From: Thermoleophilia bacterium
GTDB lineage: Bacteria > Actinomycetota > Thermoleophilia > Gaiellales > Gaiellaceae
Length of the DNA stretch: 64,000 nucleotides
Assembly (NCBI GenBank): GCA_025928515.1
Contig: JAICJI010000001.1
Span: 36,522-100,521, forward strand
Reading direction: 5' to 3'
Shown here: piece by piece, positions 1 through 64,000 of the stretch
Layout: each line of letters begins with the position of its first letter
How positions within the stretch are numbered: the first letter of the stretch is position 1
Made by a program: the position numbers and the translations under genes
Notes under the pieces: model-generated
Told to the model about the DNA's origin: nothing
What the model saw: the letters and a program-made list of their open reading frames with translations, nothing else
Database searches by the model: none

Positions 1-618
1 CGCCAAGGCGACTCCCTGCGCTGCCGTCACCGTCTTGCGCCAGTCGCGCCGCGGCAACTGCGCCTGCAGCCAGTGGAACCGCCAGCCCGCCGCCAGGAAC
101 AGATAGCGCGCAGCCCCGATCAGCAACACCCAGGCGCCGACGGTCGGGGCGACGTCGATGCTGAGCACGAGAATGAGGAAGGCGTCGACCTCGCCGTCCA
201 GCTTCGCGCCGAGCGCCGACTCCGTTGCGGTTCGCCGCGCGACCCAACCGTCGACGAAGTCGAGCGCGAGCGCGACGGACGAAAGCGTGGCGAGCGTGGC
301 CACCGCGACGTCTCGCTCGAACGACGCCGCGGTCAGCGCGGCGACCCCGATCGCGAGCGACGCACGGGCGAGCGTCACCCAACCGGCCGGCCCGAGCCGC
401 GCCGTCCGGTCGCGCCGGAGCGCATGCGCGAGCGCGAAGTCCAGCGTCAGGGAACAAGCGATGCCGACGACCCAGCCCGCACCCCCGATCCCGACCGTGT
501 CCGCGAGTGCAGCGAGGAGCAGGAGCTGGCCGACGAGCCCGGCGAGCGGCCCGAGCTGCTGCCTCTGGTCGGCGAGGGGGCGGCGACCCACCCGCAATGT
601 TGCTCCCCGCTCGAGCAT
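1..618 (-). CDS. CDP-alcohol phosphatidyltransferase family protein (3' truncated by window edge)
   Basis: Reverse-strand reading gives ...LDFVDGWVARRTATESALGAKLDGEVDAF..., matching the CDP-OH-P motif D-x2-DG-x2-AR-x8-9-G-x3-D-x3-D; hydrophobic segments. Confidence 0.8.
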   Translation of the reverse strand, partial: MLERGATLRVGRRPLADQRQQLGPLAGLVGQLLLLAALADTVGIGGAGWVVGIACSLTLDFALAHALRRDRTARLGPAGWVTLARASLAIGVAALTAASFERDVAVATLATLSSVALALDFVDGWVARRTATESALGAKLDGEVDAFLILVLSIDVAPTVGAWVLLIGAARYLFLAAGWRFHWLQAQLPRRDWRKTVTAAQGVALA

Positions 619-665
619 CCGCACGGCACTACGGTGCGCCCTATGCATCGGTTTCCGGCGAAGCC

Positions 666-1430
666 ATGAGGCAGGACGAGCGTGGCCCGTTCGTCGAGGC
701 TCTGCGGCCGGCACGCGAGCAAGCCTACGGCCCCGGCGAGTTCGTCGAACAGGAGAGTCTCATGCGCGCGTCGGAGATCCGCGGCCTCGCCGAGCGGGCG
801 CGCGTCGGAACCGGCGTCTCGGTGCTCGACCTCTGCTGCGGCATCGCCGGCCCCGGCCGTTTCCTCGCGCGAGAGCTCGGTTGCGACTACGTCGGCGTCG
901 ACGCGAGCGCGAGTGCCGTGGAGATCGCACGCGAGCGTGCGGGGGGCTCGCTCTGCCGCTTCGTGGTCGCCGAGATTCCGCCGCTACCGCCCGGCCGGTT
1001 CGAGGTGGTGCTGCTCCTCGAGACGATGCTCGCGTTCCGCGACAAGGAGACGCTGCTACACGGGATCGCCGGCGTGCTCCCTACGGGTGGTCGTTTCGCG
1101 TTCACGCTCGAGGAGGGGCAGCCGCTGACGCAGCAGGAGCGAGCGTCCATGCCCGACGCCGACACGGTCTGGCTCACGCCGCTCGACGAGATGCACGCTC
1201 TCCTGGCCCGGGCCGGCTTCGCCGTGCGCTGGGAGGAGGACTGCAGCGAGCCCCATTGCGCCGTGGCCGAGTCCCTGGCGAGCGCCTACACCGCCGACGC
1301 CGACTCCATTGCGTCCCGGATCGGCAGCCGAGCGCTGGACGAGCTACTCGCGGCTCATCAGCTGTGGGTCGAGTGGCTCGCGACGGGCCGCGTCCGCAAG
1401 TTTGCGGTCGTCGCCGGGCGGCAGGGGTGA
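666..1430 (+). CDS. SAM-dependent class I methyltransferase
   Basis: VSVLDLCCGIAGPGRFLARELGCDYVGVDASASAV motif I; internal ATG at 666 is more plausible than the 401-aa ORF start. Confidence 0.8.
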   Translation: MRQDERGPFVEALRPAREQAYGPGEFVEQESLMRASEIRGLAERARVGTGVSVLDLCCGIAGPGRFLARELGCDYVGVDASASAVEIARERAGGSLCRFVVAEIPPLPPGRFEVVLLLETMLAFRDKETLLHGIAGVLPTGGRFAFTLEEGQPLTQQERASMPDADTVWLTPLDEMHALLARAGFAVRWEEDCSEPHCAVAESLASAYTADADSIASRIGSRALDELLAAHQLWVEWLATGRVRKFAVVAGRQG

Positions 1431-1432
1431 CC

Positions 1433-1459
1433 GAGGGCCGCGCGAGCTGCGCGGCCCTC
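1433..1459. terminator. Hairpin terminator between convergent genes
   Basis: GAGGGCCGCGC-GAGCT-GCGCGGCCCTC, perfect 11-bp stem between convergent stops (1430 and 1471). Confidence 0.6.
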
Positions 1460-1470
1460 GACGATCGAGC

Positions 1471-1932
1471 TCAGTGGTGTCCGCCGGGATCGCGGCCGTT
1501 GTCGTCGCCGATGTCATGGCTAGGGGCGGCGCCGGTCACCGCGCCGGCGGACTTCGGGGCGGCAGTCGCGGCGCGGCACGTCTCCCCGGAGCGGGTCGCC
1601 GTCGCGGTGATGCGGGCGTGCGGCCGTGACGCGATCAGGCGGCGCAGGTCGAACGAGCCGCTCGGAGCGTGCGTCCTGACGGTGAGGGATGCCACGAGGA
1701 CGCCGTTGCGGCGTAGCGTGACGTGCCATGGAACTCCGTTCCGGTTCTCGTCGACCTGGAACTCGACCTCGATGCCGCGGTCCTCGCGGCTCAGGTCGAG
1801 TTTGCTCGTCGACTGCTGCGTGCAGGCACCGCGGACGATGCGATGGCTGGTTCCCTTCGCGGACGCGGCCTGAACCGCTACGAGCGAAATCGCGAAAAAG
1901 GCGAGTGTGAGTGGGATGAGCAAGCGGCGCAT
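1471..1932 (-). CDS. Secreted small protein, paralog of the 3999-4397 product (signal peptide + GACT..IEVEF..W core)
   Basis: MRRLLIPLTLAFFAISLVAVQAASA signal peptide; GAAAGGA ribosome-binding site upstream of ATG 1932. Confidence 0.75.
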   Translation of the reverse strand: MRRLLIPLTLAFFAISLVAVQAASAKGTSHRIVRGACTQQSTSKLDLSREDRGIEVEFQVDENRNGVPWHVTLRRNGVLVASLTVRTHAPSGSFDLRRLIASRPHARITATATRSGETCRAATAAPKSAGAVTGAAPSHDIGDDNGRDPGGHH

Positions 1933-1995
1933 ATTGGTGATCCTTTCGTCGATCATCGGAGTAAGGCCAGCCTCGCGATCGGCCGGTCCGAGCCG

Positions 1996-2008
1996 CAATG
2001 AGACATTG
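1996..2008 (-). promoter_or_regulatory. Palindromic element CAATG-N3-CATTG, copy 1 (candidate response-regulator operator)
   Basis: Perfect 5-bp inverted repeat with 3-nt spacer; extended 24-nt match (21/24) to copy 2 at 3945-3968. Confidence 0.55.
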
Positions 2009-2038
2009 GTCGGAGTCGCCGGGCCGACCGCCCGCTCG

Positions 2039-3313
2039 GTGATCGTCCGCTTCGCCACCGGCACGCTCATGGCGATCGTCGTTGCCGTGGTCGGCGGCTA
2101 CTTCGTTCTGCGGTCGGTCGCGATCGACGAGGCGAAGCAGCAGACGCGCGTGCGTGTGAAGGAAGAGGCGAAGCTCGTCGGCGCGACGGTGACCGACGCG
2201 CTCCTGCGGGGAAGCGGGAAGGCGCAAGAGGCCGTCGACAACGCGGTCGTCGGTCGCGTGCTGACCAACTCGATCGTGCGCGTGAAGATCTGGTCGTCTG
2301 CGGGCCGCGTCCTCTACTCCGACGAGCACGCCGAGATCGGCGGCCACTATGCGCTGGACCGCGGACAGCTGCACTTGTTGCGGCACGGCGGCGCGGAGGT
2401 CGAGGTGTCCGATCTCAGTCGGCCCGAAAACCGGCTCGACCGCCAGCAAGGCCGGCTGCTCGAGGCGTACACGAGGATCCGCACGCCCTCCGGCACGCCG
2501 CTGTTGTTCGAGATCTACCAGCGCTTCGGTTCGGTCACGGACCAGGCGCGCAGTCTGCTCGGGAAGCTCGCGCCGCCGATTCTCGGCGCGATCGGCCTCA
2601 TCCTGCTCGTCCAGGTGCCGCTCTTCTGGTCGCTCATGCGCCGGCTGCAACTGGGCTACGAGCAGCGGGAGGGCCTGCTCGCGAATGCCGTCACGTCGTC
2701 ACGGCGGGAGCGTCGACGGGTTGCGGCGTACCTCCACGACGGGCCCGTTCAGGACCTGGCGGGCTTGGCGTTCTCGCTGGCTCCGGTGGCCGACGACGCG
2801 GAAACACGCGGAGCGGACCGCGAGGCTGCGGTCGTCCGGACGGTGATCGACCGCCTGCGCGGGACCGTTCGTGACCTGCGCGCGCTGCTCGTCGACCTCC
2901 ACCCGCCGACGCTTGCGACCGCGGGTCTCGAGGCGGCGCTCGGCGATCTCGTCAGCCCGTTCCCCGCCCGCGGCACGAAGGTCGAGCTGCGCGTCGACGG
3001 CGGCGACCTCCTCGGCCTCGACACGCAGGCGCTCGTCTACCGCGTCGCCCAGGAGGCCGTCCGCAACGTGCTCGCCTACGCCGAGGCGAGCAACGTCTCG
3101 GTCGAGGTCGGAGTCGCGGATTCCACCGCGCACCTGCTCGTCGCCGACGACGGGCGTGGCTTCGGGCCCGAGACGCGGGAGCGCCGTCGCGCAGAGGGAC
3201 ATCTCGGCCTGTCGCTCGTCGAAGAGCTTGCCCAGCAGGCGGGCGGGAGCCTCACCATCGACTCGCGCGAAGGCGCCGGGACTCGCGTGCGCCTGGAGGT
3301 GCCGATCCGATGA
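2039..3313 (+). CDS. Sensor histidine kinase (HisKA_3/NarX-type), membrane-bound
   Basis: Two TM segments, RRRVAAYLHDGPVQDLAGLAFSL HisKA_3 H-box, DDGRGFGPETRERRRAEGHLGLSLV ATPase G-box. Start uncertain (GTG 2039 or ATG 2090 region). Confidence 0.85.
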   Translation: MIVRFATGTLMAIVVAVVGGYFVLRSVAIDEAKQQTRVRVKEEAKLVGATVTDALLRGSGKAQEAVDNAVVGRVLTNSIVRVKIWSSAGRVLYSDEHAEIGGHYALDRGQLHLLRHGGAEVEVSDLSRPENRLDRQQGRLLEAYTRIRTPSGTPLLFEIYQRFGSVTDQARSLLGKLAPPILGAIGLILLVQVPLFWSLMRRLQLGYEQREGLLANAVTSSRRERRRVAAYLHDGPVQDLAGLAFSLAPVADDAETRGADREAAVVRTVIDRLRGTVRDLRALLVDLHPPTLATAGLEAALGDLVSPFPARGTKVELRVDGGDLLGLDTQALVYRVAQEAVRNVLAYAEASNVSVEVGVADSTAHLLVADDGRGFGPETRERRRAEGHLGLSLVEELAQQAGGSLTIDSREGAGTRVRLEVPIR

Positions 3314-3945
3314 TCCGCGTCCTCATCGCCGACGATCACGGCATCGTGCGCGACGGCCTCGCCGGCGTCATCGCAGCCCAGACGGATCTCGAGGTGGTCG
3401 GCTCGGTCGAGAACGGCGCGGAAGCCGTCGAGTCGTGCCGCAGCCTCGCCCCCGACGTCGTGCTGATGGATCTCGAGATGCCGGTGCTCGACGGGATCGA
3501 GGCCACTCGCGTCATCCGGGAGGAGCACCCGGAGACCGCGGTGCTCGTCCTCACGTCGTTCTCGGACGCGCGCCGCATCACGGCGGCGCTCGGCGTAGGC
3601 GCGGCCGGTTATCTGCTCAAGGACGCGTCCGCGGATGACGTGATCCGTGGCCTCCGGGCCGCCGCGGAGGGCGGAGCGCCGCTCGATCCAAAGGCTGCAC
3701 GTCTCCTGCTCGAGGCACGGGATGCCCCGGACCCGCTCGAGGGGATCTCACCGCGGGAACGCGAGGTGTTCGCGCTGCTGCTCGACGGGCTCCCGAACAA
3801 GCTGATCGCCCACCGCCTCGGCATCAGCGAGAAGACGGTGAAGACGCACCTGACGAACATCTTCCGCGAGATCGGCGTGGCCGACCGGCTGCAGGCCGTG
3901 CTCTGGGCCGAGCGCCAGGGGCTCCGTTCCGACCTCTCCAGCTGA
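3310..3945 (+). CDS. NarL/FixJ-type response regulator
   Basis: MIRVLIADDHGIVRDGL receiver; ISPREREVFALLLDGLPNKLIAHRLGISEKTVKTHLTNIFREIGV LuxR HTH; ATGA overlap with the kinase. Confidence 0.93.
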   Translation: MIRVLIADDHGIVRDGLAGVIAAQTDLEVVGSVENGAEAVESCRSLAPDVVLMDLEMPVLDGIEATRVIREEHPETAVLVLTSFSDARRITAALGVGAAGYLLKDASADDVIRGLRAAAEGGAPLDPKAARLLLEARDAPDPLEGISPREREVFALLLDGLPNKLIAHRLGISEKTVKTHLTNIFREIGVADRLQAVLWAERQGLRSDLSS

Positions 3946-3952
3946 CTCGGAC

Positions 3953-3965
3953 CAATGTCCCATTG
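3953..3965 (+). promoter_or_regulatory. Palindromic element CAATG-N3-CATTG, copy 2 (candidate response-regulator operator)
   Basis: CCAATGTCCCATTGC; 21/24 identity in the extended window with copy 1; about 33 nt upstream of the GTG start at 3999. Confidence 0.55.
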
Positions 3966-3998
3966 CGCGGCCATGAGGCGGCCCGCACACTGGGAAGC

Positions 3999-4397
3999 GT
4001 GAAGCGTCTCCTGCTCCTGGTGCTCGTCCTGCTCGGCCTGTCGGCCGGAGCCGCACAGGCGCGCGGCAACGACGGCGGCGGAGGCGACGGCGGAGAGATC
4101 CGCGTCGCCGGCGCCTGCGGGCGTGGCGTGACATCGTCACTCCGCCTTCGCGGGCGCGACGGTGCGATCGAGGTGCGCTTCGGGTTGCGGCAGACGCGCG
4201 GGCACGGCGTCTGGCGGATCGCGATCGTCCACGAGGACCGCATCTCCGCACGCGCTACGCGGAGGACGACGCGCAGCGACGACTCGGTCGAGCTGCGGCG
4301 GAATCTGACCGATCTCCGTGGCAGCGACACCGTCGTGATCCACGCCTGGGGACCGCGCGGCCTCGGTTGCCGCGCGAGCGCGACGCTCTCTCCGTGA
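3999..4397 (+). CDS. Secreted small protein, paralog of the 1471-1932 product
   Basis: VKRLLLLVLVLLGLSAGAAQA signal peptide; shared GAC...L.L...D..IEV.F...R.G.W and ...LRR.....CRASA pattern. Confidence 0.7.
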   Translation: MKRLLLLVLVLLGLSAGAAQARGNDGGGGDGGEIRVAGACGRGVTSSLRLRGRDGAIEVRFGLRQTRGHGVWRIAIVHEDRISARATRRTTRSDDSVELRRNLTDLRGSDTVVIHAWGPRGLGCRASATLSP

Positions 4398-4407
4398 GAG
4401 CCGTGGA

Positions 4408-5436
4408 GTGATCGCCGAAGCCGTTGCGGCGGTGACACTGACCCGCGGGCCGGTGGCCGAAAGCGTGACGCGGCGCAGCGCGATCATCTCCTTCCGCACC
4501 TCGGTGGCGGGCGAAGCATCCGTCCTCTTGCCTGGCAGAGCGCGCGTCCGGGCCGGCTCGGGCGTCGACCACGTCGCCCGGCTGACGGGGTTGACACCGG
4601 GACGGCGCTATGCGTACAGGGTCGAGGGACAGTCGGGAGCGCTCGCCGACGGCCGTTTCCGCGCGGCGCCGGCTCGCGCGTCGAGGTTCACCTTCGCCGT
4701 CGTCGGCGACAGCGGCAGCGGAACGACGAACGAGTCGGACGTCGCCTCGCTCATCGGCTCCTGGCACCCGGACTTCGTGCTCACGGTGGGCGACAACGCC
4801 TACCCGCTCGGCTCGGCGGGGCTGCTGGATCGCGACATCTTCCGCCCTTACGCGGCAGTGCTGCGAGAGTCGGCGTGGTTCCCCGCTCTGGGCAACCACG
4901 ACGTGAAGGCAGAGGGTGGGAAGCCGGAGCTCGAGGCATTCCACTCGCTCGGCAAGGAGCGCTGGTATCGCTTCACATGGGGGAATGCGGCCGTCGTCGT
5001 GCTCGACTCCGACACGTCGGTCGCGCCGGGCTCGCCCCAGTTGCGCTTCGCGCGACGCGCCTTGGCGCGGCGTTCTTGCTTCCGCTTCGCCGCGTGGCAC
5101 CATCCACCGTGGGAGCCGCCAGGCAGGCCGCACAGCCCTGGGCTCCGCCGCAACATCGTCCCGCTCGTGCAGAAGGACGGCGTCAGGGTGGTGTTCGTCG
5201 GTCACCTGCATGCCTACGCCCGCAGCCGGCCGCGCGATGGGGTCGTCTACGTGGCGGTGGGCACCGGAGGAGCCTCGCTCGACAACGACGCCCGCAAGCT
5301 GACGATCCCCTCCGCGCGCATCGTCCAGGGTCATTTCGGTGCGCTGCGAGTGGACGTCGTCCGCCGCAAAGCACACCTCCGGTATGTAACGGTCGACGGT
5401 CGAGTTCGTGATCGTTTCAGCCTGAGCTGCCGCTAG
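4408..5436 (+). CDS. Purple acid phosphatase-like metallophosphoesterase with N-terminal Fn3-like domain
   Basis: VVGDSGSG, VLTVGDNAYP, ALGNHDVKA, AWHHPPWE, FVGHLHAYAR metallophosphoesterase motifs. Confidence 0.85.
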   Translation: MIAEAVAAVTLTRGPVAESVTRRSAIISFRTSVAGEASVLLPGRARVRAGSGVDHVARLTGLTPGRRYAYRVEGQSGALADGRFRAAPARASRFTFAVVGDSGSGTTNESDVASLIGSWHPDFVLTVGDNAYPLGSAGLLDRDIFRPYAAVLRESAWFPALGNHDVKAEGGKPELEAFHSLGKERWYRFTWGNAAVVVLDSDTSVAPGSPQLRFARRALARRSCFRFAAWHHPPWEPPGRPHSPGLRRNIVPLVQKDGVRVVFVGHLHAYARSRPRDGVVYVAVGTGGASLDNDARKLTIPSARIVQGHFGALRVDVVRRKAHLRYVTVDGRVRDRFSLSCR

Positions 5437-5468
5437 CTTCCGGCTTCACCGATCGGAGGAGGCCCCAA

Positions 5469-5777
5469 GTGGACCACTACCGCTTAACGCACGAGCACGA
5501 CGAGGAGAGAGAAGGCGGCTGGTCGACGCCCGAGGAGGAGCGCACGTTCCTCCGCGTCCGGGATCTCCTGATGGAGATGCACGGCCGCGGCAGCGGCAGC
5601 GGCATCTACATCATGCCGGTGCAGCAGGGGATGCAGGCAGCCGGCGACAGGTCGGGCGAGACCTACGGAGTCGACGGCTGGGCGGTCGGAGAGTTCACCG
5701 CGAGCGGCGGTCAAGACCTCGCGATCGGGCCGTGGCTCGATCAGGTGGTCGAGGCCGCCCGTGAGGCCGCGCGCTGA
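5469..5777 (+). CDS. Hypothetical protein
   Basis: 102-aa ORF preceded by GGAGGAGG; no recognised domain. Confidence 0.6.
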   Translation: MDHYRLTHEHDEEREGGWSTPEEERTFLRVRDLLMEMHGRGSGSGIYIMPVQQGMQAAGDRSGETYGVDGWAVGEFTASGGQDLAIGPWLDQVVEAAREAAR

Positions 5778-5809
5778 TTCCTGATTCCGAGAGCAGAGAG
5801 CGAGAGAGA

Positions 5810-5882
5810 GCGGATGATGGGACTCGAACCCACGACCTTCTGCATGGCAAGCAGACGCTCTAGCCAACTGAGCTACATCCGC
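5810..5882 (-). tRNA. tRNA-Gly (GCC)
   Basis: Reverse strand GCGGATGTAGCTCAGTTGGCTAGAGCGTCTGCTTGCCATGCAGAAGGTCGTGGGTTCGAGTCCCATCATCCGC; anticodon loop TTGCCAT. Confidence 0.95.
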
Positions 5883-5896
5883 GTGGGACGCGCATT

Positions 5897-6304
5897 CTAG
5901 CCGAGCTCAGCCGCGTCCAGAGCTTCGTTCACGAGCTGGTCGGCAAGCTTGTTGTGCTCGCGGCGGACGGCCGTGTAGCGCACGCTCCCGACCCGTCGCG
6001 CGAGCCGCGCCGCCTCGAGCGAGAGCTCCCGGAGCGCCTCGTTCTTGACTCGGTACTCGCCGGTCATCTGCTTCACGAGCAGCTCGGAGTCGGAGACGAC
6101 CTCTACCTCGCCGACCTGCAGCTCAGCCGCGCGCTCGAGCCCGGCGACGAGTGCGCTGTACTCTGCCACGTTGTTCGTCGCGACACCGATCGCCTCGCCG
6201 TGCGCCGCCAGCACGGTTCCGTCCTCCGCCTCGAGCACGTAGCCGAACGCCGCGGGGCCGGGGTTCCCGCGGGCGCCGCCGTCGGTGAAGAGCCGCGCTT
6301 TCAC
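5897..6304 (-). CDS. Ribonuclease HI family protein
   Basis: ARLFTDGGARGNPGPAAFGYVL...NNVAEYSAL...VVSDSELLVKQM. Confidence 0.9.
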   Translation of the reverse strand: MKARLFTDGGARGNPGPAAFGYVLEAEDGTVLAAHGEAIGVATNNVAEYSALVAGLERAAELQVGEVEVVSDSELLVKQMTGEYRVKNEALRELSLEAARLARRVGSVRYTAVRREHNKLADQLVNEALDAAELG

Positions 6305-6612
6305 GAGACGAGCTCGTAGATGTCGAAGGCCGGCTCCTCGTACGGATGTGCGCTCCGCAGCGCTGCGAGGACCTCGTCCTGGCGCTCGACCGGGAAAATC
6401 GTCTCGAGCCGCAGCTCGGCGACGCGCTCCTCGCGACCCGCCTGCCCCACGCTCGGTGACGTCCCTTCGCCGCCGAGGAACGTCCCGGTTCCCTCGGTGT
6501 ACCAGGAGCACCGCTCGTAGTCGCCGATCTGCCCCGCGCCCGCGGCGAACAGCGCGTCGCGTACCCGGTCGAGCGCCTCGCGCGGCACGAACACGACGAG
6601 CTTGCGGTTCAC
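6301..6612 (-). CDS. NIF3/YqfO-like C-terminal domain protein
   Basis: KLVVFVPREALDRVRDALFAAGAGQIGDYERCSWYTEGTGTF...HPYEEPAFDIYEL. Confidence 0.75.
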   Translation of the reverse strand: MNRKLVVFVPREALDRVRDALFAAGAGQIGDYERCSWYTEGTGTFLGGEGTSPSVGQAGREERVAELRLETIFPVERQDEVLAALRSAHPYEEPAFDIYELVS

Positions 6613-7547
6613 GCGAGCACGTCGTCGATCGCCTGGAGCGCCGCTTCGTCGAGCTCGACACCCGACGCTGCCGCGTTGTCGCGGAGCTGCTCGGGACGTG
6701 ACGAGCCCACGATCGCGCTCGCGACGTTCGGCTCGCGGAGGATCCACGCCAGGGCGAGCTGCGGCATCGTGGCGCCGAGCTGCTCGGCGATCGGGCGGAG
6801 CCGCTCCACACGCTCGAGCATGTCGTCGCCCAGGTACCGCGACATGAAGCCGTCGCCCCGTGCAGCCGCACGCGTTCCTTCGTCCCACGGCTCGCCGGGC
6901 CGGTACTTCCCGCTCAGGACACCTTGCGCCAGCGGCGAGTAGACGATCTGCGAGACGCCGTTCTCACGCGAAGCGGGGATGACGTCCCCTTCGGCCTCAC
7001 GGTGCAGCAGCGAGTACTCGGGCTGCGAGGAGACGATCTTGGCGTAGCCACGCTCGCGGGCGAGCACGACCGCGTTGCGGATCTGATCGCCGCTCCAGTT
7101 CGAGATACCGATGAACCGCGCCTTGCCCGCGTCCACGACTTCGGTCAGCGCGCCAAGCGTCTCCTCGACCGGAACCTCGTCGTCCCAGGAATGACACTGG
7201 TAGAGGTCGACGTGGTCAAGCTGGAGCCGGCGCAGGGACTCGTCGATCTGCTTCAGCACCTGCTCGCGCGAGAGGCCACGGTCGCCGTTGGGCATCTCCC
7301 CGAAGACCTTCGTCGCCACGACGAACGTGTCGCGGGGACGGCTCGCGAGCGCACGGCCGAGCACCTCCTCCGAGCGCCCCTCGCTGTAGACGTTCGCCGT
7401 GTCGAAGAAGTTGATCCCGTGCTCGAACGCCGCGTCGACGACTGCGAGCGCGGCGTCCTCCTCGAGGCTGCCGCCGAAGGTCGTCCAGGTGCCGAGACAG
7501 ATCTCCGAGACGCGGAGATCGCTGTCGCCGAGCCGGCGATAGTCCAC
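6609..7547 (-). CDS. Aldo/keto reductase
   Basis: MDYRRLGDSDLRVSEICLGTWTTFGG...FFDTANVYSEGRSEEVLGRAL...HSWD; GTG start at 7547. Confidence 0.92.
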   Translation of the reverse strand: MDYRRLGDSDLRVSEICLGTWTTFGGSLEEDAALAVVDAAFEHGINFFDTANVYSEGRSEEVLGRALASRPRDTFVVATKVFGEMPNGDRGLSREQVLKQIDESLRRLQLDHVDLYQCHSWDDEVPVEETLGALTEVVDAGKARFIGISNWSGDQIRNAVVLARERGYAKIVSSQPEYSLLHREAEGDVIPASRENGVSQIVYSPLAQGVLSGKYRPGEPWDEGTRAAARGDGFMSRYLGDDMLERVERLRPIAEQLGATMPQLALAWILREPNVASAIVGSSRPEQLRDNAAASGVELDEAALQAIDDVLA

Positions 7548-9046
7548 TACTGCTCGGTGTCGATCTGGGCGCGTTGCAGGTGCCCGGAGTAGTCGACGTA
7601 GATCGATTTCCACTCGGTGAACACGTCGAGCGCGGCCTGACCGGCCTCGCGGTGGCCGTTGCCCGTGTCCTTCGTGCCGCCGAAGGGGAGGTGAACCTCG
7701 GCGCCGATCGTGCCGGCGTTGACGTACGTGATCCCGGCCTCGAGGTCGCGCATCGCGCGGAACGCCGCGTTGACGTCCCGGGTGAAGATCGAGGACGAGA
7801 GGCCGTACTTGATCCCGTTCGAGACGCGAATCGCCTCGTCGAGGTCGGCCACCGGGATGAGAGCGGTCGTCGGGCCGAAGATCTCCTCCTGCGCGATCCG
7901 CATCTGCGGTTCGACGTCCGCGAAGATCGTCGGCCGGTAGAAGAAGCCCTTGCCGAGGTCGCCGTCGCCGGCGATCTCGCCCCCGGTGAGGAGCTTCGCG
8001 CCCTCGTCCTTGCCGATCTCCGTGTAGGAGTGGATCTTGTCGAGCGCGCTTCGGTTGATCACCGGGCCGATGTCGGTGTCGTCCTCCCAACCCGGGCCGA
8101 GCCTGAGCTTCTCGACCCGCTCGACGAGACGCTTTTGCAGCTCGCCGTAGGCGCCCTTCTGGACGATGACGCGCGACGCGGCGGTGCAGCGCTGGCCCGA
8201 GGTGCCGAACGCCGACCAGAGGATCCCGTCGACGGCGAGCTCGACGTCGGCGTCGTCGAGGACGATGATCGCGTTCTTGCCTCCGAGCTCGAGGTGGACG
8301 TGCGTGAGCGTCTCGGCCGCCGCCTTCAACACCTCGACGCCGGTCTCGCGGGCGCCGGTGAGCGTGATCACGCGGACGTCGGGATGGCGCACCATCCGGT
8401 CGCCGACCGTGCCGCCTCCCCCGTGGACGATGTTGACGACGCCGCTAGGGATGCCCGATTCGGCGAGGAGCTCGACGAAGCGCTCAGCGAGCGCGGGCGT
8501 GTCGGTCGCGGGCTTGAGGACGGCGGTGTTCCCGCAGACGAGCGCCGGGATGAGCTTCCACGACGGGATCGCGACCGGGAAGTTCCAGGGCGTGATCGCA
8601 CCGACGACGCCGATCGGCTGGCGGATGCTCATGTTCCACTTGTCGCGCAGCTCGGACGGCGTCGTGTGGCCGAAGAGGCGCCTGCCTTCGCCGGCCATGT
8701 AGTACGTGATGTCGATCGCCTCCTGGACGTCGCCGCCCGCCTCGGCCTTCACCTTCCCCATCTCGCGCGTCATCAGGTCGGTGAGCTCCGGCTTGGCCTG
8801 CTCGAGCAGGCGGGCGAGCTTGAAGAGGATCTCGCCGCGCTTCGGCGCCGGCACGAGCCGCCAGTCGGCGAACGCCTCCTTCGCGACCGCGACCGCGCGG
8901 TCCACGTCCTCGACACCGGAGCGCGGGAAGATCCCGATCGTCTCGCCGGTCGCGGGGCTAGTGCTCTCGAAGGTCTCGCCGGAAGCGGCATCGACCCACT
9001 CGCCGCCGATGAAGTTCTTGAAGGTCTGCGCTGTTGTCGTGGCCAT
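7547..9046 (-). CDS. Aldehyde dehydrogenase family protein
   Basis: ITPWNFPVAIPSWK, HLELGGKNAIIVLDDAD, FGTSGQRCTAASR; 499 aa. Confidence 0.95.
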   Translation of the reverse strand: MATTTAQTFKNFIGGEWVDAASGETFESTSPATGETIGIFPRSGVEDVDRAVAVAKEAFADWRLVPAPKRGEILFKLARLLEQAKPELTDLMTREMGKVKAEAGGDVQEAIDITYYMAGEGRRLFGHTTPSELRDKWNMSIRQPIGVVGAITPWNFPVAIPSWKLIPALVCGNTAVLKPATDTPALAERFVELLAESGIPSGVVNIVHGGGGTVGDRMVRHPDVRVITLTGARETGVEVLKAAAETLTHVHLELGGKNAIIVLDDADVELAVDGILWSAFGTSGQRCTAASRVIVQKGAYGELQKRLVERVEKLRLGPGWEDDTDIGPVINRSALDKIHSYTEIGKDEGAKLLTGGEIAGDGDLGKGFFYRPTIFADVEPQMRIAQEEIFGPTTALIPVADLDEAIRVSNGIKYGLSSSIFTRDVNAAFRAMRDLEAGITYVNAGTIGAEVHLPFGGTKDTGNGHREAGQAALDVFTEWKSIYVDYSGHLQRAQIDTEQ

Positions 9047-9226
9047 GCGGCGAGCCTAGCGCCGCGCGTCCGGACGCCGCGGTCTGAGGCGGCGAAAACA
9101 GCCACGACGACCAGCTACAACGCTCCAACGCGGAAGCGAGCGCCGGCGGTGGCCGCGTGGGACACGTCACGGTGCCTGACACCGGACCACGTCCGCAGCG
9201 GGCAGGCGAGCTCCTGCGATGCGGGG

Positions 9227-9454
9227 CTACTCGGGCGGTTGGTCGACGTCCGGGAACGTGCCCGGATGCGCCCGGCGTCGGTCGCGGGTCGTCCGCTTCT
9301 CGACGTCCTCGAGGCGCGGCTCGGACTCCTTGCGGCGGTCGGCTCCCTCGCGGCGGTCGACGATGACGGTCACGTTCGGGTTGTCCCTGTAGTAGTCGAC
9401 CATCTTGTCGTAGAGCTCGTCGGCGAGCTCGCGGGGAATGACGCAATAGATCAT
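9227..9454 (-). CDS. Hypothetical protein
   Basis: MIYCVIPRELADELYDKMVDYYRDNPNVTVIVDRREGADRRKE..., conserved-looking small protein. Confidence 0.65.
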   Translation of the reverse strand: MIYCVIPRELADELYDKMVDYYRDNPNVTVIVDRREGADRRKESEPRLEDVEKRTTRDRRRAHPGTFPDVDQPPE

Positions 9455-9517
9455 CGCCGTCTGATTGTAGGACGCAAATCGGCCGATACCGCTCGCGGAT
9501 GCGGGTATAAGGAGACA

Positions 9518-10567
9518 ATGTTGAGACGGCACCTCTGGTGGCTGGCCCCGCTGGCCGGTGCAGCCGTCGCCGGTGGGATCGTCGCGGCAGTCTCGCTCGG
9601 CGGCGGCTCATCCTCCACGAAGGCGCCGAAAACGGGTCAGGAAGGCCTCCGGCCCGCCGCCTCGGTGCTCGCATTCCAGCGCGCGATCACGGCCGTCGTG
9701 CACGAGCTCTCGCCCTCCGTCGTCCAGATCCAGGACCCGTCAGGGCTCGGCTCCGGGATCGTCTTCGACTCGAACGGCGACATCGTCACGAACAACCACG
9801 TCGTCGGCGGCAGCGACAGCGGCCCGTTCACGGTCACCGCCGGAGCCCACACCTACGGCGCCAAACTCGTCGGCCGGTTCGCGCCAGACGACCTGGCCGT
9901 CGTCCGCGTCTCGGGAGCGCACCTCTCCCCGGCCGCGTTCGCCGACTCGAGCAAGCTCGACGTCGGCGACTTCGCGATCGCCATCGGCAACCCGCTGGGG
10001 CTGCGTTCGAGCGTCACGGACGGGATCGTCAGCGCCTTCCGGCAGGGCGTCTCGGAAGGAAACGGCGTCGCGCTGCCGCTCATGATCCAGACGAGCGCCC
10101 CGATCAATCCCGGCAACTCCGGGGGCGCACTGGCCGACCTCCAGGGCCGCGTGATCGGGATCCCCACGCTTGCCGCGACCGATCCCGAGCTCGGCGGCTC
10201 GGCCGCGCCGGGAATCGGCTTCGCGATCCCGAGCAACCTCGTCAAGGACATCGCGACGCAGCTCATCCGCTTCGGCCATGTCGTCCACTCGCACCGCGCC
10301 TACCTCGGCGTCGAGATCGGCGACACGAACGGCTCGGGCGTCTACGTCCAGAGCGTCACCGCCGGCGGGCCCGCAGCGAAGGCCGGACTCGCATCGGGTG
10401 ACGTGATCCTCGCCGTCAACGGCCACTCCACGACCACGGTCGACGACCTGACGAGCGCTCTATCGGAGCTGAAGCCGGGCACGACCGTCAAGGTCGCGGT
10501 CGTGACGCAGCACGGCGCGCACAAGACGCTGCAGCTCACGCTCGGGACGTTCCCGGGCAGCAGCTAG
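9518..10567 (+). CDS. S1C (HtrA/DegP-like) trypsin-like serine protease with PDZ domain, membrane-anchored
   Basis: TNNHVVGG / DDLAVVRV / NPGNSGGAL triad; C-terminal PDZ GPAAKAGLASGDVILAVNG. Confidence 0.93.
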   Translation: MLRRHLWWLAPLAGAAVAGGIVAAVSLGGGSSSTKAPKTGQEGLRPAASVLAFQRAITAVVHELSPSVVQIQDPSGLGSGIVFDSNGDIVTNNHVVGGSDSGPFTVTAGAHTYGAKLVGRFAPDDLAVVRVSGAHLSPAAFADSSKLDVGDFAIAIGNPLGLRSSVTDGIVSAFRQGVSEGNGVALPLMIQTSAPINPGNSGGALADLQGRVIGIPTLAATDPELGGSAAPGIGFAIPSNLVKDIATQLIRFGHVVHSHRAYLGVEIGDTNGSGVYVQSVTAGGPAAKAGLASGDVILAVNGHSTTTVDDLTSALSELKPGTTVKVAVVTQHGAHKTLQLTLGTFPGSS

Positions 10568-13500
10568 CGGATCCCCAACCGCGCCTCGAGCTCGTCGGCC
10601 AGCGCAACCTGTTCGGCGTCTGCCTCCCCCGACTTCTCGAGCAGGCGGATCGCCTTCACTCGCCACCAGGGCCCGTTCTCCCCGAGCAGAGCGAGCGCAC
10701 AACGTGCGTGGTCTGCTCCCTCGAGGCGGGCGCGAAGGAGAGCCTCGACCGCGCGCGCAAGCTGCGTCTCGAGGTGCAACGCGATGCGGTCGAGTGCTCG
10801 CCGGGCGCTCTCATCATCGCCGGCCGCGAGCCACGACTCCACGATCGTCTCGATCGACGCGAGCCAGCTCGGGCCGCCGTGACCGAGGTCGAACGACGGC
10901 AGCAGCCAGTCGACCTCGGGTACGAACGGCGCGTCGAGGCCAGCCTCTGCAAGGCGGAGCTGGACGGCGGTGACCATCACCCGGGCAAAGGTCGAGTCAG
11001 AGGGGCCGGGCTCGCCCCATCGGGGAAAGCGCTGCCGCACCTCGGGGAACAGATCCTCGCGCCGCCTGGCCAGGGCGATGGGCGTGAGCACCGACCAGCT
11101 CCGGTAGGCGACCCGGATGAAGCCACGCTCCTCGCCGACGGCGATCGCCCGCAGGCCGTTCTCGAGCGCGTCGTCCCACCGACCCGCCGCGAGGCCCGCC
11201 TCGGCGAGCACGTAGTCGCACCACGCCGTCTGCTCGACGAGCCCGTGGGCTTCCGCCAGGGTCGCTGCAGGAGCGACCAGAGGCGGGACTGCGTCCGGGT
11301 CGTCGTCGACGCGGTCGCCTGCTTGGGCACGAAGCGCGTTGACGACGGTCGGCCAACGTCGCGCCCGCCGCGCCGCCCGTTCGAGCTCGGGCCAGCCGGG
11401 GTCGCTGTCGCCCCGCTCTGCACGAAGCGGCGTCGCCTGCTCCAGCACGGTGAGCTCCAGCTCGGCGTCGCCGAGCTCTCGCGCGATCTCGAGGGCGAGG
11501 TCGGAATCGCGGCCCGCCTCCTCATAGGCATCTCGCCCTCCGAGCGCCGCGTCGGCGCGCATCACGAGCAGGCGGACGGTGGCCGCGTCGCGCGGCTCGC
11601 CGAACTCGGCGACCAACCCGTCGGCGAGCTGCTCCTCCTCGGCGAATCGCACCTGCGCGAACAGGAGGCGCCCGAGGAGGAGGGCTGCCGACGACAGACC
11701 CTCTCGATCCGCGGCGGCGCGGTAGAGCTCGAGAGCCTCGCGCGCGTACAGCTCTGCCTCGGTCGCACCGGCGGTGTTGACCGCTGCCCGGGCAAGCCGC
11801 TCGAGCCTGCGTGCCCTGGCCAACGGCTCGCCGTCCGCGGTCAGCTCGAGCGCACGCTCTGCGAGCGTCCGCGCGCCCTCCCAGGCCGCGACGCCGGCGG
11901 CAGCGTCGGACGCCTGCTCGAACCACGCCGCCGCAAGCGCGCCGATCTCCGCGCGATCGCGGCCGCCGACCGCGCTTGCGAGCGCCGGCGCAGTCTCGAT
12001 CGCAGCCGCATAGTGGCGCGCGATCACCTCGGCGATCGCAGGTAGCGCCTCGGGCGGGCGGTCGGCGAGCCAGTCGGCGAAGTCGAGATGGAGCGTCGCG
12101 CGATCGGCCCGCGCCAGGCTCGCGTAGGCCGTGTCGCGAAGCAGTGCATGGCGGAAGCGGAGCGTCCGGCCGAGCGCCGTTTCCTCACGGCCGTCCCCGA
12201 CGAGCGCGCGCCGCTCGAGCACCGCGACCGCAACCGTCGCGTCCGGCACCGCGAGCGCCGGCAGCGCGTCGAGTGGGAACCGCCGCCCGGCGACCGACGC
12301 GTGCCGAGCAGCCGTGCGGGCGGACGGCGCGAGATCGTCCAGCTGGGCGGCGTAGATCGCCTGGACGGTCGGCGGCAGCCCCACCTCGTCCCGATCCGCA
12401 GCGAGGAGCCACCGGCCTCCGTCCGCTCGCGCGAGGACACCGGTACCGATCCAGGTGCGCAACAGCTCCTCGACGAACAGCGCGTTGCCACCCGAACGCT
12501 CGGCGATCCGTTCCACGAGCTGCGGAGCGAGCGCGTCGCCAACGAGCGCGTGGACCAGCGCACCCACGTCCGCCGCCGGCAGCGGCGCGAGGTGCAGCAG
12601 CTCCGCGGCGGCGCACCAGTCGGGCGCGCTCTCGAGCAGCGCGGGGCGTGCCGTTGCGACGACGAGCCGCTCGCGACCGGCTCCGACGGCGTACGCGAGG
12701 AAGGCGAGCACGTCGGGGGACGCCCAGTGGACGTCCTCCACGAGCCACGCTTGCGGCGCCGAGCCGGACAGCGCGTCCAACCCCTCGAGCCAGGCGGCGA
12801 AGAGCTGGTCGCGCTCCGTCGCTTCGGCCGGCGCGGCTCCGGCCGGCGCGACGACGGCCTCGAGCGACTCGCGCACGACCTCCGCTCTCGCTTCGCCGAT
12901 CCCCGCCGCACTGAGTCGCTCGGCAGCGTCCTCGAGCCCGGCCGAGCGCACGAGCTGGCCGACCGGCTCGAACGGCGAGAGCAGGTCGGGCCGGAGCTGC
13001 GCACGAAGGACGGCGCCGCACGCCTCTGCGAGCTCGGCGGCGAGTTCGGTGAGGAGCCTGCTCTTCCCCACTCCGGGCGGGGCGACCACGAGCTCGAGCC
13101 GCGTCGAGCCGAGGCCCGCGCGAAGCCTCCGAAGCTCGTCGTCGCGCCCGATCATCGGCGCCCGGAGGTCTCCCAGTGCGGCCTCACGCGACCGTTCCGC
13201 GCGGAACCCGACCACGCGCCAAGCGTGAACCGCCTCGGCCTTCCCTTTCAGCTCGAGCGGCCCGACAGCCTCCAGCTCGACCGCCTCGCCGACCGCGAGC
13301 GCCGTCACCTCGCCCACGACGACCGTGCCCGGCTCGGCCGCAGCCTGCAGGCGCGCCGCGACGTTGACGGTGTCGCCCGTCACCGGCCCGCGCTCGGCGG
13401 TCGCCTCGCCGTAGACGGCCTCGCCGCTCGCGATCCCCACCCTCAGGCGGAGCGTGCCCGGCTCGAGCGCGAGCTGCGCTCCCACCCGCTCGATCGCCGC

Positions 13501-13764
13501 CACGAGCGCAAGCCCTGCACCGACGGCGCGCTCCGCATCGTCGTCGCGGGCCGTCGGTGCGCCGAACACCGCCATTGCCGCGTCGCCGACGAACTTCTCC
13601 AGCAGCCCGCCGTGCCGGTCGACGGCGTCCCGGACCGCGTCGAAGTAGGCGTCCTGGACGATCGAGACGTCCTCTGCGTCGAGGCGCTCCGACAGCGAGG
13701 TGAAGCCGACGAGATCGGCGAAGAGGACGGTGACGATCCGCCGCTCGACGGCGCGAGTGCTCAC
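10564..13764 (-). CDS. Adenylate/guanylate cyclase domain + AAA ATPase + TPR-like regulator
   Basis: VTVLFADLVGFTSLSERLDAEDV...FVGDAAMAVFGAP; APPGVGKSRLLTELA Walker A; 1066 aa. Confidence 0.9.
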   Translation of the reverse strand: MSTRAVERRIVTVLFADLVGFTSLSERLDAEDVSIVQDAYFDAVRDAVDRHGGLLEKFVGDAAMAVFGAPTARDDDAERAVGAGLALVAAIERVGAQLALEPGTLRLRVGIASGEAVYGEATAERGPVTGDTVNVAARLQAAAEPGTVVVGEVTALAVGEAVELEAVGPLELKGKAEAVHAWRVVGFRAERSREAALGDLRAPMIGRDDELRRLRAGLGSTRLELVVAPPGVGKSRLLTELAAELAEACGAVLRAQLRPDLLSPFEPVGQLVRSAGLEDAAERLSAAGIGEARAEVVRESLEAVVAPAGAAPAEATERDQLFAAWLEGLDALSGSAPQAWLVEDVHWASPDVLAFLAYAVGAGRERLVVATARPALLESAPDWCAAAELLHLAPLPAADVGALVHALVGDALAPQLVERIAERSGGNALFVEELLRTWIGTGVLARADGGRWLLAADRDEVGLPPTVQAIYAAQLDDLAPSARTAARHASVAGRRFPLDALPALAVPDATVAVAVLERRALVGDGREETALGRTLRFRHALLRDTAYASLARADRATLHLDFADWLADRPPEALPAIAEVIARHYAAAIETAPALASAVGGRDRAEIGALAAAWFEQASDAAAGVAAWEGARTLAERALELTADGEPLARARRLERLARAAVNTAGATEAELYAREALELYRAAADREGLSSAALLLGRLLFAQVRFAEEEQLADGLVAEFGEPRDAATVRLLVMRADAALGGRDAYEEAGRDSDLALEIARELGDAELELTVLEQATPLRAERGDSDPGWPELERAARRARRWPTVVNALRAQAGDRVDDDPDAVPPLVAPAATLAEAHGLVEQTAWCDYVLAEAGLAAGRWDDALENGLRAIAVGEERGFIRVAYRSWSVLTPIALARRREDLFPEVRQRFPRWGEPGPSDSTFARVMVTAVQLRLAEAGLDAPFVPEVDWLLPSFDLGHGGPSWLASIETIVESWLAAGDDESARRALDRIALHLETQLARAVEALLRARLEGADHARCALALLGENGPWWRVKAIRLLEKSGEADAEQVALADELEARLGIR

Positions 13765-13797
13765 GCGCGCGAGCCTAGTCCTCTTCTCGCGAGACTC

Positions 13798-14418
13798 CTA
13801 GATGCGAGCGATCGCCGGAACGAGCCTGCCCTCGTCCTCGACCTGCGCGTTCCAGTCCTTGTAGCCCTCTTCGAGCTCGTGCAGCTCGTGGCCGCGCCGC
13901 TCGAGCCGGACGGGCTGCGCGGACTCGGGGCTCACGCGGTACTGGTACCAGGAGAGCTCCCAGGCGACGGTCACGGCGAGCTCGCCGGACGTGCCCGACA
14001 GCGGGACGATGCTCACGTGCGGCTCGCCGAGGCTCTTGGCGATGCCGCCGACCGTGCGCCGGTAGGCGCTGCCGTTGAAGAGATCCGCAGCCTCGAGCAG
14101 CGCGACCTCTCCGTCGGAGAGCTTGCGCAGAATCGGCTCCTGCTGGGCCAGCGCGCCCTCTTCCGACGTGCGCGTGATGCCGAGGAAGTCGACGAGGTTG
14201 CGCTTGCGCCGCCGGCGGCGACCGCCCTCGAGCGTCGGCGTGGTCGGCGCGCCTTCCTTGAGCCAGCCCGCCTCGCTCGCGAGCTCCTGGCAGAGCGGGC
14301 AGACGTCGACGAGCTCGGCGCCCTCCGACGGCGCGAAGCTCACGGCGCGCTCGCCCATCAGCAGCGTCCGCTCACAGACGGCACACGTGTTGCTCGTGGC
14401 GATTTTCGTGACCCTCAT
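13798..14418 (-). CDS. Hypothetical protein with N-terminal CxxC...CxxC zinc-ribbon
   Basis: SNTCAVCERTLLMGERAV...VDVCPLCQELA. Confidence 0.7.
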   Translation of the reverse strand: MRVTKIATSNTCAVCERTLLMGERAVSFAPSEGAELVDVCPLCQELASEAGWLKEGAPTTPTLEGGRRRRRKRNLVDFLGITRTSEEGALAQQEPILRKLSDGEVALLEAADLFNGSAYRRTVGGIAKSLGEPHVSIVPLSGTSGELAVTVAWELSWYQYRVSPESAQPVRLERRGHELHELEEGYKDWNAQVEDEGRLVPAIARI

Positions 14419-14476
14419 CCGGCTTCCGAGTGTAGCCAGGCTTGCGCAAGACCCTCCAAAACGGATAGTGTCTCTT

Positions 14477-14503
14477 ACATGTGTCTTTCACATATAGATG
14501 TGT
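14477..14503 (+). promoter_or_regulatory. Triple ATGTG/CACAT inverted-repeat cluster at PadR gene start
   Basis: ATGTG-tcttt-CACAT-atag-ATGTG at 14479-14502. Confidence 0.5.
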
Positions 14504-14879
14504 GTTGAGAGGACCGCGCGCCCGGCGCCATCACGGCGGTCGCTGGCGAGTCCTCGCGCGCGTCGAGCGGTTCGCCGAACCGGCACTGTTGCTGCTCTTG
14601 CGGGAGCGCCCCGCCCACGGCTACGACCTGCTCGAGCGGCTGCCCGAGCTCACGGGCGAAGCCCGCGTGGAGATGGGGAATCTCTACCGCCTCCTGCGCG
14701 GGCTCGAGGAAGAGGAGCTCGTCTCGTCGGAATGGGACGCCTCCTCCCCCGGACCTGCGAAGCGCCGCTACGCGATCACACCGGCGGGCGAACGGCTGCT
14801 CGATCACTGGGCCGAGGCGCTGCGCCGCTCCCAGGAGCGGACCGCCCGCTTTCTCGCACGGTACGAGGAAAGGAGGTGA
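14502..14879 (+). CDS. PadR family transcriptional regulator
   Basis: LLLLLRERPAHGYDLLERL...VEMGNLYRLLRGLEEEELVSSEWD...AKRRYAITPAGERLL. Start codon uncertain. Confidence 0.85.
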   Translation: MLRGPRARRHHGGRWRVLARVERFAEPALLLLLRERPAHGYDLLERLPELTGEARVEMGNLYRLLRGLEEEELVSSEWDASSPGPAKRRYAITPAGERLLDHWAEALRRSQERTARFLARYEERR

Positions 14880-14881
14880 AC

Positions 14882-15073
14882 ATGCACCACAGCCACAGAC
14901 ATCACGGTCGGGGTCGTGGCCCGCGGATGTTCTTTCGCGGCCCGTTCCCGAGCCGGCAAGAGCTCGTCGAGCGCCTGGAATCGTTCCAGCGCGATCTCGA
15001 GCAGCAGCTTGCGGACGTGACGGACGTCCTCGCGCATCTGCGCGACGAAAGTCAGCCTCAGCAGCAGGTCTGA
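14882..15073 (+). CDS. Small His/Arg-rich N-terminus + coiled-coil protein
   Basis: MHHSHRHHGRGRGPRMFF...; strong SD AAAGGAGGTGA immediately upstream. Confidence 0.75.
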   Translation: MHHSHRHHGRGRGPRMFFRGPFPSRQELVERLESFQRDLEQQLADVTDVLAHLRDESQPQQQV

Positions 15074-15086
15074 CCTGAGCCGCGCG

Positions 15087-15114
15087 CGGCGGGCTGGCCG
15101 AGCAGTCAGCCCGC
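15087..15114. terminator. Hairpin terminator between convergent genes
   Basis: GGCGGGCTG...CAGCCCGCC, 9-bp stem. Confidence 0.55.
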
Positions 15115-16629
15115 CAGAGCGCCGGCCACGAACTCTTGGATCGCGGCCGTGAACGCGTGGCGGCTCTCCTCCCACGCGTAGAACATGTGCCCGCCCTCGA
15201 AATGGCGCACGGTCAAGCGCGCGGCGGTGTCCGGATCGAGCCGCATCAGGTTGCGGAGCCGGTCGCTCGCGTAATACGGCGTCGCCATGTCGTAGCGGCC
15301 GTGCGTGAGGAAGGCGCGCATGTGCGGGTTGAGTGCCATGCCGTAGCGGAACGAGTCGGTCGCGCCCTCGGGCGGCGCGAAGAAATGCCGCTGCGTGTCC
15401 TCCTTCCACGCCTGGTTCACCTCGAGGCTGAGCAGGCGGTATTCGCGGTCGGTGCGGACGCCGATCTCCGAGCGGAGCTGCCGGTTGACCGCCGCGGTGT
15501 ACGCAGGCGAGATCCCGGCGAGCGTCGGGTCCGGTGCCTCGTGGTCCGGCCGGTCCGGGAACGGGTCGGTCGAGGTGATCGAGACGTCGTAGTAGCCGAC
15601 GACCTTCTGCTTGTCGCGGAGCAGCTCGCGCGCGAAGACGATCGGTGAGACACGGCCCTCGGCGCGCGTCACGAGCTCGACAGGTAGGCCGAGCAGGTCG
15701 GCGAGCCGCGACAGCGTCCGCTCCCGTTCCGGCACGCCGAGCGAGGCGCCACGAATGAGGAATGTCGCGTAGTCACCGCTGGCGAACTCCTCAGCTCCGG
15801 CGAGCGCCTGGGCAAGCGGCGTCCCGGTCGGAAACGCGCGCGAGCGCCCGTGGAAGAACGCTCCGCCTGCCATCGTCGGCAGCTGGTCGACCCACTGCAC
15901 GACACCGTAGTCGTCGCCGGCGAGACCGCTCAGCTCGAGCGCCGGCGAGATGAGGATCGCGCCGTTGAGGCCGATGCCGGTGTCCTCCTGGAGCATCCGC
16001 ACGAGCCGGCCGACGCGGTAGCCACCGTAGCTCTCGCCCGCGATGAAGATCGGCGAGCTCCAGCGGTCGTTCTCCGACAGCCAGCGCGCCATGAACTCGC
16101 ACAGCGACTCGAGATCGCGCTTCTGGCCGAAGTACTCGTTCGGGTCCTGCTTCTCGTCCTCGCCCGGCTTCGACGCGCCGTCCGGCTTGTCCGCCGGGCC
16201 TCCACCGTTCTTCTCGGGCTCGATGATGCGGCTGAAGCCGGTGCCGACCGGGTCGACGAAGACGAGGTCGGCGAAGCCGAGCCATGACGACTCGTTCTGC
16301 ACGAGCTTCGGCGGCAGCGTCGGCAGCGTCCCGTTGACCGGGAACGCGACGCGTTGCGGGCCGACGGCGCCCATGTGGAGGTACGCCGACGACGCGCCGG
16401 GCCCTCCGTTGAATACGAACGCGACCGGCCGATTCTGGTCGCCGCCCTTGGCGAGGTACGAGACGGAGAAGATCTCGGCCGAGGGCTTCTCCTTCTTGCG
16501 CAGCACGAGCCATTTCGCCGTCGCGGTGTACTCGAGCGGCTTCGCCCCGCCGGTCCAGCGCTCGGTCGTCTCCGCCCCGGCAGGCGGCTCGTGATCGCGC
16601 TTCGGCTTCGTCTGCTCGTCCTCGGCCAC
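15106..16629 (-). CDS. S10 family serine carboxypeptidase-like peptidase
   Basis: FVFNGGPGASSAYLHMGAVGP, FVDPVGTGFS, IAGESYGGYRV, GRYDMATPY, GGHMFY. Confidence 0.9.
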   Translation of the reverse strand: MAEDEQTKPKRDHEPPAGAETTERWTGGAKPLEYTATAKWLVLRKKEKPSAEIFSVSYLAKGGDQNRPVAFVFNGGPGASSAYLHMGAVGPQRVAFPVNGTLPTLPPKLVQNESSWLGFADLVFVDPVGTGFSRIIEPEKNGGGPADKPDGASKPGEDEKQDPNEYFGQKRDLESLCEFMARWLSENDRWSSPIFIAGESYGGYRVGRLVRMLQEDTGIGLNGAILISPALELSGLAGDDYGVVQWVDQLPTMAGGAFFHGRSRAFPTGTPLAQALAGAEEFASGDYATFLIRGASLGVPERERTLSRLADLLGLPVELVTRAEGRVSPIVFARELLRDKQKVVGYYDVSITSTDPFPDRPDHEAPDPTLAGISPAYTAAVNRQLRSEIGVRTDREYRLLSLEVNQAWKEDTQRHFFAPPEGATDSFRYGMALNPHMRAFLTHGRYDMATPYYASDRLRNLMRLDPDTAARLTVRHFEGGHMFYAWEESRHAFTAAIQEFVAGALAG

Positions 16630-16640
16630 GAACGGGGAAG

Positions 16641-18701
16641 CTACACCTTCGCCTCTTCGCGCTCGCGCTTCGTCTGTTCGATGATCTTTTGCGCGACGTG
16701 CGTCGGCACTTCCTCGTAGCGGAGGAAGTGCATCGAGTAGTCGCCGCGGCCGCCCGTCATCGAGGTCAGCGCCTGCGAGTAGGTGAGGATCTCGGCCATC
16801 GGCACCTCGGCCTGGATCGTCGTCATACCGCCCGCGGGGGCCATCCCGTGCAGCCGGCCGCGTCGCGAGTTGAGGTCGCCGTTGACCGCGCCGACCGAGT
16901 CGTCGGGCACGGTGACCTCGAGCTCCATGATCGGCTCGAGCAGGACGGGCTCCGCCTTCTGGTACGCCTCCTTGAAGGCCATCGAGCCGGCGATCTTGAA
17001 CGCCATCTCCGAGGAGTCGACGTTGTGCTCCATCCCGTCGACGAGCACCACGCGCACGCCCTGGATCGGCGCGCCCGCGAGATCTCCGTGCTCCATCGCC
17101 TCGCGGACCCCCTTGTCCACGGCCGGCCGGTAGCTCTGCGAGATGACGCCGCCGACGATCTTGTCGACGAACTCGTAGCCCAGCTCGCCGTCCTCCGCGG
17201 GCAAGGGCTCGATCCGGATCGCGCAGTCGCCGAACTGGCCGCGACCGCCGGTCTGCTTCTTGTAGCGGTGGCGAGCGGTCGCCTCCTTGCGGATCGTCTC
17301 CTTGTACGGGACGCGTGGCGGATGGAGCTCGACGTCGACGTTGAAGCGGGACTTCAGGCGATCGACCGCCACCTCGACCTGCATCTGCGAGAGGCCGGAG
17401 AGGAGTTGCTCGCCGGTCTGCGGGTCGCGGCGGAGGAGCAGCGTCGGATCCTCCTCGTGGAGGCGCCGCAGGCCCGTCGCCATCTTCTCCTCGTCGCCTT
17501 TCGCCTGCGGCGTGACGGCGAAGCTCATGACGGGCTCGGGGAAGTCGATGTGCGGCGGCTCGACCGCGACCTCGTGGTCGACGAGCACGTCGCCCGTGAC
17601 GACATCCTTGAGCTTCGCCACCGCGCCGAGGTCGCCGATGCCGAGCGCCTCGACCGGCTCCGAGTCCTTGCCCTGCAGCAGGAGGACCTGGCCGAGCCGT
17701 TCCTTCGCGTGCGTGCGCGGGTCGACGAGCGTCGTGTCGCCCGAGACGGGGCCTGCGAGGACACGGAACAGGCTGATGCGACCGGTGAACGGGTCGGCGA
17801 TCGTCTTGAAGATGAAGACCGCCTGTTTCGCGTCGCCGAACTCGATCGTCGTGCCCTTCCTCGCCGGCGACGGGACGCCCTCGACGAGGAGGTCGAGCAG
17901 CGCCGTCGTGCCGAGGTTCTTCGTTGCGACGCCGCAGGCGACCGGATAGAGCTCGTCGCGCGTCACCGCCTGCTTGAGCGCCTGGGCAACCGCGTCCGGG
18001 TCGAGCTCCTCCCCCTCGAGGTAGCGGCCCATGAGCTCCTCGTCCGTCTCGACGACCGCGTCGAGGAGCTTTTCGCGGTGCTCCTGCACGAGATCCGTCA
18101 TGGAATCCGGAATCGGCTGCGGCCCGCCCTCGCGCCCACCCGACGGATCCATGTACGCGCACATATGGAGGAGGTCGACGACTCCCGTCAGCTCGTGCTC
18201 GGTGCCGATCGGCAGCTGGATCGCGACGCACCGGTCGGAGAGCTGCTGGCGCGCTGCCTCGAGCACGCGGTAGAAGTCGGCGCGCTCGCGGTCGAGCATG
18301 TTGACGAAGACGACCCGCGAGAGCTCCTGCTGCTCGGCGCGCTGCCAGACGCGCGAGGTGTTGACCTCGACCCCCATCACGCCGCTCATGACGACGAGCA
18401 CGCCCTCTACGACGCGCAGCGCTGCGTACGTGTCGGCCTGGAAGCCCGCGTCGCCCGGCGTGTCGACGAGATTGATCTTGCGGTCTTTCCACTCGAGGTG
18501 GCAGAGCGAGCCGGAAAGGGACATCGCCCGCCGCTGCTCGTGCTCTTCCCAGTCCGAGACCGTGGTCCCCTGCTCGACGCTGCCGAGCCTGTTCACCTTT
18601 CCCGCCTCGTAGAGCAGTGCCTCGACGATCGACGTCTTCCCGACTCCGCGGTGGCCGGCGACTGCGATGTTGCGGATCTTCGTAGGCTCGGTGGCAGGCA
18701 T
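16641..18701 (-). CDS. Elongation factor G-like translational GTPase
   Basis: AVAGHRGVGKTSIVEALLY, INLVDTPGDAGF, VFVNMLD; EF-G domains IV/V; 686 aa. Confidence 0.92.
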   Translation of the reverse strand: MPATEPTKIRNIAVAGHRGVGKTSIVEALLYEAGKVNRLGSVEQGTTVSDWEEHEQRRAMSLSGSLCHLEWKDRKINLVDTPGDAGFQADTYAALRVVEGVLVVMSGVMGVEVNTSRVWQRAEQQELSRVVFVNMLDRERADFYRVLEAARQQLSDRCVAIQLPIGTEHELTGVVDLLHMCAYMDPSGGREGGPQPIPDSMTDLVQEHREKLLDAVVETDEELMGRYLEGEELDPDAVAQALKQAVTRDELYPVACGVATKNLGTTALLDLLVEGVPSPARKGTTIEFGDAKQAVFIFKTIADPFTGRISLFRVLAGPVSGDTTLVDPRTHAKERLGQVLLLQGKDSEPVEALGIGDLGAVAKLKDVVTGDVLVDHEVAVEPPHIDFPEPVMSFAVTPQAKGDEEKMATGLRRLHEEDPTLLLRRDPQTGEQLLSGLSQMQVEVAVDRLKSRFNVDVELHPPRVPYKETIRKEATARHRYKKQTGGRGQFGDCAIRIEPLPAEDGELGYEFVDKIVGGVISQSYRPAVDKGVREAMEHGDLAGAPIQGVRVVLVDGMEHNVDSSEMAFKIAGSMAFKEAYQKAEPVLLEPIMELEVTVPDDSVGAVNGDLNSRRGRLHGMAPAGGMTTIQAEVPMAEILTYSQALTSMTGGRGDYSMHFLRYEEVPTHVAQKIIEQTKREREEAKV

Positions 18702-18766
18702 CGGGGACGTGTCCTCCTCGGTCGCTTCGAGCCAGCATCGTATCCCTGCCGAGCGCAGGGTTCGAG

Positions 18767-19555
18767 CTACATCGCGGCCGCTGCGCCGAACGACGCGATG
18801 TGCGCCTTGAGCCGGAGGATCGCCTTCGTGTGGAGCTGCGAGACGCGCGACTCGGTGACGCCGAGCACCTCGCCGATCTCGCGCAGGGTCAGCTCCTCGT
18901 AGTAGTAGAGCGTGACGACGAGCTTCTCGCGCTCGGGGAGCCGCGCGATCGCGTCGGCGAGCGCCTCCTTCTGCTCGGTGACCGAGAGCGTGCCCTGCGG
19001 ATCGGGAGCGCTTTCGTCCTCGATCGTGTCGATCAGCGCGACCTGGTCGCCTCCACCGGAGCCCGAGACCGTCCAGAGCTCGTCGAGCGCCGCGATCGAG
19101 GAGCGCGCGATCTCGCCGAGGCTCTCCTCGAGCTCCTCCTCGGTGATCCCGAGCTTCTTCGAGATCTCCTCGTCGGTCGGCGCGCGGCCGAGACGGGCTT
19201 CGAGCTCGCCGATGGCGCGCTCGATGTGGCGGGCGCGGGCACGCACCGAGCGCGGCACCCAGTCCATCGAGCGGAGCTCGTCGATGATCTGCCCCTTGAT
19301 GCGGGCCATCGCGTACGTCTCGAACTTCACGTCGCGCGACGGGTCGTAGCGCTCGATCGCGCCGATCAGGCCGAGGAGGCCGTACGAGACGAGGTCGCCT
19401 TCGTCGACGTGGGCCGGCAGCCCGGAGCCGAGCCGGCCGGCGACGTACTTGACGAGCGGCGCGTAGGTGAGGATCAGGCGGTCGCGGATCTTCTGGTCGC
19501 CCGTGCGCCGAAAGTCCAGCCAAAGCTGCTGTGTCTCGTCGGCCCTCGCTGCCAC
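18767..19555 (-). CDS. FliA/WhiG-type RNA polymerase sigma factor
   Basis: LVKYVAGRLGSGLPAHVDEGDLVSYGLLGLIGAIERYD; LTLREIGEVLGVTESRVSQLHTKAILRLK. Confidence 0.93.
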   Translation of the reverse strand: MAARADETQQLWLDFRRTGDQKIRDRLILTYAPLVKYVAGRLGSGLPAHVDEGDLVSYGLLGLIGAIERYDPSRDVKFETYAMARIKGQIIDELRSMDWVPRSVRARARHIERAIGELEARLGRAPTDEEISKKLGITEEELEESLGEIARSSIAALDELWTVSGSGGGDQVALIDTIEDESAPDPQGTLSVTEQKEALADAIARLPEREKLVVTLYYYEELTLREIGEVLGVTESRVSQLHTKAILRLKAHIASFGAAAAM

Positions 19556-19597
19556 GACCGAGAGAATACGGCGTTTTCCGGCGGACTCCTCAGTTTC

Positions 19598-19780
19598 TCA
19601 GCGTCGTCCGCGCCGGAAAGCGCTCGCCGAGAGGGACGCGAGCCAGACCGCGACGGCTGCTGCGGCGAAACCGACGACGAGCCGGCGGGCGTTGTCCCCG
19701 CCTGCGAGCGCATACACCGCGACGGCCGCGATCGCCGTCGCGAGCGTCGCGAACAGGATGCCCAGCCCATGCCGCTGCAC
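19598..19780 (-). CDS. Small membrane protein, hypothetical
   Basis: 60 aa with two hydrophobic helices. Confidence 0.5.
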   Translation of the reverse strand: MQRHGLGILFATLATAIAAVAVYALAGGDNARRLVVGFAAAAVAVWLASLSASAFRRGRR

Positions 19781-19805
19781 GGGCCGAGCCTACTCGGGCG
19801 GAAGC

Positions 19806-19834
19806 TTTGGGCCCGGAAACACGCCGGGTACACT
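19806..19834 (+). promoter_or_regulatory. Sigma70-like promoter for tRNA-Trp
   Basis: TTTGGG-N17-TACACT just upstream of the tRNA. Confidence 0.5.
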
Positions 19835-19847
19835 GGCCAACCGGCAC

Positions 19848-19920
<73 letters not shown>

Positions 19921-19960
19921 CTTCTCTCTGCCGTCGCCACCTCTATCTACCGTGGCTCAT

Positions 19961-20644
19961 ATGCCGGAGCTGAAGGCGGGCGAAGCCGAACTCGAGACCT
20001 ACTTTCGGCGTCGCGGCTGGCCTTTCGAGCGGCATCCACTCCTCACTGAGGAGGCGTCAGCCCCCAGGCCCGACTATCTGGTTCAAAACCCGCGCACCAC
20101 GTTCGTCTGCGAGGTCAAGGACATCGAGTCGTGGAGGATCGTGGAGGCTCTGGCAGTGATGCCCAACGAAGCCAGTTACGTCGATCCGACGCTGGCGTAT
20201 CACCGACAATGGAGCAAGATCCGCTCGGCACACGATAAGCAGCTCGCTCGCTACGCATCTATCCACCCGGTCGTCGTCGCGCTGGTAGAGGCGGCCGCAT
20301 CCGACGTAGTGCTCGACAGTCATTCGATGTGCGAACTCCTCATCGGTAGGGACGAGGTGGTCATTTCGCGGCAGACCGGGGAGATCATCCGGCACCAAGC
20401 CACGGTTACTGACCATCCGAACAGCCTGTTCTGTGCGCCAAGGACTCGTCCGGCGGATGCCTTCGACTATCTCACCGGGGGACTCGCCGCCGTTGTCGTC
20501 GTACGTTCAGGCGCTTCGGGGGTCGACGTCTATCTGAATCCAAATTGCGAGGCACTAACACTGCAAGCCGAAGCTTTCGATCATGCTGACGATCGGGTTT
20601 GGGGCTTGACGCCCGACGGCTTCGGGTACCAGCCGGTTCCCTAA
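19961..20644 (+). CDS. Orphan protein with PD-(D/E)XK-like nuclease signature, hypothetical
   Basis: RPDYLVQNPRTTFVCEVKD pattern (D...ExK); atypical codon usage; directly 3' of tRNA-Trp. Confidence 0.65.
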   Translation: MPELKAGEAELETYFRRRGWPFERHPLLTEEASAPRPDYLVQNPRTTFVCEVKDIESWRIVEALAVMPNEASYVDPTLAYHRQWSKIRSAHDKQLARYASIHPVVVALVEAAASDVVLDSHSMCELLIGRDEVVISRQTGEIIRHQATVTDHPNSLFCAPRTRPADAFDYLTGGLAAVVVVRSGASGVDVYLNPNCEALTLQAEAFDHADDRVWGLTPDGFGYQPVP

Positions 20645-20647
20645 GGA

Positions 20648-21706
20648 TCAGACGGCCTCGAGCGCGAGCTGGCGGAAGTCCGCGAGGCCCGAGACGCCGA
20701 CACCCACGAGTCGCAGCGCTCCCGGACGATCTTTCAGGCCCCGATCGAGCTGTTGGCACGCGAGCTTGCCGATCGTCTCCGCCGCGTCGATTCCCGCGTC
20801 GAGTGACGTCGAGCGGCTGCGGATCGAGAAGTCCGCATAGCGGAGCTTCGTCGTCACCGTACGCGCGACCTGGCCGCGGCGCTGGAGGGCGGCGGCGACC
20901 TCGTCGGCCATCCCGCGCAGCTCGTCGTGGAGCCGCTCGCGGTTCGAGATGTCCCGTTCGAACGTGTTCTCGACGCTGATCGAGATCCGCTCCGTGTCGA
21001 GCTCGAGCCCGCGCGGGTCGATGCCGCGGGCGCGGTTGCGGAGCATCGTCCCGACGCTGCCCGGGAGCAAGCGGCGCAAGTCGTCGTCGGTGAGCGCCGC
21101 GAGGTCGCCGATCGTCTCGAGGCCGCCACTCTTCAGCCGCTCCTCCGCCTTCGGGCCGACCCCCGGGAGTCGCCGAACGGCAAGTGGGGCGAGGAACGCC
21201 GCCTCACGCCCTGCGGGAACGACGACGAGCCCTCCCGGCTTGCGGGCGTCGCTCGCGATCTTGGCCACGACCTTGCACGGCGCGACGCCGAGCGAGCAGG
21301 TGAGGCTCGTCGCCGCGCGCACTGCGGTCTGCACCGCCTCCGCGACGACCCTCGCCGCGAGGAAATCGGAGGCAACTTCCCCGATGTCGAGATAGCCCTC
21401 GTCGATCCCGGTCTGCTCGACGGTCGGGACGACGCCGCGCACGTTCGCCCAGACGGCCCGCGAGTGCTCGCGATAGACCGAGTGCCGCGGCCGGACGAAG
21501 ACTGCCTCCGGACAGCGGCGCAGCGCCTCGGCGCAGCTCATCGCGGAGTGGATCCCGAAGCGGCGCGCGACGTAGTTCGCCGTTGCGACCACCCCACGCC
21601 CGCGCGGATCGCCGCCGACAACGAGCGGCTGCGTGCGGAGCTCGGGGTTCTCGAGCTCCTCCACGCCCGCGTAGAAGGCGTCGAGGTCCAGGTGCGCGAC
21701 GATCAC
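20648..21706 (-). CDS. dinB: DNA polymerase IV (Y family)
   Basis: MIVAHLDLDAFYAGVEEL..., GIDEGYLDI, LPGVGPKAEERL. Confidence 0.93.
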   Translation of the reverse strand: MIVAHLDLDAFYAGVEELENPELRTQPLVVGGDPRGRGVVATANYVARRFGIHSAMSCAEALRRCPEAVFVRPRHSVYREHSRAVWANVRGVVPTVEQTGIDEGYLDIGEVASDFLAARVVAEAVQTAVRAATSLTCSLGVAPCKVVAKIASDARKPGGLVVVPAGREAAFLAPLAVRRLPGVGPKAEERLKSGGLETIGDLAALTDDDLRRLLPGSVGTMLRNRARGIDPRGLELDTERISISVENTFERDISNRERLHDELRGMADEVAAALQRRGQVARTVTTKLRYADFSIRSRSTSLDAGIDAAETIGKLACQQLDRGLKDRPGALRLVGVGVSGLADFRQLALEAV

Positions 21707-21710
21707 CCGA

Positions 21711-21746
21711 ACAAATGTACGGGGCGCCGGTGACGGCGCCCCGTAC
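21711..21746 (-). terminator. Intrinsic terminator downstream of APC permease
   Basis: GTACGGGGCGCCG-TCAC-CGGCGCCCCGTAC (perfect 13 bp) followed on the minus strand by ATTTGTT. Confidence 0.8.
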
Positions 21747-21757
21747 AGGCGCTGAGC

Positions 21758-23338
21758 TCAGGTCGTCGTGACGGGTGACGCTTCGGGCGCCTGGGATGCG
21801 CCGCCCTGCAACCGCCGCGCGACGTTTCGGTCGGGCCGGCCAAGGAGCAGATACGCACCCCCCACAACGGCGATGAGGAAGATGATGAAGAGCGTGATCC
21901 AGTCGATGTTGACGAACGCGCGTGCACTCGAGAGACCCGACGGATACACGACGTTGATGAACATCGCGGCGAGGTAGCCCGCGCCGAGAAGCGTCACCGG
22001 CCAGCCCCACTTGCCGAGCTGGAAGCTTCCCTCCGGTTGCCAGCCGCGGGCGCGGGCGATGATCACGCCGATCACCGTGAGCAGGAACGAGAGGTAGATG
22101 CCGCTCACTCCGAACGAGACGAGCGAGACGAGCGCGTTCACGTGCGCCGGGTAGGTCACGAACCAGATGTGGTAGTTGCTCCCCGGGTTGACGTAGACGA
22201 GCAGCGCGAAGAGGAGCGTGATGACCGCGCCCATCAGCAGCGCGTTGACCGGCGTCTTGAAGCGCTGGTTGACGCGCGAGATCCAGCCCGATCCCGGCAG
22301 CGCACCGTCGCGCGCGTACGAGAACGCGAGCCGCGAGCCTGCGCCCTGGATCGACGAGCCGCAGGAGAAGAACGCGAAGATGATCAGCAGGAGCAGGACG
22401 TCCTGCAGCCAGCTCGGCAGCTGGGCGAGGATCGACGGGATCCCACCGGCGACGGCCGCCGCGACCCCACCGTGCTTCTGCGTGGCGAGCAGCAGGCCGG
22501 CGGTGAGGATGAACGACGCGATGCAGCCCCAGATCAGCGCCTGGCGCATGGCTCGCGGGATCTGCCGTCCGGCGTCCTTCGTCTCCTCGGCGATGTCGCC
22601 GGCCGACTCGAAGCCGTAGAAGATGTAGACGGGCGCGAGCACGGCGATCAGCGCGGCGCTGAGCCAGCTTCCGTGGAAGTCGAATCCGAGCGCGTTGGTC
22701 GCCTTGTGCTGGGCGCCCTGCGTCGAGAAGAGGAAGCCGAGCCCGTGGTGGAAGCCGTGGATCCCGAGCACGATCGCAATCCCGAGCGTGCCGAGAATCT
22801 CGACGTAGACGCCGAACTTCGCGACGTCGGCCATGATCCGGGCCCCGGTGATGTTCACCGTCGTCTGGATCGCGAGCAGGATGAGCGTGATCACGAGGAT
22901 CGTCCCGTGGCCCGCAGGGTTGAGATTCCAGCCGAACCAGTTGTGCGTCAGCGCCGTGACGTAGCCGACGACGCCCGTGTCGACCGCGGCCACCGTGATG
23001 AGCAGGGCGAAGCCGTAGAACCAGCCGACGAACCAGCCGTAGCGGGGGCCGACCGTGAACTTGCTGTATTGGAAGAGCGCCCCGGCCACGGGATAGTTGC
23101 TCGCGAGCTCGCCGAAGACCAGCGCGACGAACAGCATCCCGGCGACGGGCAGGAACGTGAGCCAGATGTAGGCGGGGCCGCCCATCCCGAGGCCGATGAC
23201 GAACAGCGAGTAGATCCCGACCATCGGCGACAGGTATGTGAAGGCCACCGCAAAGTTCGAGAACAGCCCCAGCACGCGGTTGAGCTGCGGCGTGTAACCC
23301 AAGCTCTCGAGCCTGGCATCCTCATTCCCAGCAACCAT
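21758..23338 (-). CDS. APC family amino acid permease
   Basis: 526 aa, about 12 TM, VYIFYGFESAGDIAEETKDAGRQIPRAM. Confidence 0.93.
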   Translation of the reverse strand: MVAGNEDARLESLGYTPQLNRVLGLFSNFAVAFTYLSPMVGIYSLFVIGLGMGGPAYIWLTFLPVAGMLFVALVFGELASNYPVAGALFQYSKFTVGPRYGWFVGWFYGFALLITVAAVDTGVVGYVTALTHNWFGWNLNPAGHGTILVITLILLAIQTTVNITGARIMADVAKFGVYVEILGTLGIAIVLGIHGFHHGLGFLFSTQGAQHKATNALGFDFHGSWLSAALIAVLAPVYIFYGFESAGDIAEETKDAGRQIPRAMRQALIWGCIASFILTAGLLLATQKHGGVAAAVAGGIPSILAQLPSWLQDVLLLLIIFAFFSCGSSIQGAGSRLAFSYARDGALPGSGWISRVNQRFKTPVNALLMGAVITLLFALLVYVNPGSNYHIWFVTYPAHVNALVSLVSFGVSGIYLSFLLTVIGVIIARARGWQPEGSFQLGKWGWPVTLLGAGYLAAMFINVVYPSGLSSARAFVNIDWITLFIIFLIAVVGGAYLLLGRPDRNVARRLQGGASQAPEASPVTTT

Positions 23339-23438
23339 CGTTCCCTCCCGTCGGCCGATTCCGTTCGAGCGACTCTCTACGGTTCGTCACGTCTGTGTCA
23401 ATGGCTGCGCGCGGGTCCTTCACGGTTAGGCTCCGGCC

Positions 23439-25001
23439 GTGGCGGTCCTGACCTCGCAGCTCGACCGAGATGCCGAGGAGTTTGCGCGCCGGCGCGGGCG
23501 CATGGAGCAGCTCGTCGCGGAGCTGCGCGAGCGCTCGTCGCACGTCGCGCGCGGCGGCGGCGAGAAGGCGACCGAGCGGCACCGCTCGCGCGGCAAGCTG
23601 CCGGCTCGGGAGCGGGTCGACCTCCTCGTCGATCCCGGCACCGCCTTCCTCGAGCTGAACGCGCTCGCAGCCTGGGATCTGTACGACGGCGGCGCGCCGA
23701 GCGCCGGCATCGTCACCGGGATCGGCGTCGTCGAGGGCCGCGAGTGCGTGATCGTCGCGAACGATGCCACCGTCAAGGGCGGCTCGTACTTCCCGCTCAC
23801 GGTGAAGAAGCACCTGCGCGCGCAGGAGGTGGCGGAGCAGAACCGGCTCCCGTGCATCTACCTCGTCGACTCGGGCGGCGCGTTCCTGCCGCTGCAAGCC
23901 GAGGTCTTCCCCGACCGCGAGCACTTCGGCCGGATCTTCTTCAACCAGGCGCAGATGTCCGCGCAGGGCATCCCGCAGATCGCGGTCGTGCTGGGCTCCT
24001 GCACGGCCGGAGGCGCTTACGTGCCCGCGATGTCGGACGAGACCGTGATCGTGCGCGGCACCGGCACGATCTTCATCGGCGGCCCGCCGCTCGTGAAGGC
24101 CGCGACCGGCCAGGACGTGACGGCCGAGGAGCTCGGCGGCGCCGACGTCCACACGAGGCGCTCAGGCGTAGCCGACCACTACGCGACCTCCGACGAGCAC
24201 GCGCTCGCGATCGCGCGAGGCATCGTCCGGAACCTCGAAGGCCGACGCGAGGAGCCGACCTGGGACGTCGCCGAGCCGGAGCCGCCGGCGCTCGAGCCGT
24301 CGGACCTCTACGGCCTCATCCCCGAGGACTTCCGCCACCAGGTCGACCCGCGCGAGCTGATCGCGCGCATCGTCGACGGCTCGCGCTTCCAGGAGTTCAA
24401 GCAGATGTACGGCGAGACGCTCGTGACCGGGTTCGCGCGGCTCGAGGGCTTCCACGTCGGGATCCTCGCGAACAACGGCGTGCTCTTCGCCGAGTCCGCG
24501 CAGAAGGGTGCGCACTTCATCGAGCTCTGCTGCAAGCGGCGGATCCCGCTGATCTTCCTCCAGAACATCACCGGTTTCATGGTCGGCACCGAATACGAGG
24601 CCGGCGGGATCGCGCGCGACGGCGCGAAGCTCGTGATGGCGGTCGCGAACGCCGCGGTGCCGAAGTTCACGGTCGTCACGGGCGGCTCGTTCGGCGCCGG
24701 CAACTACGCGATGTGCGGTCGCGCGTACGGGCCACGGCAGCTCTGGATGTGGCCGAACGCGCGCATCTCCGTCATGGGCGGCGAGCAGGCGGCGACGGTG
24801 CTGTCCATGGTCGGCGACGTGGATCAGGACGAGATCCGCGCGAAGTACGAGGAGGAGGGCAATCCGTACTACTCGACTGCGCGGCTCTGGGACGACGGGA
24901 TCATCGACCCGCTAGACACGCGGCGTGTGCTCGCGCTCGGGCTCGCGGCGGCGAGCAACGCTCCGATCCCGGACACCACGTTCGGCGTCTTCCGCATGTG
25001 A
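23439..25001 (+). CDS. Acyl-CoA carboxylase carboxyltransferase subunit (methylcrotonoyl-CoA carboxylase beta-like)
   Basis: [60 protein letters not shown]. Confidence 0.93.
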
Positions 25002-25357
25002 TGGGCTACTCGGTCGTCCGCATCGACGAGATCGAGCCAGCCGGCCCGGGCGGCGCGGTCCGCTTCGTGCGCCGCGAGCTCGGCGTCGAGGCGTTCGGCA
25101 TCAACTGGTTCGATGTGCCACCGGACACCGAAGGTCGCCTGCATGACGAGAGCGACTCGGGGCAGGAGGAAGTGAACGTGATCGTCAGCGGATCCGGCGT
25201 GTACCGGATCGGAAACAAGGAAGTTCCGTTCGCCGCAGGCACGATCTTCCGCTTCGACCCGGACACGATCCGCCAGCCGGTCGCCGGCCCGGACGGATTC
25301 ACGATGATCGCGATCGGCGCCCGGCGCGGCAGCTATGAGGCGAGGGGGCCGTTCTGA
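25001..25357 (+). CDS. Cupin-domain protein
   Basis: EEVNVIVSGSGVYRIGNKEVPFAAGTIFRFDPDTIRQPVAG. Confidence 0.75.
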   Translation: MGYSVVRIDEIEPAGPGGAVRFVRRELGVEAFGINWFDVPPDTEGRLHDESDSGQEEVNVIVSGSGVYRIGNKEVPFAAGTIFRFDPDTIRQPVAGPDGFTMIAIGARRGSYEARGPF

Positions 25358-25359
25358 CC

Positions 25360-25578
25360 GTGCGGATCCTGATCTGGAGCCTGTACGAATCGAAGACGAC
25401 GCTCGAGGAATTGCGCGAGAACCTGCCCTTTCTGCCGGAGGGCGACGTCTGGATTTTCAACGAGGCGCAGGATCGCTTCGGGCTGATCTCGTACGGCGAG
25501 GAGCTACCGGATCTCGGCGGCGTGCCCGAGCTGATCGGCGAAGAGCCGGCGGTCGCCGAAGAGTTCGACGTCGAGTGA
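25360..25578 (+). CDS. Small acidic hypothetical protein
   Basis: 72-aa ORF, GTG start, tightly packed with neighbours. Confidence 0.6.
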   Translation: MRILIWSLYESKTTLEELRENLPFLPEGDVWIFNEAQDRFGLISYGEELPDLGGVPELIGEEPAVAEEFDVE

Positions 25579-26816
25579 GACGAGAGCCGAGGACGTGGAC
25601 CGCGGCCGGCGCAGCCGCCGTCCTGCTCGGGATCTCCTTCTACGCGCTTGTCACCTGGATCGAAAAGGGCCAGCTCTCGGACGTGCCTGTGTACGTGCAC
25701 TACGCGGGGCTCCTCCGCGGCGGCCACGTCCCATACCGCGACTTCGCCTTCGAGTACCCGCCGGCTGCGTTGCCGCCCATGCTCCTGCCGAACTACATGA
25801 GCTGGAGCTACCCGACGTCGTTCGCCGTGCTCATGGGCGTCTGCGGCGCCGGCTGCATCGCTGCGGCGGCCTCGGCGCTGCGGGCGGTCGGCGCCGACGC
25901 GATGCGGACGTGGGTCGCGCTGCTCACGATCGGCGTCTCGCCGCTCGTCCTCGGCTCCCTCTTCGACACGCGCTTCGACCTCTGGCCGACGCTGCTCGCG
26001 GTCGGTGCGCTGACGGCGCTCGTCCGGGAGCGGCCGCTCGTCAGCGGGGCGCTGCTGGGGCTCGGGTTCGCGGCCAAGCTCTGGCCGGCCGTGCTGCTGC
26101 CGATCGCGGTCGTCCACCTCTGGCGGCGGAGAGGACAGCCGAGCGCGCTCGCCTCAGTCGTCGCGTTCGTCGTGGTCGCGGCCGCGTGCTTCGTGCCCTT
26201 CGCGGTGCTGGCGCCGGACGGCCTGCATGCGATGTTCAGCGACCAGCTCGGCCGCCCGCTGCAGATCGAGAGTCTGGGCGCGGCGGTGCTGATGGCGGGG
26301 CAGCACGTGGGCATGCATCCGCTCACGACCGTCACCTCGCACGGCGCGCAGGCGCTGAGCGGGCGCGGTGCCGGTCTCGCGGCCGATCTCTCGACGGCGG
26401 GCGAGGTCGTATCGGTCCTCGCGGTCTGGGCCGCCTTCGCGCGGCGGCGCAACGCGGGCGGAGAAGCGACGCTGCTGGCCGGAGTTGCCGCAGTCGCGGC
26501 GCTCGTCGCCTTCGACAAGGTGCTCTCGCCGCAGTACCTGATCTGGCTCGCCCCGTTTGTCCCGCTCGTGCGCGGCGCACGCGGCGTCTTCGCCGGCGGC
26601 CTGCTCCTGCTCGCACTCGGGCTGACGCAGACGTGGTTCCCGTGGCACTACTGGCGGCTCGCGAACGATCACGCCGCGCCGTGGTCGTGGTACCTCCTCG
26701 CGCGCGACCTCGCGCTCGTCGCGCTCGCGGCCGTGCTCGTCGTCGCGCTCAGCCGCGAAGGAGATTTCGGAGCAGAAAGACGAGGTTGGCCGGCCGCTCG
26801 GCGAGCCGGCGCATGA
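25575..26816 (+). CDS. Polytopic membrane protein, GT87-like mannosyltransferase
   Basis: Multi-TM; DVPVYVHYAGLLRGGHVPYRDFAFEYPP; LGLGFAAKLWPAVLLPI. Confidence 0.75.
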   Translation: MRREPRTWTAAGAAAVLLGISFYALVTWIEKGQLSDVPVYVHYAGLLRGGHVPYRDFAFEYPPAALPPMLLPNYMSWSYPTSFAVLMGVCGAGCIAAAASALRAVGADAMRTWVALLTIGVSPLVLGSLFDTRFDLWPTLLAVGALTALVRERPLVSGALLGLGFAAKLWPAVLLPIAVVHLWRRRGQPSALASVVAFVVVAAACFVPFAVLAPDGLHAMFSDQLGRPLQIESLGAAVLMAGQHVGMHPLTTVTSHGAQALSGRGAGLAADLSTAGEVVSVLAVWAAFARRRNAGGEATLLAGVAAVAALVAFDKVLSPQYLIWLAPFVPLVRGARGVFAGGLLLLALGLTQTWFPWHYWRLANDHAAPWSWYLLARDLALVALAAVLVVALSREGDFGAERRGWPAARRAGA

Positions 26817-27666
26817 GATAGCGGTACCACTCGGGCCCGTACGGCGTGGCGACGAGGACGTCGAAGCCTCGCCGCACGAGATCGAGCTGGAGCCGCGGCC
26901 GGACGCCGTAGAGCATCTGGAACTGGAAACGTTCCTTGGGGATGTCCGAGTCGCGCGCCAAGGCGATCGTGTGCTCGATGAGCTTCTCGTCGTGTGTCGC
27001 CACCGCAGTGAAACCGCCGCCGCCGAGCGACGTCTCCAGCAGCCGGACATACGCGGCGTCGACGTCGCTCTTGTGCGGATACGCGACCTCCGGCGGCTCG
27101 AGGTACGCGCCCTTGACGAAGCGGAGGTTCGGGGCGAGCGGCAGCAGGGCCGCGAGGTCATCCTCCGTGCGGAACAGATACGACTGGAGCACGGCCCCGA
27201 CGTTCTCGTGCCCGCTCTCACGCAGGCGGCGGTAGATGCGCAGTGTCGCGTCGACGTGCGCCGACTCCTCCATGTCGATGCGAACGAAGTTGCCGACTCG
27301 CGCCGCGTGCTCGACGAGCTCGGTGAGGTTGCGCTGCGCGAGCTCCTCGCCGATCGACAGGCCCAGGTGGGTGAGTTTCACGGCGAGGTTCGTCCGCAGC
27401 GCTTCCGCCTGGATGCGGTCGAGCGCGTCCCGGCAAGCGGCGACGACCGAGCGTGTCTCGGCCTCGTCGGCGACGCCCTCGCCGAGGAGCGTCGTGTTCG
27501 TGAGCAGACCGCTCTCGTTCAGGCGGCGCAGCACCGGGACGGCGTCGTCGAGCGTCTCCCCGGCGACGAACCGAGCCGCGCCGAGACGGAAGCCGTACCG
27601 CTGCACCAGGCGCTGGAGGCGTGGGCTGTCCGCCGCCGCGAGGATCAGGCTGCGGAGCGCGCTCAT
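26749..27666 (-). CDS. Proline dehydrogenase
   Basis: VKLTHLGLSI, FVRIDMEESAHVDATL, LRFVKGAYLEP, QMLYGVRPRLQ, ATPYGPEWYRYLMRRLAERPAN. Confidence 0.93.
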   Translation of the reverse strand: MSALRSLILAAADSPRLQRLVQRYGFRLGAARFVAGETLDDAVPVLRRLNESGLLTNTTLLGEGVADEAETRSVVAACRDALDRIQAEALRTNLAVKLTHLGLSIGEELAQRNLTELVEHAARVGNFVRIDMEESAHVDATLRIYRRLRESGHENVGAVLQSYLFRTEDDLAALLPLAPNLRFVKGAYLEPPEVAYPHKSDVDAAYVRLLETSLGGGGFTAVATHDEKLIEHTIALARDSDIPKERFQFQMLYGVRPRLQLDLVRRGFDVLVATPYGPEWYRYLMRRLAERPANLVFLLRNLLRG

Positions 27667-28520
27667 CTGGACCAGGCCGCGACGATCCGCTCGACCTCGG
27701 CCCGTTCGCCGTCGGTCAGCCCCCGCAGAGGCGCGCAAACCTCGGGCCTGACGGGCAGCCCACGGAAGCCGAGCGCCGCCTTCGACGCGGCATGGAACGG
27801 GAAGCGCTGTAGCTCGGTGCGTAGCCCTGTGGCCTTCTCCCCGGTTTTGGGCGTCGGCTCCCGAACGAGCGGAACAACTGCATCCGGGAAGCTCGCGGCG
27901 AGACCCGAGACAGCGCCGGCCGCCCCGGCTGCGAGCGCGCGCTCGAGCAGCGCGTCAGCACCGACGAAGACGTCGAGCCCCTCGACGAGGAACGGCTCGA
28001 GCCGCTCCCACGGGCTGTCCGAGACCTTCATCCCGGCGAGGTTCGGTGCGCGCTCGCGCAGCCGCTCGATCACCGGCAGCGGGATCGGGTAGCCGCTCCG
28101 CGCTTCGAACTCGTAGAGGTAGAACGGCACCGGCGCGCACGCGGCGGCGGCCGCCTCGAAATGCGCCAGCAGCTCCTCGTCGTCGAGCCGGAAGTACGGC
28201 GGCGCGATCACGGCGACGGCGTCCGCGCCGTCCTCGGCCGCCCGAGCAGCGAGCGCGACGGTGTCGTGCGTCGTCTGGGCACCTGCATGCACCGCGACCT
28301 GGATCCGACCGGCCGCCGCGTCGATGAACGCCCGCGCGATCTCGATCCGGTATGCCGGCGGGAACAGGACACCCTCGCCGGTCGTCCCGAGCGCGAGCAG
28401 CCCATCCACGCCGTGCCCGACGAGAAATTCGACGTAGGGCCCGACCGCGCCGGCGTCCAGCCGCCCGTCGCGAAGCGGCGTGACTGCAGCGGCGAGCGCT
28501 CCCTTCAGCACGACGGTCAC
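27663..28520 (-). CDS. DapA-family (dihydrodipicolinate synthase/N-acetylneuraminate lyase) aldolase
   Basis: GVDGLLALGTTGEGVLF; FYLYEFEARSGYPIPLPVIERL. Confidence 0.88.
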   Translation of the reverse strand: MTVVLKGALAAAVTPLRDGRLDAGAVGPYVEFLVGHGVDGLLALGTTGEGVLFPPAYRIEIARAFIDAAAGRIQVAVHAGAQTTHDTVALAARAAEDGADAVAVIAPPYFRLDDEELLAHFEAAAAACAPVPFYLYEFEARSGYPIPLPVIERLRERAPNLAGMKVSDSPWERLEPFLVEGLDVFVGADALLERALAAGAAGAVSGLAASFPDAVVPLVREPTPKTGEKATGLRTELQRFPFHAASKAALGFRGLPVRPEVCAPLRGLTDGERAEVERIVAAWSR

Positions 28521-28535
28521 TCTAAGCTCCGCGCC

Positions 28536-29282
28536 GTGCCCTCGAACCTTCGCACGGAGCGGGACGGCGACGTCCTGCGCATCACCCTTGCGCGGCCCGA
28601 CCGCCGTAACGCATTCGACGCCGGGCTGATCGGGGAGCTCGCCGAGGCATTCGTCGGCGTCGGGCGCGCCCGCGCGGTAGTCCTCGCGGGCGACGGCCCG
28701 AGCTTCTCCGCCGGTGCCGACGTCGACTGGATGAGCTCCTCCGTCGATCTGTCGTACGAGGAGAATGTGGCCGACGCGAACGCGCTGCGCGCGATGCTCG
28801 AAGCGATCGACGGCTGTCCTGCGCCCGTCGTCGCCCGGGTTCAGGGTCATGCCCTCGGGGGAGGTGCGGGGCTCGTCGCGGCGGCCGACGTCGCGATCGC
28901 CGCGGCCGACGCCGTTTTTGCGTTCTCGGAGGTGAAGCTCGGGATCATCCCCGCGGTCATCTCGCCGTTCGCGCTGGCGCGGATCGGCCCCGGAGCGGCG
29001 CGCCGGTATTTCGTGACCGGCGAGCGCTTCGACGCCGAGACCGCGCTCCGGATCGGGCTCGTGCACGAGGTTGCGGAGGATCTGGACACTGCCGTCGAGC
29101 GGGTCGTCGGCGAGCTCCTCTCGGCCGGACCGCAGGCCGCGCGCTGGGCGAAGCGGCTCGTGCGCGAGCGGCCGGACGGCCCCGAGACCGCGCGCTGGAT
29201 TGCCGAGCGCCGAACGAGCGAAGAGGGCCAGGAGGGCCTGCGCGCCTTCCTCGAGAAGCGGTCGCCCAGCTGGCGCGCCTGA
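28536..29282 (+). CDS. Enoyl-CoA hydratase/isomerase family protein
   Basis: SAGADVDWM, GHALGGGAGLVAAADVAIAA, FSEVKLGIIPAVIS. Confidence 0.92.
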   Translation: MPSNLRTERDGDVLRITLARPDRRNAFDAGLIGELAEAFVGVGRARAVVLAGDGPSFSAGADVDWMSSSVDLSYEENVADANALRAMLEAIDGCPAPVVARVQGHALGGGAGLVAAADVAIAAADAVFAFSEVKLGIIPAVISPFALARIGPGAARRYFVTGERFDAETALRIGLVHEVAEDLDTAVERVVGELLSAGPQAARWAKRLVRERPDGPETARWIAERRTSEEGQEGLRAFLEKRSPSWRA

Positions 29283-29334
29283 CCCAAGAAGCATGAATAG
29301 CTGAACGCCTTTTGGGGAAGGTTGTATCTCCGAG

Positions 29335-30114
29335 ATGAGCTGGCCGAGATTTCTCGACAACGCTCCTCCGGCTGACCACGGGGTGCAGATCTACCGTGAG
29401 CTGGACGAGTTGACCGCGTCCGTGGGCCGCTTCCTCGACGCCGGCTTCCAAGCCGGCGAGCCGGCAGTCGTGATCGCTGCCGCCGACCATCGGCAGGCCT
29501 TCACGACGGAGCTCGAGCGCCGCGGCCGCAAGGTCGACGAGCTCGAAGCCGACGGCTTGCTCACGTGGCGCGACGCAAGCGAGATGCTTGCCGCCTTCAT
29601 GGACGGCGACACACCGAGCGCCGACAGGTTCGAGGAGGTCGTCGACCAGGTCGTCGACGAGGTCGCGCGACGCTTCCCGGATCGAACGATCCGGGCTTTC
29701 GGCGAAATGGTCGACATCCTCGTTCAGCGGGGGCAAACGGCTGCTGCGATCGCGCTCGAGGAGCTCTGAAACGGCGTGCTTGCGACGCGCCCCGTCGCGC
29801 TGCTCTGCGGCTACGAGCTCGACGTCTTCGATCTCGAGACGCAAGCCACGACGCTCCCCGAGATCGTCCGGGCGCACACGCATCCGCGCCCGGTCGCCGA
29901 CACGGCGCGGCTCGCTGCCGCCGTGCACGAGAGTCTCACCGAGGTCCTCGGGGCGGAAGCGGCCGCCTGGATCTACGTACGCGTCGCCGAAGAGGTTCCG
30001 CGCACCGCCCTACCGCGTGCGCAAGCGGTGCTCATGTGGCTCAGCCGCCACCGGCCCGGCACTGCCCGCCGCGTCCTACAGGGCGCCCGCTCCCGGTACG
30101 CCTCCGCCACCTAG
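29335..30114 (+). pseudogene. MEDS (DcmR-like sensory) domain protein interrupted by an in-frame TGA at 29767-29769
   Basis: 29335-29769 ends ...AIALEEL-TGA; the same frame continues NGVLATRPVALLCGYELDVFDLETQATTLPEIVRAHTH... to 30114. Confidence 0.7.
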
Positions 30115-30148
30115 AGCCAGTAGCGCGGCAACGCGCATCAGGGCGACC

Positions 30149-30583
30149 TTAGACCCGGCGGCAGTCGGCGCAGACTCCCACGATCTCGACGCGGTGGTCG
30201 GTGGCGACGAAGCCGTGCCTGTCGGCGGCGGCGACGACCCAGTCGTCGAGCCCGCACTCCTGGATCTCGACCACGCGGTGGCAGCGTTCACAGAGCAGGT
30301 GGTGGTGATGCTCGGCGCCGCAGAGCCGGTAGCACTGCTCGCCGCCGTGATGGGAGAGGACATCCACGACGCCCCTCTCGCTCAAGAGCGCGAGCGTCCG
30401 GTAGACGGTGGCGAGGCCGGCCCGCGAGTCGCGGTCGCGCAGACGTGTCCAGAGCTGCTGCGCGGTGACGTCGTCGCGTTCGTGCGCGAGCTCCTCGAGC
30501 ACCTCGAGCCTGCGCGGCGTGGCGCGAACGCCGTTCCGCTCGAGCAGCTCCGACAGACCTCGCGGCGTCGCGGCCATCGGCAC
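30149..30583 (-). CDS. Fur-family metalloregulator (probably Zur-like)
   Basis: RATPRRLEVLEEL...LATVYRTLALLSERGVV...HHHHLLCERCHRVVE; CADC. Confidence 0.9.
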   Translation of the reverse strand: MPMAATPRGLSELLERNGVRATPRRLEVLEELAHERDDVTAQQLWTRLRDRDSRAGLATVYRTLALLSERGVVDVLSHHGGEQCYRLCGAEHHHHLLCERCHRVVEIQECGLDDWVVAAADRHGFVATDHRVEIVGVCADCRRV

Positions 30584-30602
30584 TATCCTAGCTGGTCGTG
30601 GT

Positions 30603-30621
30603 AATGAGAACCGTTATCGTT
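30603..30621. promoter_or_regulatory. Zur/Fur-type box between the Fur-family gene and the ZIP transporter
   Basis: AATGAGAA-CCG-TTATCGTT imperfect palindrome in the divergent intergenic region. Confidence 0.65.
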
Positions 30622-30638
30622 CTCGCCGTGATCCGGCT

Positions 30639-31373
30639 TTGAGCCTGCCCTGGCTGGCCGTGCCCTTGGCCCTGGCCACCGCCTTCTCGACCGTGATGGG
30701 CGGGCTGGCCGCCGTGCGGCTGGCAGGCCGCCTCGGCGACCTCATCGCCCTCTCCGGCGGAGTGGTTGTGGCCATCGCCCTCTTGGACGTCCTGCCCGAG
30801 GCCGAGCGCGAAGTGGGACAACCGGGGCGGGTCTCGCTGCTCGTTGCCCTCGGCTTCGTCCTCTTCTTCCTGGCGAACCGCCTCCTCGTCCTCCATCACC
30901 GCGACGACTCCGACCAGGCCCGCGCCCACCATCGGGTCGGAGCGATGGGGGCCTTCGCCCTTTCAGCCCACTCGGCCGTCGACGGGCTGGGCATCGGCCT
31001 GGGCCTCCACCTCTCACTAGGCACCGGCCTTCTGGTCTTCGCCGCCGTGGCCAGCCACGACTTCGCCGACGGACTGAACACCGTCTCGTTCATCCTCCGC
31101 CAGGGCGGGGGGCGGCGCCGGGCCCTGCGTTGGTTGGCGGTGGACGCCACCGCCCCCATCCTCGGCGCGGCGGTCGGAGCCTCGCTCTCGATCTCGGCCC
31201 ACGGCCTCGGGACCCTCTTGGCTCTCTACGTCGGCTTGTTTCTCTTCCTCGGAGCCTCCGATCTCCTGCCCGAGGCGCACGAGCACCCCTCGCGGTTACG
31301 GGTGGGCCTGACCGTGGCCGGCTTCGGCCTCGTCGCCCTGGTCGTCTGGCTCGCCGGGCTGAGCAGCGCGTAA
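30639..31373 (+). CDS. ZIP family metal transporter
   Basis: HSAVDGLGIGLGLHL and SHDFADGLNTVSFIL ZIP motifs, about 8 TM; TTG start. Confidence 0.88.
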   Translation: MSLPWLAVPLALATAFSTVMGGLAAVRLAGRLGDLIALSGGVVVAIALLDVLPEAEREVGQPGRVSLLVALGFVLFFLANRLLVLHHRDDSDQARAHHRVGAMGAFALSAHSAVDGLGIGLGLHLSLGTGLLVFAAVASHDFADGLNTVSFILRQGGGRRRALRWLAVDATAPILGAAVGASLSISAHGLGTLLALYVGLFLFLGASDLLPEAHEHPSRLRVGLTVAGFGLVALVVWLAGLSSA

Positions 31374-31389
31374 TCCGGCACGGCGGCTG

Positions 31390-31689
31390 TCAGAAGCGCT
31401 TCAGCCGGAGCCCCTCGCGGCGCACGTGCGCCGTGAGATAGCGGACGCCGTCCGGCCCTGCGGCGAGCGCGCGCCGCGAGCCCTTGTCCACGATCGTCGC
31501 CTCGCCTGCGCCCAGCTCGCGCGGCGCACCGTCCACCGTGAGGGTCGCGGACCCCGCGACGACGATGTAGAGGACGTCGCGCTCGTCGTTGACGTGCTCA
31601 GCGGGGCCTTTGCCCGCCGGCCACTCCAACAGGGTCGCGTTGAGGTCGGCGCTCGCGGCACCCCAAACCGGGCCGCCTGCGGCTGCCAT
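31390..31689 (-). CDS. Cupin-domain protein
   Basis: LEWPAGKGPAEHVNDERDVLYIVVAGSATLTVDG. Confidence 0.75.
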   Translation of the reverse strand: MAAAGGPVWGAASADLNATLLEWPAGKGPAEHVNDERDVLYIVVAGSATLTVDGAPRELGAGEATIVDKGSRRALAAGPDGVRYLTAHVRREGLRLKRF

Positions 31690-33302
31690 CAGCGGTCGAG
31701 GCTCTGGAGCATCCGCTGCGTCAGATGAAGCGACGTTCGCGTCGCCGCCAGCCGGCCGGCGGCGACCGTGACCCGGTATTCGACGGGACGGAGCGTCAGC
31801 GGCGTCCTGAACTTGCCGCTCGAATCGAGGATCGGATGCGCAACGACGCGCCACCGGCCGCGCACGAGGCGCCAGACCGCGACAGCCCCGTCCGGCTTCG
31901 GCGAGACCGCGCCCGCGAGCAGCCGGCGGCTCAGCGCCTGCACCTGCACATGCGGCGCGACCGCGACCGACACCGACGTCCCGCTCGTTCCGGGCGCGAC
32001 CAGCCGGAAGGCGGTGCTCGCATGCGGCTCGAGCTGGAGCTGTGCCGGGCCGCTCAGCTGCCGGACGGTGCGCCACGCGCCGCTCGGGCTCCGCTGCTCG
32101 AGCAGCGCGCCCTTCACGTTCGCCGCCCGCGCCGCGACCGTCACGCGTCCGCCGTAGAGCAAGTGGGAGCTGCTCGTCGAGAGCTGCAGGTCTCCGATCG
32201 AGAACCAAGTCGACTGGAGGTGGAGCGCTCTGGCGATGGCCGCTCCGCTGCGGCTGGCTACGGCCCCCGAGGCGAGGTGGAAGAGCACCGAGGCGGCGCG
32301 CGCGCTCGCGTTCCTCTCCACGCTCGCCGACTCGATGGCGCTGCCGAGGCCGAGCCGCGCCGCGAGCCGCGGGCCGGAGAATCCGAACGGCCCCCAGTCG
32401 TGGTGCGGCGAGTACGTGTCGTAGGGATCCGGCACCGAGCGCAGATACGGGATCGGCGACGCGGTCGGCCACGCATCCTGCACGGCCTCGGTGCGGCCGC
32501 CCGAGCTCGAGGAGTAGTACGTCCGGGCCACCCGACCGTTCCACGTGAGAACCTGGCCGAGCGTGGAGTAGACCGCACGGTCGGAACGCGGCGTCTCCGC
32601 TGCGACGCCGCCGTAGACCTGGTCGGCTGTCGTAGGCACGAGGTCGTACCACGAGTCGGGCCGCAGCTCGGCGACTGCGTAGGAGCGGGCGGCCACCGCT
32701 TGCGCCTCGAGCGCAGCGAGCGGCCAATGAGAGGGCGATTCCGACGGGACGACGCCGCGCAGGTACGTGTCTAGCGAGAGACCGTTGACCACCGAGACGC
32801 CCCCGCCGGAGGTGCGCAGCGCGAGCGTCCCGTGGTATGCGCGACCGTCGAGCTCGAGCGGGGCGCGGTCGCACTCGAGGAGGGCGAAGCGCCCAAACGA
32901 GAGCCCTGCCCCGTGGTGCCGCGCGGGGAAGACGAGCCGAGAACCGACGCCGTACGTCCCCGCGGCGAGCGTTTTCGTCAGCCGTCGTCCGTCGGAGACG
33001 CGCATCGGAGTCGCGCAACCCACCGTGACCGAGCTCGCGCCACGGGCGAGCAGGACGCGAACACGCATCTCGCCGACCTGGCTCATCTTCGTCCCGGGGT
33101 AGTAGTGCGCGAGGATCCGGCGGTAGATCCATCCGTGCCGCGCGTAGCCGTATGCGCCCCATTGGCTCATGCCGACCCCGTGTCCCCAGCCGTGGCCGGT
33201 GACGATCAGCGCCGTGCCTGCGCGCGCCGTGGCCGCGGTCGCGCAGACGACCACCGAGAGCCCCAGGGCTACCCCCAACCTCACGCGCACGGCGATGTTC
33301 AT
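31689..33302 (-). CDS. SpoIID/LytB-domain secreted protein
   Basis: GHGWGHGVGMSQWGAYGYA; LDTYLRGVVPSESPSHWPLAALEAQAVAARSYA; N-terminal signal peptide. Confidence 0.92.
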   Translation of the reverse strand: MNIAVRVRLGVALGLSVVVCATAATARAGTALIVTGHGWGHGVGMSQWGAYGYARHGWIYRRILAHYYPGTKMSQVGEMRVRVLLARGASSVTVGCATPMRVSDGRRLTKTLAAGTYGVGSRLVFPARHHGAGLSFGRFALLECDRAPLELDGRAYHGTLALRTSGGGVSVVNGLSLDTYLRGVVPSESPSHWPLAALEAQAVAARSYAVAELRPDSWYDLVPTTADQVYGGVAAETPRSDRAVYSTLGQVLTWNGRVARTYYSSSSGGRTEAVQDAWPTASPIPYLRSVPDPYDTYSPHHDWGPFGFSGPRLAARLGLGSAIESASVERNASARAASVLFHLASGAVASRSGAAIARALHLQSTWFSIGDLQLSTSSSHLLYGGRVTVAARAANVKGALLEQRSPSGAWRTVRQLSGPAQLQLEPHASTAFRLVAPGTSGTSVSVAVAPHVQVQALSRRLLAGAVSPKPDGAVAVWRLVRGRWRVVAHPILDSSGKFRTPLTLRPVEYRVTVAAGRLAATRTSLHLTQRMLQSLDR

Positions 33303-33395
33303 TCCACCTCCCAGGCCGGCCAAACGAGGAAGAGTAGAGCCGACCGCGCCGAGTCGCCCGAGTCTTTCGGCGAGGCGGAGCCTAGACTCGGCCCC

Positions 33396-35015
33396 ATGCG
33401 CAGGCTGCTCGTCGCGAACCGGGGGGAGATCGCGCTGCGCATCTTCCGCGCGTGCCGCGCCGAGGGAATCGAGACGGTCGCCGTCGCCGCGCCCGACGAT
33501 CGCGGCTCGCTGCACGCCGAGTCCGCGGACGCGCTCGTCGAGATCTCGTCGTACCTCGATCCGGCCGAGCACGTGCGGGCGGCCCGCGACTCCGGCGCCG
33601 ATGCCGTCCACCCCGGCTACGGCTTCCTCTCGGAGAGCGCCGAGCTCGCCGAGGCCGTGCTCGAGGCCGGGCTGACCTGGGTCGGGCCGCCGCCGGCGGC
33701 GTTGCGGGCCGGCGGGGACAAGCTCGCTGCGAAGGAGACGGCGCGCGCGGCGGGAGTTCCCGTCCTGCCGAGCGGGCCGCCGGAGGAGATCGGCTTTCCG
33801 CTGCTCGTCAAGGCGGCCGCGGGCGGCGGCGGGCGCGGGATGCGCGTGGTTCGCACGCCGGAGGAGCTCGACGAAGCGCTCGAGGCCGCGCGCCGCGAGG
33901 CTGCAGCGGCATTCGGCGACGACGCCGTCTTCTGCGAGCGCTACCTCGAGCGGCCGCGCCACGTCGAGATCCAGCTGCTCGCCGATGCGCACGGCAACGT
34001 CGTCGCGCTCGGCGAGCGCGACTGCTCGATCCAGCGCCGTCACCAGAAGGTGCTCGAGGAGTCCCCGTCGCCCGCGCTCGATCCGGATCTGCGCGCGCGG
34101 ATGAGCGATGCCGCCGTCGCCTTCGCGCGCGCTATCTGCTACGAGAGCGCGGGCACGGCCGAGTTCGTGCTCGACGGCCGTGACTTCTGGTTCCTCGAGC
34201 TCAACGCCCGGATCCAGGTCGAGCATCCCGTGACGGAGCTCGTAACCGGCGTCGACATCGTGCGGGAGCAGCTCCGCATCGCGTCCGGAGAAGCCCTGTC
34301 CAACTTAGTAACAAGTTGTTACTTGCGCGGTCACGCCGTGGAGGTACGGCTGTACGCGGAGGATCCGCGCTCGTTCCTCCCCCAGGCCGGTCGACTCGAG
34401 CGGCTGCGCCTGCCCGAGGGGATCCGTGTCGACTCCGGCGTGCGCGAGGGCGACGAGATCGGCACCGCGTACGACCCGATGATCGCGAAGCTCATCGCCG
34501 CCGGCGACACGCGCGAGGAGGCGTTCGACCGGCTGGCGCAGGCGCTCCGCGAAACGGAGATCGGCGGCGTGACGACGAACCTGCCGTTCCTCCGCTGGCT
34601 CGTCGCGCATCCACTCGTTCGCGCAGGCCGCGTCACGACCGCGTTCCTGACCGAGAATCCGGCTCTAGCGGAGCTGCCGGCCACCGCGCCGGCCGAGGTC
34701 TGGAGCGAGCCGTGGCGGCTGAACCTTCCACCGCCGCCCCCGCGCCCCGCGCCCGACGTGGACGACGCGGCCGGCGCGCACGGCCCCGGCGGGCACGAGC
34801 AGGCGGAGCTCGTCGCGCCGATGCCCGGCACCGTCATCCGCGTGCTCGTCGAGCCGGGAGCGAAGGTCTCCGCGCGGCAGCCGCTCGTCGTGCTCGAGGC
34901 GATGAAGATGGAGACCCCGCTCGTCTCGCCCTACGAAGCGACGGTTCGCACAGTCCACGTCTCGGAAGGCGATCATGTCGCGGGCGGCGCTGTGCTCGTA
35001 GAATTGGACGAGTGA
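33396..35015 (+). CDS. Acyl-CoA carboxylase biotin carboxylase/BCCP subunit
   Basis: RRLLVANRGEIALRIFRACRAEGI..., FLELNARIQVEHPVTE, C-terminal VLEAMKMETP biotinylation motif. Confidence 0.95.
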   Translation: MRRLLVANRGEIALRIFRACRAEGIETVAVAAPDDRGSLHAESADALVEISSYLDPAEHVRAARDSGADAVHPGYGFLSESAELAEAVLEAGLTWVGPPPAALRAGGDKLAAKETARAAGVPVLPSGPPEEIGFPLLVKAAAGGGGRGMRVVRTPEELDEALEAARREAAAAFGDDAVFCERYLERPRHVEIQLLADAHGNVVALGERDCSIQRRHQKVLEESPSPALDPDLRARMSDAAVAFARAICYESAGTAEFVLDGRDFWFLELNARIQVEHPVTELVTGVDIVREQLRIASGEALSNLVTSCYLRGHAVEVRLYAEDPRSFLPQAGRLERLRLPEGIRVDSGVREGDEIGTAYDPMIAKLIAAGDTREEAFDRLAQALRETEIGGVTTNLPFLRWLVAHPLVRAGRVTTAFLTENPALAELPATAPAEVWSEPWRLNLPPPPPRPAPDVDDAAGAHGPGGHEQAELVAPMPGTVIRVLVEPGAKVSARQPLVVLEAMKMETPLVSPYEATVRTVHVSEGDHVAGGAVLVELDE

Positions 35016-35179
35016 CCGAGGGGGGCGAGAAGCCGGAGCTGTTCCTCCCGAAGACGACGGCGTTCTTCACCGGCGCGAGCCTGCTGCTTCTGCTCGTCTT
35101 CCTGGCCATCCTCGTGGTGGCTGCGATCCTGCTCGTCGACCTCCACTGGGCCCTCGGCGGCGGCGCTGCCGGCGACTAG
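35012..35179 (+). CDS. Small single-TM membrane protein
   Basis: 55 aa; FFTGASLLLLLVFLAILVVAAILLVDLHW; overlaps the upstream stop. Confidence 0.6.
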   Translation: MTEGGEKPELFLPKTTAFFTGASLLLLLVFLAILVVAAILLVDLHWALGGGAAGD

Positions 35180-35493
35180 CTCGGGAAGAGCTTCTGGAGC
35201 TTCATCGCGGCACCCATGTCGCCCTTCAGCTTGAGCTTGCCGGTCATGTAGGCGCTCGTCGGGTTTTGCTCGCCGGCGACGATCTTCTCGAAGATCTCCT
35301 GGGAGGCACTGATCGTGCAGTCCGCCGCGTCCTCGATCCCGTCGTGGACGCTGACGTTGCCTTCGACGACCTTGACCGTCCACTGGCCGGCGCCCTCGAT
35401 GTCGAAGGCGTACGAGTTGTTCATGCCGGCCGTCTTCGACGTGTCGGCGCGGGACGGAAGCGTCTCGAAGAACTCCTGCACGGTGACTGGCAT
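35176..35493 (-). CDS. SCP2 sterol-binding domain protein
   Basis: YAFDIEGAGQWTVKVVEGNVSVHDG...CTISASQEIFEKIVAGEQNPTSAYMTGKLKLKGDMGAAMKL. Confidence 0.88.
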   Translation of the reverse strand: MPVTVQEFFETLPSRADTSKTAGMNNSYAFDIEGAGQWTVKVVEGNVSVHDGIEDAADCTISASQEIFEKIVAGEQNPTSAYMTGKLKLKGDMGAAMKLQKLFPS

Positions 35494-35567
35494 CTCTCGC
35501 TCCTTCTCGGGGTTCCGGGCGAGTCTATGCACCGCTAAGAGTGGCGCACCGATACCATCGCGCTCCG

Positions 35568-37049
35568 ATGACGAAGGTCGAGATCGCGCTGCCGGGACAG
35601 GCGGGAGCGGACGCCATAGCCGTCCCGGTCGCCCAGCCGCTCGGGGGGAACGGTGCGCAGATCCTCGACGACAAGCTCGGGGGCCGGCTCGCGAAGCTCG
35701 GCGACAGCGGGGAGCTGCGCGGCGAGCGCGGCGAGAGCGTCCTCCTCCACCTGAACGGCGAGCTCGAGGCGCCGCGGCTCGTCGCCGCCGGCGTCGGGAA
35801 GCGCGAAGACGTCGATGCCGACGCGCTGCGCACGGCGGGCTCGGCCGCGGCGAACGCGCTCTCGCGCGTCGGGGGCACGCTCGTCTGGCTGCTCGACGAG
35901 TCGCTCCCGGTGCCGCTCCCGGAGCAGGCCGCCGCGCTCGTCGAAGGGACTATCCTCGGCGCGTACTCGCCGGGCCACTGGAAGTCGCAGAACGAGACGC
36001 TGGCGCCGGAACGGATCGTCGTGGGCCACTCCGACGACCCTGAGTTGCAAGCGGCCGTGGAGCGTGCCGCGATCGTCGCCGAGCGCGCGAACCGCGCCCG
36101 CGATCTCGCGAACATGCCGCCGAACGAGCTCACCCCCCACACCCTGGGCGAGAAGGCGCAGGAGTTGGCTCGCGAGCACGAGCACCTGACCTGCGACGTC
36201 CTCGCAACCCCCGAGCTCGACAAGCTCGGCATGGGCGCCTTGACGGCGGTCGGCCGCGGCAGCCGCAACGAGCCGCGCCTGATCGTCCTGCGTTACGACC
36301 CGCCCGAGGCGAAGGACGATCTCGTGCTCGGCCTCGTCGGCAAGTCGATCACGTTCGACGCCGGCGGCATCTCGATCAAGCCGTCCGGCGGGATGCAGGA
36401 CATGAAGGGCGACATGGCCGGCGGCGCCGGAACCCTGCATGGGATCGGGGCGCTCGCCGCGCTCGGCACCCCGGTGCGGGCGGTCGCCGCACTCGCCGCC
36501 GCCGAGAACCTGCCGGGCGGCGACGCATTCAGGCCGGGCGACATCCTCCGTGCCGCGAACGGCAAGACCATCGAGATCATCAACACCGACGCCGAGGGCC
36601 GCCTCGTGCTCGCCGACGCGCTCTGGTACGTCCGCCGCGAGGGAGCGACCCACGTCCTCGACCTCGCGACTCTGACCGGCGCGATGGAGCTCGCGCTCGG
36701 CGACCTCTACGCCGGCGGCTTCTCGAACGACGCCGCGTGGGGCGAGCAGATCGGCGAGGCTGGCCGCCGCAGCGGCGACCTCGTCTGGCCGTTCCCGCTG
36801 CATCCGCGCTATCGCCGCTACATCGACTCGGCCTTCGCGGACATGAAGAACAGCTCGACCCTGCGCCAGGGCTCGCCCGCGCTCGCCGCCGAGTTCCTCC
36901 AGGAGTTCGCCGGCGACGGCCCCTGGTGCCACGTCGACATGGCCGGCCCCGGCTTCCTCGAGCGGAGCCGCGGCGACTATATGCGCGTGCCCGGGGGCAC
37001 GGGCTACGGCGTCCGGCTCATCGCCGAGCTCGGCAGGATGCTGGCTTGA
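35568..37049 (+). CDS. pepA: Leucyl aminopeptidase (M17)
   Basis: GKSITFDAGGISIKPSGGMQDMKGDMAGGA; NTDAEGRLVLADAL. Confidence 0.95.
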   Translation: MTKVEIALPGQAGADAIAVPVAQPLGGNGAQILDDKLGGRLAKLGDSGELRGERGESVLLHLNGELEAPRLVAAGVGKREDVDADALRTAGSAAANALSRVGGTLVWLLDESLPVPLPEQAAALVEGTILGAYSPGHWKSQNETLAPERIVVGHSDDPELQAAVERAAIVAERANRARDLANMPPNELTPHTLGEKAQELAREHEHLTCDVLATPELDKLGMGALTAVGRGSRNEPRLIVLRYDPPEAKDDLVLGLVGKSITFDAGGISIKPSGGMQDMKGDMAGGAGTLHGIGALAALGTPVRAVAALAAAENLPGGDAFRPGDILRAANGKTIEIINTDAEGRLVLADALWYVRREGATHVLDLATLTGAMELALGDLYAGGFSNDAAWGEQIGEAGRRSGDLVWPFPLHPRYRRYIDSAFADMKNSSTLRQGSPALAAEFLQEFAGDGPWCHVDMAGPGFLERSRGDYMRVPGGTGYGVRLIAELGRMLA

Positions 37050-38179
37050 ACTTCGCGCTCTCGGACGAGCAGGAGCTCATCCGCCGCACCGTCCGCGAGT
37101 TCGCGGAGACGAAGGTCGCTCCCGTCGCCGAGGAGCTCGACCGCGAGTCGCGCTTCCCCTACGAAATCGTCGGCGAGCTCGCCGCGCTCGGCCTGATGGG
37201 GTTGCCCATTCCGGAGCAGTACGGCGGCGCAGGCGGCGACACCATCTCGTACGCAATAGCGATCGAGGAGCTGACACGCATCGACTCCTCGGTCGCCATC
37301 ACCGTCGCGGCCCACACCTCGCTCGGGACGATGCCGATCCTCCTCTTCGGCAACGAGGAGCAGAAACGGGAGTGGCTGCCGCGGCTCGCTTCCGGCCAGG
37401 GGCTTGCCGCATTCGGGCTGACCGAGCCCGACGCCGGGTCCGACGCCGGTGCGACCCGCACCAAGGCCGAGCTACGTGACGGCGAGTGGGTGATCGACGG
37501 CTCGAAGATCTTCATCACGAACGCGGGCACCGACATCAGCGCCTGCGTCTCGATCACCGCCCGCACCGGCGAGGACGAGATCTCGAACCTGATCGTCCCG
37601 AACGGCACACCCGGCTACGAGATCTCCGGCCCGATGCACAAGCTCGGCTGGCACGCCTCCGACACGCGCGAGCTCTCCTTCCGCTCGTGCGCCGTGCCGG
37701 AAGGGAACCTGTTGGGCGAGCGCGGCCGCGGCTTCCGGCAGTTCATGGAGATCCTCGACGGCGGCCGCATCTCGGTCGCGGCGATGGGCGTCGGGCTCGC
37801 GCAGGGCGCGTACGACCTCGCGACCGCCTACGCGAAGGAGAGGCACCAGTTCGGGCAGCCGATCTCAAGCTTCCAGGCGATCCAGTTCCAGCTCGCCGAC
37901 ATGGCGACCGAGATCGAGGCGGGCCGGCAGCTCGTCTATCGCGCCGCGTGGCTCAAGGACGAGGGCAAGCCGTTCGCCCTCGCCGCCGCGCAGGCGAAGC
38001 TCTACACCGGGATCCTGTCGAACCGCGTCGTGAACTCGGCGCTCCAGATCCACGGCGGCTACGGCTTCATGGACGAGTTCGCGATCTCGCGCCTGTACCG
38101 CGATCAGAAGATCCTCGAGATCGGCGAGGGCACCAACGAGGTGCAGCGCATGGTGATCGCGAAGCACCTCGGCCTCTAG
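37046..38179 (+). CDS. Acyl-CoA dehydrogenase
   Basis: FGLTEPDAGSDAG, IDGSKIFITNAGTD, YAKERHQFGQPISSFQAIQFQLADMATEIEA, QIHGGYGFMDEF. Confidence 0.95.
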   Translation: MNFALSDEQELIRRTVREFAETKVAPVAEELDRESRFPYEIVGELAALGLMGLPIPEQYGGAGGDTISYAIAIEELTRIDSSVAITVAAHTSLGTMPILLFGNEEQKREWLPRLASGQGLAAFGLTEPDAGSDAGATRTKAELRDGEWVIDGSKIFITNAGTDISACVSITARTGEDEISNLIVPNGTPGYEISGPMHKLGWHASDTRELSFRSCAVPEGNLLGERGRGFRQFMEILDGGRISVAAMGVGLAQGAYDLATAYAKERHQFGQPISSFQAIQFQLADMATEIEAGRQLVYRAAWLKDEGKPFALAAAQAKLYTGILSNRVVNSALQIHGGYGFMDEFAISRLYRDQKILEIGEGTNEVQRMVIAKHLGL

Positions 38180-38215
38180 CGCCGACCTCGGCCCATCGGA
38201 GGCACAATCGACGGC

Positions 38216-38995
38216 GTGATCCCGGTCATCGTGGCAGCTGTCGTGGCGCTTCTCTTTGCCCAGGCCGTCGTGCGCCTGCGCCGGCGTGGGCGTGCCGACC
38301 ATGCGGGTTGGGACCGTGTCGCACTGTTCGCGCTCGGTCTCGCGGTGACGCTGTTCGCGCTCGTCGGCCCGCTCGACCGGATCGCCGACGACAAGCTCCT
38401 CTCGGCGCACATGGGCCAGCACGTCCTGATCGGGGATCTCGGCCCCGCGCTCATGGTCACGGCGCTGCGCGGACCGCTGCTCGTCTTCCTTCTCCCCGCG
38501 CCGGTCCTCGCGCCGCTCGCCCGCAACGCTCACGTCCGCGCCGTCCTCGGGAGGCTGCTCCGCCCGCGCGTAGCCTTCGTGCTCTGGGCCGCGAACCTCG
38601 CCGTCTGGCACGTGCCGTACCTCTACGACGCTGCGCTCAGTCACGCGGAGCTCCACGACTTCGAGCACGTCTGCTGGACACTCTGCGGGGTACTCGTCTG
38701 GACGCTGCTCGTCGATCCGGGCTCACATCGCCGGCTGAGTGTCGGCGGACGGGTCGCGCTCGCGGCCGCGCTCTTCGCAGCCGGTCAGATCCTCACCGAC
38801 GTGCTCGTCTTCTCCTTCACTGCCCTCTATCCGTTCTACCGGGGCGCGTACGGGATCTCAGCGGTCACCGACCAGCAGCTCTCGGGGATCGTGATGATGG
38901 TCGAGCAGCTGCTTACGCTTGGGACCTGCGTTGCGCTGCTCCTGCGGCCCCGCCGGCGCCGCTCCCGCGCGGCCCGCCTCGCCGCCGCGACGTGA
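38216..38995 (+). CDS. CtaG-family cytochrome c oxidase assembly protein, copy 1
   Basis: Multi-TM; HMGQHVLIGDLGPALMV; AVWHVPYLYDAAL; DQQLSGIVMMVEQ. Confidence 0.82.
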   Translation: MIPVIVAAVVALLFAQAVVRLRRRGRADHAGWDRVALFALGLAVTLFALVGPLDRIADDKLLSAHMGQHVLIGDLGPALMVTALRGPLLVFLLPAPVLAPLARNAHVRAVLGRLLRPRVAFVLWAANLAVWHVPYLYDAALSHAELHDFEHVCWTLCGVLVWTLLVDPGSHRRLSVGGRVALAAALFAAGQILTDVLVFSFTALYPFYRGAYGISAVTDQQLSGIVMMVEQLLTLGTCVALLLRPRRRRSRAARLAAAT

Positions 38996-39735
38996 CCGTG
39001 AGCGCGTCTGCGTTCAGCTTCGAGCCGTTTTTCCTCGTGCTCGCCGCCGCCGCCGCCGTCCTCTACGTGCGTGCGGCCAGGAGCGACCGGCCGCCGAGGT
39101 GGCGCGTCGCGGCCTTCGTTTCCGGCGTCTTGCTGATCGCGGCCTCCCTCAACTCGCCGCTCGAGACGATCGCGTCGCACTACCTCCTGCTGATGCATCT
39201 GCTGCAGAACGCCCTCGTCGCCGACGTCGCACCGCTCCTCGTCATGCTCGGCCTCACTCCGGCAATGCGTGCGTCGCTCGGCCGGCACGGACTCGACCGT
39301 CTGCGCTCACGCTGGATCCTGCCGCTCTGGCTCGCGGCCTGGTACTGCACCCATTTCGCGCCGTTTTACGACTGGGCACTCCGCACCGGGTGGGGGCTGA
39401 ACGTCGAGCACGCGATCCTGATCGCCGCCGGCCTGCTCTTCTGGTGGCCGATCGTCAGCGGTCGGCTGTCACCGTCGGCCGGGCTCGGTTACCTCGTCGC
39501 CGCCTTCATCGCCTCGTCGTTCCTCGGCCTCGCGTACATCTTCTCGAGCCGTCCGTTCTACGCCTTCTACGAGCACGCGCCCCGACTCTGGGGATTGTCC
39601 CCCGCGCGCGACCAGAACCTCGGCGGGATCCTCATGAACGGCGAGCAGACGCTCGTCTTCCTGCTCGCAATCGGCTGGTTCGTGCTGCGGCTGCTCGACG
39701 AGGAGCACGCGCGGGAGCCGCTTTCGGATACATAG
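38992..39735 (+). CDS. CtaG-family cytochrome c oxidase assembly protein, copy 2
   Basis: Multi-TM; YLLLMHLLQNALVADVAPLLVMLGL; THFAPFYDWAL; DQNLGGILMNGEQ. Confidence 0.82.
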   Translation: MTVSASAFSFEPFFLVLAAAAAVLYVRAARSDRPPRWRVAAFVSGVLLIAASLNSPLETIASHYLLLMHLLQNALVADVAPLLVMLGLTPAMRASLGRHGLDRLRSRWILPLWLAAWYCTHFAPFYDWALRTGWGLNVEHAILIAAGLLFWWPIVSGRLSPSAGLGYLVAAFIASSFLGLAYIFSSRPFYAFYEHAPRLWGLSPARDQNLGGILMNGEQTLVFLLAIGWFVLRLLDEEHAREPLSDT

Positions 39736-39787
39736 CGGGAGCCGGTGGTAGCGTCGCCGCCGTGCTGTTCAGGGAGGAGGGACTCGC

Positions 39788-40240
39788 ATGGTCGCCGCAG
39801 ATCTAGATCGATTCGTGGAGGACTACCACGACGCGCTCGACGAGTTCTTCCGTGGCGATCCGGAGCCCGCGAAGGCTCTCTATTCCCACCGCGAGGACGC
39901 CAGTCTCGCCAACCCGTTCGGCCCGGTCGCGATCGGGTGGGACAAGGTGGAAGAGGCGATGGAACGTGCGGCGGCCAACTACAGAGACGGCGGGGCCACC
40001 GGTTTCGAGACGCTGACCACCTGTGTCACCCAGGAGTTGGCGTACCTCGTGGAGGTCGAGCGCTTCGAAGCCAAGGTCGGCAGCGCGGAGGAGAGGGCTT
40101 CCGGGGCTTTGCGGGTGACGAGCGTGCTTCGCCCCGAGAGCGGTGTCTGGAAGGTCGTGCATCGGCACGCAGATCCGATTACCAGCCCTCGCGAGGCAGA
40201 TTCGGTCATCCAAAGCAAGGCGGGATCCTCCCACCCTTGA
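39788..40240 (+). CDS. SnoaL/NTF2-like fold protein
   Basis: DRFVEDYHDALDEFFRGDPEPAKALYSHREDASLANPFGPVAIGWDKV...VWKVVHRHAD. Confidence 0.78.
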   Translation: MVAADLDRFVEDYHDALDEFFRGDPEPAKALYSHREDASLANPFGPVAIGWDKVEEAMERAAANYRDGGATGFETLTTCVTQELAYLVEVERFEAKVGSAEERASGALRVTSVLRPESGVWKVVHRHADPITSPREADSVIQSKAGSSHP

Positions 40241-41583
40241 CAAGGCTCCTGTTCAAGCAGTTCCTGAACGACGATCTGGGGTGCGCTTCGTACCTCGTCG
40301 GAGACGAGCACGCGGGTGTCGCGGTCGTCGTCGATCCGCCGTATTTCGTCGAGCCGGTGCTGGCGGAGGCCGAGCGGCACGGCGTCCGCATCGCCGGCGT
40401 TCTCGAGACCCACACCCACGCCGACCACATCTCGGGACACGGTCGCCTCGCGCTCGAGCACGGCGTCCCGATCCGCGTGCACCGCGCCGCGGAGGCGACC
40501 TTCGCGCACGAGCCGCTCGAAGACGGGACGGAAGTAGAGGTCGGCGACGTCGTGCTCCGCACTATCCACACGCCGGGCCACCGCCCCGAACACTGCTGCT
40601 TCGCGGTGATCGACCGCTCACGCAGCGACGAGCCGTGGCTCGTGCTCACCGGCGACTCGCTCTTCGTCGGCGACGCCGGCCGACCGGATCTTGCGGTCGA
40701 GGCGCGGGAAGGAGCCGAGGGCCTGTTCAACAGCCTGCGCCGGCTCGTCGAGCTCGGCGACGGCGTCGAGGTCTTCCCCGGCCACGTTGCAGGCTCGCTG
40801 TGTGGCGCGGCGATGAGCTCCAAGACCTCGACGACGATCGGCTACGAGCGCCGCTCCAATCCCGCGCTCGAGGGGGAGCTCGCCGATTTCCTCGCTGCCC
40901 GGCTCGGGCCGCAGCCGCCGCGGCCGCCCAACATGGAGCGGATCGTGGAGCTCAATCGTGGCGAGCTCCTCGGCGCCCAGCCCCAAGTGACGCGCATCGA
41001 TTCGATGCCACAGGAGGCGGTTGTCGTCGATGTCCGCCCGACGGACGCATTCGCAGCCGGTCACCACCGGGGCGCCGTCGGCATCCCGGTGTCCGGTTCC
41101 AGCTTCGCGACGCGGGCGGCGTTCGTCCTGCCCGAGCGTCCCGTCGTCCTCCATGCGGCCGACGAGGACGAGGCGGTGCGGGCCGCACGGTCGCTGCACA
41201 CGGTCGCGCTGTTCGCAACGGCCGGCTGGCAGCAAGGCGGCGGCTCGGAGAAGCTCGAGCCGGTGTCGCTCGAGGAGCTCGAGCACCTGCTCGCGAACGA
41301 CGCGGTGGAGCTGCTCGACGTGCGCGAGGCGGACGAGCGGGACGAGGGCCACATCCCCGGCTCGCAGCACCTGCCCTATCGCACGGCGCGCGCCGCGGCG
41401 GAGGCAGGGCTGCTCAACGGCCGCCCGGTCGTGACCATCTGCGAGTCGGGCCCGCGGGCGGCGATCGCCGCGAGCGTGCTGCAGGCAGCCGGCGTGGACG
41501 CACGTCCGGTGCTCGACGGCGGGATTACCGAGTGGCGCGCCCGCGGCGGCGAGACCACCTGCTTCCGCCGCTGCGGTAGCTAG
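40237..41583 (+). CDS. MBL-fold hydrolase (persulfide dioxygenase-like) fused to two rhodanese domains
   Basis: THTHADHISGH; GDSLFVGDAGRPDL; LLDVREADERDEGHIPGSQHLPY; CESGPRAAIAA; TTG start. Confidence 0.92.
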   Translation: MTRLLFKQFLNDDLGCASYLVGDEHAGVAVVVDPPYFVEPVLAEAERHGVRIAGVLETHTHADHISGHGRLALEHGVPIRVHRAAEATFAHEPLEDGTEVEVGDVVLRTIHTPGHRPEHCCFAVIDRSRSDEPWLVLTGDSLFVGDAGRPDLAVEAREGAEGLFNSLRRLVELGDGVEVFPGHVAGSLCGAAMSSKTSTTIGYERRSNPALEGELADFLAARLGPQPPRPPNMERIVELNRGELLGAQPQVTRIDSMPQEAVVVDVRPTDAFAAGHHRGAVGIPVSGSSFATRAAFVLPERPVVLHAADEDEAVRAARSLHTVALFATAGWQQGGGSEKLEPVSLEELEHLLANDAVELLDVREADERDEGHIPGSQHLPYRTARAAAEAGLLNGRPVVTICESGPRAAIAASVLQAAGVDARPVLDGGITEWRARGGETTCFRRCGS

Positions 41584-41585
41584 CC

Positions 41586-41894
41586 CTACGTCAACAGACG
41601 GGCGACCGCCGTCACGACTGCCGCCCCCACGACCACCACGGTCATGGGCGCACGCCGCCAGAGCGCGACCGCGGCGAACGCGACTCCGAGCGCGCGTGCG
41701 TCGAGTGTGAGCGAGCGTCCCTTGCCGAACGTCTCCACCATCACCAGCGCCGCGAGCAGCGCGGACGCGAGGAGCTCGACGATGATCAGCGCGCGTGCCG
41801 GCAGCGGGCGGCCGCCGACCGTCAGCGGCCCGGCGAGCCTCAGGACGGCGGTCGCGAGCGCGAGCACCGCAACGGTCACCCATACACCGGTCAC
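41586..41894 (-). CDS. azlD: AzlD-family branched-chain amino acid transport protein
   Basis: 102 aa multi-TM, adjacent to AzlC. Confidence 0.8.
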   Translation of the reverse strand: MTGVWVTVAVLALATAVLRLAGPLTVGGRPLPARALIIVELLASALLAALVMVETFGKGRSLTLDARALGVAFAAVALWRRAPMTVVVVGAAVVTAVARLLT

Positions 41895-42553
41895 GAGCGC
41901 ATCCTCGAGGCGGCTACCGCCGCCGCTGCCGCCGCCAGGATCGGCAGGCCGGCGGGAACGAGCGGCGTCAGCACGAGCGCGATCCCTGCTCCGCCTCCGG
42001 CGGCGGCCAGCCGCCGCCGTCCACGTGCCTCCTCGAACAACAACGCGACGAAGAAGGCGGGGAATAGCGCGTCGAGGCCGAGCGCGTTCGGGTCGCCGAG
42101 CCTCGGCCCGACGAAGACGCCGACGATCGTCCCGAGCACCCAGCCCGTGTACTGCGGGATGCTCACCCCGACCATGTACCAGGGGTCGAAAGTGCCGTCT
42201 CCCCTACTCGCGGCCGCCCACGAGGCGTCGACCGTGGTCAGCGCGAACGCCGCGCGCGACAACGGGCGGCCGAGCAGCGACGGGGCCAACGCGAGCCCCA
42301 TTGCGAGGTACCGCGCGTTGAGCAGGACGGCAGCGGCGATCGCTGCTCCTGTACTTCCGCCGGCGGTCAGGACCGCGAGCGCCCCGAACTGCGCCGAGCC
42401 CGAGAACACGAAGATCGACATGACGATCGGAGCGAGCGAGCCCATGAGCGGTCGCGCGAGCACACCGAACGAGAGCGAGATCGCAAACACGGCGATCCCG
42501 AAGGGCAGGCCGCGCCGGATCCCGGCCCTGCGCCGCTCCCTCGCCGCCTCCAT
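41891..42553 (-). CDS. azlC: AzlC family branched-chain amino acid permease
   Basis: GIRRGLPFGIAVFAISLSFGVLAR...SGSAQFGALAVL...LNARYLAMGLAL. Confidence 0.88.
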   Translation of the reverse strand: MEAARERRRAGIRRGLPFGIAVFAISLSFGVLARPLMGSLAPIVMSIFVFSGSAQFGALAVLTAGGSTGAAIAAAVLLNARYLAMGLALAPSLLGRPLSRAAFALTTVDASWAAASRGDGTFDPWYMVGVSIPQYTGWVLGTIVGVFVGPRLGDPNALGLDALFPAFFVALLFEEARGRRRLAAAGGGAGIALVLTPLVPAGLPILAAAAAAVAASRMRS

Positions 42554-42582
42554 GAGCCCAACGTTATGGGCGGAGCTGCAGG

Positions 42583-45500
42583 CTAGGACGCCGCCGAGAG
42601 CAGGCCTTCCGCGTCGCGCACGAGCTTCGTCGCTCCGACCGCGTGGAAGAACGCGAGGCCACGCTCGAGCTGCACGTCGGCCTCCCGGGTGCGGCCCGCT
42701 GCTGCGAGCTGCCGGGCCGCCTCGATCCTGGTGACGGCCTCGTCGTGCGGCGAAACGAGCGCCCATTCGTCCGCCGCCTCGAGCACGCGACCCTCGAGCA
42801 GCAAGCGGGCCCCGCGCACACGGCGCGTATCCGCATGTCGCTTGTGAAACGCGAGCCACTTCTCCCCCATCCCGACGCGTATGACCAGAACCGTGTTCTT
42901 CGCGTCTACCCCGGTGCCCGGTGCCGGATCGCGAGCGCCACAGGAAAAACCCGTTCGACGAGCCGCCGCGCCAGCTCCTCGTCGCCGATGACGAGCGAGG
43001 CCCAGCCGGCTTCGAGAAGCCCCGGGATGGCCGACTGCCCATCGGGAATCTTCTCCGCCAGCGCCAGCCCTTCGTCCCGGCAGGCTCGGGCCGCGGCGAG
43101 CTGGTCGCGCGCCCCCAGGATGTACGCCTTGAACAAGAGGATGCTGTCGAGGGTGTAGTGCGGGCCGAGCGCGATCTGCGCGTCCCCGCGCCGCAGCGCC
43201 TCGTCCCAGCTCCCGAAGAGCAGGGCTTTGTGGATCCATCCCCACTCGAGCCAGCGGAGGTTCGGCCGGTCGCCCGCCCGCTCGGCCTCCTCCATTGCGG
43301 CAGCCTGCAGCGGCTCAAATGCATCCATGGCGCCGTCCGTCCACTCGAAGACGGCGCAGTTCGCAAGCGCGCGGAAGCGCGGCGACGAACCGATCGGCGC
43401 GAGCTCGATCGCCGTGTCCGTGAGCCGCCGTCCCTCGTCGAGATCCCCGGCGGCCATCGCGACGACGCCCTGCGTCACGAGCAGCGAGGCGCGCAGCTCG
43501 TTCGAGCCATGGGCCGGCGCCAGCTCCACTGCCTCCGCAAGGTCACGCTCGGCGCGGTCGTAATCGCCCCGGAACCAATGAATGCGCGCGCTCTCGGCGA
43601 GGAGCTCCGCTCGCGCGGGCGAGGCCGGGCGCCCATCGAGCAGCTTCAGCCCGCGTTCGAGGAAGCTGCGGGGGTCTCCCGTCGCGTACCAGACGGTCAT
43701 CGCCGCTGACGCCGCGAATTGCGCTGCGTCCTCCCACAGACCGGCCGCCTCGAGAGCATCCAACGCGGCCTCGAGTTGGTCGGTATCTCCGGTTGCGCGG
43801 GCGCGCGCGCCGGCGCACGCCGCGACGAGCTTCGGGTACTCCCCGTCTTCGGCCGGCCAGGAAGCGAGCGCCTGAGCGTAGTAGCGCTCGGCCGCGGGCC
43901 AGGCCCCGAGCGCGCGGGCGCGGTCGCCAGCGCGTCGGAACGTGATCCGCGCCCGGTCGCCCACCTCGACCCCCAGCTCGTCGCCCGCCGCGAGATGGTG
44001 CGCGACGAGCTCGGCATGATCATCGGCGCGGCCCAACGACTCGATCCAGTCGGCCGCGCGCACGTGCTTCTCGCCTCGCGCCGCGCGTGGGATCTGGCCG
44101 TAGGCGACGTCGCGGACGAGCACGTGCCGGAACACGTACTGCGTCTCGCCGCCGACAGCCGAGCGGCGCTCGCGGCGCAGGATCCCCTTGCGGTCGAGCG
44201 AGTGGAGCGCTTCGTCGTGCGCGTCGATGGCTCCCGCCCAGAACACCTTCCCGTAGACCGAGGCGTCCTGCACGATCCGCTTTTCCTCCGGTGAGAGCCC
44301 GTCGAGCCGCGCGGCGATCAACCCCTGCACCGTCTCGGGTAGGGGTAGGTCGTCGGCCGAGCCGCGCTCCGTGTAGAGACGCGCGAACTGCTCGGCGTAC
44401 AACGGGTTTCCGCCGGCCCGCTCGAGCAGCGCCCGTTGCGTCTCCGCCGGCAGCGCGGCCTGGTCGAGGACGGCGTGGATGATCTGCGCCGCCTCCTCGT
44501 CGCTCAACGGCGTCAGTGCGATCGTCGAGACGTTCAGCTTGCCGCCGCCCCACGACGGCCTCCGGTCGAGCAGCTCGGGGCGCGCGGTCGCGATGACGAG
44601 GATTGGGACTCCCGTCGCCCAGTCGACGAGATGGTCGATGAAGTCGAGCAGGCCCTCGTCGCCCCAGTGCATGTCCTCGAAGACCATGACGAGCGGACGC
44701 CGTTCGGCGAGGCTCTCGAAAAACGCACGCCACGCCGGAGCACTGTCACCGCCCGCACCGCCGTGATCGACGCCGACGAGCGGAAGGAGGTGATCGATCA
44801 CCCACTCGCGCTCTGCCTCGTCCGCCAGGAGTTGCGCGACGTTCGAGCGCAACTTCTCGGCGCAAATGTCCGGTGGATCGTTCTCCTCGATGCCGGCCTG
44901 CGCCTTCACCATCTCCGCCACCGCCCAGAAGCTGACGCCGTCACCGTAGGGCAGCGCGCGGCCCTGGCGCCACCACACGAGATCCGGCTGTCCTTCGAGA
45001 TGCGCGAAGAACGCTCCGACGAGGCGCGACTTGCCGATGCCGGGGACGCCGACGAGCGTGACGAGCTGCGGCTCGCGCTCGGACTTCGCCCGCTCGAACG
45101 CGTCGACGATCACGCCGAGCTCGCGCGTGCGACCCACGAACGGCAACGCCGTGCGCTCGACGTCCACCCCGAGCCGGGAGCGCACCCGAACGGCCTCCCA
45201 GACCGGGATCGGCTCGGACTTGCCCTTCCCCACGACCGGCTCGCGCTCTGCATACTCGACGACATCCCTCGTCGCGCGATACGTCGTCTCGCCGACGAGC
45301 ACGCCGTTCACGGGCGCGGCGGTCTGCAGCCTCGCCGTCGTGTTGACGACGTCGCCGGCTGCCATCCCCTCCCCCTCCGCAGGCCGCGCCCCGAGGATGA
45401 CGAGCGCCTCGCCGGTGTTGACCGCGATGCGCACCTGAAGGTCGTGCTCCTCGCGCGCCCAGTCCCGGATCGCCAGTGCGGCGCCGACCGCGCGCAGCGG

Positions 45501-45806
45501 ATCGTCGTCGTGCGCGACCGGAGCTCCGAAGAGCGCCATCACCGCGTCGCCGATGAACTTCTCCACCGTCCCGCCGCGTTTCTCGAGCTCGCTGCGCAGC
45601 CGCTCCCAGTACGGCGCGAGCACGGCGCGGACGTCTTCCGGATCGAGTTGCTCCGCGCGCGAGGTGAAGCCGACGAGGTCGGCGAAGAGCACCGAAACGA
45701 CCTTGCGCTCCTCGCGGGGCGGCTCGCTCGTCAGCGCTGCGCCGCAGGCGGAACAGAAGCGCGCGGTGTCGTGGTTCTCCTGGCTGCAGACGGGACAGGC
45801 GCGCAT
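42583..45806 (-). pseudogene. Adenylate cyclase domain + AAA ATPase regulator with apparent C-terminal frameshift near 42906
   Basis: CPVCSQENHDTARFCSACGAAL zinc ribbon, VVSVLFADLVGFTSRAEQLD, VGVPGIGKSRLVGAFF. Main frame stops at 42906; C-terminal TPR-like tail continues in another frame to 42583. Confidence 0.7.
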
Positions 45807-45849
45807 CGGGCGGAGTCTAGGACGCTGTGACGTGCGTTTCGAGCGCGGG

Positions 45850-47037
45850 TCAGTCGAGCCGCTCGACCGGGTAGCCCCACTCACCGAGTTGCATGAGAAG
45901 CTGCTCGCAGTGCGCGTCGTCGCGCGTGAGCAGCGTGAGCTCGACGCCCGTGTAGCCGACGGGGATTCCCGGCGACTCGCGCTGGTGCTCGACCTCGACG
46001 ACGTTCACGCGCTCGCCCGCCAGCCTCCCGAGCAGCTCCGCGAGCTCTCCCGGCCGGTCCGGGACACGCGTGCGCAGCACGAGGTAGCGGCCGTGGAGCG
46101 CGAGCCCGCGCCGCATCACCTGCACCATGAGCGAGGCGTCGATGTTGCCCCCGGAGAGGAGCGCGAGCACGGCGCCCGAACCGCCGACGAGACCTCCGAG
46201 GACGGCGGCGACGCTCGCCGCTCCCGCCCCTTCGACGACGAGCTTCGTCCGCTCGGCGAGGAGGACGATCGCCTCCGCGATCTGCTCGTCCTCGACGGTG
46301 ACGATGTCGTCGAGCGTCTCGCCGAGGATCCCCATCGTCAGGTCGCCCGGCTGCTTGACCGCGATCCCGTCGGCGATCGTGTGGCCCGAGCCGCCCGGTC
46401 GAGTTCCCGCGGCCTGGACTCCGACCAGGCGCAGCCCCGGCCGCACGGCGCGGAGGGCGAGGGAAATGCCCGACGCCAGCCCTCCTCCCCCGATCGGGAG
46501 CACGACCGTGTCGAGCTCGTCGACCTGCTCCGCGAGCTCGAGGCCGATCGTCCCCTGGCCCGACATCACGAAGGTGTCCTCGTACGGGTGGACGAACGTG
46601 CCGCCGCTCCCCTCGACGTAGGCCTGGGCCTCGGCGAGCGTCTCTTCGAACGCCGGCCCCGTCAGATCGACCTCAGCGCCGTAATTGCGCGTCGCGTCGA
46701 CCTTGGCCATCGGCGAGTCCTGCGGCATGAAGATGCGCGCCGGCGCGCCGAGCTCCCGGGCCGCCCAGGCGACCGCCTGGCCGTGGTTGCCGGCGCTCGC
46801 TGCCACGACACCCGCGGCAAGGCGCTCGGGCTCGAGGCTCGAGAGCTTCGTGTAGGCGCCGCGGATCTTGAACGAGCCCGTCCGCTGCAGGTTCTCGGCC
46901 TTCAGGCGAACGGAGCGGCTCGTCAGCCGAGAGAGCGTCTCGGAGGGGAAGACCGGCGTGACGCGCGCGACTCCGGCGAGCCGCTCGCGTGCGCGCTCGA
47001 TCTCAGGAAGCCCGGGTGCCGTTACCTGCGTCGCCAT
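45850..47037 (-). CDS. ilvA: Threonine ammonia-lyase with C-terminal ACT-like domain
   Basis: RLKAENLQRTGSFKIRGAYTKL; ASAGNHGQAVAWAAR; PIGGGGLASG. Confidence 0.92.
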   Translation of the reverse strand: MATQVTAPGLPEIERARERLAGVARVTPVFPSETLSRLTSRSVRLKAENLQRTGSFKIRGAYTKLSSLEPERLAAGVVAASAGNHGQAVAWAARELGAPARIFMPQDSPMAKVDATRNYGAEVDLTGPAFEETLAEAQAYVEGSGGTFVHPYEDTFVMSGQGTIGLELAEQVDELDTVVLPIGGGGLASGISLALRAVRPGLRLVGVQAAGTRPGGSGHTIADGIAVKQPGDLTMGILGETLDDIVTVEDEQIAEAIVLLAERTKLVVEGAGAASVAAVLGGLVGGSGAVLALLSGGNIDASLMVQVMRRGLALHGRYLVLRTRVPDRPGELAELLGRLAGERVNVVEVEHQRESPGIPVGYTGVELTLLTRDDAHCEQLLMQLGEWGYPVERLD

Positions 47038-48004
47038 CGTGGATCCGGAAGACCTTCTCGAGTATCTCGCGTACCGCGGTCAGCGGGTCGAGCTCCCGCG
47101 CCTGCACCTCGGCCAGCAGCCGCCGCAGCTCGGCGTCGTCGGCGACGGCACGCTCGAGGTGGCGGCTCGCCCGGCTCGACGCGACCGCGAAGACCTCGCG
47201 GGCCAGGTTCGCCCGGCGCCTCGCGTCGAGCTGTCCACTCTCCTCGAGGAATGCGCGGTGCTCTTCGACCTTCTCCCACAGCTCCGGCACGTGCTCGCCG
47301 TGCAGGGCTTCGGTGAGGACGATCGGCGGGTTCCAGTCGCGGCTGCGATCGAGCGCGAGGATCGAGCGCACCTCGTTGAGCATCGTCTTGGCCGCGGGGT
47401 TGTCCATCTTGTTGATCGCGATCACGTCGGGGATCTCCATGATTCCCGCCTTCAACGCCTGCACGGCGTCGCCCGAGCCCGGCATGAGGACGAGCAGGAC
47501 GGTGTCGGCGATCCCGATCACCTCGACCTCACTCTGCCCCGCGCCGACCGTCTCGAGGAAAACGATGTCCTTGCCCGCCGCGTCGAGCACGAGGAGCGCC
47601 TGCAGGGCCGCCTCGGCGAGGCCGCCGAGATGGCCGCGCGTCCCCATCGAGCGGATGAAGACTTCCGGGTCGAGAAAGTGGTCGCTGAGCCGGATCCGGT
47701 CGCCCAGCAGCGCGCCGTGCGAGAACGGGCTCGAGGGATCGACCGAGACGACGCCGACCGTGTTCTCGCGCTCACGGACGTGGCGGATCAGTGCCGAGAC
47801 GAGGCTCGACTTCCCTACGCCGGGTGGGCCGGTCACGCCGACCGAATAGGACGAGCCTGTGTGCGGATAGAGGTCGGCGACGACGCCGTACGCGAGCGGG
47901 TCGCCGTCCTCCACGAGCGAGATCGTGCGTGCGAGAGCGCGCCGGTCGCCCTCCCGGACGCCGGCGGCCAGGTCTTCACGACTCCACTCGCGCCGTCCCG
48001 CCAC
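47003..48004 (-). CDS. meaB: Methylmalonyl-CoA mutase-associated GTPase MeaB
   Basis: VGVTGPPGVGKSSLVSALI; VSVDPSSPFSHGALLGDRIRL; FLETVGAGQSEVEV; INKMDNP. Confidence 0.95.
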   Translation of the reverse strand: MAGRREWSREDLAAGVREGDRRALARTISLVEDGDPLAYGVVADLYPHTGSSYSVGVTGPPGVGKSSLVSALIRHVRERENTVGVVSVDPSSPFSHGALLGDRIRLSDHFLDPEVFIRSMGTRGHLGGLAEAALQALLVLDAAGKDIVFLETVGAGQSEVEVIGIADTVLLVLMPGSGDAVQALKAGIMEIPDVIAINKMDNPAAKTMLNEVRSILALDRSRDWNPPIVLTEALHGEHVPELWEKVEEHRAFLEESGQLDARRRANLAREVFAVASSRASRHLERAVADDAELRRLLAEVQARELDPLTAVREILEKVFRIHDGDAGNGTRAS

Positions 48005-48018
48005 GACCCGGAATCTAT

Positions 48019-49290
48019 TCAGTTCGCGGCAGCGACCGGCGAGCGTTCGGCTGGCGCGACCTCGGCCTCCGCGGCCGTCTCGCTGCCGAGGTTCCGCGCG
48101 AGCACGGCGCCGGCGAGGGCGGCCACGAGCAACACTGCGCCCGAGCCTGCCCAGATCCAGCGCGGGGTATTCACCTCCACAGGCTTGCGGAGGAAGACGC
48201 CGCCGAGCCCGAGCCCGAGCCCAACAAACAGGTAGGTGACGCTCATCACGAACGTCAGCGCCCGCCCACGCAGCAGGTCGAACGTGCCGCGCTGGACGAG
48301 CAACGCGTTGCAGGCGACCGCGGCGCCGTTGCCGATCCCGAGCACGACGGCGCAGAGAGCCGCTACCCACACGTCGGGGCTGACCGCGACCGTGAGCGAC
48401 CCGAGGGCCATGAGCAGCAGAGCCTCGCCGTACACGCGGCCGACGCTGTAGTGCGCCAGCGCGGAGGCGCTCGCGAAGGCACCGAGCACGAGGCCGGCAC
48501 CGGTCGCGCCGTACACGAGCCCGTAGCCGACGTTGCCTCCCGAGAACGTGTTCTTCGCGATGAAGACGGTCGCGACGTTGCTCGCGCCCACGGCGAACGA
48601 GGCGATTCCCCACGCGACGAGCACGGCCCGCATCGAGGGCGAGCGGAGCGCGGCGCCGAAGCCATCCCGCAGATCGCGCCAGTAGCCGCGCGAGAGCGCA
48701 CGCTCGCTTTGCAGGAGGCGCGGCGGGATCCGCACGAGCAGCGCGATCGAGACCACGAAGGACGCCGCGTTGATCGCGTAGGCCACTTTCGGGCCGTCCG
48801 CGGCCGTCAAGACGCCGCCCACGAGCGGCCCCACCGCCCAGCTCACGTTCTCGACCGTCTGCAGCAGCGCGTTCGCGCGAGGCAGCTCCGCGTCCGGCAC
48901 GAGGTTCGGGATCCCGGCGTAGACGGCCGGGCGGAAGAACCCGGTGGCGAGGCCCGCGACGAGCGCGAGCCCGACGACCGTCGCGGCGCTCGGCGCGAAG
49001 GGAAGAGCAACGAACACGCCGACCCTGATCGCGTCGGCGCCGATCATCAGCGACCGCCGCTCGAGCCGATCCAGGAGCGGCCCGAACACGAGCCCCACCA
49101 CGATCGTCGGCAAGAACTCGACGACGAGCACGGCCCCCACCCAGAGGCCGGAGCCCGTCCGGTCGTGGACGTCGATCGCGAGCGCAATTGCCGCGAGCAG
49201 CGTCCCGACGCTCGAGCCGAGGGTCGCAAAGAAGAGGTTGCGGAACCCCTCCAGGCGGAGCGGCGCGAGCTGGGCGGACGGAAGCCTCAC
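48019..49290 (-). CDS. MFS transporter
   Basis: 423 aa, about 12 TM; FRNLFFATLGSSVGTLLAAIALAIDVHDRTGSG. Confidence 0.9.
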   Translation of the reverse strand: MRLPSAQLAPLRLEGFRNLFFATLGSSVGTLLAAIALAIDVHDRTGSGLWVGAVLVVEFLPTIVVGLVFGPLLDRLERRSLMIGADAIRVGVFVALPFAPSAATVVGLALVAGLATGFFRPAVYAGIPNLVPDAELPRANALLQTVENVSWAVGPLVGGVLTAADGPKVAYAINAASFVVSIALLVRIPPRLLQSERALSRGYWRDLRDGFGAALRSPSMRAVLVAWGIASFAVGASNVATVFIAKNTFSGGNVGYGLVYGATGAGLVLGAFASASALAHYSVGRVYGEALLLMALGSLTVAVSPDVWVAALCAVVLGIGNGAAVACNALLVQRGTFDLLRGRALTFVMSVTYLFVGLGLGLGGVFLRKPVEVNTPRWIWAGSGAVLLVAALAGAVLARNLGSETAAEAEVAPAERSPVAAAN

Positions 49291-49326
49291 GAGCTTGCGC
49301 CCGAACGTACCACCTGCGCCAGCCGG

Positions 49327-50421
49327 TTACGAGACGCCAGAAAGGACGTGTCCCAATGCGACGGCGAAGACCTCATTCTCCTCCGGTGTGCCCACCGTGA
49401 TGCGGATCGCCTCGGGCGCGCCGAAGCTGTCGAGCGGCCGGACGATGACGCCTTCCCGCTGCAGCCGGTCGAACAGCTCTCGCCCGCCGCCGACGTCCAC
49501 GAAGAGGAAGTTGCCGCGCGACGGCCCGACCGGCTCGAGGCCGTGGCTGCTCAGGATCTCGGCGAGCCGGTCACGACCCGTAGCGTTCAGCCGTCGGCGC
49601 CGCGAGATCTCCTCCGCGCCGTCGAGGCTCGCAAGGGCGGCCGCCTGCGCCGCCGCGGCGACGTCGAACGCGCGCCGTACCTTGCTCGTCGCCGTGGCGA
49701 CGTCCGCCGGCGCCACTCCCCAGCCCACGCGCAGCCCGGCTAGGCCGTAGATCTTCGAGAACGTCCGCAGCACGGCAACGCGACGGCCCTCCCGGAAGAG
49801 ATCGAGCCCGTCGAGGTAGTCCGGGTCGTCGATGTACTCGAAGTACGCCTGGTCGAGGACGCACAGCACGTGCTCCGGCAGCCGGTCGAGGAACGCGAGC
49901 AGCTCGTCGCGACCGTTCGCGGTGCCGGTCGGGTTGTTGGGGTGACAGACGTAGACGAGCTTCGTGCGCGGCCCGATCGCCTCGAGGAGCCCGTCGAGCG
50001 CGTACGTGTGATCGCCCAGCGGGACACGCCGGGCCTCGGCGCCGAGCTTCGCCGCGGTGAGGACGTAGCTCGGGAAGGAGGGCCAGCCACACACGACGTC
50101 GTCGCCGGGGTCGAGTGTTGCCTGCGCGAGCAGGTCGATGATCCCGTCGGCGCCTGCACCGACGATCACCTCCTCGAACGCGATGCCGTGCCGCTCCGCA
50201 AGCGCGCTCCGCAGCGTCCAGGCGCCGCCGTCGGGATAGCGGTTGAGCTCGGGCGCAGCACGCTCCATCGCCTCGAGCGCCGCCGGGAACGGAGGAAACG
50301 GCCCCTCGTTCGAGGCGAGCTTGACGACGTGCTCCAGCCCGAGCTCCCGCTGCACTGCCTCGACCGGCTTGCCCGGCTCGTACGGCACGAGGCCGTCGAT
50401 CGAGGAGCGGAAGAGGCTCAA
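49327..50421 (-). CDS. hisC: Histidinol-phosphate aminotransferase
   Basis: VKLASNEGPFPPFPAALEAM; CHPNNPTGTANGRDEL; RTFSKIYGLAGLRVGWGVA; TTG start. Confidence 0.92.
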   Translation of the reverse strand: MSLFRSSIDGLVPYEPGKPVEAVQRELGLEHVVKLASNEGPFPPFPAALEAMERAAPELNRYPDGGAWTLRSALAERHGIAFEEVIVGAGADGIIDLLAQATLDPGDDVVCGWPSFPSYVLTAAKLGAEARRVPLGDHTYALDGLLEAIGPRTKLVYVCHPNNPTGTANGRDELLAFLDRLPEHVLCVLDQAYFEYIDDPDYLDGLDLFREGRRVAVLRTFSKIYGLAGLRVGWGVAPADVATATSKVRRAFDVAAAAQAAALASLDGAEEISRRRRLNATGRDRLAEILSSHGLEPVGPSRGNFLFVDVGGGRELFDRLQREGVIVRPLDSFGAPEAIRITVGTPEENEVFAVALGHVLSGVS

Positions 50422-50567
50422 TCGCTCTTCTTGCCGCTCTTGGAGCTCTTGCCTTTCCAGGGCGCGAGCTTGCCGCCGACCTGTTTCGCCTTGCGGCGGG
50501 CGACGAGCTTCCCGACCTTCAGCGTGAGGAAGCCGACGACTGCGTTGCGTCTGTTCATGATTGTCAT
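50418..50567 (-). CDS. Small basic hypothetical protein
   Basis: MTIMNRRNAVVGFLTLKVGKLVARRKAKQVGGKLAPWKGKSSKSGKKSD. Confidence 0.6.
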   Translation of the reverse strand: MTIMNRRNAVVGFLTLKVGKLVARRKAKQVGGKLAPWKGKSSKSGKKSD

Positions 50568-50596
50568 GCGCTTCTCCTGTCCTCCTCCGACAAGCG

Positions 50597-52006
50597 CTAT
50601 GCAGGCGCTGCTGCGCGCGGCTTGCGGTTCGGGATGTGGATGGCACGGCCGAGCGCGACCAAGCCCGCTTCCTTGATCGCCTCCGAGAGGGTCGGGTGCG
50701 GCGCGATCCCGTCGGCGACGGTCTCGACGGTCGACTCGGCGTCGATCGCCACGACGCCCGCCTCGACCATGTCGGTCACGTGCGGCCCGACCATCACGAG
50801 GCCGAGCAGCTCGCCGTATCGCGTCTCGTGGATCGTCTTCACCCAGCCGACCGTCTCGTCCTGCATCACCGCGCGCGCATTCGCGACCCACGGGAACTGG
50901 CCGACCGCGACGTCGTCGCCGTACTCCTCGCGCGCCTGTCCTTCGGTGAGCCCGACCGCGGCGATCTCGGGGTCGGTGTAGATGGGACGCGGGATCGCGC
51001 GGTTGTCGAATACCGCCTCGTGCCCGGTCGCGTTCTCGGCGGCGATCTCGCCCTCACGGAACGCCGTGTGTGCGAGCTGCCAGTAGCCGGCGCAGTCGCC
51101 GACCGCGTAGATGTGCGGGACGCTCGTCCGCCGGTGCTCTTCGGTAGCGATGCCGGAGCGCCGGTCGAACTCCACGCCGGCGGCCTCGAGGCCGATGCCC
51201 TCGACGAGCGGCCCGCGGCCCACGGAGACGAGCATGAGGTCTGCCTGCACCGTCTCGCCTTCGCCGAAGTGGACGGTGACCTGGGAGCCGTCGTCCTCGA
51301 TCTTCGTGCACTGCTTGCCGAGCTGGAGCGTGATTCCGCGCTTGCCGAACTGCTTCGCGAGCTCCTTCGCCGCGTCGGCGTCCTCCTGCGGAATGAGCCC
51401 ATCGAGCATCTCGACGATCGTCACCTCGGAGCCGAAGCGGCTGAAGATCGAGGCGAACTCGCAGCCGATGATGCCGCCGCCGAGGATGACGAGCCGCTTG
51501 GGCACCTGATCCTGCGCGAGCAACCCGGTGGAGTCGACGCACCGCGAGGAGTCGATTCCCTCGATCGGCGGCCGCAGCGGATACGAGCCGGTCGCGACGA
51601 CCGCAGAGCGGAACGTCACGTCCTCCCCGCCCTCGACCGCGATCGTGTTCGCGTCGGTGAACGTTCCGGCGCCCTTCACCCACTCGACACCGTTCGCCTT
51701 GAACAGCCCCGCCACACCGGAGGTCATCTGCTTGACGACGCCCGCCTTCCACGCGTTCGAGGCGGCGAAGTCGAGCTTCGGCTCGCCTACCTGGACGCCG
51801 AACTTCCCGAAGCTCTCCTCGGCCTCCTTGAGCGCGAACGCGGTCTGCACCCAGGCCTTCGTCGGGATGCAGCCGACGCGCAGACAGGTGCCGCCGAGCT
51901 CGGGCTCGCGCTCGATGCAGGCAACCTTCGCGCCGAGCTGCGCGGCGCGGATGGCGGCGGTGTATCCGCCGGGACCGCCTCCGAGGACGGCGACCTCAAC
52001 CTCCAT
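50597..52006 (-). CDS. lpdA: Dihydrolipoyl dehydrogenase (E3)
   Basis: VAVLGGGPGGYTAAIRAAQLG; GGTCLRVGCIPTKAWVQ; SVGRGPLVEGIGLE; Pyr_redox dimerisation domain. Confidence 0.95.
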   Translation of the reverse strand: MEVEVAVLGGGPGGYTAAIRAAQLGAKVACIEREPELGGTCLRVGCIPTKAWVQTAFALKEAEESFGKFGVQVGEPKLDFAASNAWKAGVVKQMTSGVAGLFKANGVEWVKGAGTFTDANTIAVEGGEDVTFRSAVVATGSYPLRPPIEGIDSSRCVDSTGLLAQDQVPKRLVILGGGIIGCEFASIFSRFGSEVTIVEMLDGLIPQEDADAAKELAKQFGKRGITLQLGKQCTKIEDDGSQVTVHFGEGETVQADLMLVSVGRGPLVEGIGLEAAGVEFDRRSGIATEEHRRTSVPHIYAVGDCAGYWQLAHTAFREGEIAAENATGHEAVFDNRAIPRPIYTDPEIAAVGLTEGQAREEYGDDVAVGQFPWVANARAVMQDETVGWVKTIHETRYGELLGLVMVGPHVTDMVEAGVVAIDAESTVETVADGIAPHPTLSEAIKEAGLVALGRAIHIPNRKPRAAAPA

Positions 52007-52042
52007 GCTCAACTCCCCTCGTCATCGTCGGATTGAGGGTAC

Positions 52043-52486
52043 TCAGAGGCTGGCAACCATGGTGACGGTTCCATCTTCCCGGCGTAACTCGCGGAAGCCG
52101 TACTTCTCGTAGAAGCCCGTCTGGCCGGGCTCGGCGCTGAGGCTGAGTTGCGAGAAGCCGTCCGCGCGGGCGCGCTCGAGCAGTGCTTCGAGGAGCTCGC
52201 CGCCGGTGCCCTTGCCGCGGTGGCTGGGCACGACGGCGATCGTCACCTCGGGCGTCTGCTCGTCGACGAAGGCGAACCCGGGCGCCGAGGCCGGAAAGAG
52301 CCTGTACCACGCCGCGCCGTAGGCGTTCGGGCCCGCGGAGGCGATCACGCCTGCGTCGCCGGGCCTCCCCCAGTTCTTGACATACCGGAAGACCGGCAGG
52401 TCCGGATCCCCCATTCGCCAGTGGTAGGCGTGACGGAGCATGTCGCGGAGGAAGCGCGTGTCCTGCTGGTCGGCCGGGCGCAGCAT
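52043..52486 (-). CDS. GNAT family N-acetyltransferase
   Basis: EVTIAVVPSHRGKGTGGELLEALLERARADGFSQLSLSAE. Confidence 0.9.
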   Translation of the reverse strand: MLRPADQQDTRFLRDMLRHAYHWRMGDPDLPVFRYVKNWGRPGDAGVIASAGPNAYGAAWYRLFPASAPGFAFVDEQTPEVTIAVVPSHRGKGTGGELLEALLERARADGFSQLSLSAEPGQTGFYEKYGFRELRREDGTVTMVASL

Positions 52487-52821
52487 CAGTCGCGGAGCTC
52501 CTGGGCGAGCTGGATCCGGTTGCCGTCGGGGTCGTAGACGTCGAGGAGGCGCATCTCACCGGTCAGCTCGAGGACGATCCCGACCTCGACGCCCGCCTCG
52601 CGCAGCCGGTCCGCCTCTTCCTTGAGGTCGGCGACGTCGACGTGCGCGACGCCGTTGTCCTCGAGCTCTCCCTGGACGAGCCCGATCTCCATCTCGCCGC
52701 GCTTCAGCGTCGACCAGCCGTCCTCGAAATCGACGGCGAGCTCCTCGAAGCCGAGCAGCTCGCGATAGAAACGGCGCCCCTTGTCGAGGTCGCGGACGTG
52801 GTACCAGACCGTCGGCGCCAT
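52486..52821 (-). CDS. VOC/glyoxalase family protein
   Basis: WYHVRDLDKGRRFYRELLGFEELAV...VYDPDGNRIQLAQ. Confidence 0.92.
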   Translation of the reverse strand: MAPTVWYHVRDLDKGRRFYRELLGFEELAVDFEDGWSTLKRGEMEIGLVQGELEDNGVAHVDVADLKEEADRLREAGVEVGIVLELTGEMRLLDVYDPDGNRIQLAQELRD

Positions 52822-52830
52822 AGGACAGTT

Positions 52831-54030
52831 CTACAACGCGAGCCCCGGGTCTTCGAGGCTCTCCTTCAGAGTCTGGAGGAAGGCCGCGGCCGGGGCGCCG
52901 TCGACGGCGTGGTGATCGAACGTCCCCGTCAGCGTCACCATCGGCCGGACGGCCGTCTCGCCTTCGTGCGGGACGACGCGCTCCTCGGTCGCGCCGACGG
53001 CCACGATCGCAGCTTGCGGCGGGTTCAGCACCGCGGTGAAGCGCTCCACTGCGTACATGCCGAGGTTGGAGATGGTGAAGGTGCCGCCCTCGAGGTCTTC
53101 GGCACGCAGCTTGTTGTCACGCGCCCGGGCGACGAGATCGGCTCGCACGCCGGCGATCTCCGTGAGCGAGAGCCGCTCGGCGTTGTTGATGACGGGCACG
53201 ACAAGCCCTTGCGGCGCGGCGACGGCGAGGCCGACGTTTGCGCTCGGGTGAAGGAGGATCGCGTCCTCGGTGAACTCCGCGTTCACCTCGCGGTGGCGCA
53301 TGAGCGCCTGGGCGCAGACCTTCGTGAGGACGTCGGTGACCGTGACGCGAACGTCCGGGTCGCGTTCCCGGAGCCTGGCGACGAGCGCATTCACGCGCGT
53401 CATGTCGGCCGAGGCCTGCAGCTGGAAGACCGGGATCTGCCACGCCTCGGTGAGCCGGCGGGCGATCGTCTTGCGGATGTTCGAGAGCGGCACACGCTCG
53501 ACCTCGCCGCTCGGAACGGGCCTCGGCGTGACTGTCGGAGTAGCCGGGCCGCCGGCCTCCGCGCGCTCGACGTCCTCCGCCACGATGCGCCCGTCGGGAC
53601 CGGTGCCGCGGATCCCGGTGAGCTCGATGCCGCGCTCCCGCGCGATGCGGCGGGCGAGCGGCGAGGCCTTGATCCGGCCGTTGCCGGATGCGACCTCGTG
53701 CCGCGGATCTTCGGTCTCGCGCGCGGGCTCGGCCGGCTCTGACGCTTCGGGTTTCTCGACCGGCGCAGCCGTTGCGACCTCGGGGACGTCCTCGCCTGCG
53801 GAGCCTATGAACGCCACGGTCTGGCCGACCGGAACTTCTCCCTCGGCGATCGCGATCTTGAGCAGGACGCCTGCCGCCTCGGCCTCGACCTCCTGCGTCA
53901 CCTTGTCGGTGTCGAGCTCGAACAGCGGCTCGCCCTTCTCCACGGGCTCGCCCTCCGACTTGAGCCAGCGCACGATCGTGCCCGACTCCATGCCCTGGCC
54001 GAGGCGCGGGAGGATGACCTCGGTCGCCAC
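52831..54030 (-). CDS. 2-oxo acid dehydrogenase E2 acyltransferase
   Basis: LFELDTDKVTQEVEAEAAGVLLKI lipoyl domain; PLARRIARERGIELTGIRGTGPDGRI; GTFDHHAVDGAPAAAFL. Confidence 0.95.
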   Translation of the reverse strand: MATEVILPRLGQGMESGTIVRWLKSEGEPVEKGEPLFELDTDKVTQEVEAEAAGVLLKIAIAEGEVPVGQTVAFIGSAGEDVPEVATAAPVEKPEASEPAEPARETEDPRHEVASGNGRIKASPLARRIARERGIELTGIRGTGPDGRIVAEDVERAEAGGPATPTVTPRPVPSGEVERVPLSNIRKTIARRLTEAWQIPVFQLQASADMTRVNALVARLRERDPDVRVTVTDVLTKVCAQALMRHREVNAEFTEDAILLHPSANVGLAVAAPQGLVVPVINNAERLSLTEIAGVRADLVARARDNKLRAEDLEGGTFTISNLGMYAVERFTAVLNPPQAAIVAVGATEERVVPHEGETAVRPMVTLTGTFDHHAVDGAPAAAFLQTLKESLEDPGLAL

Positions 54031-55011
54031 CTACGCCTTCCCGACCGTTCGCTTGATCGCGGTGAGCACGTCCTCGGCATGCGGGACGACGAACGCCTCC
54101 ATGACCGGCGCGAACGGCAGCGGCGAGAACTTCGCGCCCACGCGCTCGATCGGCGCGTCGAGCCAGTCGAACGCCTGGTACTGCAGCACGGCCGCGACCT
54201 CCGCGCCGAAGCCCATCCGCGTCACCGCCTCGTGCGCGACGACGGCCCGGTTCGTCTTCTTGACGGAGGAGACGAGGCTCTCCTCGTCGAGCGGCTGCAG
54301 CGTGCGCGGGTCGACCACCTCGACCGAGATGCCGTCGCGCTCGGCTTCCTCGGCGGCCTTGAGGCTCTCGTGCACGAGCCGGCCCGTGGCGATCACCGTC
54401 ACGTCCTCGCCCTCGCGGTGGACGCGGGCACGTCCGATCGGGATCGGCTCAATCTCCTGCGGCACGTTCCCCTTGATCGGGTAGAGCGTGCGGTGCTCGA
54501 AGAAGACGACGGGGTTGTCGTCGTAGATCGCCGACCAGAGGAGTCCGCGGACGTCCTCCGGCGTCGAGGCGAAGACGACCTTGAGACCGGGGATGTGGAC
54601 GAACCACGCCTCGAGCTGCTGCGCATGCTGCGCGCCCGGCGACCAGCCCGCGCCACCCTGCGTGCGGAAGACGACGGGCACGGTCAGCTGCCCGCCCGAC
54701 ATGTAGCGGATCTTCGCCGCCTGGTTCACGACCTGCTCCGCGGCGAGCGTCAGGAAGTCCTCGTACATGATCTCGGCGACGGGGCGCATGCCCTGCATCG
54801 AGGCACCGATCGCGGCGCCGGCGAGCGCCATCTCGGAGATCGGCGTGTTCCGCACGCGCTCTTTCCCGAACTCCTCGAGCATCCCCTGTGTGACGCCCAT
54901 CGAGCCACCCATCTCGGCGATGTCCTCGCCCATGAGGAAGACGCCGTCGTCCTGGCGCATCGCCTGCGACAGCGCGTCGCGGACGGCTTCGCGGTAGGTC
55001 AGCTCAGGCAT
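54031..55011 (-). CDS. 2-oxo acid dehydrogenase E1 beta subunit
   Basis: FLMGEDIAEMGGSMGVTQGM; PISEMALAGAAIGASMQGMRPVAEIMYEDF. Confidence 0.95.
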   Translation of the reverse strand: MPELTYREAVRDALSQAMRQDDGVFLMGEDIAEMGGSMGVTQGMLEEFGKERVRNTPISEMALAGAAIGASMQGMRPVAEIMYEDFLTLAAEQVVNQAAKIRYMSGGQLTVPVVFRTQGGAGWSPGAQHAQQLEAWFVHIPGLKVVFASTPEDVRGLLWSAIYDDNPVVFFEHRTLYPIKGNVPQEIEPIPIGRARVHREGEDVTVIATGRLVHESLKAAEEAERDGISVEVVDPRTLQPLDEESLVSSVKKTNRAVVAHEAVTRMGFGAEVAAVLQYQAFDWLDAPIERVGAKFSPLPFAPVMEAFVVPHAEDVLTAIKRTVGKA

Positions 55012-55981
55012 AGACGTTCTTGAGGGCGTCTTCGGGCGCGGGATCGGTGCCGCTCTTCGCGAACTCGACGGACGCCTCGACCATCTCGGTCACCTCCGTG
55101 TCGAGCTCCTCGAACTCCTCGTCGGAGATCGAGAGCTTGAGCTTCTCGCGCAGCAGCTTGATCGGGTCGCGCGTCTCGGCGAGCTTTCGCGCCTCGTCCT
55201 TGTCGCGGTAGACCTGCGGGTCGCCGATGTAGTGGCCGTGGAAGCGCACGCAGTCGAGGTGCACGAACACCGGACCTTTGCCGGAACGTGCGTGGTCGAG
55301 AGCCTGCCGCGCGGTCTTGTACACCGCCTCGACGTCCTGGCCGTCGGCCTTCAGCGTCTTCATCCCGAACGCCTTCGCGCGGTCTGAGAGGTCACGGATC
55401 GGCGAGTGCTGGCTCTCCGGCGTCGACTCGGCCCACTTGTTGTCCTCGAGCACGAACACGGCCGGCACCTGCCAGAGCTGCGCGAGGTTCAGCGCCTCGT
55501 GGAACGTGCCGATGTTCGTCGCGCCGTCGCCGAAGAACGCGAGGGCGACGCGCGGCTCGCCGCGCATCTGGAAGGCGAGCGCGGCGCCGGTGACGTGCGG
55601 CAGGCCGCCGCCGATCACGGCGTTCGCGCCCATGTTCCCGCGCTCGACGTCGTAGAGGTGCATCGAGCCGCCGTAGCCGTGCGAGCAGCCCTCCTGCTTG
55701 CCGTACAGCTCGGCCATCAGCTCGTTCGGGTGCGTGCCTTTCGCGAGCGTGTGGCCGTGCGCGCGGTGAGTCGAGGCGATGACGTCGCCGTCCTCGAGCG
55801 CGCGACAGACTCCGACGGCGCTCGCCTCCTGGCCGATCGCGACGTGGAGGAACCCGGGCAGCTCGCCGGCGCGGAAGCGTTCTTCGACCTTCTCCTCGAA
55901 GCGGCGGATCAGGAGCATCTCCCGTAGCACGTCGCCCAGCTCGCTCTTCGCGAGGGTCGCCTTGTGCTCTGCCGTCGCCAC
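55004..55981 (-). CDS. 2-oxo acid dehydrogenase E1 alpha subunit
   Basis: RRFEEKVEERFRAGELPGFLHVAIGQEASAVG; GYGGSMHLYD; FFGDGATNIGTFHEALNLA; GTG start. Confidence 0.95.
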   Translation of the reverse strand: MATAEHKATLAKSELGDVLREMLLIRRFEEKVEERFRAGELPGFLHVAIGQEASAVGVCRALEDGDVIASTHRAHGHTLAKGTHPNELMAELYGKQEGCSHGYGGSMHLYDVERGNMGANAVIGGGLPHVTGAALAFQMRGEPRVALAFFGDGATNIGTFHEALNLAQLWQVPAVFVLEDNKWAESTPESQHSPIRDLSDRAKAFGMKTLKADGQDVEAVYKTARQALDHARSGKGPVFVHLDCVRFHGHYIGDPQVYRDKDEARKLAETRDPIKLLREKLKLSISDEEFEELDTEVTEMVEASVEFAKSGTDPAPEDALKNVYA

Positions 55982-56005
55982 GGGCCGGAGTGTACGGTTC
56001 GCGCC

Positions 56006-56647
56006 GTGCCACTCGTCGACCGCTGGAACCAGCTCGAAAGTGGCCTGGATCCAAGGTGGACGGAGGTCACCTTGAGCCTTGCAATCCGGGACGACGAGGC
56101 GCGATCCCGCGCAGCTGCGCTGCTTGGCCCGGCCGGACCGGGCGTCGCGAGCGGCGAGATCCGGTTCACGGTCTCGACGCGCGGGACCAGCATCGGACCC
56201 GAGGCGGCGCGACGGCTTTTGCGGCGGATCGACGACGAGGGCATCGTCGGGCGCGTCGAGCTCGTCGCGACCCAGGGAGCGCGGCCACGGCCGGAGCCGT
56301 CGGCACGCTCGCTCGCGGCCGAATGGGCGGCGGCGCTCGAAATGCTCCCTTCCGACTGGAGCGACCTCGTCGCCGAGATCGACCTCGATTCGAGCGCCGA
56401 CGTCGACCGCGGAGCGGTGCTCTGCGCTCCCATCAACCCCATCCAGTCGACGGGCCGACCGGGCTTCCGGTTCCGCTGCGCGAGTCATCGAGGCTACGGG
56501 GCCTCCTCGGGCATGGTCGGCCGCTGCCTCGCCCGCCTCGACGAGGCCGGCATCACCGGCCACGTCCGGATCACGCACGCGCTCAGCGACGTGCACCCTG
56601 TCGGCACGCAGGGCGCGACCTTCGCCGTCGGCCGCCGGCCCGCCTGA
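56006..56647 (+). CDS. Hypothetical protein
   Basis: GTG start; coherent 213-aa ORF, ATG overlap with next gene. Confidence 0.65.
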   Translation: MPLVDRWNQLESGLDPRWTEVTLSLAIRDDEARSRAAALLGPAGPGVASGEIRFTVSTRGTSIGPEAARRLLRRIDDEGIVGRVELVATQGARPRPEPSARSLAAEWAAALEMLPSDWSDLVAEIDLDSSADVDRGAVLCAPINPIQSTGRPGFRFRCASHRGYGASSGMVGRCLARLDEAGITGHVRITHALSDVHPVGTQGATFAVGRRPA

Positions 56648-56982
56648 TGCCCGATCCCGTCGCCTGGAAGGCGGTCGAGCACGGCTGGGCGGTCTACGAC
56701 CGCGAGGGCGAGCAGGTCGGGACTATCGCGGAGATCGCCGGCGACGAGGAAGCGGACATCTTCGACGGCTTCGGCATCAAGACCGGCGCGCTCAGTGGTG
56801 TGAAGTACGTGCCCGCCGAGATCGTCGACAGCATCGCCGTCGGCGAAGTACGGCTCACGATCTCCGGGAACGAGGTGGCGCCTCTCGATGACCTGCGGGC
56901 GGAGGTCGAGGAACAGCTCATCCCCGAAAGCTCCACGTGGTACCAGCGGCTGGCCGGGTGGCTCACCGGCCGCGACCGTTGA
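56647..56982 (+). CDS. PRC-barrel-like domain protein
   Basis: WAVYDREGEQVGTIAEIAGDEEADIFDGFGIKTG...KYVPAEIVDSIAVGEVRLTI. Confidence 0.72.
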   Translation: MPDPVAWKAVEHGWAVYDREGEQVGTIAEIAGDEEADIFDGFGIKTGALSGVKYVPAEIVDSIAVGEVRLTISGNEVAPLDDLRAEVEEQLIPESSTWYQRLAGWLTGRDR

Positions 56983-57024
56983 GGGCTCGGGTTACCCTCC
57001 GCACATGGCGGTAAGAAAGAGCCT

Positions 57025-57405
57025 GTGAACGGACTCGGCCTCTCCGGCGCCAGCAAACGCGTAGCCGAGCACGCACGGTCGTTCGTGCGGCTCGAGCTGC
57101 AGCTCGCGGCCACGGAGATGAAGAAGCGCGTCGTCGCGCTCGGCCTCGGCATCGCTCTCGCCGTCCTGGGCGCCGTGCTCGCGCTCACGGCGCTCTTCTT
57201 CGGTCTCGCCGCGGCGACGGCAGGCATCGCAACGGCGCTGCCGGTCTGGGCCGCGCTCTTGATCATGTTCGGCGGCCTGTTCCTGCTCGCCGGGCTTCTC
57301 GGCGGGCTCGGCGCGGCGCTGCTCAAGAAGGGCGCGAAACCGGTGCCCGAGAAGGCGATCGAGGAGGCACGGCTGACGACGGAGGCGATCCGCAATGGCG
57401 AGTGA
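57025..57405 (+). CDS. Actinobacterial holin-X-like phage-holin-family membrane protein
   Basis: Amphipathic N-terminus plus two long TM helices typical of Phage_holin_3_6. Confidence 0.7.
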   Translation: MNGLGLSGASKRVAEHARSFVRLELQLAATEMKKRVVALGLGIALAVLGAVLALTALFFGLAAATAGIATALPVWAALLIMFGGLFLLAGLLGGLGAALLKKGAKPVPEKAIEEARLTTEAIRNGE

Positions 57406-57583
57406 GTCCGAGCTCAGGCGCGAGATCGCGGATGAGCGGCGCGAGCTCACGAATGCCGTCGCCGAGCTGCGGGCGGAGATCGAGCAGACGGCCGAGCGCG
57501 GCAAGAAGCTCGGCATCAAGGTCAGCGCCGCCACAGCCGTCGCCGTGCTGACGCGCATCGCCGTCCGCCTGCGAAAGCGGTAG
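57395..57583 (+). CDS. DUF3618-like small protein
   Basis: LRREIADERRELTNAVAELRAEIEQTAERGKKL. Confidence 0.65.
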   Translation: MASESELRREIADERRELTNAVAELRAEIEQTAERGKKLGIKVSAATAVAVLTRIAVRLRKR

Positions 57584-59848
57584 CTACGCGCGCAGCACCG
57601 CGTCGAAGCGCGTCGCGAGCGCGTCGACGATCGACGCGCGCACCGGCGCGACGTCCTCGTCCGTCAGCGTCCCTTCGAGCGAGCCGAACGCGGCCCGGAA
57701 CGCGAGCGAGCGCTTCCCTTCTCCGATCTGCTCGCCCCGGTACTCGTCGAAGACCTCGAGCTCGCGAAGCAGCCCGCCTGCCGCCTCGCGGATCGCGGCC
57801 AGGACCTCGGCGGCCGGCACGTCCTCGTCGACGACGAAGGCGAGGTCTTGGCGCACCTCCGGATACGGGCTCACCTCCGCGAACGCTACGACCTGCGGCG
57901 CCGCCTCCGCGAGCGCGTCGAGGTCGAGCTCGAACGCGCTCCACGTCCCGTCGAGCACCGCCGGGTGGAGCTCGCCGAGCCAGCCCTCGGCGGTGCGCGC
58001 GGCCTTACCGGGGTGGAGGAACGGCTCGCTCGTCCGCTCGTAGCCCGGCTCGATGCCGAGCGCAGCGTAGACCTGCTCGACTGCCCACTTCGCCTCGGCG
58101 AAGCCGCCGTCGGCGACGCCCGCGACGTGCCAGTGCTCCTCCGGCAGCTCCCCGCCGACGTCGTGGTACGTGCGTGCGATCTCGAAAAGCGCGACATCGC
58201 CGGCGCCCGCGTCAGCGTTGCGGCGAGCCGGATCGAGGAGCGAGGCGTAGAGGACGGCGCGCAGCGCAGCGGCCTCGGCGGACAGGGGCTCGGGAAGGCG
58301 TAGGTCGCCGTCGGCGACGAAGGTCGGCGTGTACACCTCGCCGTAGCCGGCTCCGACGAGGACGTCCTCGACCTGCCGCCGCAGCCGCTGGTCGCGGCTG
58401 AGCCGCCCGAACATGGCCTCGCGCCGCGGCAGGGTGAACGGAATGTCGGCGAGCTTGAAGCGCGCGACCTCCTCGATCAGGTCGACCTCGCGCGTCACGT
58501 CGCGCGCGCGCCAGGTCGGCACGCGGAAGCCGCTCTTCAGCTCCTTGAACCCGAGGCGCCCGAGAATCTCGCTCTGTTCCTCCGCCGCGACTTCGAGCCC
58601 GATCAGCTCGCTTGCGCGCTCGGGCCGGAGCCGGATCACCGCGGGCTTCGGGAGCTCGGCCTGGACGTCCTCCGCCCCGGTCCAACGCGCGCCGCTCAGC
58701 TCGACGAGCAGCTGCGTGGCATAGGTCGCAGCTTGCCCTGCGACGTACGGATCGACGCCTTTCTCCCAGCGGTTCGAGCCCTCGGTGCGGAGCGAATGCC
58801 GCTCGGAGCTGCGCAGGATCCCGACCGGCTCGAAGTTCGCCGCTTCGAGCAGGACGCTCTGCGTCCCGGACGAGACCTCGGTCTCCTCGCCCCCCATGAT
58901 CCCGGCCAGCCCGACGGCACGCTCGCCGTCGGCGATCACGAGATCCTCTGCCGACAGAGTCCGCTCGACGCCGTCGAGCGTCCGCACCTTCTCGCCCTTG
59001 CGCGCGCGGCGAGCGACGAGCCCGCCGTGCAGCAGGTCGAGGTCGTACGCGTGCAGCGGGCTACCGAGCGCGAGCATGACGTAGTTCGTGACGTCGACGA
59101 CGTTCGAGATCGCGCGGACGCCCGAACGGCGCAGTCGTCCCTTCAGCCAGAGCGGGGCCTCACCCACGGTGACGTCGCGGAGCAGGCGGCCGATGAAGCG
59201 GAGGCACCCCTCGGGATCGTCGATCCCGATCCCGACAGCCTCGTCTCCGTCCTGCTGCGGGTCGCTTCCCGGCATCGGCAGGAGCTCGCCGCCGAGCAGC
59301 GCCGCCACCTCGCGCGCGACGCCGTAGACCGAGAACAGATCGGGGCGATTGCCGGTCGGCTCGAGATCGAGAACCTCGTCGGCGAGCGGCAGCACGTCGG
59401 CGAGCGGGGTCCCCGGCTCGAGCGCATCGTCTAGGACGATGATCCCGCTGTGGTCGCCGCCGAGGTCGAGCTCGTCCTCGGCGAGGATCATGCCTTCCGA
59501 GACCTTGCCTCGCAGCTTGCGCCGCTCGAGCACGAGCCCGTCCGGGAGCGTCGCGCCGGGGAGGGCGACGGCCACCTTCGCGCCCGCGCCGAAGTTCCAG
59601 GCGCCGCAGACGATCGAGTACGGCCGGTCCTCCCCCACGTCGACCGACGTGAGCTGCAACCGGTCGGCGTCGGGGTGCTTCGCCGCCTCGACGACGTGCC
59701 CGACGCGGAAGAGCCCGGGCTCGCCCTGAACACCCACGCGCGCGACTCCCTCGACCTCAGCCGAGCCGACCGAGAGCGCTTCGGCGATCTCCGCCGTGGT
59801 CGCGTCGACACGCACGTACTCGCGCAGCCAGCTGAGCGGAACCTTCAT
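57584..59848 (-). CDS. pheT: Phenylalanine--tRNA ligase beta subunit
   Basis: MKVPLSWLREYV; ISNVVDVTNYVMLALGSPLHAYDLD; GIMGGEETEVSSGT; 754 aa. Confidence 0.97.
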   Translation of the reverse strand: MKVPLSWLREYVRVDATTAEIAEALSVGSAEVEGVARVGVQGEPGLFRVGHVVEAAKHPDADRLQLTSVDVGEDRPYSIVCGAWNFGAGAKVAVALPGATLPDGLVLERRKLRGKVSEGMILAEDELDLGGDHSGIIVLDDALEPGTPLADVLPLADEVLDLEPTGNRPDLFSVYGVAREVAALLGGELLPMPGSDPQQDGDEAVGIGIDDPEGCLRFIGRLLRDVTVGEAPLWLKGRLRRSGVRAISNVVDVTNYVMLALGSPLHAYDLDLLHGGLVARRARKGEKVRTLDGVERTLSAEDLVIADGERAVGLAGIMGGEETEVSSGTQSVLLEAANFEPVGILRSSERHSLRTEGSNRWEKGVDPYVAGQAATYATQLLVELSGARWTGAEDVQAELPKPAVIRLRPERASELIGLEVAAEEQSEILGRLGFKELKSGFRVPTWRARDVTREVDLIEEVARFKLADIPFTLPRREAMFGRLSRDQRLRRQVEDVLVGAGYGEVYTPTFVADGDLRLPEPLSAEAAALRAVLYASLLDPARRNADAGAGDVALFEIARTYHDVGGELPEEHWHVAGVADGGFAEAKWAVEQVYAALGIEPGYERTSEPFLHPGKAARTAEGWLGELHPAVLDGTWSAFELDLDALAEAAPQVVAFAEVSPYPEVRQDLAFVVDEDVPAAEVLAAIREAAGGLLRELEVFDEYRGEQIGEGKRSLAFRAAFGSLEGTLTDEDVAPVRASIVDALATRFDAVLRA

Positions 59849-60879
59849 CGGAACTGCCTGAGGAAGCGGAGGTCGTTCTCCCAGAACGCGCGGATGTCGC
59901 CTATCCCGTAGCGAAGCTGTGCCGTCCGCTCGACGCCCATGCCGAACGCGAAGCCGGAGTATTCCTCCAGCCCCCAGCCGACGAACTCGTAGAGATACGG
60001 GTCGACGATCCCCGAGCCGCCCATCTCGATCCAGCCGGAGTGCTTGCAGATCGCGCAGCCCGCACCGCCGCAGTTGAAGCACGAGACGTCCGGTTCCATC
60101 GACGGCTCGGTGAACGGGAAGTAGTGCGTGCGGAAGCGCACCTCGCGCTCGGGGCCATACAGCTCGCGCATCACGTACAGGAGAGTCCCCTTGAGGTCGG
60201 CCATCGTGATGCCGTCGTCGATGGCGAGGCCCTCGAACTGGTGGAAGATCGGGTAGCGCGTCGCGGTGATGTCGTCGCGCCGGTAGACACGTCCGATCGA
60301 GACCATGTAGATCGGCGGACGCTGCGACTCCATCTTGTGGATCTGCGCCGGAGAGGTTTCCGTGCGCAGCACCGTCTCGTCGCCGAGGTACAGCGTGTCG
60401 CGCGGCGAGCGGGCCGGGTGCCATTCCGGAAAACCGAGGGCGTCGAAGTTGTACCGGGTCGTCTCGACCTCGCGGCCGTCGACGATCTCGTAACCGAGCC
60501 CGAGGAAGATGTCCTCGACCTCACGGCGCACGAGCGTCGAGGGATGGAGCGTGCCGCGCGGCCGCAGCTTCCGCTGCCCGACGAGCCCGGCCGGCAGCGT
60601 GACGTCGACCCGCTCGGTCGCGAGACGCTCCTCGAGCTCGGCGCGCCGCAGGTCTTCCTCGCGGGCTGCGAATGCCGCCTCGACCGCCTCGCGCACGGCG
60701 TTGAGCGTCATCCCGGTCTCGCGATCCCGGACGTCGCGGAGCGCGAGCTTCAGCGCGCTGCGGCGACCGAGGTACTGGACACGTGCCTCATCGAGCTCGG
60801 CGAGCGTCGACGCGGCCGCGACAGCGGCGAGCGCCTCCTGCTGGAGCCGTTCCGGATCCACGGCGGCGACTGTATCCAA
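59845..60879 (-). CDS. pheS: Phenylalanine--tRNA ligase alpha subunit
   Basis: HPSTLVRREVEDIFLGLGYEIVDGREVE; LRTETSPAQIHKM; GMGVERTAQLRYGIGDIR; TTG start with GGAGG 8 nt upstream. Confidence 0.97.
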   Translation of the reverse strand: MDTVAAVDPERLQQEALAAVAAASTLAELDEARVQYLGRRSALKLALRDVRDRETGMTLNAVREAVEAAFAAREEDLRRAELEERLATERVDVTLPAGLVGQRKLRPRGTLHPSTLVRREVEDIFLGLGYEIVDGREVETTRYNFDALGFPEWHPARSPRDTLYLGDETVLRTETSPAQIHKMESQRPPIYMVSIGRVYRRDDITATRYPIFHQFEGLAIDDGITMADLKGTLLYVMRELYGPEREVRFRTHYFPFTEPSMEPDVSCFNCGGAGCAICKHSGWIEMGGSGIVDPYLYEFVGWGLEEYSGFAFGMGVERTAQLRYGIGDIRAFWENDLRFLRQFR

Positions 60880-60922
60880 CGGTTTCTCCTCCTTTCTCGG
60901 GCATGGGTCGGCGGCGGTTCAC

Positions 60923-60987
60923 GCCCCGGCTCGAGCTGAGGAGACGACGCCTGCTAGCGCGCCGACGCCCCGGCTGCGAGCCGGGGC
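60923..60987 (-). promoter_or_regulatory. Mutually exclusive RNA hairpin segments in pheST leader
   Basis: mRNA segment 1 GCCCCGGCT (60987-60979) can pair with AGCCGGGGC at 60975-60967 (9 bp) or with CGAGCCGGGGC at 60933-60923 (11 bp with flank). Confidence 0.6.
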
Positions 60988-61019
60988 TCCGTAAAGGCGA
61001 ACGCGCGAGTAGCAGACAT
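60954..61019 (-). CDS. Putative pheST leader peptide MSATRAFAFTEPRLAAGASAR
   Basis: ATG...TAG, codons 7-9 TTC GCC TTT (Phe-Ala-Phe), overlapping hairpin segments; TAGTAT -10 element 8 nt upstream. Confidence 0.55.
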   Translation of the reverse strand: MSATRAFAFTEPRLAAGASAR

Positions 61020-61027
61020 CTGTGTCG

Positions 61028-61033
61028 ATACTA
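61028..61033 (-). promoter_or_regulatory. -10 element (TAGTAT) for pheST leader transcript
   Basis: TAGTAT-N8-ATG, near-leaderless geometry. Confidence 0.5.
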
Positions 61034-61040
61034 CCCGGCG

Positions 61041-61724
61041 ATGAGCGACTTCGACACCTGGGCTCCGGTCTACGACCTGTGGGCCGCCTTCATGACCGAG
61101 GACGTGGGCCACTACGTCTCGCTCGCTCGCGAGGCGGATGGGCCGATCGTCGAGCTGATGGTCGGCAACGGACGCGTGGCGATCGAGGTCGCGCGCGAGA
61201 CCGGGAAGCCCGTGCTCGGGATCGACTCCTCGCCCGGGATGCTCGAGATCGCCCGCGAGCGTGCGGCGGGCCTGCCCCTCGAGTTGAGGCTCGGCGATGT
61301 CCGCAACCTCGAGCTCGAGGAGCCCGCGGCGCTCATCTACGTCCCGTTCCGCTCGCTCCTCCACCTGCAGGGCTGGCAGGCCAAGCGCGATGTCTTCGAG
61401 CGCGTCGCCGCCTCGCTACGCCCGGGAGGACGCTTCGCCTTCAACGCATTCGTCTTCAGCCACACGATTGCGGCACAGCTCGACGGCACGACGCAAGACC
61501 AGAACGGGATCGTGCACACGATGCGTTACGTCCCGGCGGACAACCGCATCGATATCGAGCGGCACGACGGCACGACGGTCAGCCTGTGGTGGGCGACGCG
61601 GGAGGAATGGGACGGTCTGTTCGACGTCGCCGGCCTCGAGGTCGAGGCGCTGTACGGCTGGTTCGACCGGCGGCCCTTCGACGACGAGTCGCAAGAGTTC
61701 GTCTACGTGACGCGCAAGCGCTGA
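61041..61724 (+). CDS. SAM-dependent methyltransferase, tandem copy 1
   Basis: IVELMVGNGRVAIEVARETGKPVLGIDSSPGMLEIARERA...YGWFDRRPF. Confidence 0.88.
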   Translation: MSDFDTWAPVYDLWAAFMTEDVGHYVSLAREADGPIVELMVGNGRVAIEVARETGKPVLGIDSSPGMLEIARERAAGLPLELRLGDVRNLELEEPAALIYVPFRSLLHLQGWQAKRDVFERVAASLRPGGRFAFNAFVFSHTIAAQLDGTTQDQNGIVHTMRYVPADNRIDIERHDGTTVSLWWATREEWDGLFDVAGLEVEALYGWFDRRPFDDESQEFVYVTRKR

Positions 61725-62422
61725 GCGCCTACGACCCCATCGCGCGGCTCTACGACCCGTGGAGCGCGAGCGTCGTCGAAGACGTGTCCTTCTACGTCGA
61801 CGAAGCCCTCGCCGCCGGCGGAGAAGTCGTTGAGCTCGCCGTGGGCACGGGCCGGATCGCGATCCCCACCGCGCTCGCCGGCGCGCACGTGATCGGGGTG
61901 GACTCGTCGGTCGGGATGCTGGAGGTCTGCCGGCTGCGAGCGCGCGAGGCCGGGGTCGAGACGCGGCTCGATCTGCGGCTCGGCGACCTTCGGCGGCCTC
62001 CCGTCGACGAGCGCGTCCCGCTCGTGACCTGCCCGTTCCGCTCGTTCCTCCACCTGCGAGACGACGAGGAGCGGCTCGAGGCCCTCCGCGCCGCGCGCGG
62101 GCTGCTGCACCCGGGCGGCCGCCTCGTTTTCGACGTATTCACGCCGTCCCGGGAGGACATCGAGGAGACGCACGGCCGCTGGCTCGAGCGCGAGCCCGGC
62201 ATCGACGAGCGGGCCGACTGGGATCTCGGGGAGCAAACGCTGACATTGTCGGTGCGCGGCCCCGGGGGCTCCTCGACGATGACGCTGTGGTGGGTCGAGC
62301 CGGAGCGCTGGCACTCGCTCCTCCCCGAAGCGGGCTTCGAGGTGCTCGCGTGCTACGGCTGGTTCGACCGTCGCCCGTTCGCCGACGGCGAGGACAGCGT
62401 CTGGATCGCGCGCCGAAAATGA
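61721..62422 (+). CDS. SAM-dependent methyltransferase, tandem copy 2 (probable CTG start)
   Basis: VVELAVGTGRIAIPTALAGAHVIGVDSSVGMLEVCRLRA...CYGWFDRRPF; homology to copy 1 extends to the CTG at 61721. Confidence 0.82.
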   Translation: MSAYDPIARLYDPWSASVVEDVSFYVDEALAAGGEVVELAVGTGRIAIPTALAGAHVIGVDSSVGMLEVCRLRAREAGVETRLDLRLGDLRRPPVDERVPLVTCPFRSFLHLRDDEERLEALRAARGLLHPGGRLVFDVFTPSREDIEETHGRWLEREPGIDERADWDLGEQTLTLSVRGPGGSSTMTLWWVEPERWHSLLPEAGFEVLACYGWFDRRPFADGEDSVWIARRK

Positions 62423-62461
62423 TCCGCTCGCAAATTGCGACAAAAACGTTTCGTCCGGACC

Positions 62462-62490
62462 TTGATCCCGTGAGTGCGTTCGCGTAGTTT
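62462..62490 (+). promoter_or_regulatory. Sigma70-like promoter of predicted small RNA
   Basis: TTGATC-N17-TAGTTT. Confidence 0.6.
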
Positions 62491-62496
62491 CCTCCT

Positions 62497-62657
62497 TGCG
62501 CCGAGCACGGAACGCGAGTAGGTCGAAACTTCGACCGAGCGGTCAGACGAAGAGGGAGCAATCCCGAGGCGAAAGGCCGGTTGGACGAGGCGGACGAAAG
62601 CGAAACCGGCTCGGCGAATTCTTTGGTCCGGCCCCCGCAAGGGGCCGGCCGCGTTTC
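62497..62657 (+). ncRNA. Predicted orphan structured small RNA, about 160 nt
   Basis: Promoter upstream; closing stem CGCCGA(62499-62504)/TCGGCG(62611-62616); GGTCGA-AACT-TCGACC; GGGA-GCAA-TCCC; GCCGGTT/AACCGGC; ends in terminator. Confidence 0.5.
62628..62657 (+). terminator. Intrinsic terminator of predicted small RNA
   Basis: CCGGCCCC-CGCAA-GGGGCCGG, then CCGCGTTTCT. Confidence 0.6.
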
Positions 62658-62757
62658 TGGGGCCCGCGACGGCCGGTACCAACTACCGTCACCTAACAGT
62701 CACGCGCGATCACAACGTCGCGATCACACACCGCTTGGTTAAGCCGACGGTTTGGCG

Positions 62758-63459
62758 TTACGAAGACGTGCGGTACTTAGTACCGGTCTTTTGGCGCGCG
62801 CTCTCGTAGAGCGCGATTGCGCCCGCAATTGCGACGTTGAGCGAGTCGCCTCCGCCGGGCTGTGGGATCGAGGCACGCTCGTCACAGCGCTTGAGCACGT
62901 CCGCCGGCAGCCCTTCCCGTTCCGCGCCGAGCACGAGCACGACGTCGCCGTCGAGCCGCAACTCCGGAAGCAAGACGCCTCCGTCCGGCACGAGCGCGAC
63001 CCGTCTCCCCGCCGGCTCGTCGAACCCGCTCACCGGCACACGGAAGATCGCGCCCATCGAGGCTCGCAGCGCTTTCGGCCCCGTGAGATCCGCGCAACCG
63101 TCCGACAGCGCGACGCCGGCGCCGAATACGTCGGCCGCGCGCAACAGCGTGCCGACGTTCCCCGGATCGCCGATGTGCCAGAGCGCAAGCGTCACCGGCC
63201 GCGTCCCGCGGGGAAGCCCTTCACGCCGGAAGACTGCGACGACGCGCGGCGGGTGCGCGAGCGCCGACACCTCGCCGAGCAGCTCCGGCGCCACGTCCTC
63301 GCCGGCGACGAGGACGTCCGTCGGCTCGAGCCCGGCAGCGAGCCCGGCCTCGACGAGATCCTCTCCCTCGACTGCGAACAGCCCGAGCTTGTCTCGCCAG
63401 CGCCGCTCGTGCAGCTTGCGGACGAGCTTGAGCCGCTCGTTGTCGGGGGAAGTGATCAG
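62758..63459 (-). CDS. TrmH/SpoU-family rRNA methyltransferase (probable CTG start)
   Basis: ITSPDNERLKLVRKL N-terminus; LALWHIGDPGNVGTLLRAADVFG; VLVLGAEREGLP; SIPQPGGGDSLNVAIAGAIALYE. Confidence 0.88.
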   Translation of the reverse strand: MITSPDNERLKLVRKLHERRWRDKLGLFAVEGEDLVEAGLAAGLEPTDVLVAGEDVAPELLGEVSALAHPPRVVAVFRREGLPRGTRPVTLALWHIGDPGNVGTLLRAADVFGAGVALSDGCADLTGPKALRASMGAIFRVPVSGFDEPAGRRVALVPDGGVLLPELRLDGDVVLVLGAEREGLPADVLKRCDERASIPQPGGGDSLNVAIAGAIALYESARQKTGTKYRTSS

Positions 63460-63464
63460 GCCGA

Positions 63465-63824
63465 CTAGCTCTGGAGCGCAGTCTTCGCCTGCTCGGCGAT
63501 TGCGCCGAACGCGACCGGGTCGCTGACAGCGAGGTCGGCGAGCACCTTCCGGTCGAGCTCGATCCCGGCCTTCGAGCAGCCGTGCACGAATTGGTTGTAC
63601 GAGAGCCCGTTCGCACGTGCGGCCGCGTTGATCCGCGTGATCCAGAGCTTCCGGAACTCCCGCTTCCGCACCTTCCGGTCGCGGTAGGCGTAGACGAGGG
63701 AATGCTCGACCTGCTCCTTCGCGTAGCGGTAGTGCGTGCTCTTGCGACCCCAGTAGCCCTTGGCCTGCTCGAGGACCTTGCGGCGCTTCTTCTGCGCGTG
63801 GACGGCTCGTTTGACGCGAGGCAT
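63465..63824 (-). CDS. rplT: 50S ribosomal protein L20
   Basis: [43 protein letters not shown]. Confidence 0.98.
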
Positions 63825-64000
63825 CTAGCCCATCCCCAGCATCTTCTTGACGGCGCTGCGGTCGCCGCCGGTGACCTCGCGATCCTTGCGGAAGCCGCGC
63901 CTACGCTTCGACGACTTCTTCTCCAGGTTGTGGCTCCGCATCGCCGGCCGGCGCAGGATCTTGCCGCTGCCCGTCACCTTGAACTTCTTCTTCACGGAGC
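63825..64000 (-). CDS. rpmI: 50S ribosomal protein L35 (5' end beyond window)
   Basis: Reverse translation KKKFKVTGSGKILRRPAMRSHNLEKKSSKRRRGFRKDREVTGGDRSAVKKMLGMG. Confidence 0.96.
   Translation of the reverse strand, partial: SVKKKFKVTGSGKILRRPAMRSHNLEKKSSKRRRGFRKDREVTGGDRSAVKKMLGMG

Follow-up and report, generated by a model that had tools for sequence, protein, structure and literature searches.

LiaR-type two-component systems are mainly activators. Their kinase, LiaS, has a short extracytoplasmic loop, and the DosR/DevR system has a GAF sensor. The published LiaR motif is T(X)4C(X)4G(X)4A; in Bacillus subtilis the primary LiaR site lies at -76 to -52, and PliaI represents a small regulon at its own locus (PMC7191749). 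The CesR box is TCAGHCTnnAGDCTGA, and one LiaR likely represses one target, hrcA (PMC4447274). The DosR/DevR box has been given as TTSGGGACTWWAGTCCCSAA (PMC2275270).

A locus comparable to these systems is present in a 64-kb stretch of DNA (the window) from a 2.0-Mb draft genome (66 contigs, 78.7% complete). Two near-identical sites enclose the genes for a histidine kinase and a regulator of the receiver-GerE type. Outside the sites are two related secreted-protein genes, sp1 and sp2, directed outward. The locus appears to be a small, largely local two-component circuit in which LiaR-type operators lie within activator-dependent sp1 and sp2 promoters. The probability of this reading is put at about 0.8.

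The kinase, the regulator and the secreted proteins

The sensor histidine kinase (2039..3313, plus strand) has a TM segment, an extracytoplasmic Cache/PAS-like domain, a second TM segment, HisKA_3, and HATPase. The sensor domain, ~150 aa and modelled with a pLDDT of 86.7, resembles WalK and CitA in fold. The kinase core is like that of the LiaS/NarX class. However, the Cache-like sensor sets this kinase apart from LiaS with its short loop and from DosR with its GAF sensor. The response regulator (3310..3945, plus strand), the proposed binder of both boxes, has a receiver and a LuxR/GerE HTH. Its similarity scores against solved structures are 8e-46 for LiaR/VraR 5hev, 1.6e-39 for VraR, 7.5e-37 for NarL, and 3.2e-34 for DevR. 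The recognition-helix motif KTVKTH is common to the regulator and the 5hev chain, and KTVK is kept across relatives. Judged by its top PDB match and the residues of its recognition helix, the regulator appears to belong to the subfamily of LiaR, VraR, and CesR, which serve envelope stress in Bacillota.

The operon differs from LiaFSR in having no LiaF gene. LiaF (PF09922) was found neither among the neighbouring genes nor in the 78.7%-complete genome, and the B. subtilis control was detected. Both proteins also score under the NCBIfam cut-offs for named systems, the regulator at 156.8 against 300 (MadR) and the kinase at 109.9 against 700 (MctS) and 58.7 against 450 (LiaS). An identity as MctRS or MadRS was rejected, as the window proteins are far under both cut-offs and MadRS has been described in Enterococcus.

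The putative targets are unlike those of LiaR systems, being paired secreted Ig-like proteins that flank the kinase and regulator genes. The sp1 gene (1471..1932, minus strand) encodes a secreted protein of 153 aa, predicted to be an Ig-like beta sandwich. Its domain model is of high confidence, eight-stranded and all-beta, and its two cysteines are invariant across the family. The secreted protein encoded by sp2 (3999..4397, plus strand) has 132 aa. That the two are paralogs had been claimed before and was borne out by 32% identity (E = 5e-6, tblastn) and by a single profile that recovers both. No convincing Pfam match was found for the 20 family members checked, and an NCBIfam search of the sp proteins gave none above noise. 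A fold search against the PDB gave none below E = 0.001, only generic sandwiches that indicate no function. The gene at 4408-5436 (plus strand), which begins 10 bp past sp2, encodes a calcineurin-like metallophosphoesterase whose N-terminus weakly matches purple acid phosphatase. In relatives, no such gene was found next to the module, so it may be simply a local neighbour.

Anatomy of the operator and promoter

The near-identical sites predicted upstream of sp1 and sp2 are both present, and the 18-mer GACCAATGTCYCATTGCG is exact at 1994-2011 (minus strand) and 3950-3967 (plus strand). With up to three mismatches, the 64-kb window holds no further copy (mean of 0.04 in shuffles), and the 2.0-Mb genome has three additional matches, all poor. 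The CAATG-N3-CATTG palindrome CAATGNNNCATTG occurs twice in the draft genome, at the window sites. The degenerate box TNNGACNNNNGTCNNATTG also finds these two only (reversed-pattern control, 0). The genome-wide scan that the original prediction proposed was thus run by pattern, with the two window sites as the detectable set; because the genome is 78.7% complete, additional targets could be missing. A small regulon around the module's own locus is a likeness to B. subtilis PliaI. As a literature search word, GACCAATGTC gave unrelated papers only.

The aligned sites, 51 in all and 49 of them non-redundant, were numbered with position 0 at the G of GAC. The dyad columns of this alignment are T at -3 (40/49), GAC at 0-2, GTC at 7-9, and A at 12 (44/49). 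These are followed by TTG at 13-15 in 51/51 and, farther downstream, by an A and a T spaced four bases, a -10 element nAnnnT. When spaced triplets were counted without bias across 43 non-redundant upstream regions, GTC-N3-TTG was found in 42, GAC-N10-TTG in 41, and GAC-N4-GTC in 41. Taken together, the counts and the alignment indicate that the real dyad is T-N2-GAC-N4-GTC-N2-A and that TTG is best read as a -35, 17-18 bp upstream of the -10. The T at -3, the -10, and the start-codon distance align too, though they are outside the search pattern. The outer pair covaries from T-A to C-G, with C at -3 in seven of the nine sites that have G at 12 (p = 6e-5 over 60 sites in at least three lineages, a value that relatedness inflates). 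At sp loci outside the class, the change to C-G is on both arms, and TTG is kept at four of five sites. Such covarying arms imply a dimeric binder.

Like LiaR and CesR boxes, the dyad has the T(X)4C(X)4G(X)4A register, which is present at both window sites and at 38 of the 51 aligned sites, although this signature taken alone is loose. A likeness to the DosR/DevR box is the GAC-N4-GTC core with equal spacing, together with a NarL/LuxR-type regulator. However, DosR has an outer T-N5-C where the module has T-N4-C, and the regulator scores 121.7 bits against DevR and 159.5/139 against LiaR/VraR. A DosR-type reading of the core was therefore rejected, as the outer T register and the regulator's similarity favour LiaR/VraR.

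The sp1 promoter is on the minus strand. Its candidate LiaR-type dyad TCCGACCAATGTCTCA (1999..2014), identified by the alignment, the triplet count, and the published register (PMC7191749), is followed by a putative -35 TTGCGG (1993..1998) that holds the TTG of CATTG. This lies 18 bp before a putative -10 GAGGCT (1969..1974). An extra GGACC half-site (1985..1989) is found between the two; a GAC is present here in 14/14 promoters on the kinase side and 12/31 on the regulator side. On the plus strand, sp2 has the dyad TCGGACCAATGTCCCA (3947..3962), likewise a candidate LiaR-type box by alignment and triplet count, and a putative -35 TTGCGC (3963..3968), 17 bp before a putative -10 CACACT (3986..3991). 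The module's box abuts the -35, unlike the LiaR site of B. subtilis at -76 to -52. The -10 nAnnnT begins at +36 or +37 in all 51 promoters (at most 8 in shuffles, with a mean of 2.6). The element opens with C in 30, G in 20, and A in 1, never with the T of the usual TAnnnT. This suggests weak promoters in need of an activator, and the missing T may possibly result from selection for activator dependence.

In 25/31 of the sp2-type genes, those on the regulator side, the box and the start codon are 47-52 nt apart. On the kinase side, the distance is 74-82 nt in 14/14, many with a Shine-Dalgarno-like sequence; sp1 itself starts at ATG 1932, preceded by AAAGGA, which is Shine-Dalgarno-like. With a start codon directly after the -10, sp2-type mRNAs are probably leaderless, while sp1-type mRNAs would keep a leader. 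Transcription of sp2 probably begins at GTG 3999. Copy 2 had been placed at an activator position, -46 to -34 from this start; the arithmetic is correct, including CACACT at 3986-3991, and the promoter geometry supports the position. Among relatives, copy 1 and the kinase start are ~28 to 115 bp apart. Because this spacing varies, control of the kinase gene by copy 1 is a weak idea, and an operator role there is doubtful.

Conservation and linkage to the kinase-regulator pair

In a class-wide set of 399 genomes, GACCAATGTCNCATTGC with one mismatch allowed gave 26 sites in 18 genomes (reversed control, none). Several of these are paired, ~2 kb apart, and flank the same kinase-regulator pair. 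A scan for the box plus the -10 gave 40 sites in 30 of the 399 genomes (reversed control, 0). The sp protein family, present in 48 of the 399, was used as a query since it avoids picking loci by motif. Conservation upstream of orthologs, the test on which the original prediction was staked, was found in the fetched loci at 45 of 48 sp genes that adjoin a kinase-regulator pair, in a single fixed orientation. Among sp genes with no such pair in the fetched stretch, 6 of 17 have the box (Fisher p = 4e-6, a guide only because close relatives are among the counts). In most modules, the site is directly behind the regulator's stop codon. Some of the six unlinked genes are on broken contigs or have a module elsewhere in the genome. 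Three linked sp genes (L018, L020, and L199) had no box at the sensitivity of the linkage scan. These and the unlinked boxes (the six of 17, and those of L130 and L249 below) count against a local regulator.

The box and -10 are also upstream of other secreted or exported proteins, which in L121, L247, and L248 are encoded beside relatives of the kinase-regulator pair. They precede secreted genes in L130 and L249 as well, where no relative of the pair was found within the stretch. The operator-promoter unit thus appears to serve a wider range of secreted cargo. The unrelated secreted proteins behind it in these five loci and L241 include a lipoprotein and small proteins rich in His and Asp. 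L128 (G174:C69; 5066 and 7424-7918) has a module of a second kind, in a genome that also has an sp-type module. Its boxes flank a kinase-regulator pair, one preceding a further response-regulator-like gene and the other a large, apparently exported protein. Two tandem sp genes, each with its own box, lie behind the regulator in L186, L188, L197, L283, and L284.

Outside the class, sp genes with variant boxes and a -10 at +36/+37 were found in L283, L284, and L287. A Chloroflexi MAG (L020) has an sp gene near a kinase-regulator pair, with a one-mismatch box and a -10 at +37. No box was found at the remote kinase relatives L017, L022, and L024. By sequence, related modules are spread through the class and extend to other classes of Actinomycetota, perhaps also to Chloroflexota.

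A regulatory model and its alternatives

We infer the following circuit. The membrane kinase, through its extracytoplasmic Cache-like sensor, would respond to a signal and phosphorylate the LiaR/VraR-like regulator. A dimer of the regulator would bind T-N2-GAC-N4-GTC-N2-A, whose centre lies ~44 bp before the predicted start of transcription and which adjoins the -35 TTG. The bound regulator would then bring housekeeping RNA polymerase to promoters whose -10 is weak. The two secreted Ig-like proteins would be turned on together, sp2 through a leaderless mRNA and sp1 through one that carries a ribosome-binding site, and these promoters would be the only detectable regulon in the genome.

In the original prediction, the operator was the CAATG-N3-CATTG palindrome in its perfect form, with centres near 3959 and 2002. 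Both copies in the window fit it without a mismatch, and the draft genome has no others. However, the palindrome is perfect in only 6/51 aligned sites, and its inner part, AAT-N5-ATT, is in 5/43 unbiased upstream regions against 41/43 for GAC-N4-GTC. Position 6 is T in just 17/49, and the covarying pair lies in the GAC-N4-GTC dyad instead. Thus, a conserved site was correctly predicted and CATTG is present, but the dyad centre is 4.5 bp farther upstream and CATTG is mostly the promoter's -35 and not an operator half. With the dyad in LiaR register and a LiaR/VraR-like regulator, CATTG is read as the dyad end plus the -35 TTG. The earlier anatomy was wrong by half a site, and the palindrome is the least probable of the readings. 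The site belongs to a rigid promoter in which the -10 is conserved as well. The claim that the site is the operator of the local LuxR/NarL-type regulator stands as a candidate, by linkage, register, and similarity, without the exact palindrome.

Repression by the regulator over the -35, relieved by a kinase signal, is unlikely. LiaR-type systems mainly activate, a dyad centre near -44 suits activation, and the -10s without a first T suggest a need for an activator. The abutting of box and -35 is compatible with repression by position alone, and LiaR likely represses hrcA (PMC4447274). Some box-bearing genes are distant from any kinase-regulator pair found, which could point to another NarL-type regulator, encoded elsewhere, as the main binder. 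This is quite improbable given the contrast between linked (45/48) and unlinked (6/17) genes and the site behind the regulator's stop codon in most modules. A specialised sigma factor, with the dyad no regulator site at all, would account for the nearly fixed GAC-to--10 spacing in every promoter and for the unusual -10. However, the covarying arms imply a dimeric binder, nAnnnT with TTG at 17-18 bp fits housekeeping sigma, and linkage to the LiaR-like regulator gene is strong. A sigma factor is thus hardly credible. Activation by the local regulator remains the preferred reading.

A broader reading can be offered tentatively: a widespread, undescribed Actinomycetota signalling island that reaches Chloroflexota, with a Cache kinase and a LiaR-like regulator mainly producing a secreted Ig-like pair. 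If true, it would have matched leaderless and leadered promoters, and the secreted pair would perhaps act on the envelope or feed back on the sensor. For a family of regulators in a poorly studied bacterial group, the locus provides a concrete model of operator and promoter, with box, -35, -10, and start codon at near-fixed distances, and it would carry the DNA code of LiaR-type regulators over from Bacillota into Actinomycetota. It also marks out a conserved secreted Ig-like family, for which the mode of regulation predicts a role in the envelope or outside the cell. With its two sites, the regulon would be a clean test case for leaderless and leadered output under one operator.
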